From: Oceanospirillales bacterium
GTDB lineage: Bacteria; Pseudomonadota; Gammaproteobacteria; Pseudomonadales; Balneatricaceae
Assembly: GCA_018223185.1 (NCBI GenBank)
Contig: JAAEYW010000011.1
Coordinates: forward strand, 43,510 to 107,509
DNA length: 64,000 nucleotides
Direction of reading: 5' to 3'
The notes beneath the pieces were generated by a model, which was not told the origin of the DNA, did not search any database, and worked only from the letters and a program-made list of their open reading frames with translations. Every line of letters begins with the position of its first letter. The first letter of the stretch is position 1. Shown here piece by piece: positions 1-64,000 of this stretch. The position numbers and the translations under genes were made by a program.

Positions 1-2
1 TG

Positions 3-842
3 GATAAAGACAAAGTAGAGCTAGGCAGAAAACTTTTTCACGACCCCCGCCTTTCCAAAGACAACTCTATATCCTGTGCCACTTGCCACCCTTTGGAACA
101 CGGCGGAATGGACAATAAATCTTTCTCGGTGGGTATTAGCCAGGAAATATTGCCGGTAAATACACCAACTACATTAAACAGCGTATTCAACTTCCGCCAG
201 ACCTGGGACGGACGCGCAGATAGCTTAGAATCGCAGGCGGCTTTGCCGATCGAAGCGAAGATGGAGATGGCTGGCACCTGGCCAGAAATAATAGAAAAGC
301 TCACCCATGATCAACACTACGAATCAACTTTTATTAAAACTTATGGACCTGACGGGATATCGAAGGCCTCCATCACAAATGCACTGGCTGAGTTTGAACG
401 TAGCCTGATCACGCCAAATAGCCGCTTCGACCAGTTCCTGCGGGGCAATGACAATGTCATATCCGCCGATGAACAGCAGGGGTATATTCTGTTCAAAAAA
501 TTTGGCTGCGCCAGCTGTCACCAAGGCGTTAACGTGGGTGGCAATATGTACGAACGTATGGGATTGATCAGAGACTACTTTGCTGATCGGGGCAATATCA
601 CAGAGCGGGATTATGGCCGGTATAATGTCACGGGCCGAGAGGCTCACCGCTTTCAATTTAAGGTTCCCAGTTTAAGAAATATTGCGCTGACAGCACCCTA
701 CTTCCACGACGGAAGCGCAGAGACATTGAACGATGCCGTCGCAACCATGGCCAAATATCAGCTGGGCAGGCGTCTATCTGATCAGGATATCGCATTAATC
801 GTAGCCTTTTTAAAAACGCTTACCGGGGAACTGCCTCATTGA
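3..842 (+). CDS. Diheme cytochrome c peroxidase-like protein (5' truncated by window edge)
   Basis: Frame stays open to the window start ([35 protein letters not shown]). Two CxxCH heme motifs (CATCH, CASCH) and the CCP-like [21 protein letters not shown] segment. Confidence 0.93.
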
Positions 843-3800
843 ACAAATTACTCAAACGTGGCTACTCGGTTCTTAGCTGGACACCTCTGATAATCGTCGG
901 CATTTTACTTCTCTTTCTTTTTAGTAAAAGTCAGGAGCTGGATACCGTACAAAATGCTAAAATTATCGATTCCTTTTCCAAGCTTGAAAAACTCAACGTG
1001 TTACTAGACAAAACAACCGTCGAAACACGTTATGGGCTGCGCCATTCCTACGACGACCTGGTTACGGGCAGTAAAGCACTGATAAAAACTTCCAGGGATC
1101 TATCATTATTATTGGCTGAAGTGAGTGCAGACTTACCCTCTTTAGATAAAAGCTGGCAATCGTATTTGTCATTCCAACAACGAAAACTTTCGGATATTGA
1201 AGAGATAAAAATTCAAAAGTCGTCTATGCAGAACTCGTTCAGCTATTTACCGGTCGTGGCTGAGGAGTTTATACAGGCAGCGCGGACGCGTGACGTTGAA
1301 AATAAGTTAAGATTAGCAGTTCATAGTCTTATCGATAAGACGATGCTATTTACGTTCGATCATGGCTTCGAAAACCAGCGTATAACCGAGGATCAGATAG
1401 CTGAAATTCAACGTTTTATGCTACAAACAAGACTCCCGGAACCGCTTCAAATTCCACTCGACGAGCTTATACTTCACGCCGAAAACTACCTCAGAACTCA
1501 GATTCTATTGGATCAGAGCATCTCCCGACTGTCTGGATCCAATTGGGCACCGCCTTTGGAAGCGAGCCGTCATACGTATACTGAATGGTATTCTCAACAG
1601 TCCCGTTTAGCTGATAACTATCGAATCACCGGATTTATAGTCGCAGCTCTGCTAGCCAGCATCATCCTGTTCATGATCATTCGGCTTAATCTTGCAGGCT
1701 CAAAGCTGAAGAACTCTATTAAGGAACTGGAGTTCCTCAAGTTTGCTGTTGATCAACATGCTATCGTCTCAATTGCTGACAAACAGGGGCGTATTACCTA
1801 TGCTAATCCGAAGTTCTGCGAACTCAGCGGCTTTAAAGAATCCGAGCTGATCGGAAAAAATCACAACGTGATCAAGTCAGACGAACACGATGCTGCATTT
1901 TTTCAGGCTATGTGGAAAACAATTGGCTCAGGTAAAGTATGGCATGGCAGCATTAATAATCGTAATAAACACGGCGGCAACTACTGGGTAGAGTCAACGA
2001 TTGTCCCGTTTCTCGATGAAAAGCATAAACCCTTTCAATACATCGCAATACGCACCGATATAACTGCGCCAAAGAAATTGGAAAAAGACCTGGAAGCCGC
2101 ATGGAAAGAAACGAAAGCCACAAACCGTGAACTGGAAAACCGCGTCGAAAAACGCACGCTTGAGTTACAGGAAGCATCTGAACGCGCGCAAGATGCCAAT
2201 GCTGCTAAATCAATGTTTTTAGCCAACATGAGCCATGAAATACGGACACCGATGAATGCGATCATTGGACTATCCAAACTCGCACTCCAAAACAACAACT
2301 TACCAACAAAGGCGCGTGACCATTTAGATAAAATTCACCGATCATCTCTCTCTTTACTGCATATCATTAATGATATTCTCGACTTCTCAAAAATCGAGGC
2401 GGGTAAGCTCACCATCGAAGAGGTACCTTTCTGCCTAAGTGATACGCTCAGTGCGCTGGCATCAATGATGGCTCATAAGGCCTCTGACAAGGGTATTGAG
2501 TTACTCTTTCAACGTTGCCCAGGAGTGCCTGAATATCTATTAGGTGACCCCTTGCGATTGAGTCAGATACTGATAAACCTCACCTCGAATGCGTTAAAGT
2601 TCACCCACAAGGGAGAAGTCGTCATAACAATTTCGGCGGCTCAGGATGCTAAAAATCCACAGCGGGTAACACTAACCTTCATCGTCTGTGACACCGGCAT
2701 TGGGATGACACCTGAACAGTCTGAAAAGCTGTTCCAGCAGTTTACTCAAGCTGATAGTTCAACAACCCGACGCTATGGAGGCACTGGGCTGGGGTTAGCA
2801 ATATGTAAGATGCTGGCCACAAAAATGGGAGGTGACATTTCAGTTCGCAGTGTCATTGAGCATGGATCAACCTTCTCCTTTACTGTTCAGCTGCAACTAG
2901 CTGACAAAGACGAGTGTCACACTAACAATTTGCCTGCTCCGAATCTGGTTCACAACAGAATCCTTGTCGTCGACGACAGCGAAACTGCCTGCCATATCAC
3001 GAAAGACTATCTTATTAGCCTGGGTTACGATGTGGTTCAGGCTTATTCCGGACAGGAGGCACTTGATTCGCTCAGCAAACCCGGCCAACTGTTTGATATT
3101 GTCTTTGCGGACTGGCTAATGCCGAAGATGAATGGCTTAGAGTTAGCAACGGCGATAACAAAAATACTTCCCAAAGAGACCCGCCCTAAACTTATATTAA
3201 TGTCGGCACACAGCCGAGACCATATGATCAATCGCGAGGGCGCTCAACTAATCGATGCTTATATAGCAAAGCCGTTTACCCATGCGTCGGTTCAGGAGGT
3301 AATAGCATCTGCTGTAACGGGTCAGCCTAACCTTAAAAAAGTACACCATGCCAATAGCACTCAAGACGACGCCGATTCATTGGCCCCCATCTTTGGTGCA
3401 CGCGTACTTCTGGCTGAAGATAATGAGATAAACCAAACGGTAGCCTTAGGCCTGCTAGCGCGAGCTAAACTGAAAGTCGATGTCGTAAATAATGGTCAGG
3501 AAGCTTTGGATATACTCAAATCTGACAATGGCTATGACTGTATTCTGATGGATGTGCAAATGCCCATTATGGATGGTTATGAGGCAACTCGCCGTATCCG
3601 GGCTAACCCAGCGACGAGTCATATACCCGTTCTGGCGATGACAGCAAACGCAATGACTTCCGATAAAGACGATGCGTTGGAGGCCGGTATGAATGCCCAT
3701 ATAACTAAACCTATCATACTTGAAACGTTATTTAAGACACTTCTGCAGTGGATCCCGCATAATAACAGAGGAATAGAAACTGACTCTGAAGCACCAACGG

Positions 3801-4444
3801 ATTCAATCAGCAACCCAGATCACCAACTACTGATAACACTTGCGGATTCTAGCGTACTCGATGTTAAAAACGGTCTGACATTCGTTGAAAATGACCCTGT
3901 CAGGTATCTGGAATTACTCAATAAATTTATTGCGTACCAATCAGACACGTTATACAACATCAGAGGCAAATTCACTGCAACACAAGCCGATAACAGCATA
4001 CGTCAGGTACATTCATTGAAAGGGCTTGCAGGCACTATCGGTGCAGACACGTTATATAACCATTGCCAATCATTGGAAACGGCAATCAAAGAACAAGCGA
4101 GCACCGACAATATCAATGGATTGTTGAACAATGCCGAATATGCACTTGAAAGCGTCTGTGAAGCTATTCAGGACCTGTTAGCCAAGGTTGACACCGATGT
4201 TGCGCACGATAGCCAGGCTGCAGACAAAACAATTGCCGGGTTAATCACAGAATTAGAACACGCCTTAGCACTGTTGAAGGATTACGAAGCCAATGCAGCC
4301 GCGGTTATGAACGACATCACCCCTCAGCTTAAGGATAGCGAAGATAAAACAGAGCTGCTCGCTATATCTCAATTGGTTGAGCTTTATGAGTATGACGAGG
4401 CAGCAACTCGATTGGAAGCGTTGTTGCACCCTCAAGGACAATAA
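839..4444 (+). CDS. Hybrid sensor histidine kinase: N-terminal TM and periplasmic region, second TM, PAS, HisKA/HATPase, two REC domains, C-terminal HPt
   Basis: H-box [30 protein letters not shown] phosphoacceptors in [11 protein letters not shown] and [11 protein letters not shown]; HPt HSLKG. TTG start overlaps the upstream TGA. Confidence 0.93.
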
Positions 4445-4446
4445 CA

Positions 4447-5442
4447 ATGAAAAAAACTATTTTAGTTGTTGATGACGCGCCAGTGAACCTTGATGTAATA
4501 AGTGGCATTCTGGCTCCTCACTACAACGTCCGAGTTGCAAACAATGGAGCACTGGCGCTGAAGATCGCTAACAAGCAACTACCCGATCTGATTCTACTCG
4601 ATGTTATGATGCCCGAAATGGACGGCTATGAAGTCTGTCGACAGCTAAAGACGTCTCCAGATACCTCGTCGATTCCTGTGATTTTCGTTACCGCAGCCGG
4701 AGACACTGACAGCGAAATTCAGGGTTTTGACGTCGGCGGTGTCGATTATATAACAAAGCCTCTCAACCCTACGACGGTTCTGAAACGCGTAGAGACTCAC
4801 CTGTCATTGGTTAATGTCGATAAACTTAACAGACTCGCGCGTAATGCAATTCTCATGTTAGGAGAGGCGGGTCACTATAATGACGAGGATACAGGAAAGC
4901 ATATCTGGCGGATGGCCGAATATGCCCGGCTAATCGCGTCAAACCTGAAGTTACCACCGGAAAGCTGCGAAATGATAGAACTCGCCGCCCCTCTTCATGA
5001 TACAGGGAAGATAGGTATCCCTGACGAAATTTTAAAAGCTCCCCGCAAGCTTACCCCGGAAGAATGGGAAATAATGAAAACCCACTCTCAAATTGGATAC
5101 GAAATTCTCAATCAGTCAGATAATTCTGTGTTTAAACTTGCAGCAGAGATAGCCCAGTCGCACCATGAACGCTGGGAAGGTACTGGTTATCCAAATGGAT
5201 TAAAAGGAACGGAAATACCGCTGGCAGCGCGTATCGTATCTGTAGCTGACGTTTACGATGCACTTACTATGGAGCGTCCTTATAAGCACAGTTGGTCCGC
5301 CGACGAAGCGTTTGACGAAATTAAACGCGGAGCCAATACTCAATTTGACCCTGAGGTTGTCAGATGCTTCCTATCTATTCGCAAGGAAATTGAGGAAGCT
5401 CAGGCAAAGTGGAACAGTGCCTGTTTGAGCTGTACCGAGTAG
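4447..5442 (+). CDS. Response regulator with REC and HD-GYP c-di-GMP phosphodiesterase domains
   Basis: REC (LLDVMMPEMDGYEVC); HD (HDTGKIGIPDEIL) and GYP (HHERWEGTGYPNGLKGTEIPLAARIVSVADVYDAL). Confidence 0.94.
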   Translation: MKKTILVVDDAPVNLDVISGILAPHYNVRVANNGALALKIANKQLPDLILLDVMMPEMDGYEVCRQLKTSPDTSSIPVIFVTAAGDTDSEIQGFDVGGVDYITKPLNPTTVLKRVETHLSLVNVDKLNRLARNAILMLGEAGHYNDEDTGKHIWRMAEYARLIASNLKLPPESCEMIELAAPLHDTGKIGIPDEILKAPRKLTPEEWEIMKTHSQIGYEILNQSDNSVFKLAAEIAQSHHERWEGTGYPNGLKGTEIPLAARIVSVADVYDALTMERPYKHSWSADEAFDEIKRGANTQFDPEVVRCFLSIRKEIEEAQAKWNSACLSCTE

Positions 5443-5569
5443 ATAAACAGGTCAGTCACCTACCTTCAATATCCATTAACAAAGAAGTTCTTTTCCTTCA
5501 GTTTCGTGGCCGATACACTGTATCACAGTGAGTATCATGCACATTATGCAGCTGAATTCCGGACACACT

Positions 5570-6001
5570 ATGACCCGTACCGCCATCGTATTTACCCTTC
5601 TATCAGCCATACTTCTGACCGGGTGTACTGATTCTGTCAAATCCATGAAGACGGAATATAGCGGATCGGGTGGAATGACCCGGTGGAATATAGACCCGGT
5701 TGCATACCTTTATCATTATCAGAATGGTTTCACCGGTAGCGATGCGCTGGGCTACGATGAACAGCTGCAAACAGTCTGGTCCCGCCTCGGTGCCGCCCTC
5801 ACCTGCAATATCGACTATGACAAACAGGCAATGATCCGGTTATTGGTGCAACGGTTTGGAGAGAAACCCGTAACCCACGAATTGAACGGCATCGGATTCC
5901 ATAGCGTTCAAAGCAGAAAAGTCCCCGGCTTCTGCAATGATTCACGGAAAAAAGAGATAAACAAAGCAATTATCCGATACCGTCAATCCCGATTCGGTTA
6001 A
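5570..6001 (+). CDS. Small putative lipoprotein, unknown function
   Basis: Signal peptide with lipobox-like LLTGC from internal ATG at 5570; ORF track runs from 5528. Confidence 0.6.
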   Translation: MTRTAIVFTLLSAILLTGCTDSVKSMKTEYSGSGGMTRWNIDPVAYLYHYQNGFTGSDALGYDEQLQTVWSRLGAALTCNIDYDKQAMIRLLVQRFGEKPVTHELNGIGFHSVQSRKVPGFCNDSRKKEINKAIIRYRQSRFG

Positions 6002-6498
6002 TGGTTACCTTAAGATGGCAGATGTTTACAGCAGTCGCTCTGTTAGCACTGATCATTTGCCGAAGTGTCGTTAAGGCTGTTCACACCAAAGGTTGAATAT
6101 CAGCTGCTTTTCACCAATACCGGGGAACCTTATCCTCCCCTTTTTAATCCGGCAGAATATCGCAGCGGGTTCCGGCTTTGATCAGCACCCGCTAACACGG
6201 TTTTGATCATGCCTGGAGCTGGTGCAACCGCTTATCACCAGGAAAAGAGATATCGGGCCAACTGTTATGTATACAGTATTTACAGATAGCCCCCTTAACC
6301 GGTGTAGTTGATCAGGAGTAGTCAGTTTAAAAACAGCAACCAGGATCTGCGGTGGTCCTGTCAGGAGGCTATGTTGCGCTTCTCGGCCAGATAACTTATG
6401 TATGAGTGTGTATATTTACTGACCTGTTACCCGCAGTTTCGGCAAATATAACAGACTGGCCTGAGCACTCTTCACATGACATATACGGTGACCGGCGA

Positions 6499-7959
6499 CT
6501 AATGAGCATCCGGCAAAATCAAACCGTGGTTATGCAGAACCTCTTCACCAAACCAGGCAAGATTTTCATGCAGTTTCACCACCTCGCCAACAATAATCAG
6601 CGCTGGCGCCGGTAGCTGAGCCTGCGCCTGAAGTTCAGGCAGGCTGCTTAATGTGCCGGTCAACACCTGCTGATCAGCCCGGGTGCCGTTTGAGACAATG
6701 GCTGCCGGAGTATTAGCAGGCTTACCGTGTCCGATGAGCTGCTCACACAATGAACCCAATGTGTGTAATCCCATATAAAAAACGATAGTTTGGTTCGGAT
6801 GAACCAGCTCACCAAAGTTAAGATCTGAGGTGCGGTTTTTCAACTGCCCTGTCACCAGTTTGACTGACTGCGCATAATCACGATGGGTCAGAGGGATACC
6901 CGCATAGGTTGAACAGGCACTGGCAGCGGTTATGCCGGGAACCACCTGAAAAGGAATATTATGCTTTTTCAGCGTTTCCAGTTCCTCCCCTCCACGACCA
7001 AAAATAAACGGATCGCCACCTTTAAGCCGCAGCACTCTGCGCCCCTGCAAAGCATGCTTTACCAGCAGTTCGTTAATATCATCCTGCGGCACTGCATGAT
7101 TATCACGGCGTTTGCCAACGAAAATGCGATCAGCATCACGACGACAAAGATCAACAATTGCAGGGGATACCAACTGGTCATAGAGCACCACATCGGCCTG
7201 TTGCATCAGTCTGAGCGCTTTAAACGTCAGCAGCTCCGGGTCCCCGGGACCACCGCCAACAAGATACACTTCACCGACCTGATGATCGGGATCCGCCTGT
7301 TCCAGCGCTGACTCCAATAACTCACGAGCCTCTTTATCGCGCCCGGCAAACACCTTTTCAGCCACCTGTCCCTGGAGTATTTTTTCCCAGAAAATTCTGC
7401 GGCGCTCAACACTGCTAAAGGTCTCTTTAACCCGTTGGCGAAACTGTCCGACAAGTCTGCCCAGCCGGCTATACCCCTGCGGAATCCAGGTTTCAAGTTT
7501 CGCCCTGAGCAACCGGGCGAGTACCGGTGACTCTCCACCCGAGGAGATACCAATGACAATTGGTGAGCGGTCGACAATTGCGGGAAATATAAACGTACAG
7601 AGAGGCTGATTATCGACAACGTTAACGGGGATATGCCGCTCAACCGCATCAAAATGGACTCGCTCATTGAGCTGATCGTCATCCGTCGCAGCGATAACCA
7701 GATAAGCCTCATTGAGAAGCGCGCTATGATATTCGCCAATGATAATCTGACCGTTATGCAATTCGACCAGTTCAATCAGTTCCGGCTCGACCCGGTGGGC
7801 AACAACAATAACACGTGCACCCGCACGGGTTAGCAGGGTTGCTTTTCGCAGAGCAACCTGACCCCCACCAACCAGCAAGGCAGTCCGCTCATTGAGCTTA
7901 AAAAATAACGGCAGATAATCCAATGCGATACCCTCAGAAAGTGCGGAGTAGATAAGCAT
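6499..7959 (-). CDS. cysG: Siroheme synthase (uroporphyrinogen-III methyltransferase / precorrin-2 dehydrogenase / ferrochelatase)
   Basis: N-terminal NAD-binding ([16 protein letters not shown]) plus C-terminal SUMT ([35 protein letters not shown]). Confidence 0.97.
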
Positions 7960-8018
7960 ATGAAAAAACAGGCAAATTAAACACCTGAATTTACCTTTAC
8001 TGTATCAAAAGATAGCAG

Positions 8019-8046
8019 AAAAGAGCCCGCAGGGAGCGGGCTTTTC
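8019..8046 (-). terminator. Rho-independent terminator downstream of cysH
   Basis: aaaagagcccgcagggagcgggctttt: GC-rich stem-loop with flanking A/T runs. Confidence 0.75.
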
Positions 8047-8065
8047 AGTATTGGCAGTGACCGAT

Positions 8066-8830
8066 TTACTTAGGCAGAAAATCCATCACATTGACAGGCT
8101 TTGCTTCAGCCTGCTCTGCCACTGGCGTTGCAGGGTGCAAACCACATTCCCGGGTTTCGGGATTTTCCCACCACCAGCGCCCGGCTCTGACATCTTCACC
8201 CACAGCAACGGCACGGGTGCAGGGTGCACAACCGATGCTGGGATAATGCTTATCGTGCAGTTCGTTGTAAGGGACGTTGTTAGCGCGGATATAGGCCCAC
8301 ACCTCTTTTTCAGTCCAGTCCGCCAGCGGATTAAACTTGTCGATGCCGTTACCTTCATCAAACTCTTTAAAGCCAATTTCGTCACGGGTAACAGACTGCT
8401 CCCGGCGCAAACCGGTAATCCAGGCATCCCGGTCAGCAAGGGCGCGCTTCAAAGGTTTAATCTTGCGGACAAAACAGCACCCCTTGCGCATCTCCTGACT
8501 CTCATAGAAGGCATTTACACCGTTATCACGGACATACTGCTCTACATCAGAGGCATCAGGATAGTACACCTCAACCTTGAGATTGCGGTACAACGCCTGA
8601 ACATCGGTCAGCAGCTTCAGCGTTTCCTCAGGCAGACGACCGGTATCAAGCACAAACATGCCGATCTGGGGTGTATGCTTGCTGATCAGATCGGTAATCA
8701 CCACATCTTCAGCCCCGAGACTGTTAGCAAATACGACCTGGCCCTCTGCATACTCTGCAGCAGCCTGCTGCAATACAGATACAGTATTGGCAATCTTCGC
8801 TTCTAGTTCAGAGGTTATTTGTTCACTCAT
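8066..8830 (-). CDS. cysH: Phosphoadenylyl/adenylyl-sulfate reductase, APS-type (4Fe-4S cysteines)
   Basis: PAPS/APS reductase fold (LDTGRLPEETL, WITGLRREQS) with cysteine signatures KGCCFVRK and GCAPCTRA. Confidence 0.95.
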   Translation of the reverse strand: MSEQITSELEAKIANTVSVLQQAAAEYAEGQVVFANSLGAEDVVITDLISKHTPQIGMFVLDTGRLPEETLKLLTDVQALYRNLKVEVYYPDASDVEQYVRDNGVNAFYESQEMRKGCCFVRKIKPLKRALADRDAWITGLRREQSVTRDEIGFKEFDEGNGIDKFNPLADWTEKEVWAYIRANNVPYNELHDKHYPSIGCAPCTRAVAVGEDVRAGRWWWENPETRECGLHPATPVAEQAEAKPVNVMDFLPK

Positions 8831-8849
8831 CGCTCTCGCCTCTGATCAG

Positions 8850-9329
8850 TTACTGACGGAATATAGGTCGTTCATCATCAGCGCTACCCTGATAATGCAC
8901 CGGCACCTCACCAAAGGCACTGAGGATATCATCACTGTAGCGGTCAGCCGGGATTGCGAAAGCATCAAAACCACAACGCTCCATATACTCTAAGCGGTCA
9001 CGGGTGACATCGCCCTCGGCACGAACCTGTCCGGTAAAACCGGAGCGACGCAGGATGCGGGCAAAACTAAAACCACGACCATCGGTAAAGGCGGGAAATT
9101 CAATCGCAATCAGTGACAGCTTATCAAGATTCTGCAACAGCAGATCCAGGTTCTGGTCACCGTTGATACGTACACCCAGTTTACCCTCAGCGTTGAGCAG
9201 AGAGTCACTTTGTTCAGCAAACAGCTCGTAGGGCACGACAATATCTTCATTGATATGCGCGGTGAAATTATCTTCATCAACCAGTAACCAACTATCTTCA
9301 GCTACAGCATGATTAATTAACAGCGGCAT
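8850..9329 (-). CDS. DUF934 family protein of the sulfite/nitrite reductase operon
   Basis: MPLLINHAVAEDSWLLVDED...; FPAFTDGRGFSFARILRR, typical DUF934. ATG at 9329, trimmed from the longer track ORF; overlaps the upstream gene end by 17 nt. Confidence 0.88.
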   Translation of the reverse strand: MPLLINHAVAEDSWLLVDEDNFTAHINEDIVVPYELFAEQSDSLLNAEGKLGVRINGDQNLDLLLQNLDKLSLIAIEFPAFTDGRGFSFARILRRSGFTGQVRAEGDVTRDRLEYMERCGFDAFAIPADRYSDDILSAFGEVPVHYQGSADDERPIFRQ

Positions 9330-10974
9330 AAACTCTCTCCTTAAACGGAACAAGGCCGATACGTCGTACGGTCTCGATAAAACGTTCATCTTCAAAGCGG
9401 TTTTTAACGTAAACCTGCAGGATCTTCTCAATCGTATCGGCCACTTCAGCCTGAGGCACTGCTTTACCAATAATTTTACCCAGAGAGGCATCTTCGCGGG
9501 ATGAACCACCCAGTGTAATCTGGTAGAAATCCTCACCGCCTTTATCAACACCAAGGATACCGATATGGGCGACATGGTGATGAGCGCAGGCATTAATACA
9601 GCCAGACATATTCAGTTTGATATCACCAATATCGTAAAGATAATCAAGATCATCAAACTTCGCATTAATCTGTTCTGCCACTCCCAGAGTGTGCGCATTT
9701 GCCAGAGAGCAGAAATCAAATCCCGGACAGACAATCATATCGGTCAGGGTGCCGATATTAGCGCGTGCCAGATTCAGGTCACGCAATGACTGCCACAGCG
9801 TGTAAAGATCACCCGCAGCAACATGAGCGAACACCAGGTTCTGATCATGAGTACTGCGAATCTCACCAAAGTTATAGGTATCAGCCAGATCTGCAACAGC
9901 ATCCAGCTGCACATCGGTAATATCGCCCGGTGGCTTGAGGTGCGGCTTCAGAGAGATCACTACTGCGCGGTATCCGGCAACTTTGTGCGCACGGGTATTA
10001 CGCTCATACCAGGCTCGGAAATCAGCACGGTCTTCCAGCTGGTTTTCCAGCACAGACAGGCCGTCCACTGCATCAGATGCGTATGGGTGAGGCTCGAAGT
10101 ACCCCTTGATCTTAGCAATATAATCATCAGTGAGTGCCAGTTCAGTGCTGCGAATGATCTGCCACTCCGCATCAACCAGCTTTCTGAATTCATCAATACC
10201 CAGCGCATTAACCAGTATCTTGATACGCGCCTTGTACTTGTTATCACGGCGGCCATTCAGGTTGTATACCCGCAGGATCGCTTCCAGGTAAGTCAGCAGA
10301 TCCTGTTTCGGCAGAAAGTCATTGATTACTTTTCCGATAACCGGAGTACGACCCAGACCACCACCGACCAGCACTTCAAAGCCGATCTCTCCGGCTGCGT
10401 TCTTCACCAGATGCAAACCAATATCATGCACCTGAGAGGCAGCACGATCTTCCGGGCCACCGGTCACGGCGATTTTAAATTTACGTGGCAGGTAAGCAAA
10501 CTCAGGGTGCAGCGTAGTCCACTGTCGAATAATCTCACACCATGGACGCGGATCTTCGATCTCTTCAGGGATAATGCCGGCGAAATGATCTGTAGTGGTA
10601 TTTCGCAGACAGTTACCACTGGTCTGAATCGCATGCATCTGCACCTCAGCCAGCTCGGCCAGAATATCAGGCACCTGCTCCAGCTTTGGCCAGTTCAGCT
10701 GAACATTGGTCCGGGTCGTAAAGTGAGCGTAATTTTTATCATATTTACGGGTGATATCTGCCAGTTTACGAACCTGAACAGAGTTCATCAGACCGTAAGG
10801 TACGGCAATACGCAGCATCGGAGCCTGACGCTGAATGTAAAGACCATTCATCAGACGCAGGCCACGGAACTCCTCATCGGGAATTTCACCTGCCAGAAAA
10901 CGGCGGGTCTGATCGCGGTATTGCTCAACCCGCGCATTGATCAGATTCTGATCCTGTTCATTATATTGATACAT
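9313..10974 (-). CDS. Nitrite/sulfite reductase hemoprotein (siroheme/4Fe-4S, single polypeptide)
   Basis: TSGNCLRNTT, NMSGCINACAHHHVAHIGILG (4Fe-4S/siroheme motif). Confidence 0.95.
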   Translation of the reverse strand: MYQYNEQDQNLINARVEQYRDQTRRFLAGEIPDEEFRGLRLMNGLYIQRQAPMLRIAVPYGLMNSVQVRKLADITRKYDKNYAHFTTRTNVQLNWPKLEQVPDILAELAEVQMHAIQTSGNCLRNTTTDHFAGIIPEEIEDPRPWCEIIRQWTTLHPEFAYLPRKFKIAVTGGPEDRAASQVHDIGLHLVKNAAGEIGFEVLVGGGLGRTPVIGKVINDFLPKQDLLTYLEAILRVYNLNGRRDNKYKARIKILVNALGIDEFRKLVDAEWQIIRSTELALTDDYIAKIKGYFEPHPYASDAVDGLSVLENQLEDRADFRAWYERNTRAHKVAGYRAVVISLKPHLKPPGDITDVQLDAVADLADTYNFGEIRSTHDQNLVFAHVAAGDLYTLWQSLRDLNLARANIGTLTDMIVCPGFDFCSLANAHTLGVAEQINAKFDDLDYLYDIGDIKLNMSGCINACAHHHVAHIGILGVDKGGEDFYQITLGGSSREDASLGKIIGKAVPQAEVADTIEKILQVYVKNRFEDERFIETVRRIGLVPFKERVYAAVN

Positions 10975-11018
10975 CGTATATTAACGCCGGCTAACCGGCC
11001 CTCACCCTTTAAAAATTA

Positions 11019-11042
11019 AAATTCAGAAATTCAGAAATTCAG
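11019..11042. repeat. Three perfect tandem copies of 8-mer AAATTCAG
   Basis: aaattcag aaattcag aaattcag, 45-68 bp upstream of the sulfite reductase start. Confidence 0.9.
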
Positions 11043-11064
11043 TACTATCAAGGTAACCCGTCAC

Positions 11065-11853
11065 TCAGCCTGCAAGCACAAAGCGCATGCCAATAGCCAG
11101 CAACAGTGTTCCCATAATCGGCTGTATCACTCTGGGTGACAGCTTGCTGCCAAAGTGACTGCCCAGAAATACCCCCGGTAGCGAGCCAATCACCAGACAG
11201 AGCAGCAACCAGAGATCCACATTACCCATACTGTAGTGTCCGGCTCCTGCAATTCCCGTCAGCACAACAGCATGCACCAGATCCGTTCCTACCAGCGTCT
11301 GCATACTCATCCGCGGATAGAGTAAAATCAGCAACGCGGTACCCAGTGCACCGGCCCCTACGGAAGAAAGTGTGACCAATCCTCCCAGAACAACCCCCAT
11401 CAGCAGCGTGACATAGGGACGATAGCGACGACCATGCTTTTCAAACCGGGTGCCTTCAAGTTTTACAACAGAGGCTCGTATCCTGGCACGAAAAAATACT
11501 GCAAAAGAGGTCAGCACCAGTGATACACCCAGAGTGATGTTCATCAGGTGTTCTACTTTTTCAAGACCACCCAGTCCGTCGAGATAGCTGAGTGTCATCA
11601 AGGCACCGGGGATACTACCACCCAGCAGTAAAAACACCACCCGCCACTCAACCAGTTTTTTCCTGGCATAGGAGATACTGCCGCCAAACTTAGTGATCGC
11701 CGCATACAGCAGATCGGTACTTACCGCCGTCACCGGGGGGATGCCAAAACCAACGATCAGAATAGGCGTCATCAAAGCACCACCGCCAATTCCGGTCAGA
11801 CCGACAATAAAACCAACCACCAGGCCGGCAAAGCTGTATGCTATTTCCATCAA
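11065..11853 (-). CDS. TauE/SafE family sulfite exporter-like permease
   Basis: Polytopic membrane protein with GLVVGFIVGLTGIGGGALMTPIL motif. Confidence 0.9.
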   Translation of the reverse strand: MMEIAYSFAGLVVGFIVGLTGIGGGALMTPILIVGFGIPPVTAVSTDLLYAAITKFGGSISYARKKLVEWRVVFLLLGGSIPGALMTLSYLDGLGGLEKVEHLMNITLGVSLVLTSFAVFFRARIRASVVKLEGTRFEKHGRRYRPYVTLLMGVVLGGLVTLSSVGAGALGTALLILLYPRMSMQTLVGTDLVHAVVLTGIAGAGHYSMGNVDLWLLLCLVIGSLPGVFLGSHFGSKLSPRVIQPIMGTLLLAIGMRFVLAG

Positions 11854-12219
11854 CGTTCTCAGCTGCCTTAAATAAAGGTATCCATCTTATTTCAGACGGA
11901 CCACCGCAAAATCAGAATGGGCTATAATAGCCAGCCCTTCTTATAACGCAAAATAATAATTATAAATTTATTAATTCCTTTTTGATATAAGACATAGCCC
12001 GACCCGGGATGAAAGACCCTTATATTGCCAGGCATGCGCCTCTTATTCCAAAAAGCTATTAAAAAATTCCAACATATTCTTTTTGATTTTAAAAAGAGAT
12101 CTGCCATAATGGCCGTCAATAATAAGGTAGCGTGCGCTTTATGCTGGCCAGACCGAAAGGATCTGCAGCAGAGTACGCAGCCATGACATTTATCAGGTAT
12201 GTGGAAAGAGTTAATCAAT

Positions 12220-13137
12220 ATGAGTCAATTGCCGGAACACAGACTGACCCACCTGCGTCAGCTGGAAGCAGAAAGCATTCACATTATTCGCGAAGTTGCA
12301 TCGGAATTCGAAAACCCGGTCATGCTTTATTCCGTCGGCAAAGATTCCGCAGTAATGCTGCATCTGGCCCGCAAAGCTTTCTACCCGGGTAAGCCTCCGT
12401 TTCCACTGATGCATGTAGACACCACCTGGAAATTCAAAGAGATGATCAGCTTCCGTGATAAAATGGCGGAAGAAGCAGGTATGGATCTGATTGTCCATAT
12501 TAATCAGGAAGGCGTTGATATGGACATCAGCCCCTTCACTCATGGCTCCAAAAAACACACCGACATCATGAAGACGCAGGGCCTCAAGCAGGCACTGAAT
12601 AAATACAAATTTGATGCAGCCTTCGGTGGTGCTCGCCGCGATGAGGAAAAGTCCCGCGCCAAAGAGCGGGTGTTCTCCTTCCGTGACAAAAATCACCGCT
12701 GGGACCCGAAAAACCAGCGCCCTGAGTTGTGGAACACTTTCAACACCCGGATAGACAAAGGCGAAAGCATCCGCGTTTTCCCACTGTCTAACTGGACTGA
12801 GCTGGATATCTGGCAGTACATCTACCTGGAAAGCATCCCGATTGTACCGCTTTACTTTGCTGCCGAACGACCGATTGTTGTGCGCGATGGTGTAGAGATC
12901 ATGGTTGATGATGACCGTCTGCCACTGGAAGAGGGCGAAGTTCCTGAGATGAAGATGGTGCGTTTCCGTACCCTCGGCTGTTACCCACTGACCGGTGCCG
13001 TTGAGTCCTCAGCTCAAACCCTTCCCGAAATTATTCAGGAGATGCTGTTAACCACAACATCTGAGCGTCAGGGCCGGGTCATCGATAACGACAGCGCTGG
13101 ATCTATGGAACAGAAGAAGATGGAAGGTTACTTCTAA
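12220..13137 (+). CDS. cysD: Sulfate adenylyltransferase subunit 2
   Basis: [45 protein letters not shown]. Confidence 0.97.
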
Positions 13138-13244
13138 CACTGTTGCAACGGTTATTAACCGGTTAATTCAGACTGACCGGTTACTGCCTTTACTAAGATT
13201 TCAGTTACTGCACTGTACAGAATTTAAGAATACGGAACACAATC

Positions 13245-14957
13245 ATGAGTCATCAGTCCGATCTGATCGCCAGCGATATCGAAGCTTATCTGGCACAACA
13301 TGAAAACAAAGAACTGCTGCGCTTTCTTACTTGCGGCAGCGTAGATGATGGTAAATCGACCCTGATCGGTCGTCTGCTGCACGATTCAAAAATGATCTAT
13401 GAAGATCAGCTTGCTGCGCTGCACGCAGATAACGCAAAAGTTGGTAATGCGGGTGAAGAGCTGGATCTGGCACTGCTGGTCGATGGTTTGCAGGCAGAGC
13501 GCGAACAGGGCATCACCATTGATGTTGCCTACCGCTACTTCTCAACCGATAAGCGTAAATTTATCATCGCTGACACCCCCGGACATGAGCAATATACCCG
13601 GAACATGGCTACCGGCGCGTCGACCTGCGATCTGGCGATCATCCTGATTGATGCCCGTCACGGCGTACAGGTTCAGACCAAGCGTCACAGCTTCATTGTG
13701 TCCCTGCTGGGCATCAAACACACCATCGTAGCAATCAATAAGATGGACCTGGTGGACTTCAGCGAAGCCCGCTATGAAGAGATTAAACAGGATTATCTGA
13801 ACTTCGCCACAGACCTGGATCTGAAAGATATCCATTTCGTGCCATTATCAGCGCTAAAAGGCGACAACGTCGTCAATCTTAGCGAGAACATGCCGTGGTA
13901 TAAAGAAGTTCCACTGATGCAGTATCTGGAAACCATCGAGATTGCGAATGATCAGAACTTCGATCAGCTGCGCTTCCCGGTGCAGTACGTTAACCGTCCC
14001 AACCTGGATTTCCGTGGTTATTGCGGCACTCTGGGGTCTGGCGTGGTGCGTCCAGGCGATGCAGTCACCGTTCTGCCGTCAGGCAAGAGCAGCCGGGTGA
14101 AATCAATTGTCTCTTTTGAGGGAGAGTTGCAGGAAGCCTTCCCACCAATGGCTGTCACCCTGACACTGGAAGATGAGATCGATATCAGCCGTGGCGATAT
14201 GATCGTACACAGCAGCGATAACGTCCCGGTCAGCAACCGCTTTGATGCCATGGTAGTATGGATGGCTGAGCAGGATCTGATGCCCGGCCGTCAGTACGAT
14301 ATTAAGATGGCAACCCAGACTATCGCCGGCGGCATCAGCAGCATTCGTCACTGCGTTGATGTGAATACGCAGCAACAGCACCCGGCAGCCACACTCAAGC
14401 TGAATGAGATTGGCCGCTGTGAGATTACCCTTGAGCGCCCGGTAGTGACTGACGATTATCGCTCTCACCATACCACCGGTTCATTCATCATCATTGACCG
14501 GCTGACCAATATCACGGTTGCTGCGGGTATGATTGCAGCTGACAACACTGATAACAGCTCGGTGAGCGATCACCTGGTTACCACCAGTGCCGCCATCAGC
14601 AAACAGGACCGCGAGCGCCGGTTCGGTCAGAAGGCGATTACTCTGGCGATTCAGGGCGGCTCTCAGGAGCAACGCAACACGCTGCTGTACACCACCGAAC
14701 GACAACTGTTCAATCAGGGACGTGCAGTCGCTGTACTGAACAACGCAGTTGTTGCAGAAGCCGGTCGGGTCGCCAGCCTGTTCAACGACAATGGTCTTCT
14801 GGTACTAACCGATGCCAATGCAGCCCTGCCAGCGGGAACTCTGATTGTGGATCTTGACGGTGGCGTCAGCGATCTGAGCCTGAACGCATCGGCACAACCA
14901 GCCTCTGCACAAGCCAATGCAATTCTGGAACTGTTGCGCGAAAACGGCGCCATCTGA
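13245..14957 (+). CDS. cysN: Sulfate adenylyltransferase subunit 1 GTPase with C-terminal degenerate APS-kinase-like extension
   Basis: [32 protein letters not shown]; about 110-aa tail starting [42 protein letters not shown]. Confidence 0.95.
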
Positions 14958-14982
14958 TCCTCAGGGATTCAGGTGATAAACA

Positions 14983-15015
14983 CTCCGGGTCTGATTCAGT
15001 TCAGACCCGGTTTGT
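14983..15015 (+). terminator. Terminator-like hairpin after cysN
   Basis: tccgggtctgattcagttcagacccggtttgt stem-loop. Confidence 0.65.
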
Positions 15016-15200
15016 CGTTTGGGGAGATCTTGCCGAAAGCATCAGCAGATCATCCGGTTTTTATGCTGCAGGTGCAGAAAAATTGAGGCACGTCAGGCAT
15101 AAAGCTATACCGGAAAGCCTCCAAAATCGGTAGACTTTAGAACTTTCCAATTTTAAGGCAGTTCCGGTATACCCATACCGGTGATGATGTAACAAATCTT

Positions 15201-15782
15201 ATGACTGATTATCTGCTAATTATTATCAGCACCGTGCTGGTGAACAACTTCGTACTGGTTCAGTTTCTGGGACTGTGCCCTTTCATGGGCGTGTCCAACA
15301 AACTCGAAACAGCGATGGGAATGTCACTGGCAACGACGTTTGTTCTGACCCTTTCATCGATTTGCAGTTATCTGGTATACACTTACCTGCTGGCACCACT
15401 GGATCTGACCTACCTGAAAACCATCTCATTTATTCTGGTTATTGCAGTGGTCGTGCAGTTCACAGAGATGGTAGTACGCAAAACCAGTCCCCTGCTGTAC
15501 AAGTTACTGGGGATCTTTCTGCCCCTCATCACCACTAACTGTGCAGTTCTGGGTGTTGCACTGTTAAATATCAAAAAGATGAACGGCTTTATTGAGTCGA
15601 TCGCTTATGGGTTTGGCGCCGCGGTTGGTTTTTCGCTGGCACTTATCCTGTTTTCCGCCATGCGGGAGCGTATCACCATCGCTGATGTACCGGCTCCGTT
15701 TCAGGGAACCGCAATCGGCATGGTGACTGCGGGCCTGATGTCACTCGCCTTCCTCGGTTTTACCGGTCTGGTTCAGTTTTAA
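15201..15782 (+). CDS. rsxA: Electron transport complex subunit RsxA/RnfA
   Basis: [32 protein letters not shown] and operon context. Confidence 0.96.
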
Positions 15783-15791
15783 GGAGTTACC

Positions 15792-16391
15792 GTGAGCGCT
15801 GTATTAATTGCCGTGCTGGTATTGTTAGGACTGGGCCTGGTATTCGGTATCCTGCTGGGTTATTCCTCAATCCGCTTTAAAGTCGAAGGCAACCCTCTGG
15901 TTGACCAGGTCGACTCATTATTGCCTCAGACCCAGTGTGGTCAGTGCGGACATCCCGGCTGTCGCCCCTATGCAGAAGCGATCGTCAACAACGATGAAGC
16001 GATTAACAAATGCCCTCCCGGGGGCCTGAGCACCATCGAAGCCCTGGCAGATCTGCTGGATGTAGAAGCGATTCCTCTGGACGCCGAACACGGCGAAGAA
16101 CAGATCAAAAAAGTAGCTTACATCCGTGAAGATGAGTGTATCGGCTGCACCAAGTGTATTCAGGCGTGTCCGGTTGACGCTATTCTCGGTGCAGCAAAAC
16201 AGATGCACACCGTAATCGTTTCCGAATGTACCGGCTGTGATCTCTGTGTCGAACCCTGCCCTGTTGATTGTATTGATATGCTGCCCATCGAAACCACACT
16301 TAACGGCTGGCAATGGCCAGTGCCTAAATCCGGTGTTGAACTGATCGCGACCGATCGCCACCCAGGGATTGCACTGGAGGCTGATGCATGA
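15792..16391 (+). CDS. rsxB: Electron transport complex subunit RsxB/RnfB
   Basis: [19 protein letters not shown]; two CxxCxxCxxxCP ferredoxin motifs. Confidence 0.96.
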
Positions 16392-19168
16392 AAAATACAG
16401 TTAAAGTGCATAGTTTTCATGGGGGGATTCACCCACCTGAAAACAAAAAACAATCCACTGGAGCACCCATCTCACTGGCGCCGCTACCGTCGCGGGTTGT
16501 ATTGCCACTGCAGCAACATATAGGCCTGCCCGCTGAGCCGGTAGTCAACGTTGGTGACCGGGTTTTGAAGGGCCAGCTGGTTGCTGAAGCCGTTGGACGG
16601 ATCAGCGCCAACATTCATGCATCTGTCTCCGGCACCATTATCGCTATTGCGCCCCATCCGGTACCGCATATGTCCGGTATGGAAGCCGGCTGCCTGATCA
16701 TTGAATCAGATGGCCGGGATGAATGGATTGAACACCAGGGGCTTGAGGATTATACCCGTCTACCCAAACAGGAGCTGATTGAGTATATCCGTCAGGCGGG
16801 TATCGCCGGGATGGGCGGCGCAGGCTTTCCAACCGATGTAAAACTGCACCTGGGTGATGATCATATCGTCAACACCCTGATCATCAATGCTGCCGAATGC
16901 GAACCCTATATCACCGCGGATGATATGCTGATGCGGGAACGCGCCAATGAGGTTCTGGGTGGCATAGAGATCATCGCTCATCTGCTGAAACCCTTGCATA
17001 TTATGGTGGGTATCGAGGATAACAAACCTCAGGCAATTCGCGCCCTGCATGCAGCACTGGATAACAGCCCGCTGAATCTGGATATTGTCATAACACCAAC
17101 GAAATACCCCTCCGGTGGTGAAAAGCAGCTGATAAAGCTGTTAACCGGGGTTGAAGTCCCCAGCGGCAGGATTCCGGCCGATGTCGGGATTGTCTGTCAG
17201 AATATCGGTACGACCACTGCGATCTACCGCGCGGTTGTCCATGGCGAACCGCTGATCTCAAGAATCGTAACGGTTACCGGTCAGGCTGCTGGCCACAAAC
17301 AGAATTATGAAGTTCGTATCGGTACCCCTTTTGCTGATCTGCTGGATCACTCCGAAGTCAGACGTGAGCAGATGCATCGCCTGGTTGTCGGCGGTCCGAT
17401 GATGGGCATAACAGTGTCCAATGAACAGATCCCTGTTATTAAAACCACCAACTGCCTGATCGCAGGCTCCATCGAAGAGATGCCTCCGCAACCCCCGGCA
17501 CAGGCCTGTATCCGTTGCGGTATGTGCGAGCAGGTATGTCCAGCAGAGCTGCTGCCACAGCAACTTTACTGGTTTGCCAAAGGCAAAGAGTTTGATAAAG
17601 CCCGTCATCACAACCTGTTCGACTGTATCGAATGTGGTGCCTGTTCTTACGTCTGTCCGAGCAACATTCCACTGGTACAGTATTATCGCTTTGCCAAAGC
17701 GGAGATCCGTAAAGAGGATGAGGAGCAGCGTAAAGCGGATCATGCACGGATCCGCTTCGAAGCCCGTTTAGAACGCCTGGAACGTGAAAAGATCGAAAAA
17801 GAGGAGCGTCGCAAGCAGCGGGCAATCGAAGCAGCCGCGGCCCAGGCAGCGAAAAAAGATGCCGCTTTGAGCAGAGCCACCACAGCGCCTGCCTCCGGCA
17901 CTATGGCATCAGGAGCACCTGACCTCAAACAGCTGAAAAGCAATGCGGCTATTGCCCGTACTAAACTCAGAAAAGCGGAAAAGGCACTGGCCAACGCTCA
18001 GGAAAAAGGTCTGGAGGGTATCGAAACGCTGCAGGCAACCCTGCAACAACTCCAGCTTAAATCAGAACAGGCGGAGAAAGCCTATACTGATGCCCAGAAC
18101 ACTCCGGTTCAGAAGCACACTCAGACTGCTCCGGAAACCGACCTGAAACAGTTAAAGAATAACGCAGCGATCGCCCGTACCAAACTGAAAAAAGCGGAAA
18201 AACAGTTGGCAGCAGCGCACGAAAGCGGCGACGGCGATATCGACGCACTGAAAGCGCAGATAGCCGAGCTGCAGGCCAAAAATATAGCCGCCGAGAAAGC
18301 TTATAAAGAGGCTGAAAGCGGCAATAACCCGGCCACTGCAGCAGACATCGACACAGCTGAGCTGGAAGCGGATATCGCCGCAATGCAGGGTAAGGTCGAT
18401 AAAGCGGAAAGCGCCTGGAAGGCAGCGGTTGAATCCGGCAGCCCGGCAGCCGATAAGATGGCCGCAGGCGTCGATAAACTGAAAGACAAGCTCAAAGCCC
18501 TGCAGGATGAGCTGACAAATCTGCGCTCTTCAGCATCTGTAACCCCGCCTGCAACAGTAGACACCTCAGCGCTTGAATCTGAAATCGCCGTGATGCAGGG
18601 CAAAGTTGATAAAGCAGAAAACGCCTGGAAGGCGGCTGTTGAATCCGGCAGCCCGGCAGCTGATAAGATGGCCGCAGGCGTCAATAAACTGAAAGACAAG
18701 CTCAAAGCCCTGCAGGACGAGCTGACACAGGCTAAAGTCAGTACTGCGGCCAAACCAGCGCCCATGACTAAAGCAGAGCCAGCCACCAGTCTCAAAGAAA
18801 TGAAACAGCAGGTGTCGATTATGCGCACTAAGCTGAAGAAGGCTGAGAAACAGCTGGCAGAGCTTGCCGAAGGAGAGGCAAATCCGGCACTGGAAGCCGA
18901 TATCGCTGAGCTGAAAGCCCGTCATGATGTCGCACAGGCCATATTCAATGCAGCCGAGGCAGAAAAAGCTGCTGACGCTGCCAGACAGGGTATTGATCTC
19001 AAACAACTGAAGATCGACGCGGCGATGGCCCGGGCGGCAGTCACTAAAGCAGAACGGGCACTGAGCAAAGCGGAAGCAGATCATAAACAGACTCTGGAAG
19101 AGGAACTTCTGGCGGCCCGGACTGAGGCTGAAAAGCTGAACTCGACTCTGGAACGTTTCTCCGAATAG
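16388..19168 (+). CDS. rsxC: Electron transport complex subunit RsxC/RnfC with long repetitive Lys/Ala/Glu-rich C-terminal tail
   Basis: [34 protein letters not shown] and [12 protein letters not shown]; repetitive tail after about residue 500. Confidence 0.96.
18371..18516 (+). repeat. Copy 1 of an approx. 146-bp direct repeat inside the rsxC tail
   Basis: Encodes [48 protein letters not shown]; period 210 bp to copy 2. Confidence 0.9.
18581..18726 (+). repeat. Copy 2 of the approx. 146-bp direct repeat inside the rsxC tail
   Basis: Encodes [48 protein letters not shown]. Confidence 0.9.
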
Positions 19169-19252
19169 TATTTATTTTTTAAGCAGACGTTTGACTAAGC
19201 GTCTCTAATAAGCCGCTTCTATTACACGAAGCGGCAGGACTGAGTAAACAGA

Positions 19253-20296
19253 ATGGCACTGATCCGAATCACATCACCCCATGCACACCGCGCTGGCAGC
19301 ACCGGCAATGTGATGCTAACGGTGTTGATCGCCACCCTCCCCGGACTGGCTGCAATGACCTTCTTTTTTGGCTGGGGCACCCTGATTCAGGTTCTCTGGG
19401 GTACGCTGCTGGCAGTGGCTATGGAAGCCGCTATCGTGAAGCTGCGTAAGCGACCCGTCAGTTTTTATCTGACCGACTACAGTGCAGTTGTCACCGCAGT
19501 ACTGCTGGGACTGGCACTGCCACCATTTGCACCCTGGTGGGTCATGATGATCGGCATAATCGTTGCGATCGTTATTGCCAAGCAGCTGTATGGCGGTATG
19601 GGTAACAACCCATTTAATCCGGCTATGGTGGCTTATGCGCTGCTGCTGGTGTCATTTCCGGTGCAGATGACCAGCTGGGCGGCCCCTTTTGTAATGACCG
19701 GAGAGGGTTGGTCGGTGCTTTCCCTGGGTGATACGCTGGGTGCTATTTTTGGCACCGCCGGAGTCTCCGTTGATGCACATACGATGGCAACACCGCTGGA
19801 TATTATGCGTCACCGGGGCGGTTTTACCACCGAAGAGATGTGGGTCGAAAATGCGCTGCTGGCCAATGGAATTGGTGCCTGGCATGCGGTAAGTGCGGCC
19901 TACTTTATGGGCGGCATTTTTCTGTTGTACAAAAAAATATTTACCTGGCATACCCCGGTGGCGATGCTGGGAAGCCTGGCCGTTATCTCCACCCTGTTTT
20001 TCCTGCTGATGCCGGATCAGTATCCTGATCCGTTTTTCCATCTGACGGCCGGGGCAACGATGCTGGGTGCATTCTTTATCGCAACCGATCCGGTCACATC
20101 GGCAACCAGTAACAGAGGTAAACTCTGGTTTGGTGCAGGCATCGGTATGCTGATATTTGTTATCCGCAGCTGGGGGAACTATCCGGATGCTGTGGCGTTC
20201 GCTGTCTTGCTGATGAACCTCTGTGCACCGTTTATTGATCAGTACACTCAACCCCGCAGTTACGGCCATGCAAAACCAAACCGGGGTATGAAGTAA
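19253..20296 (+). CDS. rsxD: Electron transport complex subunit RsxD/RnfD
   Basis: GGMGNNPFNPAMVAYALLLVSFP; DPVTSATSNRGKLWFGAGIG (flavinylation-type SAT). Confidence 0.96.
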   Translation: MALIRITSPHAHRAGSTGNVMLTVLIATLPGLAAMTFFFGWGTLIQVLWGTLLAVAMEAAIVKLRKRPVSFYLTDYSAVVTAVLLGLALPPFAPWWVMMIGIIVAIVIAKQLYGGMGNNPFNPAMVAYALLLVSFPVQMTSWAAPFVMTGEGWSVLSLGDTLGAIFGTAGVSVDAHTMATPLDIMRHRGGFTTEEMWVENALLANGIGAWHAVSAAYFMGGIFLLYKKIFTWHTPVAMLGSLAVISTLFFLLMPDQYPDPFFHLTAGATMLGAFFIATDPVTSATSNRGKLWFGAGIGMLIFVIRSWGNYPDAVAFAVLLMNLCAPFIDQYTQPRSYGHAKPNRGMK

Positions 20297-20949
20297 TGGA
20301 GATGTTAACAGCAATTCGCAACAGTGCACTGGGACTGAGTATCTTTGCCGTGATCACATCCGGCGCTATAGCGCTGACTCAGGTGTCGACCAAAGCTCAG
20401 ATCGAGAGCAATGAACGGGAAGCGCGGGCAAAAGCCCTGTATCAGATCGTTCCGAAAGAGAGCATCGATAACAATCTGCTGGAAGATAGCGTAGAAATCA
20501 ACGAACCAGCTCTGACGGCCAGTAATCAGCCCGTTGAAGCGTTTCGCGCCCGCCGTAACGGTCAGATCGTCACAGTGATCATTCCGGTCACAGCCCCCGA
20601 TGGCTATACCGGCAATATCAATATGATTGTGGGTATCAATGCAGATGAATCTGTTGCCGGCGTCAGGGTTCTTGCCCATAAGGAAACTCCCGGACTGGGA
20701 GACAAAGTCGAACTGAAAAAGTCCAGCTGGCTGCTCGGTTTTGACGGCCAGCGCTATGAGGGGGATGATGACCCCTCCTGGGCGGTGAAAAAAGATGGCG
20801 GCCGTTTCGACCAGTTTACCGGCGCGACCATAACCCCCCGCGCAGTTGTGAACGCTACCGCCCGGGCAATTCACTATTTCCGCGAACACAAAACTGAACT
20901 GCTTGAAACCCGGTCAGATATAACCTCTGAACCGGCCGGAGCTGAATAA
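20296..20949 (+). CDS. rsxG: Electron transport complex subunit RsxG/RnfG
   Basis: [27 protein letters not shown] flavinylation motif (SGAT-like). Confidence 0.95.
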
Positions 20950-20950
20950 G

Positions 20951-21667
20951 ATGGCGAATGATTACCGAAAAATCACTCTCGATGGACTCTGGGACAACAA
21001 CCCTGCGCTGGTTCAGCTACTCGGCCTCTGTCCACTGCTGGCGGTTACCGGCACCGTAGTCAATGCAATCGGACTGGGGCTTGCCAGTACTATCGTACTG
21101 ATGGGCTCCAACCTCAGCATCTCCCTGTTCCGCAAGTTCATTCCCGAGTCAGTGCGACTGCCGGTGTTTGTGATGATTATCGCCTCATTCGTGACCTGCA
21201 TAGAGCTGCTGATGCAGGCATTTACCTATGAGCTATACACCATCCTCGGCATCTTCATCCCACTGATCGTGACCAACTGCGCCATCATGGGCCGGGCCGA
21301 TGCCTTCGCAATAAAGAATCCGGTAGGTGCATCACTGCTGGATGGCGCGATGATGGGCATCGGGTTTACCTCAGTACTGATGGTACTTGGCGGTATGCGC
21401 GAGATTCTTGGTCTGGGAACGCTGTTCAGTGATATGCAGCTGTTATTTGGCCCGGCGGCAGAAAGCTGGAAACTCGTTATTCTGGATGACTATGTCGGCT
21501 TTCTGTTTGCCATCCTGCCACCGGGCGCATTTGTCGGCATGGGGCTGCTGATTGCATTGAAAAATATCATCGACAAACGATTGGAAGAGCGAAGAAAAGT
21601 CCCAGCAACTCCGATTGAACCTACCGGTGAATCCCGACGTGTCAGGGTAACCGGAAATATATCTTAA
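20951..21667 (+). CDS. rsxE: Electron transport complex subunit RsxE/RnfE
   Basis: [41 protein letters not shown]. Confidence 0.96.
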
Positions 21668-21947
21668 ATCACAATGATCCCACCAGACGCCGCTTCGCTC
21701 TTTTCCAGTGGCAAGCGCCCTCTGGCTTCTAAAGAGAAACATAGCTCCGCTTGCACTTCCCGTGCTATTGTGGGGCGTCTTTCCTGCACTAATCTCTAAT
21801 CTCTTCTGTGTAGCCTCGGCTAAGTTCCAAACAGCCATACCACTTTTTTCAGTTGTAGATTTAAACGCTTCTGTTTTATTTTTATAATTAAAACAATTAA
21901 TTATGGTTGTTCTATCAAATATTTAATATTTTCTGGAGCATTAAAAA

Positions 21948-22073
21948 ATGAGCAAAGATAAAAACAGTAAGAAAGAGTCTAAGAAAAAACCCCTCATGAC
22001 ACAGAAAGAGAAGAAAGCAGCCAAAAGAGACAAAACTGAGTCTGTGGGTTTACTGGGTGAACACCGCCACTAG
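21948..22073 (+). CDS. 41-aa Lys-rich small protein MSKDKNSKKESKKKPLMTQKEKKAAKRDKTESVGLLGEHRH (not in supplied ORF track)
   Basis: ATG AGC AAA ... CAC TAG translated by eye; ggag 12-15 nt upstream could be a Shine-Dalgarno. Confidence 0.5.
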   Translation: MSKDKNSKKESKKKPLMTQKEKKAAKRDKTESVGLLGEHRH

Positions 22074-22215
22074 AGCAACACTTTAAGCATCGGACTTTTT
22101 TGAAGTTTGTCATTTTATAAGAGTGCCCCAGTGCCGCCTGAACCAATTCTGACGGTTCTTGTACACCTTAAGCCGTGAATACCAACGGTTATTAAAATGG
22201 CAACAACATCACAAT

Positions 22216-22243
22216 AAAAAAGCGACCCGCGGGTCGCTTTTTT
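22216..22243. terminator. Bidirectional terminator
   Basis: aaaaagcgacccgcgggtcgcttttttg perfect palindromic stem with A/T tracts. Confidence 0.85.
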
Positions 22244-22258
22244 GATTCTGCCGTCTGA

Positions 22259-22558
22259 CTATTCAGCCTGATCCTGCTTTTTAGTACGGTATCCGGGCTT
22301 AGCCAGAATTTCCAGATAGAAGGACTTCTGCTGACCAGCCTCAATTTCTGAAATCTTTTTATTGATTTCAGCAAGATGAACCGCCTTACTGCTTGCTTCA
22401 TCAATGCCGAAGCGACAATCAAAATCCCAAAAATCTGCATTCTCAGGCAGCGCCTTATTGCGCTCTCTTTTTAAGTATTTTTTAATTTCGTGCTTTATTG
22501 CATCAACTCGTCTTGGAACGGTGAGCTTAGGATGCGTTAAGTGAAACGTCTTTTTCAT
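22259..22558 (-). CDS. DUF6172-like small protein
   Basis: MKKTFHLTHPKLTVPRRVDAIKHEIKKYLKRERNKALPENADFWDFDCRFG; start trimmed to ATG at 22558. Confidence 0.7.
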   Translation of the reverse strand: MKKTFHLTHPKLTVPRRVDAIKHEIKKYLKRERNKALPENADFWDFDCRFGIDEASSKAVHLAEINKKISEIEAGQQKSFYLEILAKPGYRTKKQDQAE

Positions 22559-22660
22559 TGTGATTCCAAAAGGGTGGCTGGTATGGGCTGACCAATACCA
22601 TTTGATCATGCGGCTAAACGTATCAGATAAGATTACAGAAGCTAAACTGTTGAGCGATAA

Positions 22661-22999
22661 CTACCGGCTCAGAAACGCTTCTATATATCTTGCAATTCTT
22701 TCACTCAGATTCCCCTCAAATCCATTGAGGTTTTGACCAAAAAACGCCAGGTACCGTATAGCTTGTATGTGGCTTATCTTCTTGCCTACAACATTATATT
22801 CTATTTCAGGAAGTGTTTTACTGTTTCTGGGTACGATAGTCCACCGAATAATATCTGAATCCACCGAATCAAATTTTTTCTGAGCAAAATCACAGAATGC
22901 GTCAACAAGCTGCGCACCCTCAGGCCCCAGACAACCCGATTCCACCCTGTAAATCACCAAAAGCTTCTTTTCTTCCGTCAAAGGCAAATCATTAACCAT
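22661..22999 (-). CDS. Hypothetical protein
   Basis: 112-aa ORF with plausible globular composition; no family recognised. Confidence 0.5.
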   Translation of the reverse strand: MVNDLPLTEEKKLLVIYRVESGCLGPEGAQLVDAFCDFAQKKFDSVDSDIIRWTIVPRNSKTLPEIEYNVVGKKISHIQAIRYLAFFGQNLNGFEGNLSERIARYIEAFLSR

Positions 23000-23239
23000 C
23001 TAAGCAAGCCATCCTTAATATCCCCGGGCGGTTAAACAACGCTGTAACACTGTTCAAACTATAGCCCTGTTTACCTGTTAATGGCTATAAAAACAAAACG
23101 CTATCTACGATTGTATAATCCGATTGTGCGGTGACGGCCCGCCGGGACAATATGGCTTACAGGCCGCCCGCAGCAGTTGCCCCACAGATCTCTCCCCGCT
23201 AACATACCCCTCTTAACAGAACACAGCCTGCCGGAACCT

Positions 23240-23872
23240 ATGAACGCTGCAAAACGCCACGAAATATTCTCCCGCCTGCGGGAAGCTAATCCCCACCCGG
23301 TCACTGAGTTGGAATACAGCAATCCGTTTGAACTGCTGGTCGCAGTGACGCTGTCAGCACAGGCAACTGATGTCGGCGTGAACAAAGCAACCCGTAAACT
23401 ATTTCCGGTTGCCAATACACCAGAAGCGATCTACGCACTGGGCGTGGATGGTTTAAAAGAGTATATAAAGACTATCGGGCTATATAATGCGAAAGCCGAA
23501 AACATTATCAAAGCCTGTAAAATACTGATTGATAAGCATGGTTCAGTGGTTCCCGACAACCGGGAAGACCTTGAAGCACTGCCTGGCGTTGGTCGAAAGA
23601 CAGCCAACGTAGTGCTCAACACTGCTTTTGGTCAACCGGCAATGGCTGTGGATACACACATATTCAGGGTATCAAACCGAACCAGAATCGCTCCGGGAAA
23701 AAATGTTCTTGAAGTGGAAAAAAAACTGATGCGCTTCGTCCCCAGGGAGTTTCTTATCGATGCCCATCACTGGCTTATTCTCCACGGTCGTTACACCTGT
23801 ATTGCCCGTAAACCCCGTTGCGGCTCCTGCCTGATAGAGGACCTGTGTGAATTCAAAGAGAAGACAGAGTAA
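23240..23872 (+). CDS. nth: Endonuclease III
   Basis: HhH LPGVGRKTANVVLNTAFGQPAMAVDTHIFR and C-terminal 4Fe-4S cysteines. Confidence 0.97.
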   Translation: MNAAKRHEIFSRLREANPHPVTELEYSNPFELLVAVTLSAQATDVGVNKATRKLFPVANTPEAIYALGVDGLKEYIKTIGLYNAKAENIIKACKILIDKHGSVVPDNREDLEALPGVGRKTANVVLNTAFGQPAMAVDTHIFRVSNRTRIAPGKNVLEVEKKLMRFVPREFLIDAHHWLILHGRYTCIARKPRCGSCLIEDLCEFKEKTE

Positions 23873-23882
23873 CCTCCCCTCC

Positions 23883-24272
23883 CTAACAGTTTCTTAACTT
23901 TACCCACGATCTCTGAATAACGGTTAAGTCTGCCTTTTTACAACGCCCCCGCAACTGATCAATCTCATCCGAACTGAGCCAGCTGCTCACCCAACTATTG
24001 ACAGCATCGCTGGTAGAGGGGGTTTTACTCCAGTCCTTATAGGCCTTCACATGCTGGAGGGTTATTCCATAGTTAGTACTTTCACTCAGAGTACAACAGG
24101 CAGGAAACCGCCCATTACAATCAAACTGCTCATTGATCCAGCGAACAGCTTCCAGTGTATCTTCAGTGGTAAATTTCATAACCCCTCCGACATCATTTAC
24201 AGGCAAGCAAGGTTCGTCAGCAACGGACAAACTGTAATAGGTTTCAGGAGTGTAGGAATTGACCGGTGTCAT
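23883..24272 (-). CDS. Hypothetical protein
   Basis: 129-aa ORF immediately convergent to nth; no family recognised. Confidence 0.45.
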   Translation of the reverse strand: MTPVNSYTPETYYSLSVADEPCLPVNDVGGVMKFTTEDTLEAVRWINEQFDCNGRFPACCTLSESTNYGITLQHVKAYKDWSKTPSTSDAVNSWVSSWLSSDEIDQLRGRCKKADLTVIQRSWVKLRNC

Positions 24273-24385
24273 CGCCAGTAAACTATTTTATTTCACTTTA
24301 TAAAAGTGTCTTTTTTCTGCGTCACTGGACCACTATATGACACACTGAAGTGCAGTTATCAACCGGGCTAGTTGTGCACATTTTC

Positions 24386-24394
24386 TGTGGATAA
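24386..24394 (-). promoter_or_regulatory. Perfect DnaA box (TTATCCACA on minus strand) beside an AT-rich intergenic region
   Basis: Plus strand reads tgtggataa. Confidence 0.5.
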
Positions 24395-24805
24395 AACTGT
24401 GAGTATTATTGGGGTAGTTGGCTCAAACACCCGTGGTTATTGGCCCTGAAACAAATCGTTCACATAAACGACAAACATTTTTTATCTCATATATTTCAAT
24501 AAGTTACGTAATTCAATAGGTATTTATAAATACACTTATATTATTTTAGTTTTGCTCTTTATATATTTTCAGTTTGCTGTGAATTAAATATTGCAATCCC
24601 GTTAAAGCCGTTGTTTCTATCGCTATATTGAAAGTAGTTACTAACACATCGTTTTGTATCACTTAACTTACACTCTTAACTGAAGATTTTTCGCTGGAAT
24701 CTGGCGGGTGCGGCAGTTTTCAACACTCACCTCTCAGATCATTTTGAGCTGTTGCTATACTGAGTTACAAACGATAAACACCGAACCCTGCAGGGCAGAA
24801 TAAAC

Positions 24806-25864
24806 ATGGCAATGATCTTTCAACAGATCTCTACACAACAAGGTTGCCAGTCCTATCTGATTGGTTGCAGCAACCAGCACAGCGCTATCATTATAGATCC
24901 GGAGCTGAGTATGCTGGACACTTACCGGGCGTTGCTCAGCAGGGAAGGCCTGCGTTTACATTATCTGCTGGATACACACACCCATGCGGATCACTTCAGC
25001 GCCAGTCAGACGCTTGCACGTCAGTTACAGGTGCCGGTTATTATGCATCGCAACAGTCCGGCTCCCTTTGTGAGCTTTCATGTTGATGATGGAGAGCTGA
25101 TACACCTCGGGGAACTCAAATTAGAGATCATACATACACCGGGACATACTGAAGACTCGATCTGCATTCTGATTGCTGACCGGGTTCTGACCGGAGATAC
25201 TTTACTGCTGGGAGGAACCGGACGCAGTGATCTGCCAGGGGGAGACCCGGCTAAGCTCTATAACAGTCTGTTCAATAAACTGTTACTGCTGCCTCCTGAA
25301 ACCCAGGTCTATCCTGCCCACATCTACAACGAAAAAAAACATACCACGATCGCAGCTGAACTGCTTAATAACCCCAGGCTTCAGGTAACAGAGCGAATGT
25401 CATTTATTCATCAGATGAACACGCTCAACCTCAACATGCCGGATCATCTGACCGAAGCATTGCGCACTAACCTTAGCGGTGGCAAAACCGTCGCAGGTCT
25501 GCTCGCAGAAGCTGCTGAAAAAGTGTCCTTTATGTCACTCAAAGAGGTCGCTCTCAGGCTCAGGACTGAACCTGAGGAGATTTTGCTTCTGGATGTAAGA
25601 GAGACTGATGCCTTCCTTAAGGGACATATTCCACGCGCTATTAATATTCCTCGCGGGCAACTGGAACTGCAGGTCAACAGCCTGCTGACAAATCCGACGC
25701 AGCGAATTGTAACTTATTGTCAATTTGGAAAAATCTCTACGCTGGCGGCAGCAACGCTGAAAGAGCTGGGATTTAATCGCGCAGTGGCACTGGATGATGG
25801 TTTTAACGGATGGCAGGCAATGGACTATCCGGTGGAACCCGCTGTGCAGAAAGACGATGGTTAA
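24806..25864 (+). CDS. Persulfide dioxygenase (ETHE1-like MBL) fused to C-terminal rhodanese domain
   Basis: DTHTHADH, HTPGHTEDS, LTGDTLLLGGTGRSDLPGGD, YPAHIYNEKKHTTI...NPRL; rhodanese LLDVRETDAFLKGHIPRAINIPRG and active-site-like YCQFGKIS. Confidence 0.9.
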   Translation: MAMIFQQISTQQGCQSYLIGCSNQHSAIIIDPELSMLDTYRALLSREGLRLHYLLDTHTHADHFSASQTLARQLQVPVIMHRNSPAPFVSFHVDDGELIHLGELKLEIIHTPGHTEDSICILIADRVLTGDTLLLGGTGRSDLPGGDPAKLYNSLFNKLLLLPPETQVYPAHIYNEKKHTTIAAELLNNPRLQVTERMSFIHQMNTLNLNMPDHLTEALRTNLSGGKTVAGLLAEAAEKVSFMSLKEVALRLRTEPEEILLLDVRETDAFLKGHIPRAINIPRGQLELQVNSLLTNPTQRIVTYCQFGKISTLAAATLKELGFNRAVALDDGFNGWQAMDYPVEPAVQKDDG

Positions 25865-25910
25865 GCGGCATACAACATATGAACAATCGATGGCCGAAAA
25901 CAGGAAAAGC

Positions 25911-26156
25911 TTATTCCGGCGTTTTCCAGATCGTTTTACGTTCCTGTAATAATATCCAGAGCTGTTCTACCTTCTCCCTCGCCCAGGGGGTTTTACGCAA
26001 AAACTTCAGACTGGACTTGATACTGGGATCGCTCTGGAAACAGCGGATACTGATCCGCTGACCCAATTCCTGCCAGCCATATTCCGCTTCAAGATCAGTA
26101 ACGATCTGCTGCAGGGTGACACCATGCAGAGGGTTGTTTTTCTGTCCCCCTGTCAT
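25911..26156 (-). CDS. VF530 family DNA-binding protein
   Basis: [58 protein letters not shown]. Confidence 0.85.
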
Positions 26157-26293
26157 TGTTCTGCTTCCTGCTGCTCCTGTCTGGCACGCTCATCCTTGGA
26201 TATATATCGCGGCTTTGCCGATACGTGGAGCTTTGCGTTTGCCTTTTTAGCGCGTTTTTTCAATATGCTGTTTATTTTCTTCTTTCTGTTCAT
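26153..26293 (-). CDS. DUF2986-like small basic protein
   Basis: [46 protein letters not shown]; ends 4 nt into the next gene. Confidence 0.7.
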
Positions 26294-26436
26294 CAATAGT
26301 GAGCCTGAGGCAGCGATCTGATCGTTAGTAGTGCACATTCTATCTGAGTTTAGCTTTGAGTTCAGAAGATAGTTTACCGGGGATTAAAGCGACCATCAGG
26401 GTACTGTTTATGTCGCGGTATGTAATACACAAAATC

Positions 26437-26445
26437 TGTGGATAA
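26437..26445 (-). promoter_or_regulatory. Perfect DnaA box (TTATCCACA on minus strand) in intergenic region
   Basis: Plus strand reads tgtggataa within aaaatctgtggataactcag. Confidence 0.45.
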
Positions 26446-26744
26446 CTCAGTGCATTACTTTTTAGTAACTGCCTGTAAAAGCGATAACATGGGCTTTGCA
26501 GCAAATTGTTTATAAAAGCACCGCATCCGAACAACGCTTTTTACTATCAATAAGTTACAGAAAAACAACTGTTTTATACTCAGACCTGACGCCGGTGAAT
26601 CCACAACAGAAACGAACTCTTTGCAGTCTGTTAAGAACTTTTCTGAAAATCCTGTCTTCCTACTCGCCAGGGTCTTCACTTCCCGCCGCGTAAGAATAAC
26701 TCAGATAAGCAGATTAACGATCTTAACGGCAGACCCGAGACCCC

Positions 26745-27011
26745 TCAGTCTTCGGGTATCTCTATCTCGACATGGGATACCGGCTTTGTACAACAGGCCA
26801 GTATCTCATCACCAACGGTGTCATACAGAGCATCCTGAACTTCTTCCACTTCGCCATCAATTAAGCGAACCCGACAACAACCACAATAACCACCACGACA
26901 GTTATAGGGCACAGGGATCTCCTGCGCCTCCATCGAGTCCAGCAGAGAGTATTCATACTGATAATAGAAGGTACTGAAATTGTTGACCTTAATTCTTGGT
27001 ATACCTGACAT
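26745..27011 (-). CDS. yfaE: Class I ribonucleotide reductase maintenance 2Fe-2S ferredoxin
   Basis: NCRGGYCGCCRVRL plant-type ferredoxin motif adjacent to nrdB; start at 27011. Confidence 0.93.
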   Translation of the reverse strand: MSGIPRIKVNNFSTFYYQYEYSLLDSMEAQEIPVPYNCRGGYCGCCRVRLIDGEVEEVQDALYDTVGDEILACCTKPVSHVEIEIPED

Positions 27012-27021
27012 GACCCGTTCC

Positions 27022-28152
27022 TTAGAGGTCGAAACCATCGAAGTCGTCTTCACCCATTTCATTATCAATTGCTCCTACCAGATACGAGCTGATCTCTGCT
27101 TCCTGTGGGGCAACCTGTACGTTGTCACTGACCAGCCACGCATTCATCCATGGTAGCGGATTCTGTTTCGCCGGAAAAATCTCTTCCAGATTCAGCGCCT
27201 TCATCCGCACATTCGTAATATATTCCACATAGTCAGACAGGATGCGGGCATTAAGACCGATCATTGAGCCGTCCTTAAACAAATACTCAGCCCACTCTTT
27301 TTCCTGCTCAGCAGCTTCGCGGAAAATCTCATAAACCTGAGGTTCACACTCTTTTGCAATCTGTTTGAACTCAGGATCATCAGAACCGGAAGCCAGCACG
27401 TTGAGCATAAACTGAGTACCGGTGAGGTGCAGCGCCTCATCCCGGGCGATCAGCTTAATAATTTTGGCATTGCCCTCCATGATTGCACGTTCAGCAAATG
27501 CAAATGAGCAGGCAAAACTCACATAGAATCGAATCGCTTCCAGCACATTAACCGATACCAGCGTCAGATAGAGCTTGGTTTTCAGACTATGCATACTGAC
27601 ATCGTATGTTTCGCCACCAATCGTGTGAACGCCTGGCCCCTGAATCATATAGATATTTGTTAACTCGATGAGTTCATCATAAAGCCGGGTCACACTGCGG
27701 GCCCGCTTAACGATCTCTTCATTGGTGACGATTGTATCAAACACCTCTGACGGCTCAGTCAGAATATTGCGGATAATATGGGTGTAAGAACGGCTGTGAA
27801 TTGTCTCACTGAAAGACCAGGTTTCCAGCCAGGTTTCCAGCTCTGGCAGTGATACTATCGGCAGAAACGCGATATTGGGCGAACGTCCCTGCACCGAATC
27901 CAGCAGGGTCTGATACTTCAGATTACTGAGGAAAATGTGCTTTTCATGCTCCGGCATCACCATAAAATCTTTACGGTCAGTGGACAGATCAACCTCTTCC
28001 GGGCGCCAGAAAAATGATAGCTGCTTTTCAATCAGCTTCTCAAGAATCGGGTATTTCTGCTTGTCATAACGGGCGACGTTGACGTTATGGCCGAAAAACA
28101 TCGGCTCTTTGGTAGCATCGTTGAAAGTCGGATCAAACGTTGAATATAGCAT
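27022..28152 (-). CDS. nrdB: Class Ia ribonucleoside-diphosphate reductase beta subunit
   Basis: [32 protein letters not shown]. Confidence 0.97.
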
Positions 28153-28199
28153 GTTGCATCAATACTCTTGCCCTGATTACAGGGAGGTCAAAACTGATT

Positions 28200-28220
28200 G
28201 CCGGTGGGGTTGCCACCGGC
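28200..28220. other. Intercistronic hairpin between nrdA and nrdB
   Basis: gccggtgg ggttg ccaccggc perfect 8-bp stem, no U-tract. Confidence 0.7.
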
Positions 28221-28254
28221 CTGAAATCCGTTACACAGTCTGCGCTGAAAATTC

Positions 28255-30519
28255 TCAGAGCTTGCAGGCACCGCTGTCGCAACCACCCATATCTTCATGC
28301 TGATCAGTCGCACCATCACGGGTGTTATGGTAGTAGAGGGTTTTGACACCATACTTGTAGGCAGTCAGCAGGTCTTTAAGGAGCTGTTTCATCGGCACCT
28401 TATCACCTGGGAACTTCGAGGGATCATAATTAGTATTAGCCGAAATAGACTGATCAACAAACTTCTGCATGATACCCACCAGCTGCAGGTAACCTTCATT
28501 GGTTGGAATCTGCCATAACAGCTCGTAATCCTCTTTCAGCTCAGCGTATTCCGGCACCACCTGTTTCATGACACCATCTTTACTCGCCTTAACGCTGACA
28601 TAACCCCGTGGAGGCTCAATACCATTGGTCGAGTTAGTAATCTGAGAAGAGGTTTCGCATGGCATCAGCGCTGTCAGGGTGCTGTTGCGCAGACCAAATT
28701 CGCGTATATCTTCACGCAGTGTTTCCCAGAAATAGTGCAAAGGTTCATCACAGAACTCATCCACTTCACGCTTATAAGTATCGGTCGGCAGAATTCCTTT
28801 GGCGTAATTAGTTTCCTTGAACAACTTGCAAGGCCCCAGCTCTTTCGCCAGCTGATTAGATGCTTTAAGCAAGTAGTACTGAATCGCTTCAAAGGTTTTG
28901 TGAACCAGGCCATTAGCGGAACCGTCGGAGTAACGGACGCCGTTTTTGGCCAGATAGTAGGCAAAGTTAGTCACACCGACTCCAAGAGTTCGGCGGTTCA
29001 TAGACGCAGTACGCGCCGCTTCAATCGGGTAATCCTGATAATCCAGCAGACTATCCAGTGCGCGAACGATCAGATCTGACAGGTTTTCAAGCTCATCCAG
29101 GTTCTCCAGAGCCCCCAGATTAAAGGCAGACAGAGTACAAAGAGCGATCTCACCTTCAGGATCATTAATATCATTAAGAGGCTTGGTTGGCAGTGCAATC
29201 TCAAGACAGAGGTTAGACTGTTTAACCGGTGCCACCTTAGGATCAAACGGGCTATGGGTATTACAGTGATCGACATTCTGAATATAGATACGTCCGGTTG
29301 ACGCACGCTCAGATGCCAGAATACCAAACAGTTCAACGGCTTTAATCGTTTTCTTACGAATCGTTTCATCCTGTTCATACTGAACATAGAGACGCTCAAA
29401 CTCTTCCTGATCGGCAAAGAAGGCATCATACAGTCCCGGCACCTCATGGGGACTGAACAGAGTAATATTGCCCCCCTTGATCAGTCGGGTATACATCAGT
29501 TTGTTCAGCTGCACACCGTAATCCAGATGGCGCACCCGGTTTTCTTCCACACCCCGGTTGTTCTTCAGCACCAGCAGTGATTCAACCTCAAGGTGCCAGA
29601 GTGGATAAAACAGCGTTGCTGCACCACCACGAACACCGCCCTGAGAGCAGGATTTTACTGCAGTCTGGAAATATTTGTAGAACGGGATACAACCGGTGTG
29701 AAAAGCTTCTCCGCCCCGGATAGGACTGCCCAGAGCCCGGATACGGCCGGCATTGATACCGATACCTGCCCGCTGGCTGACATACTTCACGATCGCACTG
29801 GCAGTCGCATTGATAGAATCCAGCGAGTCACCGGATTCGATCAGTACACAGGAGCTGAACTGTCGGGTCGGGGTGCGCACACCGGCCATAATAGGTGTTG
29901 GCAACGACAGTTTGAACAGTGAGCAGGCATCATAAAAACGCTTCACATATTCAAGTCGGGTCTCTTTCGGGTAGTTGGCAAACAGACAGGCTGCAACCAG
30001 GATATACAGAATCTGAGGGCTCTCATAAATCTCATGAGTCACCCGGTTCTGTACCAGATACTTGCCTTCTAACTGCTTTACAGCCACATAGCTGAAATTC
30101 ATATCCCGAGCGTGATCGATATAGTCATTCAGTTGATTAAACTCTGCTTCAGAGTAATCTTCTATCAGATGTTTATCATAACGACCGGCATCAACCATCT
30201 TAGCCACATGGGTCAGAAGATGAGGCGGTTCAAAGCTGTCAAAAGCACGCTTACGCAGATGGAAGATCGCCAGACGGGCAGCCAGATACTGGTAGTCCGG
30301 TGCATCCTCAGAGATAAGGTCAGCAGCAGATTTGATCAGTGTTTCATGAATATCGGCTGTTTTAATGCCATCGTAAAACTGAATATGGGCTTTCAGTTCC
30401 ACCTGTGAGACTGAGACATTCTGAAGGCCATGGGCGGCCCAGATAACGACTCGGTGAATTTTTTCAAGGTCCAGCTTTTCCTGACGACCATCCCGTTTCG
30501 TTACCAATATGTCCTGCAT
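28255..30519 (-). CDS. nrdA: Class Ia ribonucleoside-diphosphate reductase alpha subunit
   Basis: N-terminal ATP-cone; FSSCVLIESGDSLDSI; NLCLEIALPT; C-terminal CDSGACKL. Confidence 0.97.
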   Translation of the reverse strand: MQDILVTKRDGRQEKLDLEKIHRVVIWAAHGLQNVSVSQVELKAHIQFYDGIKTADIHETLIKSAADLISEDAPDYQYLAARLAIFHLRKRAFDSFEPPHLLTHVAKMVDAGRYDKHLIEDYSEAEFNQLNDYIDHARDMNFSYVAVKQLEGKYLVQNRVTHEIYESPQILYILVAACLFANYPKETRLEYVKRFYDACSLFKLSLPTPIMAGVRTPTRQFSSCVLIESGDSLDSINATASAIVKYVSQRAGIGINAGRIRALGSPIRGGEAFHTGCIPFYKYFQTAVKSCSQGGVRGGAATLFYPLWHLEVESLLVLKNNRGVEENRVRHLDYGVQLNKLMYTRLIKGGNITLFSPHEVPGLYDAFFADQEEFERLYVQYEQDETIRKKTIKAVELFGILASERASTGRIYIQNVDHCNTHSPFDPKVAPVKQSNLCLEIALPTKPLNDINDPEGEIALCTLSAFNLGALENLDELENLSDLIVRALDSLLDYQDYPIEAARTASMNRRTLGVGVTNFAYYLAKNGVRYSDGSANGLVHKTFEAIQYYLLKASNQLAKELGPCKLFKETNYAKGILPTDTYKREVDEFCDEPLHYFWETLREDIREFGLRNSTLTALMPCETSSQITNSTNGIEPPRGYVSVKASKDGVMKQVVPEYAELKEDYELLWQIPTNEGYLQLVGIMQKFVDQSISANTNYDPSKFPGDKVPMKQLLKDLLTAYKYGVKTLYYHNTRDGATDQHEDMGGCDSGACKL

Positions 30520-30671
30520 TTCGCTTTCCCAAGTTTGAAAAAATCAGATTTACGAAGGTTTCTTAACCGAACCTTTTCAGCGGCGGAACCGGAGACATTT
30601 CGCCTTAGCACTCCGGACTTCCTGATGTTCACTCTGTCCTGCCGACCACTGGTGCCGACACTTCATCTGGC

Positions 30672-30686
30672 ACACTATATGTAGTA
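30672..30686. promoter_or_regulatory. NrdR box 1 upstream of nrdA
   Basis: acactatatgtagta, matching the ACACWATATATWGT-type consensus. Confidence 0.85.
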
Positions 30687-30702
30687 CGCGCACGAACAAC
30701 AG

Positions 30703-30717
30703 GCACTAAATATAGTT
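30703..30717. promoter_or_regulatory. NrdR box 2 upstream of nrdA
   Basis: gcactaaatatagtt, exactly 31 bp from box 1 (about three helical turns). Confidence 0.85.
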
Positions 30718-30961
30718 ATAAACAACTTAATTACAATACTTGATTTTGCCCTTTTATGAGTGTAGTCAGACAGTAAATACTGGCCAGATGCCCGTGCCAT
30801 CAGCGCTGCAGAATATTACGCCAAAATAAGAAAAATTTTAATTAAAAATGAATTCGCAATAAATTTTGATAATGGTCAAAAAGACCTCTCATCCTATAAA
30901 AAAAGATTCATCTTTCCGCTTTACAGTGGCGTAACAAATCAATAGTATACGCCCTCCTTGT

Positions 30962-31045
30962 GGTGGGGTTCCCGAGTGGCCAAAGGGATCAGACTGTAAA
31001 TCTGACGCGCGAGCTTCGGTGGTTCGAATCCACCCCCCACCACCA
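30962..31045 (+). tRNA. tRNA-Tyr(GTA)
   Basis: ggtggggttcccgagtggccaaagggatcagactGTAaatctgacgcgcgagcttcggtggttcgaatccaccccccaccacca; class II variable arm, encoded CCA. Confidence 0.97.
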
Positions 31046-31206
31046 TCGAATTTGATACAAAAAAAGCCCCGCCTATCCCGGGGCTTTTTTGTGTCTGCAA
31101 TTCAGATCAGGGGTGGGCGAGAACCGCCGATAGGGTTCGAGCCGGAGGCCACGAAGTGGCCGAAGACAACGTTGCAACGCTTTTCTGCAACGGCCCGAAG
31201 GGGCAT
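31027..31206 (+). repeat. 180-bp tandem repeat, unit 1 (tRNA-Tyr 3' end + terminator + downstream hairpins)
   Basis: Starts at aatccaccccccaccacca (last 19 nt of tRNA-Tyr). Confidence 0.92.
31059..31091 (+). terminator. Terminator following tRNA-Tyr
   Basis: aaaaaaagccccgcctatcccggggcttttttg. Confidence 0.85.
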
Positions 31207-31332
31207 AATCCACCCCACACCACCATCGAATTTGATACAAAAAAAGCCCCTCCTATCCCGGGGCTTTTTTGTGCCTGCAATTCAGATCAGGGGTGGGTGA
31301 GAACCGCCGATAGGGTTCGAGCCGGAGGCCAC
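31207..31332 (+). repeat. 180-bp tandem repeat, partial unit 2 (about 126 bp)
   Basis: aatccaccccacaccaccatcgaattt...gccggaggccac; 4 mismatches to unit 1 by eye. Confidence 0.92.
31239..31271 (+). terminator. Duplicated terminator in repeat unit 2
   Basis: aaaaaaagcccctcctatcccggggcttttttg. Confidence 0.8.
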
Positions 31333-31538
31333 ACTGCGGCTGCGCAACTTCGTGGCTGGTTGCTCATCGCTCGATGAAAGAAAAACAACCTACTGACAAG
31401 CCTCCCTGCAACGTGCCACCTGTGCCAGAAATCCGTCTTAAATCAATTACCCAGAGAATATTTCACTCTCCCTCTGTACCTTGCCGTTATCCTGTGCCAA
31501 TGTGTGGAAATATCTAATAGCACCTGGAGAACAACAAT

Positions 31539-31781
31539 ATGCCTTTGACAAACGACATTCAGGAAGAGATCAATATGCTGATTCGCTTTAGCCAGAGCAG
31601 CGATCATCAGGGTCTCAAAGTACATCAGGACGTTGCCCCACCAGAGCTGGTTGCAGCCACTCAACGCCTGTTTGATAAAAAGCTCATCACTCTGGTTGAT
31701 GGCGGGTATCTGACACCACTTGGCCACGAAGCAGCTGATCAGGCTCACGCATTGCTGAACATTCTCAACGCGCCGAAATAA
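31539..31781 (+). CDS. TIGR02647 family small protein
   Basis: LKVHQDVAPPELVAATQRLFDKKLITLVDGGYLTPLGHEAADQAHALLNIL. Confidence 0.8.
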   Translation: MPLTNDIQEEINMLIRFSQSSDHQGLKVHQDVAPPELVAATQRLFDKKLITLVDGGYLTPLGHEAADQAHALLNILNAPK

Positions 31782-31862
31782 CAGCAGAAACGATATATCT
31801 GAAAGCTGATTCAAGAACCTAATACCAGAACTTTATACAGACACCAGGGTAAACACTCATCC

Positions 31863-32525
31863 ATGCATCAGGCTGAAATTCTCATCGAAGATATCAATGT
31901 CTGGGAAACCCAGATGTTTACTGTGCAGAACCCTCTGCACAGTACTATTCGCGCCCCCCTTCTGAAACTGATCTACCGCTTACGGGATAAACAGCAGCAG
32001 GCCATCGAGAGCGAAGTTGCACCGACTGCAAAACACGCTCTTTATGAGAGCACTCTGGACCTGTTACAACGCCCTGACCCGGTTATTTCAGAGCTGCGGG
32101 AGTTTATTGAGGAGATGCTGATCACCGTTGCCAGTGCCGTTAATGAACCATTCTGGCCGGAAGGCGCTCAGGCCAGAGCGGATATTATTGAGTCCTGGTT
32201 TCATGTCACTGAAAACGGGGGCTATCACGACACCCATTCTCACCCGAACTGTTCCTGGTGTGGTATCTACTATGTTGATGCCGGAGAGTGCGACATTCAG
32301 AATCGTAATGGTATAAACCGCTTCTATGATCCGCGCCACGGAGCTGATCAGTATCTTGATGCAGGAACAGCCTATCTCAACAGCACCGGCAGCTGGGACT
32401 TTGCTGCTGTTGAAGGTCAGGTGGTTATATTCCCCTCCTACCTCAAGCATGCTGCGATGCCCTATTTTGGTCAGAAAGACCGGGTTATTATCGCGTTTAA
32501 CAGTCAGATCCATTTTCAGGAATAG
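31863..32525 (+). CDS. TIGR02466-like putative 2OG-Fe(II) oxygenase
   Basis: ESWFHVTENGGYHDTHSHPNCSWCGIYYVDAGE ... VVIFPSYLKHAAMPYFGQKDRVIIAFN. Confidence 0.75.
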   Translation: MHQAEILIEDINVWETQMFTVQNPLHSTIRAPLLKLIYRLRDKQQQAIESEVAPTAKHALYESTLDLLQRPDPVISELREFIEEMLITVASAVNEPFWPEGAQARADIIESWFHVTENGGYHDTHSHPNCSWCGIYYVDAGECDIQNRNGINRFYDPRHGADQYLDAGTAYLNSTGSWDFAAVEGQVVIFPSYLKHAAMPYFGQKDRVIIAFNSQIHFQE

Positions 32526-32545
32526 CGCTCAGGACAGGTACCCAG

Positions 32546-33187
32546 GTGAAACAGATTCTGGTTTATGGAGACTCGCTTAGCTGGGGTATCGTTCCCGATA
32601 CACGTCAACGATTTGAATTTCATCAGCGCTGGCCCGGCCGACTGGAACAACTAATCAATCAGGATAGCCCCCGGGTACGCATCATTGAAGACTGTCTTAA
32701 CGGCCGCAGAACGGTACTGGATGATCCATTCAAACCCGGTCGAAACGGCACCGACGGTTTACAACAGCGAATCGAAATCAACACCCCGCTTGAACTGGTC
32801 ATCATTATGCTGGGCAATAATGACTTCCAGAGTCCGCATATCTTCACCGCAGCAGAAGCCGCACAGGGTGTTGCCACTCTGGTACAGACCATTCGAAAAG
32901 CCCCCATAGAGCCCGGTATGCACATACCCCGGATCTTACTGCTATGCCCACCGCCGATTATCCAGCCAAAAGGAGTTATTGCCGATAAGTTCAGAGGGGC
33001 TGAAGTCAGATGGACAGGATTTAACCGGGCTTTGAAAAAAATCGCAGCAGAAACTGATTGTGATTTTTTTGATACCGGAACAGTGATCAGCGCCAGTAAG
33101 ATTGACGGAATCCATCTGGACCTGGAGCAGCATCAACAACTCGCACTATCGATTCACCCGATTATACAGGGTATATTAAACTGTTGA
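32546..33187 (+). CDS. SGNH/GDSL hydrolase
   Basis: ILVYGDSLSWG block I; IMLGNNDFQ block III; DGIHLDLEQH block V. Confidence 0.88.
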   Translation: MKQILVYGDSLSWGIVPDTRQRFEFHQRWPGRLEQLINQDSPRVRIIEDCLNGRRTVLDDPFKPGRNGTDGLQQRIEINTPLELVIIMLGNNDFQSPHIFTAAEAAQGVATLVQTIRKAPIEPGMHIPRILLLCPPPIIQPKGVIADKFRGAEVRWTGFNRALKKIAAETDCDFFDTGTVISASKIDGIHLDLEQHQQLALSIHPIIQGILNC

Positions 33188-33252
33188 CTGAACTTCTATA
33201 GTCGTCACAGATCTGACCTGCAGGGTTTCATCTTCAGAATACAGGATTTTTA

Positions 33253-33759
33253 ATGCTTAACGCTCTCAACTTTTTTTTCCGCAGCCCCTGGTACTGGCTG
33301 GCCATGATATTTGCCGGCATTACGATGGAGTGTATAGCGCTCTATTATCAGTATGTCCTCAACTATGGCCCCTGTGTACTCTGCATCCACATACGCATCT
33401 GGGTGATGGCTTTTATTCTATTGGGAATTCTGGGAATCCTGGGCCACAAAAACCGCCCCGTCAGCATCCTGCTCAGCCTTCTGACAATAGTTGCCGCTGT
33501 CGGATTAGCTGAACGCTCCTGGATGACCTTTGCAATCGAACGCAACCTGATCGAAGGCAGCTGTACCATGGGTTCGGGTCTGCCAGACTGGTTTGCACTG
33601 GACCGGTGGTTTCCAGCCATTTTTGAGCCCTGGGAACTGTGTGGCTGGACCCCTGAACTGCTCTTCGGTATCACCATGGCTGAAGCCCTGCTGGTAACCT
33701 CGGCTATAGCCGTGATAAGCACGCTGGCTGCAACATTCTGTTTGTATAGAAAAGCTTAA
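33253..33759 (+). CDS. dsbB: Disulfide bond formation protein B
   Basis: Multi-TM; YQYVLNYGPCVLCIHIRIW (CxxC after TM1-2 loop). Confidence 0.9.
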   Translation: MLNALNFFFRSPWYWLAMIFAGITMECIALYYQYVLNYGPCVLCIHIRIWVMAFILLGILGILGHKNRPVSILLSLLTIVAAVGLAERSWMTFAIERNLIEGSCTMGSGLPDWFALDRWFPAIFEPWELCGWTPELLFGITMAEALLVTSAIAVISTLAATFCLYRKA

Positions 33760-33901
33760 AACCTTTGCTTAAAAAAGCGCTACCTTATACTCTCAAACGC
33801 TGTTGATTAACGCTGCCAGAGGGATCTGGCGAAACAAAAGCCGGGCTATAACTGGTAACAGGATCACTGCCAACCCGATCAGAAGAAAAATAAGGCGAAA
33901 C

Positions 33902-33926
33902 GCCCGGTCAATAAACGGGCCTTTTA
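33902..33926 (+). terminator. Hairpin with short U-run just upstream of GTPase start
   Basis: gcccggtcaataaacgggccttttac. Confidence 0.5.
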
Positions 33927-33931
33927 CATCG

Positions 33932-34903
33932 ATGAAAGATCCCAAAATCATCTTCTTTGGCCCGGTGGGTGCCGGTAAAACAACCGCTATTGCCACAATC
34001 ACTAACAATGCCAGTGCGACCACTGACGCGCGTATCTCTGATACAGGCGTGAGACGTAAAAGCAGAACGACAGTGGCAATGGATTATGCGCTGCTGGAAA
34101 ACGGCGGCAAACGGATTCACCTGTATGGCACCCCGGGACAGGAACGGTTTCGGTTTATGTGGGAGATGATTTCAACCGAACTGGCCCACGACTGCAGCGG
34201 TCACATTATGCTGCTGGATAATACCCGCAATCACCCCCGTAAAGACCTCGAGTTCTACCTGGATAATTTCACTACTTACAATCCTTACACCCGCCTGGTT
34301 ATTGGTGTTACGGGAAGTGATCTGGCGGCTACTCCCACCCGGGCCGATTATGCAAGATGGCTTGCAGAACTGGAGATCAAAGCTCCGCTGTTTTTTATCG
34401 ACGCCCGTCAGACTGAAGATATACAGCTACTGATTGACGAAATCCTGCAGCCGGAAATACCAGAGAAGACTGAAGCAGATAACAGCAGCCAGTGGCAAAC
34501 GGAAGAGGAGATGAGTCTCGAAGAACTGTTTGCACCTGACAATCATTACCCGTTATTTACCCCCGGGCTGATTGATGAAGTTGAAAGCATCGGAGCGGTG
34601 ACCGGTACCGCTTTATTAAACGGTGACAATCAGCCCGAACACTCATCTCTGACACACTCTGAGCTGACAGCACTGCAGACCTTTACTGCAGGAATTCCCC
34701 CGGTTCGCCAGCGGATCGATGATCCGGGTTCTGTCGAAAGCTTTTCACTGAAGACTCAGGGCGAGGGGTACTACCTTGTTATGCTGGCTGACAATCAGAT
34801 TTTTGGGGTTCACTGCAGTGGACAGCTGAGCCTGCTGTCACTAAAACAGGAGATCGACAACCGGTTGCAGTGGTCTGACAGTTTGGCAATATCAACAGTA
34901 TGA
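33932..34903 (+). CDS. Ras/MglA-like small GTPase with unassigned C-terminal half
   Basis: P-loop GPVGAGKTTAI, switch II GTPGQERFRFMW, LLDNTRNHP; start chosen at ATG 33932 rather than track start 33803. Confidence 0.8.
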   Translation: MKDPKIIFFGPVGAGKTTAIATITNNASATTDARISDTGVRRKSRTTVAMDYALLENGGKRIHLYGTPGQERFRFMWEMISTELAHDCSGHIMLLDNTRNHPRKDLEFYLDNFTTYNPYTRLVIGVTGSDLAATPTRADYARWLAELEIKAPLFFIDARQTEDIQLLIDEILQPEIPEKTEADNSSQWQTEEEMSLEELFAPDNHYPLFTPGLIDEVESIGAVTGTALLNGDNQPEHSSLTHSELTALQTFTAGIPPVRQRIDDPGSVESFSLKTQGEGYYLVMLADNQIFGVHCSGQLSLLSLKQEIDNRLQWSDSLAISTV

Positions 34904-35029
34904 TGCTTAAGCTTATATCGAAAACATCCAGCAAACTCCGCCTTTTATCTCTCCTTGCGATTGCACATTAGCGTCACGAGTCTGTACAATTCGTGGCCAT
35001 TTTGATTTTTTTAACATAAGGATTACGCA

Positions 35030-35230
35030 GTGCGTCTGGCAGAAATTGAAGCGATATCTCTGAATGTGGGCATCACAATATTCGCCGCTTACGTATTTTT
35101 TATCATTTATGATCTGGCGAAGAAATCAAACGCGGGTAAATTTGGCACAGTGATTCTGTTCTTCGCTCTGGGCCTGGGACTGGCGGCCTTTCTGGTGAAA
35201 ACTGTTGTCGTGTACATGATGGAAGGCTGA
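35030..35230 (+). CDS. DUF2788 family small membrane protein
   Basis: 66 aa, two TM segments; GTG start. Confidence 0.75.
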   Translation: MRLAEIEAISLNVGITIFAAYVFFIIYDLAKKSNAGKFGTVILFFALGLGLAAFLVKTVVVYMMEG

Positions 35231-35300
35231 AACGGTCCCCTTTTAAAGGAAGGTCAGCCTGATTGAGAGACCTTCTTCAACACTCTCAGCATTAACACTG

Positions 35301-36759
<1,459 letters not shown>

Positions 36760-36767
36760 CTCCGCCT

Positions 36768-36788
36768 GGCGGCCCGGCGAGGGCCGCC
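36768..36788 (+). other. GC-rich hairpin after kdsA
   Basis: ggcggccc ggcga gggccgcc perfect 8-bp stem. Confidence 0.65.
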
Positions 36789-36915
36789 GATAGCACGCCC
36801 CTTTTGCTTCAGGTGATATACCTGTCGTTTTGACAGCTATGAGCCTTAACTCTTTGTTAGTCATACTCTATTATCATACAGAATCGCCAGGATTTTCGAT
36901 AAAGGGTGCACAGGA

Positions 36916-38901
36916 ATGGCTACACCAAGCGATCTTATTTACGACGGACTACAACCTGGCCAGGTCATTGGTCCGGATCATCATCCGTTCAAACTGACAA
37001 GCCAGTTTCAAACTAACCGGTTTGGCCAGCTGTGGTACGCAGAGGATCTGTCCACCAGCCGCTCGGTGCCAGTCACACTGCAGATATTTGACCCTACGCT
37101 GTTAAAGCATCAGGGGTTTATCGATGCAGCACAAAAACATATCGTCCTCAGCAAGAAGTTCAAACACCCGCACCTTGCCGAATATTACGGCATGTTCCGG
37201 CATAAAGGCATACTACTGTTCTTTTCCATTGAACTGATGGACGGACTCACACTGGAAACACTGCTTACCAGTGGCCAGGCCAGCAAACTTAAAGACAACC
37301 AGAAAAAGGGACTGCTACAGCAGCTCGCTACAGCAATCGATACCGCCCATGCCGGCGCAGGACAACCCCATAAAGGGATCTGTCCTGCGTCGATCTTTAT
37401 CAACAAACAAGGGGGGGTCAAGCTGGCTAACTTTGCCTTCGATGAGGGGATGACAATCGCCGATGAGCTGAGCAATACCGCCTCCTCCCATCTGGCCTAT
37501 CAGGCTCCTGAATCATTTCACCCTAATCCGGTCACTGTAGAAGCGGATATTTATTCATTCGCCTGTATTGTTTATCACCTGCTAAGTGGCAAAGCCCCCT
37601 TTCAGGCCAGCGACGATGAATCAACCAGGGTACGCAAGGAACTCAAAAAACCAGCGTCACTGAATCCCGAACAATGGGATATTCTGCAGTCAGCCTTCGC
37701 GACCGATCCCGAACAACGTCCTCACCAGGCCAGCCTGCTATTCAAAGAGATAATAGAAGCCGGCGATAAAAAAGAACCCCTGCCTGAAGAGGATATCCCT
37801 GAGCCACTTCCGGAGGATTCTTTTGAACGACGCAGGCTTTGGATGTTCAGCATGCCCGACTGGGTCGTCTCCGCACTGATTTTCATTACAGGCTTTGTGC
37901 TTGGCTTCGGCATCGCCTTTTTCATCGGATGGCAAAACACCAGTGAGGTTGAGGTCGCTCTGGAGCAGACCCGCACTGAATTGCAAAAAGTTCAGCAGGA
38001 GTTTACAGGCCTGCAGCAAACGCTACAGACGGAACGTAAAATGCGATCTGTTGAAACCGACACCTTACAGACTGAACTGAAAAACAGAACCGGTGAGATT
38101 GATAAGCTGCACAAAGAGTTGATGAGCATCAAGTTTGCTGACCCTGACAAACTGACAGTGTTCACCGATCAGCTGGATGATGGATTCAAAGGCCCCCAGA
38201 TGATCATCATTCCCCGGGGCAGTTTCATCATGGGCGATCAGAAGCTGGTCGGCGATGACAACGAGCTGCCCGCTCATGAGGTGACCATCAGTCATAAGTT
38301 TGCCCTGTCACGCAATGAGGTGACCTTTAATGACTATGATTACTATGCCCGCTCCATGGGGCGTCCACTGCCCGACGATGAAGGCTGGGGCCGCGGCAAT
38401 CGTCCGGTGATCAATGTCAGCTGGAAAGACGCGAAAGCCTATGTGCAGTGGCTGGCGTTACTGACAGGTCAGCCTTATCGTCTGCCAACAGAAGCCGAGT
38501 GGGAGTATGTTGCCCGGGCAGGCACCGACACCAACTACTGGTGGGGTGACGAGCTTGAAGCGGAACGCGCCGTCTGTAGCGAGTGCGGCACGGAGTGGGA
38601 TGGCAGGAAAACAGCGCCGGTGGCATCTTTTCCACCCAATTCATGGGGCATTCATGATATGAGTGGTAATGTCGATGAATGGGTTGAGGACTGCTATCAG
38701 GACGCCTACTTCGGAGCGTCCAAAGATGGTTCAGCGATGATAGAGGGTGATTGCGAATTTCGCGTTATGCGCGGAGGATCCTGGTTCGATATCGGCCGGG
38801 TGATCCGCTCATCCAGCCGCTACCGTCACCTGCCGGATAGTAGCAAAAACAGCTGGGGATTCCGTATAGCACTCGACCTGCCCGATAAACCAACCGAGTA
38901 A
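36916..38901 (+). CDS. Membrane-anchored protein: kinase-like (apparent pseudokinase) domain, TM, coiled coil, SUMF1/FGE-like domain
   Basis: Ser/Thr-kinase-like N-terminus with degenerate motifs (HKGICPASIFIN, KLANFAFD); TM WVVSALIFITGFVLGFGIAFFIGW; SUMF1-type PTEAEWEYVARAGT, DMSGNVDEWVEDCY, MRGGSW. Confidence 0.88.
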   Translation: MATPSDLIYDGLQPGQVIGPDHHPFKLTSQFQTNRFGQLWYAEDLSTSRSVPVTLQIFDPTLLKHQGFIDAAQKHIVLSKKFKHPHLAEYYGMFRHKGILLFFSIELMDGLTLETLLTSGQASKLKDNQKKGLLQQLATAIDTAHAGAGQPHKGICPASIFINKQGGVKLANFAFDEGMTIADELSNTASSHLAYQAPESFHPNPVTVEADIYSFACIVYHLLSGKAPFQASDDESTRVRKELKKPASLNPEQWDILQSAFATDPEQRPHQASLLFKEIIEAGDKKEPLPEEDIPEPLPEDSFERRRLWMFSMPDWVVSALIFITGFVLGFGIAFFIGWQNTSEVEVALEQTRTELQKVQQEFTGLQQTLQTERKMRSVETDTLQTELKNRTGEIDKLHKELMSIKFADPDKLTVFTDQLDDGFKGPQMIIIPRGSFIMGDQKLVGDDNELPAHEVTISHKFALSRNEVTFNDYDYYARSMGRPLPDDEGWGRGNRPVINVSWKDAKAYVQWLALLTGQPYRLPTEAEWEYVARAGTDTNYWWGDELEAERAVCSECGTEWDGRKTAPVASFPPNSWGIHDMSGNVDEWVEDCYQDAYFGASKDGSAMIEGDCEFRVMRGGSWFDIGRVIRSSSRYRHLPDSSKNSWGFRIALDLPDKPTE

Positions 38902-38903
38902 CA

Positions 38904-40331
38904 GTGATGTTTAAACTCCAGACCTCTGTCCGTCTTTCAGCAATAATGCCCGCACTGATTTTAACTGCGCTGGCCAGTACCCCGCTTCTCGCCACCCCAC
39001 TGACCGTCGATTCTGAGAAACAAAAGGATTTGAGCATTACCCTTTATAATCAGAATCTTGGACTGGTAAGAGATATCCGCAGCCTGCCCCGCATCAATCA
39101 GGGACAAACCCTCTATATACGGGATGTCAGCCATCAGATTATGAGCCAGACTCTGCAGGTAGAAAATGCCGGTAAAATTCTCGAGCAGAACTTCAACAAC
39201 AACCTGATCTCAGTGTATGCCCTGCTTAACGCCTATACCGGAAAGACAGTGCAACTGGCACGCTTTAACAGCGTCAGTGGCAGTGAAACAATATCCGATG
39301 CAGTGTTACTCAGTTCTGATGGCAAGCAGGCGCTGGTTGAGCACCAGGGGCGGATCGAGACAATACCGGTCAACCAGCAGGGCTGGCGCTTTATCTTTCC
39401 GTCATTACCGGAAGGTATGCAGGCACGACCCAGTCTGGAGATCCGCTCTGCGGGCACCTCACAATCCAGCGATGCAGTGCTGACCTACCTGACCTCAGGT
39501 CTCAGCTGGCAGATGGATTATGCCCTGGTGCTGAACCCTGAAGGAGATCAGCTTAAGCTCGATGGACTGGCAACTCTTGTTAACAATACCGGAGTGGACT
39601 TCAAAAATAGTAAAGTGCTGCTGATGGCCGGTCAGGTAAACCAGCCACCCACCCCTGTAGTGCGCCAGAAAACAGTGATGCTGATGGCCGAATCGATGGC
39701 TGATAATGGCTCACCTCAGGCGTTTCAGGATTACCAGTTGTATAAACTGCCCCAGCGAGCGAGCCTGCTCAACGGACAGACCAAACAGGTCAGCCTGATC
39801 AGTGCCGATAAAGTAGCGGCAGAGAAAAGTTATCATTATGCGTTTCAGGTATATCCATCTCTGGATCATCAGACCTATGATCAGAAGCCGGACATCAGGA
39901 TCAGTTTCATCAACGGTCAAAACGAGGGACTGGGGTTCCCGCTACCCGCCGGCACCGCCAGAGTGTTCAGTCCTGACTCCGAGGGGCTCAGGCACTTTAT
40001 TGGCAGCGCCAGTATTCAGAACAGCAGTAAGGATCAAAAAGTTAACCTGCCGGTAGGCAAAGCATTCGATCTGACTATAAAACAGCAACAGACTCTGTTT
40101 GAGAAAAATTACGATAGCATCCTGAGCGGTTATGAACTGCAACTGAGCAACAGCGGCGACCAGGTAAAACAGATTGAGATCACTGCTAATTTTCATCAGG
40201 ACTGGAAAGTGACCGAAAGCAATCAGCCATATACCCGGATAAACGCCAGCCAGCTGCGCTGGACAATCAGTGTCCCTACAGAAGGCACTACCCGGTTGAA
40301 ATTTAAAACCGAACTTAAAAACCGAACTTAA
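38904..40331 (+). CDS. DUF4139 domain-containing secreted/periplasmic protein
   Basis: Signal peptide; ITLYNQNLGLVRDIRSLP; YLTSGLSWQMDYALVLNPEGDQLKLDGLATLVNNTGVDFKNSKVLLMAG. Confidence 0.82.
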   Translation: MMFKLQTSVRLSAIMPALILTALASTPLLATPLTVDSEKQKDLSITLYNQNLGLVRDIRSLPRINQGQTLYIRDVSHQIMSQTLQVENAGKILEQNFNNNLISVYALLNAYTGKTVQLARFNSVSGSETISDAVLLSSDGKQALVEHQGRIETIPVNQQGWRFIFPSLPEGMQARPSLEIRSAGTSQSSDAVLTYLTSGLSWQMDYALVLNPEGDQLKLDGLATLVNNTGVDFKNSKVLLMAGQVNQPPTPVVRQKTVMLMAESMADNGSPQAFQDYQLYKLPQRASLLNGQTKQVSLISADKVAAEKSYHYAFQVYPSLDHQTYDQKPDIRISFINGQNEGLGFPLPAGTARVFSPDSEGLRHFIGSASIQNSSKDQKVNLPVGKAFDLTIKQQQTLFEKNYDSILSGYELQLSNSGDQVKQIEITANFHQDWKVTESNQPYTRINASQLRWTISVPTEGTTRLKFKTELKNRT

Positions 40332-40365
40332 AAATCTGTTAAAGAAAAACTAACCTTATTCTGTG

Positions 40366-40390
40366 CCCCGGCAAACCGTGCCGGGGTTTT
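40366..40390 (+). terminator. Terminator after the DUF4139 gene
   Basis: ccccggcaaaccgtgccggggtttt. Confidence 0.8.
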
Positions 40391-40455
40391 GCAGACTCAT
40401 TTATCAGGACAACCGCGCACCGGATAAACAACACAACGCCTCGATAACCGGCTGC

Positions 40456-40929
40456 TTAATTATGGTCCGCTTCAAGCAAATCAAGCCAGTAAGCGGCATC
40501 AACGCTAGATTGTTCCTGCTCTAATTCACCTTTACTACAGATATCCACCATCCGTCTGAGCGCCAGAATATGTCCTGATTCAGCGGACTGACGGTAATAC
40601 TTAACCGCCTTTACCGGATCGGCCGGGTAATTCTGATACCCCTCTTCGAATATTTTCCCCATCTGATAAGCCGCTTTGCTATCCCCCTTATCCGCAGCCC
40701 TTTCCAGGTAGATCAGTCCCTGTATCCGGTTGTTCATTCCCTCGCCCCGAAAGTGCAGCAGGTGCCCATAAACAGACAGGGCACGGACGCTGCCATAATC
40801 AGCAGCATAGCGGAACAGCTTCATGACAAACCGGTGTTTTGCCTCAGACTTTTTCAGCAAGGGCAGATGAAAAAGCCGGAAAGCAATCCAGCCCAGCAAT
40901 GGAGCGATCAGTGTCATAAACAAACGCAT
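40456..40929 (-). CDS. Sel1-like repeat protein with N-terminal TM
   Basis: GLIYLERAADKGDSKAAYQMGKIFEEG; KAVKYYRQSAESGHILALRRM. Confidence 0.8.
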   Translation of the reverse strand: MRLFMTLIAPLLGWIAFRLFHLPLLKKSEAKHRFVMKLFRYAADYGSVRALSVYGHLLHFRGEGMNNRIQGLIYLERAADKGDSKAAYQMGKIFEEGYQNYPADPVKAVKYYRQSAESGHILALRRMVDICSKGELEQEQSSVDAAYWLDLLEADHN

Positions 40930-41141
40930 CAGAATACCTTAGCGGATAGATAATTAAACCCAACACAATATCAGAATTCCCTAATATTAAAACCGGTTAA
41001 AGCTAAGATTTAACCTGTCAGTTACCTCTGCCTGTTCTATACTCACAGCCCACAGGGCAAGCAGAGGCTTTTACAACCCTGATAAGCAGTCCGAGTCTGG
41101 CACTTGCTATAAACGAATTATTGCGCTTAAATCAGTTACAG

Positions 41142-41175
41142 TTTAGCTATAGAAAAACATTTTTTTATAGCTTAA
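41142..41175. promoter_or_regulatory. Imperfect inverted repeat upstream of cysK (possible CysB operator)
   Basis: TTTAGCTATA-N14-TATAGCTTAA. Confidence 0.4.
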
Positions 41176-41275
41176 AGGAATATATTTAAGCAGTAATAAA
41201 ACCTTAAGTACGGTCAGGAGTCTTTAACAGGGGGCTCTTCAACCGGTTATTTTTTAAGTCGTTACAGGTACTCAT

Positions 41276-42244
41276 ATGAAAACATTTGAAGATAATTCAC
41301 TGACGATCGGTGAAACCCCTCTGGTTCACCTGAACAGAATTGCACCTGGAAAGAGAATCTACGCCAAGCTGGAAAGCCGCAATCCGGCAGGCTCCGTCAA
41401 ATGCCGTATCGGGGCAAACATGATCTGGGCTGCTGAAGAGAATGGCACTCTGAAACCCGGTATGACTCTGGTTGAACCGACATCAGGTAACACCGGTATT
41501 GCTCTGGCGTTTGTGGCAGCCTCCCGCGGCTACAATCTGACCCTGACCATGCCCTCCTCTATGAGTCTGGAACGTCGTAAACTGATGAAAGCGCTGGGGG
41601 CTGAAATAGTCCTGACGGAACCTGCCAAGGGGATGAAAGGTGCGATTGAAAAAGCCCAGGAAATCGTCAACAGCGATCCTCAGAGCCACCTGATGCTGCA
41701 GCAGTTTGAAAACCCGGCCAACCCTGACATCCACGAAAAAACCACCGGCCCCGAAATCTGGAACGATACTGATGGCCAGATCGATATTCTGGTTGCCGGC
41801 GTGGGCACTGGCGGAACCATCAGTGGGGTATCCCGCTATATTAAACAGCAAAAGGGTAAAGCGATCACAACCGTAGCCGTTGAGCCGACCGCTTCTCCGG
41901 TTATCACTCAGACAGTTAACGGTGAAGAACTCACCCCTTCCCCGCACAAGATTCAGGGTATCGGGGCTGGCTTCATACCTAAAAACCTTGACCTGTCTAT
42001 CGTTGATCAGGTTGAACAGGTTTCCAATGAAGATGCTATTGAGATGGCTCGACAACTCATGCAGAAAGAAGGAATCCTGGCAGGGATCTCCTGCGGCGCA
42101 GCACTAAGCGCAGCGGTTAAAGTTGCCGAACAGCCCGAAAATGCAGACAAAGTGATCATTGTTATTCTCCCCGACTCGGGCGAGCGCTACCTCTCTACAC
42201 CTCTGTTTGAAGGGATGTTCAGCGATAATGAGTTAGTTCAGTAG
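41276..42244 (+). CDS. cysK: Cysteine synthase A
   Basis: [52 protein letters not shown]. Confidence 0.97.
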
Positions 42245-42264
42245 TTGTACCAGGCTGAAATGAA

Positions 42265-42291
42265 AAAACCGGGCCTGGCCCGGTTTTTTCT
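42265..42291 (+). terminator. Terminator after cysK
   Basis: aaaaaaccgggcctggcccggtttttt. Confidence 0.88.
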
Positions 42292-42310
42292 TAACTACAT
42301 AAAATGATCT

Positions 42311-42508
42311 TCAGGACACCATTCTCCGAATCTCATCATGACTGGGAAACTTTGGCAAATGGTCGACAAAAACTTTGCCATTGCTCAGTTTCTTTACGGT
42401 GTACCAGCGCGCTTTACGCTCATCGCCTTTAAAGTGGCCATCCACTTCAAAGTTTTCACCATCTACGCCCAGTACTGCAATCGTTCTTTTTATCGCCTCA
42501 TTTTGCAT
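42311..42508 (-). CDS. Small hypothetical protein (65 aa)
   Basis: ORF with coding-like composition convergent to cysK. Confidence 0.5.
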   Translation of the reverse strand: MQNEAIKRTIAVLGVDGENFEVDGHFKGDERKARWYTVKKLSNGKVFVDHLPKFPSHDEIRRMVS

Positions 42509-42697
42509 AGTCGGCTCCGCTTTCTTATCTGTGCACTCTGCTTTTTATGCGGTCCCCTGATTGCGCCTGTCTTCGCAGGCTGCAAAGTCTGGAACCGCTA
42601 CTCATGTCTCCGGAATTTTCCAATCCCTTAAGTGTAGTCTATTGAGTCCGTTTGACAAATCAGTGACGTTTTTCAGTCGATCCTGTTACACCTGAAA

Positions 42698-43621
42698 TCA
42701 GGCCAGGTTTTCCAGCCACTGTGGTGATGGTGCAAAGAAAGCCTGCCCGGTAACTGCCGTGGTAAAGTTCATCAAATGATCATGGTGGCCCGAACTATCA
42801 CCCAGAACCATGCTTTCCAGTATTTTCGTATAGGGCTCAGGGGAGCGGCAGTAAGAGGCAAACATCAGGCCTTTTTGACGCAGGTTGCCGTAGGGCATAC
42901 TGTGGCGCAAAATCTCAATTGAACGCCCCTCAGAGTCTTTCAATGAGGCCCGCCGGGTATGCGCAAAAGCGGCTTTATCGGCGCTGGCATATTCACGATT
43001 ATCCTTTTTGGTCCGGCCAAGAATATCTTCCTGCTGTTTAACCGTAATCTGATTCCAGGCATTCAGATCATGCTCGTAGCGCTGGAGGTGTATATAACTG
43101 CCACCGCTAAAAGCGGGATCTTCATCCCCCACCAGCGCAACCTCTGCCCGATGCTCACCTTCAGGGTTTTCCGTACCATCGACAAAGCCGGTCAGATCTC
43201 TGCTGTCGAGATAGCGAAAGCCATGAATCTCTTCTGCCAGGGTAACATCATCACCCAGCTTTTCGGTTAACAGCACACTGGCTTCGTAGTTGAGATCATG
43301 TCGTCCGGAACGGATATGCAACAACAGATCAACCGGGGTGTGTGGCATTTTTATATCCCCGTTGCTCAAAGCGGGAAAAGCAGTGAGTTGTGCAGGCCTC
43401 TGATCCGGACTAAGCTGATCCCAGTATTCGCTGCCAATGGCAATGGTGATGTGCATATCGACATCAGGATATTGCTGTCTGAACTTCAGCTCAGTGGCGG
43501 GAATCTCGGCGAGAACCCGGCGCAGCCTGCCACTGGCCTCGCGTAAGCGGACAATATTCAGGGTAATAAACAGGGCATCAGCGTTAGCTTCGGCAATAAC
43601 ACCTGACTGAAAACGGGTCAT
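42698..43621 (-). CDS. DyP-type heme peroxidase
   Basis: GFVDGTENP motif; IEILRHSMPYGNLRQKGLMFASYCRSPEPYTKIL; start trimmed to ATG at 43621. Confidence 0.93.
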   Translation of the reverse strand: MTRFQSGVIAEANADALFITLNIVRLREASGRLRRVLAEIPATELKFRQQYPDVDMHITIAIGSEYWDQLSPDQRPAQLTAFPALSNGDIKMPHTPVDLLLHIRSGRHDLNYEASVLLTEKLGDDVTLAEEIHGFRYLDSRDLTGFVDGTENPEGEHRAEVALVGDEDPAFSGGSYIHLQRYEHDLNAWNQITVKQQEDILGRTKKDNREYASADKAAFAHTRRASLKDSEGRSIEILRHSMPYGNLRQKGLMFASYCRSPEPYTKILESMVLGDSSGHHDHLMNFTTAVTGQAFFAPSPQWLENLA

Positions 43622-43752
43622 AGCGCACTCCATATTGTGTAAAATCCTGTGCAGTAGATAAGTCGGGCAACGGCAATAAAGCTTAACGCGTATAACGACC
43701 GGATTAAACTCGTGCTTTAAGGTTTTCTGACACGATAAGAGGCGGAGTGGCG

Positions 43753-44133
43753 CTAACGGTATAAAACCTCGCAACCATATTTCAGTTCCAGCGGCAGTCG
43801 CTCTTTACGGGTCATCCCTTTTACCACCAGTCCATAAGACCGGTCGATCATCCTCTCTAACTCACCTGCGGGTATACTCCCATCGAGTACAACCGTATTC
43901 CAGTGACGCTTATTCATATGGTATCCAGGCAGAACGGCACTGAATATATCCCGCAACATCTGCGCTTCTGCAGGATCACACTTAAGATTCATTTTCGCTA
44001 TATCATTTTCAACAGAGAGTGTTGCGAACATCTTTTTGCGCACTTTCATAACAGCGATATGGGGATAAAACGGAAAATCTTCCCAGGCTTCCGGACGGCT
44101 GAGCATATAGGTACGGGCGGTCTGGTAATCCAT
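43753..44133 (-). CDS. MmcQ/YjbR family protein
   Basis: RPEAWEDFPFYPHIAVMKVRKKMFATL; YHMNKRHWNTVVLDGSIP. Confidence 0.85.
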   Translation of the reverse strand: MDYQTARTYMLSRPEAWEDFPFYPHIAVMKVRKKMFATLSVENDIAKMNLKCDPAEAQMLRDIFSAVLPGYHMNKRHWNTVVLDGSIPAGELERMIDRSYGLVVKGMTRKERLPLELKYGCEVLYR

Positions 44134-44153
44134 AAAAATCAGTATCTGATCGC

Positions 44154-44999
44154 TTATTCGCCAGTGGCTACCGGCCGCTGCGGATCACGGATCCACTCGC
44201 TCCAGGAACCCGGATAGACTTTAGAGCCTTGCAGCCCGGCATGTTCCATCGATAACATATTGTGGCAAGCGGTGACGCCGGAACCGCAATAGTGAGCAAC
44301 CTGCTGTGGCTGATAATCACCGAGTAAGCTGAGCCACTCCTGTTGTAACACCTCAGCGGGTTTAAACAACCCATCGGCGGTCAGATTTAACTGTAAAGGT
44401 CGATTCACGGCACCCGGAATATGTCCTGCTATCGGATCAATCGGCTCCTGCTCGCCACGAAAGCGTTCAGGGGTACGGGCATCGACAAGCAAACCGACTG
44501 CGGGAAAAGCGGCAACCTGCTCAAGAGGAAGCAGCATCATCGAGTCCGCCTCACCGGTCAAACTACCAGGCTGCGGTTGGGGCAACTGATCACTCACATT
44601 CAGCCCCGCAGCGATCCAGGCAGGATAGCCACCATCCAGAACCGCCACAGCCTCATGACCCAACAGGCGGAACAGCCACCAGGCGCGTGACGCCATGGCG
44701 CCCCCGCAATCGTCATAAACCACCACCTGAGTCGCATGACTCACGCCCTTTAAACGGAAAGTTTCTATAAGCTGATCAAAAACCGGTAACGGATGACGAC
44801 CACTCTGAGGCGTTATCGGAGATGAAAGGTCATGATCGAGATTGAGATAGCCCGCTCCCGGAATGTGCCCTTCCCGATAAATCCCCGGTCCCTGTTCAAC
44901 TGACGTCAGGTAGAAACGACAGTCCAGTACGACCACTGCTGATTCATCGGCCTTTAGCAACGAGTCCAGTTCTGTAACTGAAATCAGAGTTGTAAACAT
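44154..44999 (-). CDS. sseA: Thiosulfate/3-mercaptopyruvate sulfurtransferase
   Basis: Two rhodanese domains; active site HYCGSGVTACHNMLSMEHAGL. Confidence 0.9.
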   Translation of the reverse strand: MFTTLISVTELDSLLKADESAVVVLDCRFYLTSVEQGPGIYREGHIPGAGYLNLDHDLSSPITPQSGRHPLPVFDQLIETFRLKGVSHATQVVVYDDCGGAMASRAWWLFRLLGHEAVAVLDGGYPAWIAAGLNVSDQLPQPQPGSLTGEADSMMLLPLEQVAAFPAVGLLVDARTPERFRGEQEPIDPIAGHIPGAVNRPLQLNLTADGLFKPAEVLQQEWLSLLGDYQPQQVAHYCGSGVTACHNMLSMEHAGLQGSKVYPGSWSEWIRDPQRPVATGE

Positions 45000-45045
45000 C
45001 TGCCGTTCTCCCTAAGTAGTTTTGTCAGAGCAAGAGCCGTCAGAA

Positions 45046-46329
45046 TTAACCTAAAAACTCAGCCAGTTCTTCGCGTAAAAGATCCAGTTCATTCTGAGCT
45101 TTCTGCTTCGCTTTTTTCTTCAGAGTCTCAACTTCACTCTCTTTCTCAGCGATCAGCTGCTGCGCTTCAGAAGACTTATCAGCGGCATTGTTAACCCGGT
45201 CGAGCATCGGCTTAAGCTGCATCAGAATCGCCCGACGACGGCCCTCTTCTGCCCGGGCAATCTGTTCAGCAGACTGCTCCTTCTCTTTTTTCTCTTCAGT
45301 CTGAACAGCGGAACTGCCCTGCCAGGTCAGAGGACGGATACCGACGGCATTGCGAATTTGTTCCAGAAAAGGAGCCGCATAGCTACGGGCTTTATCTGCT
45401 CCCTTATGCAGTTGCTGCTCAACATAAGCCAGATCATGCATCAGATGGTTATACTCTTCGCGGGGCTTAGTCAGATAGCTGTCAAGAAACTCGAATAACT
45501 CTTTCTTCGCATCTCCCCAACCAATACCGTTTTCAAACTTTGTCCGCATCTGAGCCTGCTCTGTGGCTGTAGCGAAGTTAGCATAAAGCTGGAATATCGT
45601 GCTGCTGTCCGCATCTTTTGGCTCACCCGGCTCCAGGGTATCGGTTTTGATCTGCTTAATCAGCTTATACAGCTCATCAGAAGAGCTGAACAGCGGAATA
45701 GTATTATCATAACTCTTCGACATCTTCCGGCCATCCAGCCCGGGAATCAGCTGGGTCTGTTCATCCACCTGAGCTTCGGGCAGATTAAACAGCGGACTGT
45801 AGGTATGATTAAAACGGCCGGCAATATCGCGGGCCATCTCGATATGCTGAATCTGGTCTTTACCAACAGGGATAATGTCGGCATTAAACATCAGAATATC
45901 GGCGGCCATCAGAATCGGATAGCTGAACAGCCCCATGGTGATGTCATCATCATCCTGACGTCCCGTTTCACGGTTAACATCTACAGATGCCTTGTAAGCA
46001 TGGGAACGGTTCATCAGACCTTTGGAGGTCATACAGGTGAGAATCCAGGTCAGCTCAGTAATTTCAGGCACATCAGTCTGACGGTAGAAAGTCGCCTTAT
46101 CGGTATCCAGCCCCAGTGCCAGCCAGGTTGCCGCAATCTCGCGGGTTGAACGGGCCACCCGGTCAGGATCATGGCATTTAATCAGGGCGTGGTAATCAGC
46201 AAGAAAGAAGTAACTGTTATTATTACTGTTGAGACTTGCCTCAATCGCGGGCTTAATTGCGCCCAGATAGTTACCAATATGTGGGGTACCGGTCGTTGTA
46301 ATACCGGTCAGAACGGTCTGCTTGGTCAT
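45046..46329 (-). CDS. trpS: Tryptophanyl-tRNA synthetase with charged C-terminal extension
   Basis: GTPHIGNYLGAI (HIGH-like) and GRKMSKSYDN; about 80-aa E/K/A/Q-rich tail. Confidence 0.95.
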   Translation of the reverse strand: MTKQTVLTGITTTGTPHIGNYLGAIKPAIEASLNSNNNSYFFLADYHALIKCHDPDRVARSTREIAATWLALGLDTDKATFYRQTDVPEITELTWILTCMTSKGLMNRSHAYKASVDVNRETGRQDDDDITMGLFSYPILMAADILMFNADIIPVGKDQIQHIEMARDIAGRFNHTYSPLFNLPEAQVDEQTQLIPGLDGRKMSKSYDNTIPLFSSSDELYKLIKQIKTDTLEPGEPKDADSSTIFQLYANFATATEQAQMRTKFENGIGWGDAKKELFEFLDSYLTKPREEYNHLMHDLAYVEQQLHKGADKARSYAAPFLEQIRNAVGIRPLTWQGSSAVQTEEKKEKEQSAEQIARAEEGRRRAILMQLKPMLDRVNNAADKSSEAQQLIAEKESEVETLKKKAKQKAQNELDLLREELAEFLG

Positions 46330-46485
46330 CTGATTATCTTTTTACTGAAAGCTAACGAAAATTGCGCTCTATAATACAAGAAAAATAAGTCGCTGGCCTG
46401 CGTAATCACCGTTGAAATGACGACAAGGGTTTTTTCAGACGGTGATCAGTGGTACAAATAGCCATCTCTTATGTAAGGAATCACT

Positions 46486-46788
46486 ATGTCACCGCTTATC
46501 CCCTCTTTTATTGTGCTGGGCTCATTGCTGATAACACTGGTTATCATGATACGACGTGCACCTGACCGGAAACCCGCAACAATCGTCAACACTGTCATTA
46601 TGAGCGCACTCTGCTTTATCGGGGGTATGCTGATCTCTGCCATGTATACCCGCGCGGTAGGCAACGAAAACTCAAACCCGTTCATCATAGCGGTTCTGGT
46701 CGCTATCGGCACGTTTGGCGCACTCGCGATCTATATCAAGCTGGATGATAAACAGAAACAGGTGCGGCAGCAGGGTAGCAACGACTGA
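46486..46788 (+). CDS. Hypothetical small membrane protein
   Basis: 100 aa, three hydrophobic segments. Confidence 0.6.
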   Translation: MSPLIPSFIVLGSLLITLVIMIRRAPDRKPATIVNTVIMSALCFIGGMLISAMYTRAVGNENSNPFIIAVLVAIGTFGALAIYIKLDDKQKQVRQQGSND

Positions 46789-46902
46789 GCGTCAGTCATA
46801 TCGACCCGGTCACGTGCACCAGAAGCACTGACCGATAACGCTTTGACAAAGCAGCTATCCTGACCAAGACTTAATGAGCAAGTTTTTTCTATGGAGGCCG
46901 CG

Positions 46903-47136
46903 ATGGACAGATCAGCACATACGATGAACGCCCTGTTTGAGCAGCTGGGCATGCCCGGCGATGATGCTTATATCGATCAGTTTATCCGCACCCACACTCT
47001 GTTTAGTCAGGAGGTTAAGCTGTCTGAAGCAACATTCTGGACAGAGAGCCAGGCAAATTTTATCCGAGAGTGCCTGGAGACAGATTCCGACTGGTGCGAA
47101 GTGGTCGATGATCTGAATACACGACTTCATTCCTGA
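46903..47136 (+). CDS. DUF2789 family protein
   Basis: MNALFEQLGMPGDDAYIDQFIRTHTLFSQEVKLSEATFWTESQANFIRE. Confidence 0.8.
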   Translation: MDRSAHTMNALFEQLGMPGDDAYIDQFIRTHTLFSQEVKLSEATFWTESQANFIRECLETDSDWCEVVDDLNTRLHS

Positions 47137-47164
47137 CTATCAGGCTAATAGAGATAACTAATCG

Positions 47165-47194
47165 GGCCAGCCCTTTCCAGGGCCGGCCTTTTTA
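47165..47194 (+). terminator. Terminator after the DUF2789 gene
   Basis: ggccagccctttccagggccggccttttt. Confidence 0.8.
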
Positions 47195-47236
47195 GTTTAG
47201 GATCAGAGCATTATCAGAAAACGACACTCAAACACT

Positions 47237-48010
47237 ATGCTATTGGTTATCTCCCCTGCAAAAAACCTCGATTACGATACGCCAGCCACAACCGGGCGCT
47301 ATACACTGCCGCAACACCTGGATCATTCCGATGAACTGATTCAGCAGTTACGCAACTACTCAGTTCAGGACATTGCTGAACTGATGAAGCTCAGTGATAA
47401 ACTGTCAGCCCTTAACGTTGCCCGTTACGAGAGCTGGTCCCAGCCATTTACAGAAGAGAATGCCAAACAGGCGGTTCTGGCATTTAATGGTGACGTGTAT
47501 AGTGGACTGAACGCTGGAGATTTCAGCGAAGCGGAGCTGGATTTCACCCAGCAGCACCTGCGCATTCTATCTGGCCTCTATGGCGTTCTCAAACCTCTGG
47601 ACCTGATGCAGCCTTACCGACTGGAGATGGGAACCAGGCTAACTAACCCGCGGGGTAAGGACCTCTATGCATTCTGGGGCAACATTGTCACTGAGGACCT
47701 GAACCAGACACTGGCGAACGGTAATGATCCGGTTTTGGTAAACCTCGCCTCCAATGAATATTTCAAGTCTGTTAAGCCCAAAGAGCTGAACGGCCGAATC
47801 ATCACCCCGGTGTTTAAAGACTGGAAAAATGGTCAGTACAAGATCATCAGTTTCTTTGCCAAAAAAGCCCGGGGGCTGATGTGCCGCTATGCGATCAAAA
47901 ACCAGATCACCGATGCAGAGCAGCTAAAGAACTTCGATCTGGCCGGTTATCAGTATGATGACAGTCTGTCGAAAGGTGATACCTGGGTGTTTACCCGCAA
48001 GGAAAGCTAA
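47237..48010 (+). CDS. yaaA: Peroxide stress protein YaaA
   Basis: [50 protein letters not shown]. Confidence 0.96.
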
Positions 48011-48024
48011 CCCTTTAAAAACAT

Positions 48025-48053
48025 AAAAAAAAACGCACTATGTGCGTTTTTTT
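48025..48053. terminator. Bidirectional terminator between yaaA and the Tim44-like gene
   Basis: aaaaaaaaacgcactatgtgcgttttttt. Confidence 0.85.
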
Positions 48054-48084
48054 ATCTCTGTAAAACAGCGAACGAACAACTCAA

Positions 48085-48966
48085 TCAGGGTTGCTGAATA
48101 CCGACAATAATCCAGTTGGCATCCGCGCCATTCATATCCCGGCGCAGGTGCCAGATCTCACTAAACTCGGTAGTCTGATCGCTATCCTCTTTCAGCCAGC
48201 CGTAGAAATTAATTGATGCGATAACATGGTCATCGTTATCAATAAAATTAGCCATCTCCGCCATCACTGAAACCACTTCTGTTTTCTGATCAGCAGGCTG
48301 CTTTGCCCGCTCCTGCTTCAGAGCATCCAGTACTTCATCAGAGGTATAGGTTGCAATATCGTCCCAGTCACTGTTATCCCAGGCATTCTGCAGATGACTG
48401 AAATGACCTTTGGCCCCGTCCAGAAAAGCCTGTTCATTGAACCATTGCGGCAATTGCAACGCTTCGGAACCAAGATTAAAGCCAGCCCCGGTCGCAGGGG
48501 AAATATCCTGATAAGGGGCGGCGTCTGCCTGCTCACGATTCTGAGCTGCAGTCACGGGCTCCTGTTCCTGTTCCCGCTGATGTCCGGCATATTGCCTCTG
48601 AGGAGCGCCTTTAATAGCAGAGAAAATTTTCACTGCGGCAAAAATCAACAACCCTATCAACAAGATATCCATAAACTGAATACCTTCGAAGGCACCGCCA
48701 AAAAACAGAGCTCCCAGCATACCGCCAGCCAGAAGGCCACCCATCAGACCACCAAAGCCGCTACGACGAGGCTGAGCGGCAGTACTGGTTGAACCAGCAG
48801 TTGGCGCTGCTTTCTGCTGTGTCGGCGCCGCTGGCTGAACTTTCTTGGGGGTTGAATACGATTTTCCAAAACTGAATCCACCACCAAGACGTTTAGCTTC
48901 AGCATCAGGTATGACCAGACCAAAACTGACAATCAGTGTAAACAGTGAGACCAACAGGGTACGCAT
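48085..48966 (-). CDS. Tim44-like domain protein with signal peptide and TM
   Basis: AKRLGGGFSFGKS; GGLMGGLLAGGMLGALFFGGAFEGIQFMDILLIGLLIFAAVKIF; Tim44-like C-terminus. Confidence 0.85.
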   Translation of the reverse strand: MRTLLVSLFTLIVSFGLVIPDAEAKRLGGGFSFGKSYSTPKKVQPAAPTQQKAAPTAGSTSTAAQPRRSGFGGLMGGLLAGGMLGALFFGGAFEGIQFMDILLIGLLIFAAVKIFSAIKGAPQRQYAGHQREQEQEPVTAAQNREQADAAPYQDISPATGAGFNLGSEALQLPQWFNEQAFLDGAKGHFSHLQNAWDNSDWDDIATYTSDEVLDALKQERAKQPADQKTEVVSVMAEMANFIDNDDHVIASINFYGWLKEDSDQTTEFSEIWHLRRDMNGADANWIIVGIQQP

Positions 48967-49010
48967 AGAAACTCCTTTACTGTATTTAAGACATTCAGCG
49001 GCACAGATAA

Positions 49011-49910
49011 TTATGCTGATGACTTTTTATCATTATGCTTGCGACCGGCAATGATCGCCAGATAGATGCCGCTGAATATTAGCCCCATCCCTATAAAATG
49101 GAAAGGTTCCACGGCTTCATTGAGAAAGATAACTGACAGAATCAGGCCAAACAGCGGCATCAGATGAATAAACAGCCCGGCCTTAGCGGGTCCCAGCTCT
49201 GCAACACCCCGGTTCCAGAAAATGTAGGAAAGAATCGACGGACAGATGGCCATGTAAATGATCGCTGAAAGTGTCTGCGGGCTCCACTGCGGACGCGCAC
49301 CGGCAAGATATTCCCACAGCATAAAAGGAAACAGCACCACCACCCCGATCACCACAGTGATACCAAAAAAAGTGAAACCATCCAGTTCCACAGGTTTCAG
49401 TCGTAACATCACCGAATAGGCAGACCAGCTTAACACTGCCGCTAAAATCCACAGGTCCCCGGTATTAAATGACAGGGTCATCAAAATTTCAGGATCACCC
49501 TTGGCCACCAGCATCAGTACCCCGGCAAGGGAGATAAAAACGCCAAACCATTGCCGGCGAACCACGGATTCACCCAGAAACACAGAAGTAAACACCAGAA
49601 TGATAATAGGCACCGCTGACTGCATCAGCGTGGCATTGGTGGCCTGGGTCGTCTGGACACCGAGATAGATAAAGGAGTTAAAACAAACCACACTCAGCAC
49701 TGACAGCACCACTAAAACAGGCAAGTGTTGCCGGATCAGTGGCCATCTGCGCAGAATACGCGGCAGTACAAATGGCAGAATAATCAGCAATGCCAGGCCC
49801 CAGCGCATAAATGACATGGTAAGGGGCGGAAACTCAGCATGGATGCCCCGGGCAGTAACAAAGTTACCTGCCCAGAACAGTACAGTCAGGATCAGCAGAA
49901 AATATGGCAT
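49011..49910 (-). CDS. DMT/EamA family transporter
   Basis: Ten hydrophobic segments; FWAGNFVTARGIHAEFPPLTMSFMRW. Confidence 0.9.
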   Translation of the reverse strand: MPYFLLILTVLFWAGNFVTARGIHAEFPPLTMSFMRWGLALLIILPFVLPRILRRWPLIRQHLPVLVVLSVLSVVCFNSFIYLGVQTTQATNATLMQSAVPIIILVFTSVFLGESVVRRQWFGVFISLAGVLMLVAKGDPEILMTLSFNTGDLWILAAVLSWSAYSVMLRLKPVELDGFTFFGITVVIGVVVLFPFMLWEYLAGARPQWSPQTLSAIIYMAICPSILSYIFWNRGVAELGPAKAGLFIHLMPLFGLILSVIFLNEAVEPFHFIGMGLIFSGIYLAIIAGRKHNDKKSSA

Positions 49911-51598
49911 CAGATTCGTTTCAACAATTTGGCCAGCAGATTATGACTCGGCTCTTCGCCGGTCTGAAGATAGAACAGAATATTGTAATTATTGATACTC
50001 CAGCTCATCTGATTGCTGGCTTCAGCCAGACCACAGAAGAGTATCTCATCCCCCTCTTGCAGCACCGTTAACTCACCCGGTAACAGTTTCAGGTCGCCAT
50101 TACGCCGGAACATCAATGGAAAACAGGGTAACTGATCCTTACGATGACGCGGGTCTTTCATGAGGTTACTTAACTTTACTTCAACTCCTTCAGCCGCTAT
50201 CGCGGTGATCGCCGGAGTCGTGACCGGACTCACGCTGATCGACCAGCTATCCAGCTCTCTGTCAGAAGCGATACTACTCATCCGGTTGAGGAGGGTATGC
50301 GCCCAGACATCATCCTGCAACTGCATCTGTTCGATAAAGACCGGTAGTAACGGGGTTTTGAGCTTAGCCAGAATCCGGTTGGCGATGATCTTGCCGGGTT
50401 CCATGATGAAGTCTGCCTTAGAGTTTTCATACACCAGCGTATTAGTACTGAGATTCTGACGCACCACCGTTACCAGCTTTGGATTCAACTCTTTAGCGGT
50501 CATGATAATCGACAGGTTATCAGCATCGTTATCGGTACCTGCGACAATACCTACCGCGTCCCTGACACCGGCGATCTCCAGCGTTTCCGCCTCAGTACCC
50601 AAACCGATCACTGTATTGCTATAACCTTTCAGTTGACCCTGCTCATCATCCAGTAAAATAAGCTCCACTTCATGCTTAGCAAACTCACGGTGTAATGCCT
50701 TACCGAATCGGCCCAGACCACAAATAATCCAGCGACCGCTGGTTTTCTTATAAGCACTGGACAGTGGACGATGAAATGGATTAACCAGCCAGTCATATAC
50801 CAGATGCGTATAGGGTGCATGCGCCGCCAAAGAGAGATATTCAGCATAGTCTTTGAACGGATCAACAATATAGTCGGTACCAAAAGAAGCCAGGTTCCGG
50901 GAATTGATTTCAGACTCGGTCCGGCTCACTACGAGTCTGTCCGGTGCCAACAGTTTACTGGCGATTGAGATAGAGAGATTAACGTTATCGTCATTGGTCA
51001 GAGCCAGCACGCCGATACAGCCGGGATGTTGTAACCCCGCATCATCGAGTACTTCAGGCAGCGAGGCATCGGCACACAGGCCGGGTACGCGCAGCACTAA
51101 TCCGTCGACTTCCAGCTCATCGATCCGTTTCTGATCGATATCGATCACCACCGAACGGACTCCCCGATTGCAGAGTTTTTCTATAATGGCACTGCCGGTA
51201 ATGCCATAACCACAGATCAGATAGAACGGTTCATTAAAGTTTCTGACCTCTTTAGCAAACGCACGCCGTCGGAGCATCCGGCCAAACATCGGCTCCTGAA
51301 ACAGCGCCAACAGTGAACCGATACCGTACAACCACGCAATCACTGTGCCGTAGATCGACACCAGTGTCCAGGCCCGCTGAGCCGGGGTAAAGGCATAGGG
51401 GATCTCACCAAAACCAATAGTCGACCCCATAAAACTGACAAAATAGATCGCATGGAAAAAATCCATCTGCCAGACGTTCCCCTGATCATCCTGTCCGGGA
51501 ATCATGACAAACCCCAGGGTTGCCAGCGAGTAGATAACGATCAGGGTGATCAATGGATGTCGCAGGCGCCGCAACATCACATAAAATATATCGTTCAT
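49910..51598 (-). CDS. Potassium channel-like protein with two TrkA-N/RCK modules
   Basis: Pore-loop-like FVSFMGSTIGFGEIPY; LICGYGITGSAIIEKL and IICGLGRFGKALHREF NAD-binding motifs. Confidence 0.88.
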   Translation of the reverse strand: MNDIFYVMLRRLRHPLITLIVIYSLATLGFVMIPGQDDQGNVWQMDFFHAIYFVSFMGSTIGFGEIPYAFTPAQRAWTLVSIYGTVIAWLYGIGSLLALFQEPMFGRMLRRRAFAKEVRNFNEPFYLICGYGITGSAIIEKLCNRGVRSVVIDIDQKRIDELEVDGLVLRVPGLCADASLPEVLDDAGLQHPGCIGVLALTNDDNVNLSISIASKLLAPDRLVVSRTESEINSRNLASFGTDYIVDPFKDYAEYLSLAAHAPYTHLVYDWLVNPFHRPLSSAYKKTSGRWIICGLGRFGKALHREFAKHEVELILLDDEQGQLKGYSNTVIGLGTEAETLEIAGVRDAVGIVAGTDNDADNLSIIMTAKELNPKLVTVVRQNLSTNTLVYENSKADFIMEPGKIIANRILAKLKTPLLPVFIEQMQLQDDVWAHTLLNRMSSIASDRELDSWSISVSPVTTPAITAIAAEGVEVKLSNLMKDPRHRKDQLPCFPLMFRRNGDLKLLPGELTVLQEGDEILFCGLAEASNQMSWSINNYNILFYLQTGEEPSHNLLAKLLKRI

Positions 51599-51610
51599 AG
51601 AGAAGTGCTC

Positions 51611-51994
51611 TTAACGACGCACAACGATCGTCTCGACCATCAACAGTATCACCGACACAATATTCGCCAGCAATGCCCCCCCTGACATTGATATCACACT
51701 GCTGAACATCTCAGTGGTTACACCAGAATCGGACAACTGAGCACCATATCCCCAGATCATGGCTGCAATCACCAGCTGGAGATCGGCCACCAGACTGGTG
51801 GCCATCATCAGCGCACCAAGATGCGTCCGGTCACCAAACTTGAGAACGGTACAGATCATGCTCACCACAATTGCGGCAAAAAACTCATAGACATTGTGGT
51901 GCGCAGGATCATCTATCTCGCCGATGAAGAAACCAAAGTTCATAGTTAAAGCCAGCACAATAAAGAAAGCGTAAATCACCTTTTCGCGATTCAT
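51611..51994 (-). CDS. DUF6394-like integral membrane protein
   Basis: 127-aa multi-TM protein adjacent to the channel gene; start trimmed to ATG at 51994. Confidence 0.6.
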   Translation of the reverse strand: MNREKVIYAFFIVLALTMNFGFFIGEIDDPAHHNVYEFFAAIVVSMICTVLKFGDRTHLGALMMATSLVADLQLVIAAMIWGYGAQLSDSGVTTEMFSSVISMSGGALLANIVSVILLMVETIVVRR

Positions 51995-52263
51995 AGATCC
52001 CATCCCACCAGATAAAAAATAGTTATAACAACAAAAGCTTACTGCAACTGATTGTAAAGCATACAAGAATAATAAAGAAACTACCGAACTGAAGTTAAGG
52101 CTGTCTGTCTAACCTCTTTCTAATAACCAGAAAGAAGCTTGTCATACAAAAACAGTTGAACAAAAAATAGACAATTAAGATTGTACCGGCTAATCTTAAA
52201 CACTTGTGCTCTATTTTTAGGGCCGCTGTGATTGAAAACGCCATAACGTCGAGGCTCGTGTGA

Positions 52264-55113
52264 ATGCATTACATCGTGACTAATAAAGTTTACCGCTACC
52301 CCCTGTTCCTGTTGCTGATTTTTGTCACCAAACTCAGCTACGCTGCCGTACACAAAAGTCCTACTGATGATCGTGACTATCTTACATTCACCCTGCCCAA
52401 TCAGCTGAAAGTTCTGGTTATCTCTGATCCGGCCACCGATAAGGCCGCAGCGTCAGTGGATGTCAGTGTCGGCTCAAATGCCAACCCGAAAAACCGTCTG
52501 GGACTGGCTCATTTCCTCGAGCATATGCTATTCCTTGGCACAGAAAAATACCCCGAAGCTGGCAGCTACCAGGAATTCATCAGCAATAACGGAGGTAATC
52601 ACAACGCCTTTACTGCGTTCGAAAACACCAACTATTTTTTCGATATTAAGGCGGACAAGCTGGAACCCGCACTGGATCGTTTTTCGCGTTTTTTTATCGA
52701 GCCACTGTTTACCGAGAAGTATGTTGACCGGGAACGCCATGCGGTCAATTCAGAGTACCAGTCGAAACTGCGTGATGATGGGCGCCGCGGATACTCTGCT
52801 GGTAAACAGGTACTGAACCCCGATCACAGCATGAGTCAGTTTGCAGTAGGCAATCTGGATACCCTCTCCAATGATGAGGGGAAGTTAAGAGATGATCTGA
52901 TTGCATTTTATCAGCGTTATTACTCAGCCAACCTGCTCTCTCTGGTTGTGCTGGGAAAAGAGCCGGTATCTGAATTGAAACGTCTGGTTGAAGAGAAGTT
53001 TTCTGCGGTCGAAAACCGCCACGCCACACCCTTTATTTCAGAGGTTCCGCTGTATCAGAACCTGCCAAAACAGCAAAACATCAAAACCCTGAAAGACCTG
53101 CAGCAACTGACGCTGACGTTTCCAATCCACGCGACGCGTGAATATTACCGTGAAAAGCCTGCCCACTATATTGCCTCGATGCTGGGTTATGAGGGTAAAG
53201 GCAGCCTGCTTGCTACCCTGAAAGCAAAAGGCTGGGCAAATGGACTCAGTGCATACCGGGGCAATGATCTGCCCGATCAGTCCTCAATTGAACTGTCAGT
53301 ATCACTGACCGATGAGGGGCTCAAACATTACGATCAGGTTATAGAAACAACCTTCGCGGCGATTCAGTTACTTAAACAGCACGGTATCTCTGAAGCTTTG
53401 TATCAGGAAGAGCAGAAAATCAGTAATATCGGTTTCCGTTTTAAAGAGCAGTCTGAGCCGATACATGAGGTCACTCGCCTCTCCCATAACCTGCAGCTCT
53501 ATCCACAGGACTCCGTTATCAGTGCTGATTACCTGATGGAGAAATTTGAACCGGAACTGATCGCCAGCATTCTGAATCAGATGACACCGGATAACCTGCT
53601 GGTTACTCTGCAGGCCAATACAGTGGAAACCGACCAGCAAGACCCCTGGTTCCAGGCTGGATACAGTGTTACCCCGATCAGTTCTGAACGCCTGGATAAA
53701 TGGACCCGGCCATCAACAGATCCCGCGTTACAGGTACGCCAGCTTAACCCCTTTATTGCTGACCAGTTTGAGATTAAACCTGCAGACCACATCTTGCTGA
53801 AACCAGAACTGGCTTTGCAACAGGCGGGATACTCTCTCTGGCATAAACAGGATCAGACATTCAAACTGCCAAAAGCGGATTTCTTTTTCTCAATCATATC
53901 TGAGCAGGCAAACAGGACCACTGAACACGCAGTGATGACCGCTATCTACACCAGACTAGTCAGTGATCAGTTAAATGAGACCCTTTATGACGCCACTCTG
54001 GCTGGCCTGGATACGCGTATATATCCGCATATGCGGGGCCTGAGTGTAAAAATATCCGGCTATGATGATAAACAGCAACAGCTTCTCACAGAGGTCGTCA
54101 CCAGTCTGCGACAGGCACAGTTTACACAAAACCGTTTCGCCAGAATCAAAGAAAAATATGCTCAGGAACTTAAAAACAGCCACAAGGATAAGCCGTTCAA
54201 TCAAACCACCGGAGAGGTTTACAACCTGTTACTACAGAGTTCGAGTGCGGATAAAAAGCTGACAGCTCTGAATTCTGTAACACTTGAAAAACTGCAAGCG
54301 TTCATACCACAACTGCTGCACAAAGCCGAAGTTCGCATGCTCGCTCATGGTAATCTGACCAGAACCGAGGCGCTACAGATGGCGCAAACGGTCCAGGCAG
54401 GCCTGCCCTCGGCAGAAATAAACGCCAACAGCAATTCACTGCCGGTAATTATGCTGCCGAAGAATTATGAACTGACTCAAACCCTGCCACTGGATCACAA
54501 CGACTCAGCGATCAGTGTCTACTTTCAGGGCAACAACAGAGAAACGGAAACCCAGGCGGAGTTTATCCTGCTGAGTGAAATTCTTTCAGCGCCGTTTTAT
54601 AGCAGCCTGCGCACCGAACAGCAGCTCGGTTATGTTGTCTTCGCCACGGCTCTGCCAATGAGAAAAGCGCCGGGACTGGCATTTGTTATTCAGTCGCCAA
54701 ACACGAACCCCATTGGACTGGAAACGCAGATCAACGCATTCATCGATAACATGGCAAGCACGCTTAAAACGATGGATGCGCAACAACTGGAAAGCTTCAA
54801 AAGCAGTGTCATCTCACGGATCAGTCAGAAAGAGAACCGCATGGGAGAGTTGAGTGAACGCTACTGGCGGGAGATTGACCGTGGCGACACTGACTTTGAC
54901 AGCCGGGAAAAACTGGTTGCCGCAGTCAGCGCGCTGACACTGGATGACCTGCTCAGATCTTATACCCAGCTACCCGAGCGCCGTCTGACTGTCCGTTCCT
55001 TTGGTGAGCAACACCGTCATCATGTCCATACACACACCCTGACAGAGAATTGTGAGCTCCAGATTGCACGCTTAAAACTAGAGGGTCAGTTTGTCCCTGA
55101 AGTCGGAAGCTGA
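52264..55113 (+). CDS. Insulinase-family (M16) zinc protease, pitrilysin-like
   Basis: HFLEHMLFLGTEKYPEAGSYQEFISNNGGNHNAFTAFENTNYFFDI (HxxEH). Confidence 0.93.
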   Translation: MHYIVTNKVYRYPLFLLLIFVTKLSYAAVHKSPTDDRDYLTFTLPNQLKVLVISDPATDKAAASVDVSVGSNANPKNRLGLAHFLEHMLFLGTEKYPEAGSYQEFISNNGGNHNAFTAFENTNYFFDIKADKLEPALDRFSRFFIEPLFTEKYVDRERHAVNSEYQSKLRDDGRRGYSAGKQVLNPDHSMSQFAVGNLDTLSNDEGKLRDDLIAFYQRYYSANLLSLVVLGKEPVSELKRLVEEKFSAVENRHATPFISEVPLYQNLPKQQNIKTLKDLQQLTLTFPIHATREYYREKPAHYIASMLGYEGKGSLLATLKAKGWANGLSAYRGNDLPDQSSIELSVSLTDEGLKHYDQVIETTFAAIQLLKQHGISEALYQEEQKISNIGFRFKEQSEPIHEVTRLSHNLQLYPQDSVISADYLMEKFEPELIASILNQMTPDNLLVTLQANTVETDQQDPWFQAGYSVTPISSERLDKWTRPSTDPALQVRQLNPFIADQFEIKPADHILLKPELALQQAGYSLWHKQDQTFKLPKADFFFSIISEQANRTTEHAVMTAIYTRLVSDQLNETLYDATLAGLDTRIYPHMRGLSVKISGYDDKQQQLLTEVVTSLRQAQFTQNRFARIKEKYAQELKNSHKDKPFNQTTGEVYNLLLQSSSADKKLTALNSVTLEKLQAFIPQLLHKAEVRMLAHGNLTRTEALQMAQTVQAGLPSAEINANSNSLPVIMLPKNYELTQTLPLDHNDSAISVYFQGNNRETETQAEFILLSEILSAPFYSSLRTEQQLGYVVFATALPMRKAPGLAFVIQSPNTNPIGLETQINAFIDNMASTLKTMDAQQLESFKSSVISRISQKENRMGELSERYWREIDRGDTDFDSREKLVAAVSALTLDDLLRSYTQLPERRLTVRSFGEQHRHHVHTHTLTENCELQIARLKLEGQFVPEVGS

Positions 55114-55580
55114 CGATCAATAACCCTGCGTGAGCGGGGTTTCTTCACTTCAGGAGCCTTGATCTCAATCCCCTCACACTGATCGAGAGTGTCATCAAGG
55201 GTACACTCGATCTCCAGCTGATCCCGGGCTATCCGTTCAAAGATCCGGTCCTCCCCTGTCAGAGGGGGCGCTTTCTCTTCAGCACTGACGACCCGCTCAA
55301 CAGGCTCCGGGTCGCTATAAGGCACAACGGTTGGCGGAGGCAGTTGCCGCTCTGGAATGACATAGGCTTCAATCTCCGGCATTGGCTCACTGTCGACAAA
55401 ACCCCGGCGCTTATTATCATAAACGGTTTCCGGATCAACCGGAGAATCGATATATCCGGAAGGCTTAATTACTTCATAAGCGATCGGCCTGACCAGATCT
55501 TCTTTTCTGTCCGCCATCACTGAACAACTGACCGCCAGGGCGACCAGTGTATACGTCACACGGCAAACAGAATCTCTCAT
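55086..55580 (-). CDS. Hypothetical exported protein
   Basis: Signal peptide; Pro/Glu-rich; overlaps M16 gene 3' end by 28 nt and abuts sbcB. Confidence 0.6.
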   Translation of the reverse strand: MRDSVCRVTYTLVALAVSCSVMADRKEDLVRPIAYEVIKPSGYIDSPVDPETVYDNKRRGFVDSEPMPEIEAYVIPERQLPPPTVVPYSDPEPVERVVSAEEKAPPLTGEDRIFERIARDQLEIECTLDDTLDQCEGIEIKAPEVKKPRSRRVIDRQLPTSGTN

Positions 55581-57040
55581 TAATACCCCTCATCCATTGG
55601 ATAGATCGCTTCAGCATACAGCGCCAGCTCCTCCAGAATTTCCTTCTGAGACGGGCTCAGACCGGGCTGCTGATACAGTTCATTGAGTTTACTGAACAGT
55701 TCGGTCATGGTCAGATGGCCACTGTTATCCGGCCCCAACAAGCGGCGATGACGAAACTCTTCCCAGCGTCCCCGTTCCTCCTCATTCAGACTAAACGGAT
55801 AATTCCTGGCCCGGTAACGCAGGAACATCTCCTCCAGACGACCATCCTGAAACGGCAGATCAAGCGTTCCAAGCTGTTGTGGTGGCGTGGCTCTGATCAG
55901 CTCCATACTCTTCTTATCGGCATCACCGAAAAATCCGCCACTATACAACATGTGATCCGGATCAAAATCTTCCTCAAAACCTGAATCAGAAAACACCTCA
56001 GCAAGCTTCTGTTTAAGATCAGGACTACTTCGCAACATCGCCAGATGAGAGCGGCAACTGTCTCCGGAGATATTAAGGCGTTCAGCCTCCACAGCAGTCA
56101 GCATCCCGGCAGGGGCGATAGCGGGTGCTTTATTGGTATGAATCTGCTTCAGTGGGATGCGCTGTTCGCCTTCTGCCAGGTCATCAGCCCGGGTGTAAAT
56201 CAGCCGACGAATCTCCTCTGCCGGCAGCTCCAGTAATGGCGTAGGATCGCAGCGCAGATCAAATGCCAGTACCGAATTTTTGTTCACCGGATGGATTGCA
56301 AGCGGTGCAACGATAGCCGCATTACCCCACTCTGATGGATACATCGATGAAATATGCAGCACAGGCTTCATTGTCATCACATCCAGCATCCCCTGAATAG
56401 TACGCTTATCCCGGTGATTCAATGCATACTGATACAGTTTTGGCTGACGCTCTCTGACTAAACGGGCCATAGCAATCGTGGCATAAACATCCGCCAGTGC
56501 ATCATGAGCGTTGCCATGGTCGATGCCATTGGCTTTAGTCAGATCTTCAAGGCGCATACTGGGGCGACCGTCCTCATAGAGGGGCCACTCAATACCCTCC
56601 GGCCTGAGCGCCCGGGTAAGTCGCAACATATCGATGATATCCCAGCGGGAACAGCCGTTCTGATACTCCCGGCCATAAGGGTCAAAGAAGTTCCGATAAA
56701 GGCTATAGCGGGTGATCTCATCATCAAAACGGATGCTATTGTAACCAACGCCACAGGTCCCTGGCCGGGCAAGCTGTTCATGCACCAGCGCCATAAACTC
56801 CGCTTCGCAATAACCATCATGCAGGGCTTTTTGAGGTGTAATTTCAGTAATCAGACACGCTTCAGGGTGCGGCAGCAGGTCATCAGCAGGCTTGCAATAG
56901 AACATCACCGGTTCTTCGATAATATTCAGTTCTTCATCGGTCCTGATGCCGGCAAACTGCATCGGCCGGTCCCGTTTAGGATCAGCACCGGAGGTTTCGT
57001 AGTCATGCCAGAAAAAAGTCGGGGTGGAGGATGCAGCCAT
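55580..57040 (-). CDS. sbcB: Exodeoxyribonuclease I
   Basis: FFWHDYETSGADPKRDRPMQFAGIRTDEELN (DEDD exonuclease); GYNSIRFDDEITRYSLYRNFFDPY. Confidence 0.96.
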   Translation of the reverse strand: MAASSTPTFFWHDYETSGADPKRDRPMQFAGIRTDEELNIIEEPVMFYCKPADDLLPHPEACLITEITPQKALHDGYCEAEFMALVHEQLARPGTCGVGYNSIRFDDEITRYSLYRNFFDPYGREYQNGCSRWDIIDMLRLTRALRPEGIEWPLYEDGRPSMRLEDLTKANGIDHGNAHDALADVYATIAMARLVRERQPKLYQYALNHRDKRTIQGMLDVMTMKPVLHISSMYPSEWGNAAIVAPLAIHPVNKNSVLAFDLRCDPTPLLELPAEEIRRLIYTRADDLAEGEQRIPLKQIHTNKAPAIAPAGMLTAVEAERLNISGDSCRSHLAMLRSSPDLKQKLAEVFSDSGFEEDFDPDHMLYSGGFFGDADKKSMELIRATPPQQLGTLDLPFQDGRLEEMFLRYRARNYPFSLNEEERGRWEEFRHRRLLGPDNSGHLTMTELFSKLNELYQQPGLSPSQKEILEELALYAEAIYPMDEGY

Positions 57041-57189
57041 TCTATTCGCCTTAAAACCATTAGTCTGAAATCATTAGCTATTAAAACCAATAATACCTGT
57101 ATGGTTATGCTTTTGATCAATATGCTTAATTTTTCAGCCCCCCTATAATAACCTATCAATATCTGAATTCTATCTAAGCCGGGGCCCTT

Positions 57190-57621
57190 ATGCTTCATGA
57201 TCACAAAGATACCACGCTTACCTGCCCTTGTGGCTCAAATAAGCCATTTTCGTTCTGTTGTGAACCGGCCATAGAGGGTCATAAACCAGCCCCCACGGCA
57301 GAAGCACTGATGCGCTCGCGTTACACAGCGTTTGTACTGGGTGCCATTGATTACCTCATTAATACAACCATTCAGGAGCACCGGCACACTGATGATGCAG
57401 CACTGATCGCAGACCAAACAAAGGCCACCACCTGGACCGGTCTGAAAATTATAAGTACTGAGGCGGGTCTGAAAGACGATCAGGAAGGTATGGTTGAGTT
57501 TATCGCTCATTTCGAAACAGATGAGCAGATTGCAGACCTGCACGAGCGCTCACTTTTCCGGAAACAGAATAATCACTGGTTTTACGTTGACGGTGAAGTA
57601 GAGATTCTGCCAAAAGAATAA
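57190..57621 (+). CDS. YchJ family SEC-C motif protein
   Basis: CPCGSNKPFSFCCEPAIEGHKPAPTAEALMRSRYTAFVLGAIDYLINTT. Confidence 0.92.
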   Translation: MLHDHKDTTLTCPCGSNKPFSFCCEPAIEGHKPAPTAEALMRSRYTAFVLGAIDYLINTTIQEHRHTDDAALIADQTKATTWTGLKIISTEAGLKDDQEGMVEFIAHFETDEQIADLHERSLFRKQNNHWFYVDGEVEILPKE

Positions 57622-57806
57622 AATAAATTGTTGTGTAAGAACCCACTGTAAAGCCCGGCAGACAAGCCAACCACAACAGCTGTCTGCCTGCGGCAACGCT
57701 TTTCTTTTCTGTTAAGGCTTTTCCTGCACAGCCAAGAGCCGGTAGAATATGGCCACCTGGCCACAGGTACCGTTGTATATATAGTGGCCCTTGCAGGATC
57801 GATGTA

Positions 57807-60476
57807 ATGTTTGCGAAGTTTTTCAAACCCCGTTGGAAGCATAATAAAGCCACTGTCCGCATCCGGGCAGTTCACCAGCTGAGCCCAGGCAAGACAGAGC
57901 ACTGTGAAGTGCTTGCACGGCTTGCCCGTCAGGATCAGAGTATTGAAGTCCGGCTGGCCGCCGTTGAAAAAATTGTGGCTCCGGACCTTTTATCAGACAT
58001 TCTGATTCATGATATTAATCCGGATATCCGCAGAAGTGCCGCTAAGCGGATCTGTGAAATCATACTGGATCCATCCTACACCCATAGTCAGCAAAGCGAG
58101 TGTCTCACCTATCTGCACGACGAGAATATGCTCGCGCATATCGTGCTGAACAGTGAAAGCGCCGGTATTCAGCAGCAAGCCATCCAGCATATCAACGATC
58201 AGCAGTGTCTCAGTTCACTGGCGATCAATTGCAGCAGCAGCCAGTTACGCCAGACTGCCGCAGAGAAAATTCATTCGCCAGAACTGCTCGAACAGACCGG
58301 CAAAGCGATTAAAGGTCGCGATAAATCAGTTTTCAGAATTATCCGTAACAAACAGCAGCAGCTTCAGGAAAAAGCCCGCCAGCGGGAGCAAACTCTGCTG
58401 CGTAAAGAGGAGCTGCTCTGCAGCCTTGAACAGCTAAGCCGAACAGATCACTTCCCGCTATACGGTGCCAAACTCGAAGCTCTGTGCCAACAGTGGAGCT
58501 CGCTGGATGAAGCGAGTACGGCAGAGATTGAGGAGCGCTATTCCGAACTGGCGAAACGTTGTCAGCAAACCCTCTCTGCAGAACAGTTAAGATGTGATCA
58601 GATAGAGGAACAGCAGCAAAAGGCTCAGGTCGAGGAGCAACAGAACTTAGCCTTGTTACAAAGACTTGAGGAAACCCTCAATCGTTGCTGCACGCTGATC
58701 TCCGGCGAACACTTTTGCAAGGCTGATCTCGATGCCGAACAGGATTGCTGGAACCACACTCGCGAGCAGCTGAAAACTAGCGCCGAAAACCCTATAAGCT
58801 CTACACTGAAGCGGTTATCCAAACGCTTTGAATATTATCAGCACGCTGGCCGTCAGTGGTTAGAACTCAGCCACGACGTTGCCGGGTTGGTGGATCCTGA
58901 ATTATCCGATGAAACAAGCCGCGCCAGCCTCCAGCAGCACCTGCAACAGATAGTTCGATTCCGTGAACAACTTAACTGGCCAGAAGAGATCAGGACTCCT
59001 CTGCTGTTACAGTCTGTTGAACAACAGCACAACACCATTCTTGAGCAACTGAGTCAGCTGAAGCTTGATCAGCAGCACTGCAGCAAAGACCTCTGCGGGC
59101 TACTCGACGTCCTCGAACAACAGATAGAAGCCGGCCAGGTTAAGCACGCCTGTCAGTTGGAACAACAGATCGAAGCCCGTCTGAGCGAGATGAATGGCAC
59201 CACGCCAAAACATATTCTGCAGCGCTATAAAGGGTTACTCGCAAGACTGGCTGAGCTGAAAAACTGGCAGGGGTTTGCCGTTTCAGCCAAGAAAGAGCAG
59301 CTGTGTGAGGCAATGGAAGCGCTGATTGACAGTGATATCGAAGCACCGCTTCTGGCAAAACAGATTCATACACTGCAGGGGCAGTGGAAAGAGCTCGACA
59401 GCGATGATCCGCTCCACGCCCACAAGACCTGGCAGCGTTTCAAAACCGCGTCTGATCAAGCGTATGCACCTTGTGAACAACACTTCCGACAGCAGAAGCA
59501 GCAGCGGACAGATAACCTCAACAAGCGGATTCAACTGGTTACTGAGCTAACAGGTTTTATTGATCAGACCGACTGGCAGCAACCTGACTGGTCCCTCATT
59601 GAACAAGTCAGCCGCACCGCCAAGCGGGAGTGGAAAGAGTATGCCCCGGTGGACCGAACGCCGGGCCGCCAGGTACAAAATGACTTCAACGCCCTGCTCA
59701 AGCAGATGGATAACAAAATCTCCGCCCATCGTGAGCAGGTCGCAAGCGAAAAAAGAGCCCTGCTGGAACAGGCATTGCTGCTGATTGCAGATGAAAATCC
59801 TCAGACTGCAGCCGGCGAGATCAGAGATCTTCAGAAACGCTGGAAAGAGGCCGGAAATACGTTCCACAGTATAGAACGGAAGCTGTGGCCTGAGTTCCGT
59901 AAAGCCTGCAATGAGGTGTTTGAAAACCTTAATCGAAACAAGCAGGCGGAGAAGCATCAGACCCCGGCAAATGAACAGCATAACCCGTCGCTGGCTGAAA
60001 ACAGATTCTTTGAGGCATTATTACATCGCATCGAACTCTGCGATCAGCTGGAAAACTTTATTAATGACGGCACACTGGATCAGCTGGCGCTGGATGAAAT
60101 TCAGTCAGCCTGGGATCAGTGCGATCAGGCCGATGAATATTTTGAGCCGCTGATAAACTCCCGTTACGAACTTCTTCTGGAACTGGTCTCCGGTCGCCTT
60201 GAAATAGAGGATCTTCTGACCCTCACAGAGAAAGCGCTGCGGCAACTCTGTATCCGACTTGAGATTCTGCTTGGACAAGACTCTCCGGAGCAGGACCATA
60301 CTCTGCGAATGGAATACCAGATGGATCGTCTGCAGAAAGCACTCGAACTGCGAGAAGCGTCCGATAACAGTAACGACCTGAAGCTACTGGAACTGGAATG
60401 GCAGTGTCTGCCCTTTACCCTGCAGCATGAAGCGCTGCAGATCCGTTTCTACAGTAACCTTCAGCAAGCTGGTTAA
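57807..60476 (+). CDS. DUF349 domain-containing protein with N-terminal HEAT-like region
   Basis: Repeated helical WK-type DUF349 segments (LQGQWKEL, LQKRWKEAG). Confidence 0.85.
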   Translation: MFAKFFKPRWKHNKATVRIRAVHQLSPGKTEHCEVLARLARQDQSIEVRLAAVEKIVAPDLLSDILIHDINPDIRRSAAKRICEIILDPSYTHSQQSECLTYLHDENMLAHIVLNSESAGIQQQAIQHINDQQCLSSLAINCSSSQLRQTAAEKIHSPELLEQTGKAIKGRDKSVFRIIRNKQQQLQEKARQREQTLLRKEELLCSLEQLSRTDHFPLYGAKLEALCQQWSSLDEASTAEIEERYSELAKRCQQTLSAEQLRCDQIEEQQQKAQVEEQQNLALLQRLEETLNRCCTLISGEHFCKADLDAEQDCWNHTREQLKTSAENPISSTLKRLSKRFEYYQHAGRQWLELSHDVAGLVDPELSDETSRASLQQHLQQIVRFREQLNWPEEIRTPLLLQSVEQQHNTILEQLSQLKLDQQHCSKDLCGLLDVLEQQIEAGQVKHACQLEQQIEARLSEMNGTTPKHILQRYKGLLARLAELKNWQGFAVSAKKEQLCEAMEALIDSDIEAPLLAKQIHTLQGQWKELDSDDPLHAHKTWQRFKTASDQAYAPCEQHFRQQKQQRTDNLNKRIQLVTELTGFIDQTDWQQPDWSLIEQVSRTAKREWKEYAPVDRTPGRQVQNDFNALLKQMDNKISAHREQVASEKRALLEQALLLIADENPQTAAGEIRDLQKRWKEAGNTFHSIERKLWPEFRKACNEVFENLNRNKQAEKHQTPANEQHNPSLAENRFFEALLHRIELCDQLENFINDGTLDQLALDEIQSAWDQCDQADEYFEPLINSRYELLLELVSGRLEIEDLLTLTEKALRQLCIRLEILLGQDSPEQDHTLRMEYQMDRLQKALELREASDNSNDLKLLELEWQCLPFTLQHEALQIRFYSNLQQAG

Positions 60477-60540
60477 CCGGTCATTTTCAACTTGTAGCAG
60501 GTTTACCTGAAACGACTTTAAAGTACACAAAACCAGTACA

Positions 60541-60568
60541 AAAAAAACCCGCATCCGCGGGTTTTTTT
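60541..60568. terminator. Convergent bidirectional terminator (DUF349 / phbB)
   Basis: aaaaaaacccgcatccgcgggttttttt. Confidence 0.88.
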
Positions 60569-60584
60569 ACAAGCTGAATTCAGC

Positions 60585-61334
60585 TTATGACATATGCTGA
60601 CCACCGTTGATCGAGAAATCAGAACCGGTTACATAGCCACAATCATCGCTTGCAAGATAAGAAACTGCCTTACCTATTTCTGAAGGCTCGCCAAGACGAC
60701 CAACCGGTACCTGACGAATAATCTTTTCCAGAACCTCTTCAGGAATTTTAGCGACCATTGGGGTCATAACATAACCCGGTGACACCGTATTAACGGTAAC
60801 ACCTTTCGCCGCGACTTCCTGCGCCAATGCCTTGGTAAAACCGTGAATACCAGCTTTAGCAGCAGAGTAGTTACACTGACCAAACTGACCTTTCTGAGCA
60901 TTAACAGAGGAGATATTAATTACCCGTCCCCAGCCCTTATCCAGCATTGGATTGATCACCAGACGGGTCATATGGAACATTGAGTCAAGGTTCGCAGACA
61001 GTACTTCGTTCCACTGCTCCCAACTCATTTTACGGAAAGTACCGTCACGGGTGATACCCGCATTGTTTACCAGAATATCAACCGTACCGCCGGCAACCTC
61101 TTCAACAGTCTTAATACATGCAGCACATGACTCTTCATCAGTCACATCGCCGTAGGCTACCAGAATATCGTAACCATCAGCCTTCTGCTCTTCCTGCCAG
61201 GCTTTTGCTTTTTCGTGGTTACCACCGGAATTATAGCCGGCAACAACTTTTACACCTGCATCAGCTAATGCGCGACAAATAGCGCTACCAATACCACCGG
61301 TACCGCCTGTTACCAGAGCAATTTTTTGTGTCAT
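60585..61334 (-). CDS. phbB: Acetoacetyl-CoA reductase
   Basis: SDR fold ALVTGGTGGIGSAICRALADAG; INISSVNAQKGQFGQCNYSAAKAGIHGFTKALAQE. Confidence 0.93.
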   Translation of the reverse strand: MTQKIALVTGGTGGIGSAICRALADAGVKVVAGYNSGGNHEKAKAWQEEQKADGYDILVAYGDVTDEESCAACIKTVEEVAGGTVDILVNNAGITRDGTFRKMSWEQWNEVLSANLDSMFHMTRLVINPMLDKGWGRVINISSVNAQKGQFGQCNYSAAKAGIHGFTKALAQEVAAKGVTVNTVSPGYVMTPMVAKIPEEVLEKIIRQVPVGRLGEPSEIGKAVSYLASDDCGYVTGSDFSINGGQHMS

Positions 61335-61370
61335 GCTCGCGTCCCCTTTGCTTCTTGAGATTTGTTGTTT

Positions 61371-61412
61371 CGAATTGTAGTTATCGAATTGTAGTTATCG
61401 AATTGTAATTAT
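61371..61412. repeat. Three tandem 14-bp units upstream of phbB
   Basis: cgaattgtagttat x2 + cgaattgtaattat. Confidence 0.92.
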
Positions 61413-61540
61413 AATTTTTTTAGTATCGTTCCAGATAATATAGCCATCGGCTCGAAGTAATAATATGACTTTCGTTTAGTAGGTCTATTACGCAGCAAAG
61501 ATTACTTCTCTTCTGTTACAGCGTAAAGACAAGATACAAC

Positions 61541-62890
61541 TTATTTGAGCGTTGTCAAAGGATTAAGACTGTTCAAATGACTCATCATCCACCGGTACGC
61601 CATTGCTGCAGTGCACATATTTGCGAGCACAAACGCAACAAACATACCCTCCAAACCAGCGATGTAATTTCCAAAATAACCAAAGGGCACATACAGAATA
61701 AACAGACGGAAAACACTGATCCGCATCGCCTTCATTGGCTGATGTACCGCATTAAAACTTGAAGCGGTCAGAAAGGTTACTGCCTGAAAACCAAATCCCA
61801 GAGGAACAATCAGAATCCACAGACTGATCAGATTAACAACCGCTTCCTGATCACTGAAAAGCGCGCCGATCCCCCCGGCGAAAATGAATAAAAGAATATA
61901 AATCAACGCCTGCCAGAGCAGTGCAAACCCGACAGCATTCAGATACGCGCGCTTTAACCGCGCTATCTGCCCACAACCAAAATTCTGGCTTATAAAGGGA
62001 GGTAACGTCATAGAGAGTGCCAGATTTGCCAGCAAAGAGAGTGATTCAAGCCGGTTACCCACACCAAAAGCAGCCACGGCTTCAGGGCCATGAGTTGCCA
62101 CAACGGCTGTCATAATAGCTGCAGCTATCGGCGTCATCATATTGGAAAGTGCTGCTGGAAAGCCGATTTTCATCACCATTAGCCAATGCTGCAACGCAAC
62201 AGAGGGAGAGACTATTGTTAACGTCAGCAAGCCTTTGCGAAGATATAGATTAGCCAGCGCAGCAACTGCAGCGATCCCCCACGCGATGACACTGGCAATA
62301 GCCGCTCCCTGAATACCCAGCGCAGGAACAGGTCCCCAGCCAAAGATCAGCAGCGGATCCAGCAGCAGATTCATCACTGAAGAAAAGCCCATCAGCATCG
62401 CCGGGGTTCGTGTATCTCCGCTGGCACGCAAAGAGCTGTTGGACACCATAATCAGAACATAGAAAACCGAACCAAAAAACCACACTGACATATAGCTGTG
62501 GATATAGGGCATCAACGCATCACCAGCCCCCAGCAGCCTGAAAAGCGGGTCGATAAACATGACTGAAAGTGAGGCGATCGACACCATCAGCAGTGATGTC
62601 AGCAACAGGTTATCCGTGGTCAGCTGCCGGGCACCATCACTGTCTCCTGAGCCAATCAACCGGGCAATGGTGGCTGAAGTTCCAACACTCAGTCCGATCG
62701 AGAGACTGATAACGGTGAAAGATACCGGGAAGGTAAATCCCAGCGCAGCCAGCTGTTCAGTCCCCAGTTGACTGACAAAAAAGCTATCCGCCACATTGAA
62801 CAGCATAAGACTGACAATGCCGAGCATCATCGGCAGCGTCATCTTAATCAGAGTCGGGCGGACTTCACCATTTAACAGATCAGGCTTCAC
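61541..62890 (-). CDS. MATE family efflux transporter
   Basis: 12-TM; MTLPMMLGIVSLMLFNVADSFFVSQLGTEQLAALGFTFPV. Confidence 0.93.
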   Translation of the reverse strand: MKPDLLNGEVRPTLIKMTLPMMLGIVSLMLFNVADSFFVSQLGTEQLAALGFTFPVSFTVISLSIGLSVGTSATIARLIGSGDSDGARQLTTDNLLLTSLLMVSIASLSVMFIDPLFRLLGAGDALMPYIHSYMSVWFFGSVFYVLIMVSNSSLRASGDTRTPAMLMGFSSVMNLLLDPLLIFGWGPVPALGIQGAAIASVIAWGIAAVAALANLYLRKGLLTLTIVSPSVALQHWLMVMKIGFPAALSNMMTPIAAAIMTAVVATHGPEAVAAFGVGNRLESLSLLANLALSMTLPPFISQNFGCGQIARLKRAYLNAVGFALLWQALIYILLFIFAGGIGALFSDQEAVVNLISLWILIVPLGFGFQAVTFLTASSFNAVHQPMKAMRISVFRLFILYVPFGYFGNYIAGLEGMFVAFVLANMCTAAMAYRWMMSHLNSLNPLTTLK

Positions 62891-62984
62891 TATTTACTTT
62901 AGCTCGGTAAGGTTAAAGGGGGCCCATAATAACACTGCGGCAACGCTTTATTGACTGGTAAAACAAAGATTAATCATCCGGGAT

Positions 62985-63010
62985 AAAAAAGCCTCCGAAA
63001 GGAGGCTTCT
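62985..63010 (-). terminator. Terminator of tautomerase-gene transcript
   Basis: aaaaaagcctccgaaaggaggcttct. Confidence 0.8.
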
Positions 63011-63023
63011 CAAAAGAACGTGA

Positions 63024-63215
63024 TTATTTTCCGAGCTTTTTAGCTGACTGCCCACCGATACCAAAATGCTGTGGGGGCATCTCATAAATTAATACCCGAA
63101 CACTCTCCTTTGGAGCATCCAGAGAACGGGCTATCGCCTCACTTACTTCATTTATCATCAGTTCTTTCTGCTCGTCCGAACGACCTTCGAGCATACTAAT
63201 TGAGACAATTGGCAT
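63024..63215 (-). CDS. 4-oxalocrotonate tautomerase family protein
   Basis: [32 protein letters not shown]; Pro1 nucleophile after Met removal. Confidence 0.9.
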
Positions 63216-63225
63216 GACACCATCC

Positions 63226-63807
63226 TTATTTAAACAACCATCCTTTTAACAGACGGGTGACTCTTGGCATCACCAGATAGGTCATCAGTAATACCTGCAG
63301 GGTTACAATTATTGCGGTTTTTAACCAGAGATCGACGCCACCGAGCCAGGGACCCAGCAGCAGATTTATCGCCATGATCAGTACATAGACCACAACAATC
63401 AATACCAGCGCCATCTTATGCGGTGAGGGATGTTTATTGAGCGGAAGCTCAGGAAGATCAAACCAGAACTCAAGCCCGGTACCCCGCTGAACTTCAGCCT
63501 CACCCTCAATCAGCGGCTCAAGCTTATCCAGCCACTGTTGGCGCAGTTCAGATGATTCCCAGTTTTGACAGTTTTCATAACTGTCAAAGCGATAGATCAG
63601 AACATAGCGGTTGCCCGTGGACCCTGAAGGTCTTAAGACATTACTTCCCTGATGTCCCGGATATTCGGATGCCGCTTCAATGACCCCGGAGATCCAGGCT
63701 TCATAATCGGCCTCACACCCGGGTTTAACTTTACGGGAGATACTCACGGTAACCGGGCCTTCCTGGCCCGGCTCAGTCAATTGACTCTGAATACAGCTAT
63801 CTGCCAT
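63226..63807 (-). CDS. Antibiotic biosynthesis monooxygenase (ABM) domain protein with C-terminal TM helices
   Basis: [42 protein letters not shown]; hydrophobic C-terminus. Confidence 0.85.
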
Positions 63808-63818
63808 GAAGGCCTCCT

Positions 63819-63851
63819 TAAAAAATAAAGCAGCCCATAAAATGGGCTGCT
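63819..63851 (-). terminator. Terminator between the window-edge gene and the ABM gene
   Basis: aaaaataaagcagcccataaaatgggctgct; minus strand gives hairpin then U-run. Confidence 0.75.
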
Positions 63852-63923
63852 ACCTGTCATGCCGATAAAACCATCTATTTAAAGATGAGCATAATTAATC
63901 ATGAAGAGTAAGACAAACCTGAC

Positions 63924-64000
63924 TCAGACAAACTTGCCACTAATAGTGCCCAGGTCCTGATAGCGAACACTGAAGCTATCGCCTTTGTTGACCTGTACCG
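63924..64000 (-). CDS. C-terminus of a hydratase/decarboxylase-like (2-oxopent-4-enoate hydratase / 4-oxalocrotonate decarboxylase family) protein, truncated by window edge
   Basis: Minus strand ends ...VQVNKGDSFSVRYQDLGTISGKFV*; resembles C-termini of this family. Confidence 0.5.
   Translation of the reverse strand, partial: VQVNKGDSFSVRYQDLGTISGKFV

Follow-up and report, generated by a model that had tools for sequence, protein, structure and literature searches.

The closest described counterpart of the locus analyzed here is rtT of E. coli K-12 (rttR; Rfam family RtT, RF00391), which is present at the tyrT locus as four copies, one in the tyrT-tyrV spacer and the other three downstream of tyrV. 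As cited in PMC4986893, Bosl and Kersten found that rtT RNA is released from the tyrT transcript and linked it to amino-acid limitation, and the same paper cites a reported effect of rtT on the stringent response in E. coli. Two further RNAs of the family, Arrc20 and Arrc21 of Actinobacillus pleuropneumoniae, lie near tRNA-Asn and tRNA-Lys, and their expression was detected by RT-PCR (PMC4986893). A tandem GA motif and extra covariation have been reported for RtT from the Rfam alignment using CaCoFold (PMC7657543, PMC8250186). The occurrence of RtT near non-Tyr tRNAs (PMC4986893) and its tandem GA motif (PMC7657543) are already known.

We analyzed a 64-kb stretch of DNA (64,000 nucleotides, here referred to as the window) from an Oceanospirillales bacterium, in which tRNA-Tyr(GTA) at 30962 to 31045 is the only tRNA. 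A direct repeat of 126 nt with 97% identity and a spacing of 180 (copies at 31027 to 31152 and 31207 to 31332) starts at exactly the last 19 nt of this tRNA, AATCCACCCCCCACCACCA in the first copy and AATCCACCCCACACCACCA in the second, with a single mismatch at 31217. The same hairpin-plus-T-run terminator follows each tail copy (31060 to 31090 and 31240 to 31270). A preliminary, sequence-only reading of this DNA had described a tRNA tail copied again 180 bp downstream with one mismatch and a similar terminator, and the repeat bears out that description. Its length and identity, together with the same arrangement at the orthologous site of sister species, exclude chance. Rather than an array without a fixed end, the window holds one complete and one incomplete unit. 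The latter is diverged beyond ~31332, is not followed by a third tail copy, and gives only a weak covariance-model match (31287 to 31418, E 0.03). The features of the locus are as follows (model R2 is described below).

30920 to 30948, + strand: predicted sigma-70-like promoter (TTTACA-17-TAGTAT) upstream of tRNA-Tyr, from a consensus scan only
30962 to 31045, + strand: tRNA-Tyr (anticodon GTA), the host gene (ARAGORN; Rfam RF00005)
31027 to 31045, + strand: last 19 nt of tRNA-Tyr, the copied part (T-loop end, T-stem 3' strand, acceptor 3' strand, CCA), where the direct repeat begins
31060 to 31090, + strand: intrinsic-terminator-like hairpin with T run between tRNA-Tyr and the element (inverted repeat in the sequence)
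31107 to 31225, + strand: complete RtT element (RF00391) with arm, five helices and tail copy (RF00391, 44.1 bits; independent model R2, 50.2 bits, E 1.8e-11)
31110 to 31117, + strand: 5' arm GGGGTGGG, which complements both the tail copy, with which it forms helix P1, and the 3' tail of tRNA-Tyr itself (minimum-energy fold; column covariation)
31119 to 31140, + strand: helix P2, conserved GAGAACC...GGTTCGA with tandem G-A pairs (alignment; GA, UC and UU exchange opposite GA)
31147 to 31161, + strand: helix P3, GGCCAC-GAA-GTGGCC (minimum-energy fold; covariation)
31170 to 31192, + strand: helix P4, CGTTGCA...TGCAACG (minimum-energy fold; covariation)
31194 to 31202, + strand: helix P5, CCC-GAA-GGG, the most conserved hairpin (alignment; covariation analysis)
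31207 to 31225, + strand: tail copy, identical to the tRNA-Tyr 3' end at 18 of 19 positions and including CCA (direct repeat)
31240 to 31270, + strand: second copy of the terminator-like hairpin (sequence and repeat search)
31287 to 31418, + strand: second, decayed RtT unit with arm and P2 intact, 3' half diverged and no tail copy (R2, 14.9 bits, E 0.028; repeat end at 31332)

Next to tRNA-Tyr, the - strand encodes the two subunits (376 and 754 aa) of a class I ribonucleotide reductase (27022 to 30519), and the large subunit starts at the same place in many of the sister species checked.

Judged from sequence and structure models, the repeat behind tRNA-Tyr is a homologue of E. coli rtT and belongs to the same family. 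The Rfam RtT model matched positions 31096 to 31225 end to end (model positions 1 to 130 of 130, 44.1 bits, E 2.7e-7). This score is 0.9 under the Rfam gathering cutoff of 45 bits, and four other elements of the same genome scored 52 to 55 bits with RF00391; the window locus is a new, sub-threshold RtT member. A separate model, R2, was built from 66 elements behind non-Tyr RNAs, all from other genomes. Its only strong match in the 64-kb window was 31107 to 31225 (50.2 bits, E 1.8e-11), and it also found the four E. coli rtT copies at 86 to 90 bits. The window core alone, stripped of arm and tail, also aligned to E. coli rtT: relative to shuffled cores, z was 7.8 for the copy in the tyrT-tyrV spacer and 3.6 to 4.2 for the other three copies. 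A blastn search of the element against E. coli genomes gave no match, so the relation is invisible at the plain sequence level and a structure model is needed to see it. The label of an rtT-like locus given earlier is upheld, while the accompanying proposal, that downstream sequence is not shared and the structure may be recurrent rather than homologous, is contradicted by RF00391, the core alignment and R2 alike.

The window element and E. coli rtT share their position behind tRNA-Tyr, a repeat of ~180 bp, a 19-nt copy of the tRNA tail that includes CCA, a 5' arm able to pair with this copy, the GAGAA...GGTTCGA and CCCGAAGGG motifs, and a full-length model match. They differ in that the window has a terminator between tRNA and element, only one complete unit and an Rfam score below the cutoff, whereas the E. 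coli locus has four copies, including the one between tyrT and tyrV. Independent slippage, an alternative raised in the sequence-only reading, would make the repeat a chance duplication of tRNA tail and flank unrelated to rtT. This would fit a direct repeat that begins exactly at the tail and takes in flank and terminator, as well as the varying unit number in sister species; however, both E. coli rtT and the elements at other tRNAs have homologous cores, which leaves this alternative with almost no probability. Chance or plain slippage as the origin of the element is ruled out by the homology to rtT. Slippage or recombination explains the second unit and the unit number, but not the element.

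An alignment of 84 elements provided the anatomy of the family, which consists of a structured core of ~90 nt between host-matched ends. From 5' to 3', an arm of ~10 nt is followed by P2, a variable hairpin (P3), P4, P5, in most elements P6, the sequence TAATCC and the tail. Folded by itself, the window element has P1 to P5 in its minimum-energy structure. P5 is an almost invariant CCCGAAGGG hairpin across the aligned elements, and P6, which carries a second tandem G-A motif, is absent from the window element. As in the CaCoFold work on RtT (PMC7657543, PMC8250186), a tandem GA is seen here, in P2, where it is replaced by U-A with C-G or U-G in ~40% of elements; the correspondence between P1 and the host gene is not taken up in the available portions of those papers. 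In the tail, P1 takes up the 3' strand of the T-stem plus three to four bases of the acceptor strand, leaving the remaining acceptor strand and CCA free. The fold comprises 5 to 6 helices with strong covariation: 87.5% of cells were paired, compared to 71.0% after shuffling, and covariation was 0.368, compared to 0.131 for shuffled and 0.07 to 0.09 for slid alignments, with changes on both sides in 9 of 11 pairs of P1. Leaving out Tyr elements and this genome changed these values little (86.0% paired, covariation 0.397). The excess of G-U over A-C pairs was small (87 versus 59) and too weak to count as proof of an RNA strand. Modeled in this way, a transcript would form a multi-helix junction ending in a free ...CCA.

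Sequence comparison further shows that the 3' end of an element is typically a copy of the tail of its own host, and that its 5' arm is complementary to this tail. A tRNA lay within 700 nt upstream (<=700 nt) of 146 of the 184 RtT matches in the order and class. The element's tail showed no mismatch to the last 19 nt of its own tRNA in 74 of 134 distinct pairs and at most one (<=1) in 96 of 134; this comparison is unbiased because the search models do not see the upstream gene. Hosts in these pairs were Ser (all four isoacceptors), Gln, Tyr, Arg, Glu, Lys, Val and Pro tRNAs; Asp tRNA hosts were found in other classes of the phylum, and further hosts in the genus are tRNA-Leu (one decayed case) and tRNA-Phe. 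The arm-tail duplex with the own host had a mean energy of -14.7 kcal/mol, compared to -10.4 +/- 0.2 kcal/mol for permuted hosts, a statistic that is partly ascertained since RtT models reward P1 pairing and whose permutations ignore relatedness. At a tRNA-Val locus of the same genome (L007), both arms are perfectly complementary to the real tRNA-Val tail, while the tail copies have decayed beyond the T-stem part. Elsewhere in this genome, an RtT element with a Val-like tail lies behind a degenerate Val-like tRNA remnant (L011, G000:C1:206066-206186) and seems to have outlived its host.

The RtT matches without an upstream tRNA led to two non-tRNA hosts, tmRNA and 5S rRNA. Copies of the tmRNA (ssrA) tail are partly decayed in the genus of the window and exact in other families (L069, L070); other RtT loci behind ssrA are L038, L266, L274, L295 and L326. 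At one 5S rRNA locus (L320), the element ends in GTAGGTCATCGCCA like the 5S gene and the arm reads ATGACC; a second (L303) is similar, with one wobble pair and a tail copy that includes the following flank. These two 5S-linked loci, L303 and L320, are in genomes G918 and G925. With both tail and arm matching 5S rRNA, these RtT-like elements mean that the host need not be a tRNA.

The 3' ends of tRNA genes are classical integration sites. A tail copy could accordingly be an attR remnant left by a phage or genomic island, and the window shares with the tRNA attachment sites of integrative elements a second tRNA 3' end behind the gene, about as long as an att core. Between the copies, however, which are only 180 bp apart, there is no integrase and just short spurious open reading frames. 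What is inserted is a 90-nt structured core of constant anatomy, found behind tRNAs for at least eleven amino acids, tmRNA and 5S rRNA, and it carries a 5' arm complementary to the tail that att sites do not need. Thus the window differs from such attachment sites in its lack of an integrase, its conserved structured core and its complementary arm, and the RtT family also has non-tRNA hosts. The element had no match among 50,697 phage records. We regard an integration scar as very improbable; with neither an integrase nor a phage match, a prophage or island attachment scar was rejected.

RtT elements are widespread. RF00391 with strict filters detected them in 64 of 369 genomes of the class, and model R1 in 76 of 398 genomes of the phylum, other classes included. 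Among relatives, R1 detected them in 30 of 39, and in the genus in 17 of 18 genomes with up to 20 elements each. In the window's own genome they number about a dozen, their hosts being Lys (2), Tyr, Val (2), Ser, Arg, Gln, Phe and a decayed Val-like tRNA. Sister species carry none, one, two, or three or more units at the orthologous tRNA-Tyr site. Absence from all relatives, which the sequence-only reading would have taken as counting against its view, does not hold: the repeat is present in many, though absent at tRNA-Tyr in three sister species (G911 to G913), in which the same 80-aa reading frame follows. At L212 (G920), directly after tRNA-Tyr, a transposase-like IS reading frame interrupts the first terminator ahead of a three-unit array.

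The 97 cores of the genus group by host RNA and not by genome (12 changes versus 61 when shuffled), with one clade for Tyr (83/99) and one for Gln (98/82), and a few cores have moved between hosts, such as Ser elements within the Val clade. Per-genome homogenization of cores was ruled out as the main pattern, since cores group by host tRNA despite these few moves. Elsewhere in the class, the cores of a Val and a Gln element of one genome (G207) are 90% identical, each with its own host's arm and tail. Where tRNA tails have changed, the tail copies mirror the change and the arms lag (Lys AATCCAGTACGG in G915 and G922; Val AATCTGAC in several species). From these sequences we infer that the tail probably tracks the host by gene conversion and the arm by slower compensation. 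Cores mostly descend with the host gene and sometimes shift host with both ends exchanged. The tRNA-Phe loci are distinct in that the core is inverted relative to the host at all six (L172, L168, L288, L297, L305 and L332): the model matches the strand opposite the tRNA, the tail copy is on the tRNA strand, and the order of arm and tail is the usual one. In the window's genome (L172, L168; G000:C16:60836-61269), tandem units at tRNA-Phe are ~170 bp apart.

The main rival explanation is selfish DNA: a short palindromic element without coding capacity would move or amplify at stable-RNA 3' ends, with hairpins that serve its copying (through template switching or a single-stranded intermediate) and no selected RNA function. 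Up to 20 copies per genome, variation in presence and copy number at a single site, occasional host moves with exchange of both ends, upstream terminators in 40% of first units and the inverted core at tRNA-Phe are all consistent with it, and this inversion is hard to reconcile with one single RNA function. On the other hand, core inheritance throughout the genus follows the host instead of showing free spread, and some units lie within tRNA operons. Compensatory changes in every variable helix, and a tandem G-A flanked by covarying pairs, argue for selection on a folded strand, and an unsystematic search turned up no transposase candidate. We consider a purely selfish palindrome possible but unlikely.

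For the window itself, we have good, though not full, confidence in a different reading: its repeat is an RtT element, with one complete and one decayed unit, that would be co-transcribed with its host, have its tail copy processed like a pre-tRNA and follow its host at its ends. Co-transcription would take place within tRNA operons or, as in the window, through terminator read-through. The tail copy would present tRNA-processing enzymes with a second pre-tRNA-like 3' end, giving a stable CCA-ended RNA like that of E. coli rtT; this RNA would be handled and trimmed as a pre-tRNA 3' end is, with the tail copy in P1 and the CCA free. Recombination between tail copies would add and remove units, while gene conversion would keep the tail copy to its host, and slower compensatory changes would bring the arm into line. 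Occasionally, a core may move to another stable-RNA gene and take on the ends of that gene.

No terminator separates host and element in 69 of 115 first units, and some units are inside tRNA operons, e.g., Thr-Tyr-Gly-Thr; at those loci, the element must be in the tRNA transcript. The other 46 of 115 do have a terminator there, compared to 1 in shuffled spacers. In the window, the terminator ahead of the element means that transcription would need read-through. With such terminators in the genus as well as in the 46 of 115 elsewhere, transcription may be low, which counts against the RNA reading, and the three sister species without an element at tRNA-Tyr indicate that it is dispensable there.

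For the family as a whole, we lean toward a general host-matched class, in which a folded core has both ends rewritten to the 3' tail of a stable RNA and its complement by copying that can move cores and swap both ends, with tRNAs for at least eleven amino acids, tmRNA and 5S rRNA as hosts. Like Arrc20 and Arrc21 (PMC4986893), many of these members are near non-Tyr tRNAs; those two, however, are located upstream of tRNA genes, and copied tails are not discussed in the available portion of that paper. In the searchable full-text literature, we found no description of a match of both ends to the host, or of tmRNA and 5S rRNA as hosts.

These data place rtT, known mainly as an oddity of E. coli, in a distant genus. 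The tail-of-host rule turns the role of rtT RNA, and of the tRNA sequence it contains, into testable questions; this role probably involves tRNA-processing enzymes or the tail of the tRNA. The many natural pairs of host and element, from 5S rRNA to tmRNA, amount to a natural experiment on the way in which a short element comes to match its neighbor at its ends.
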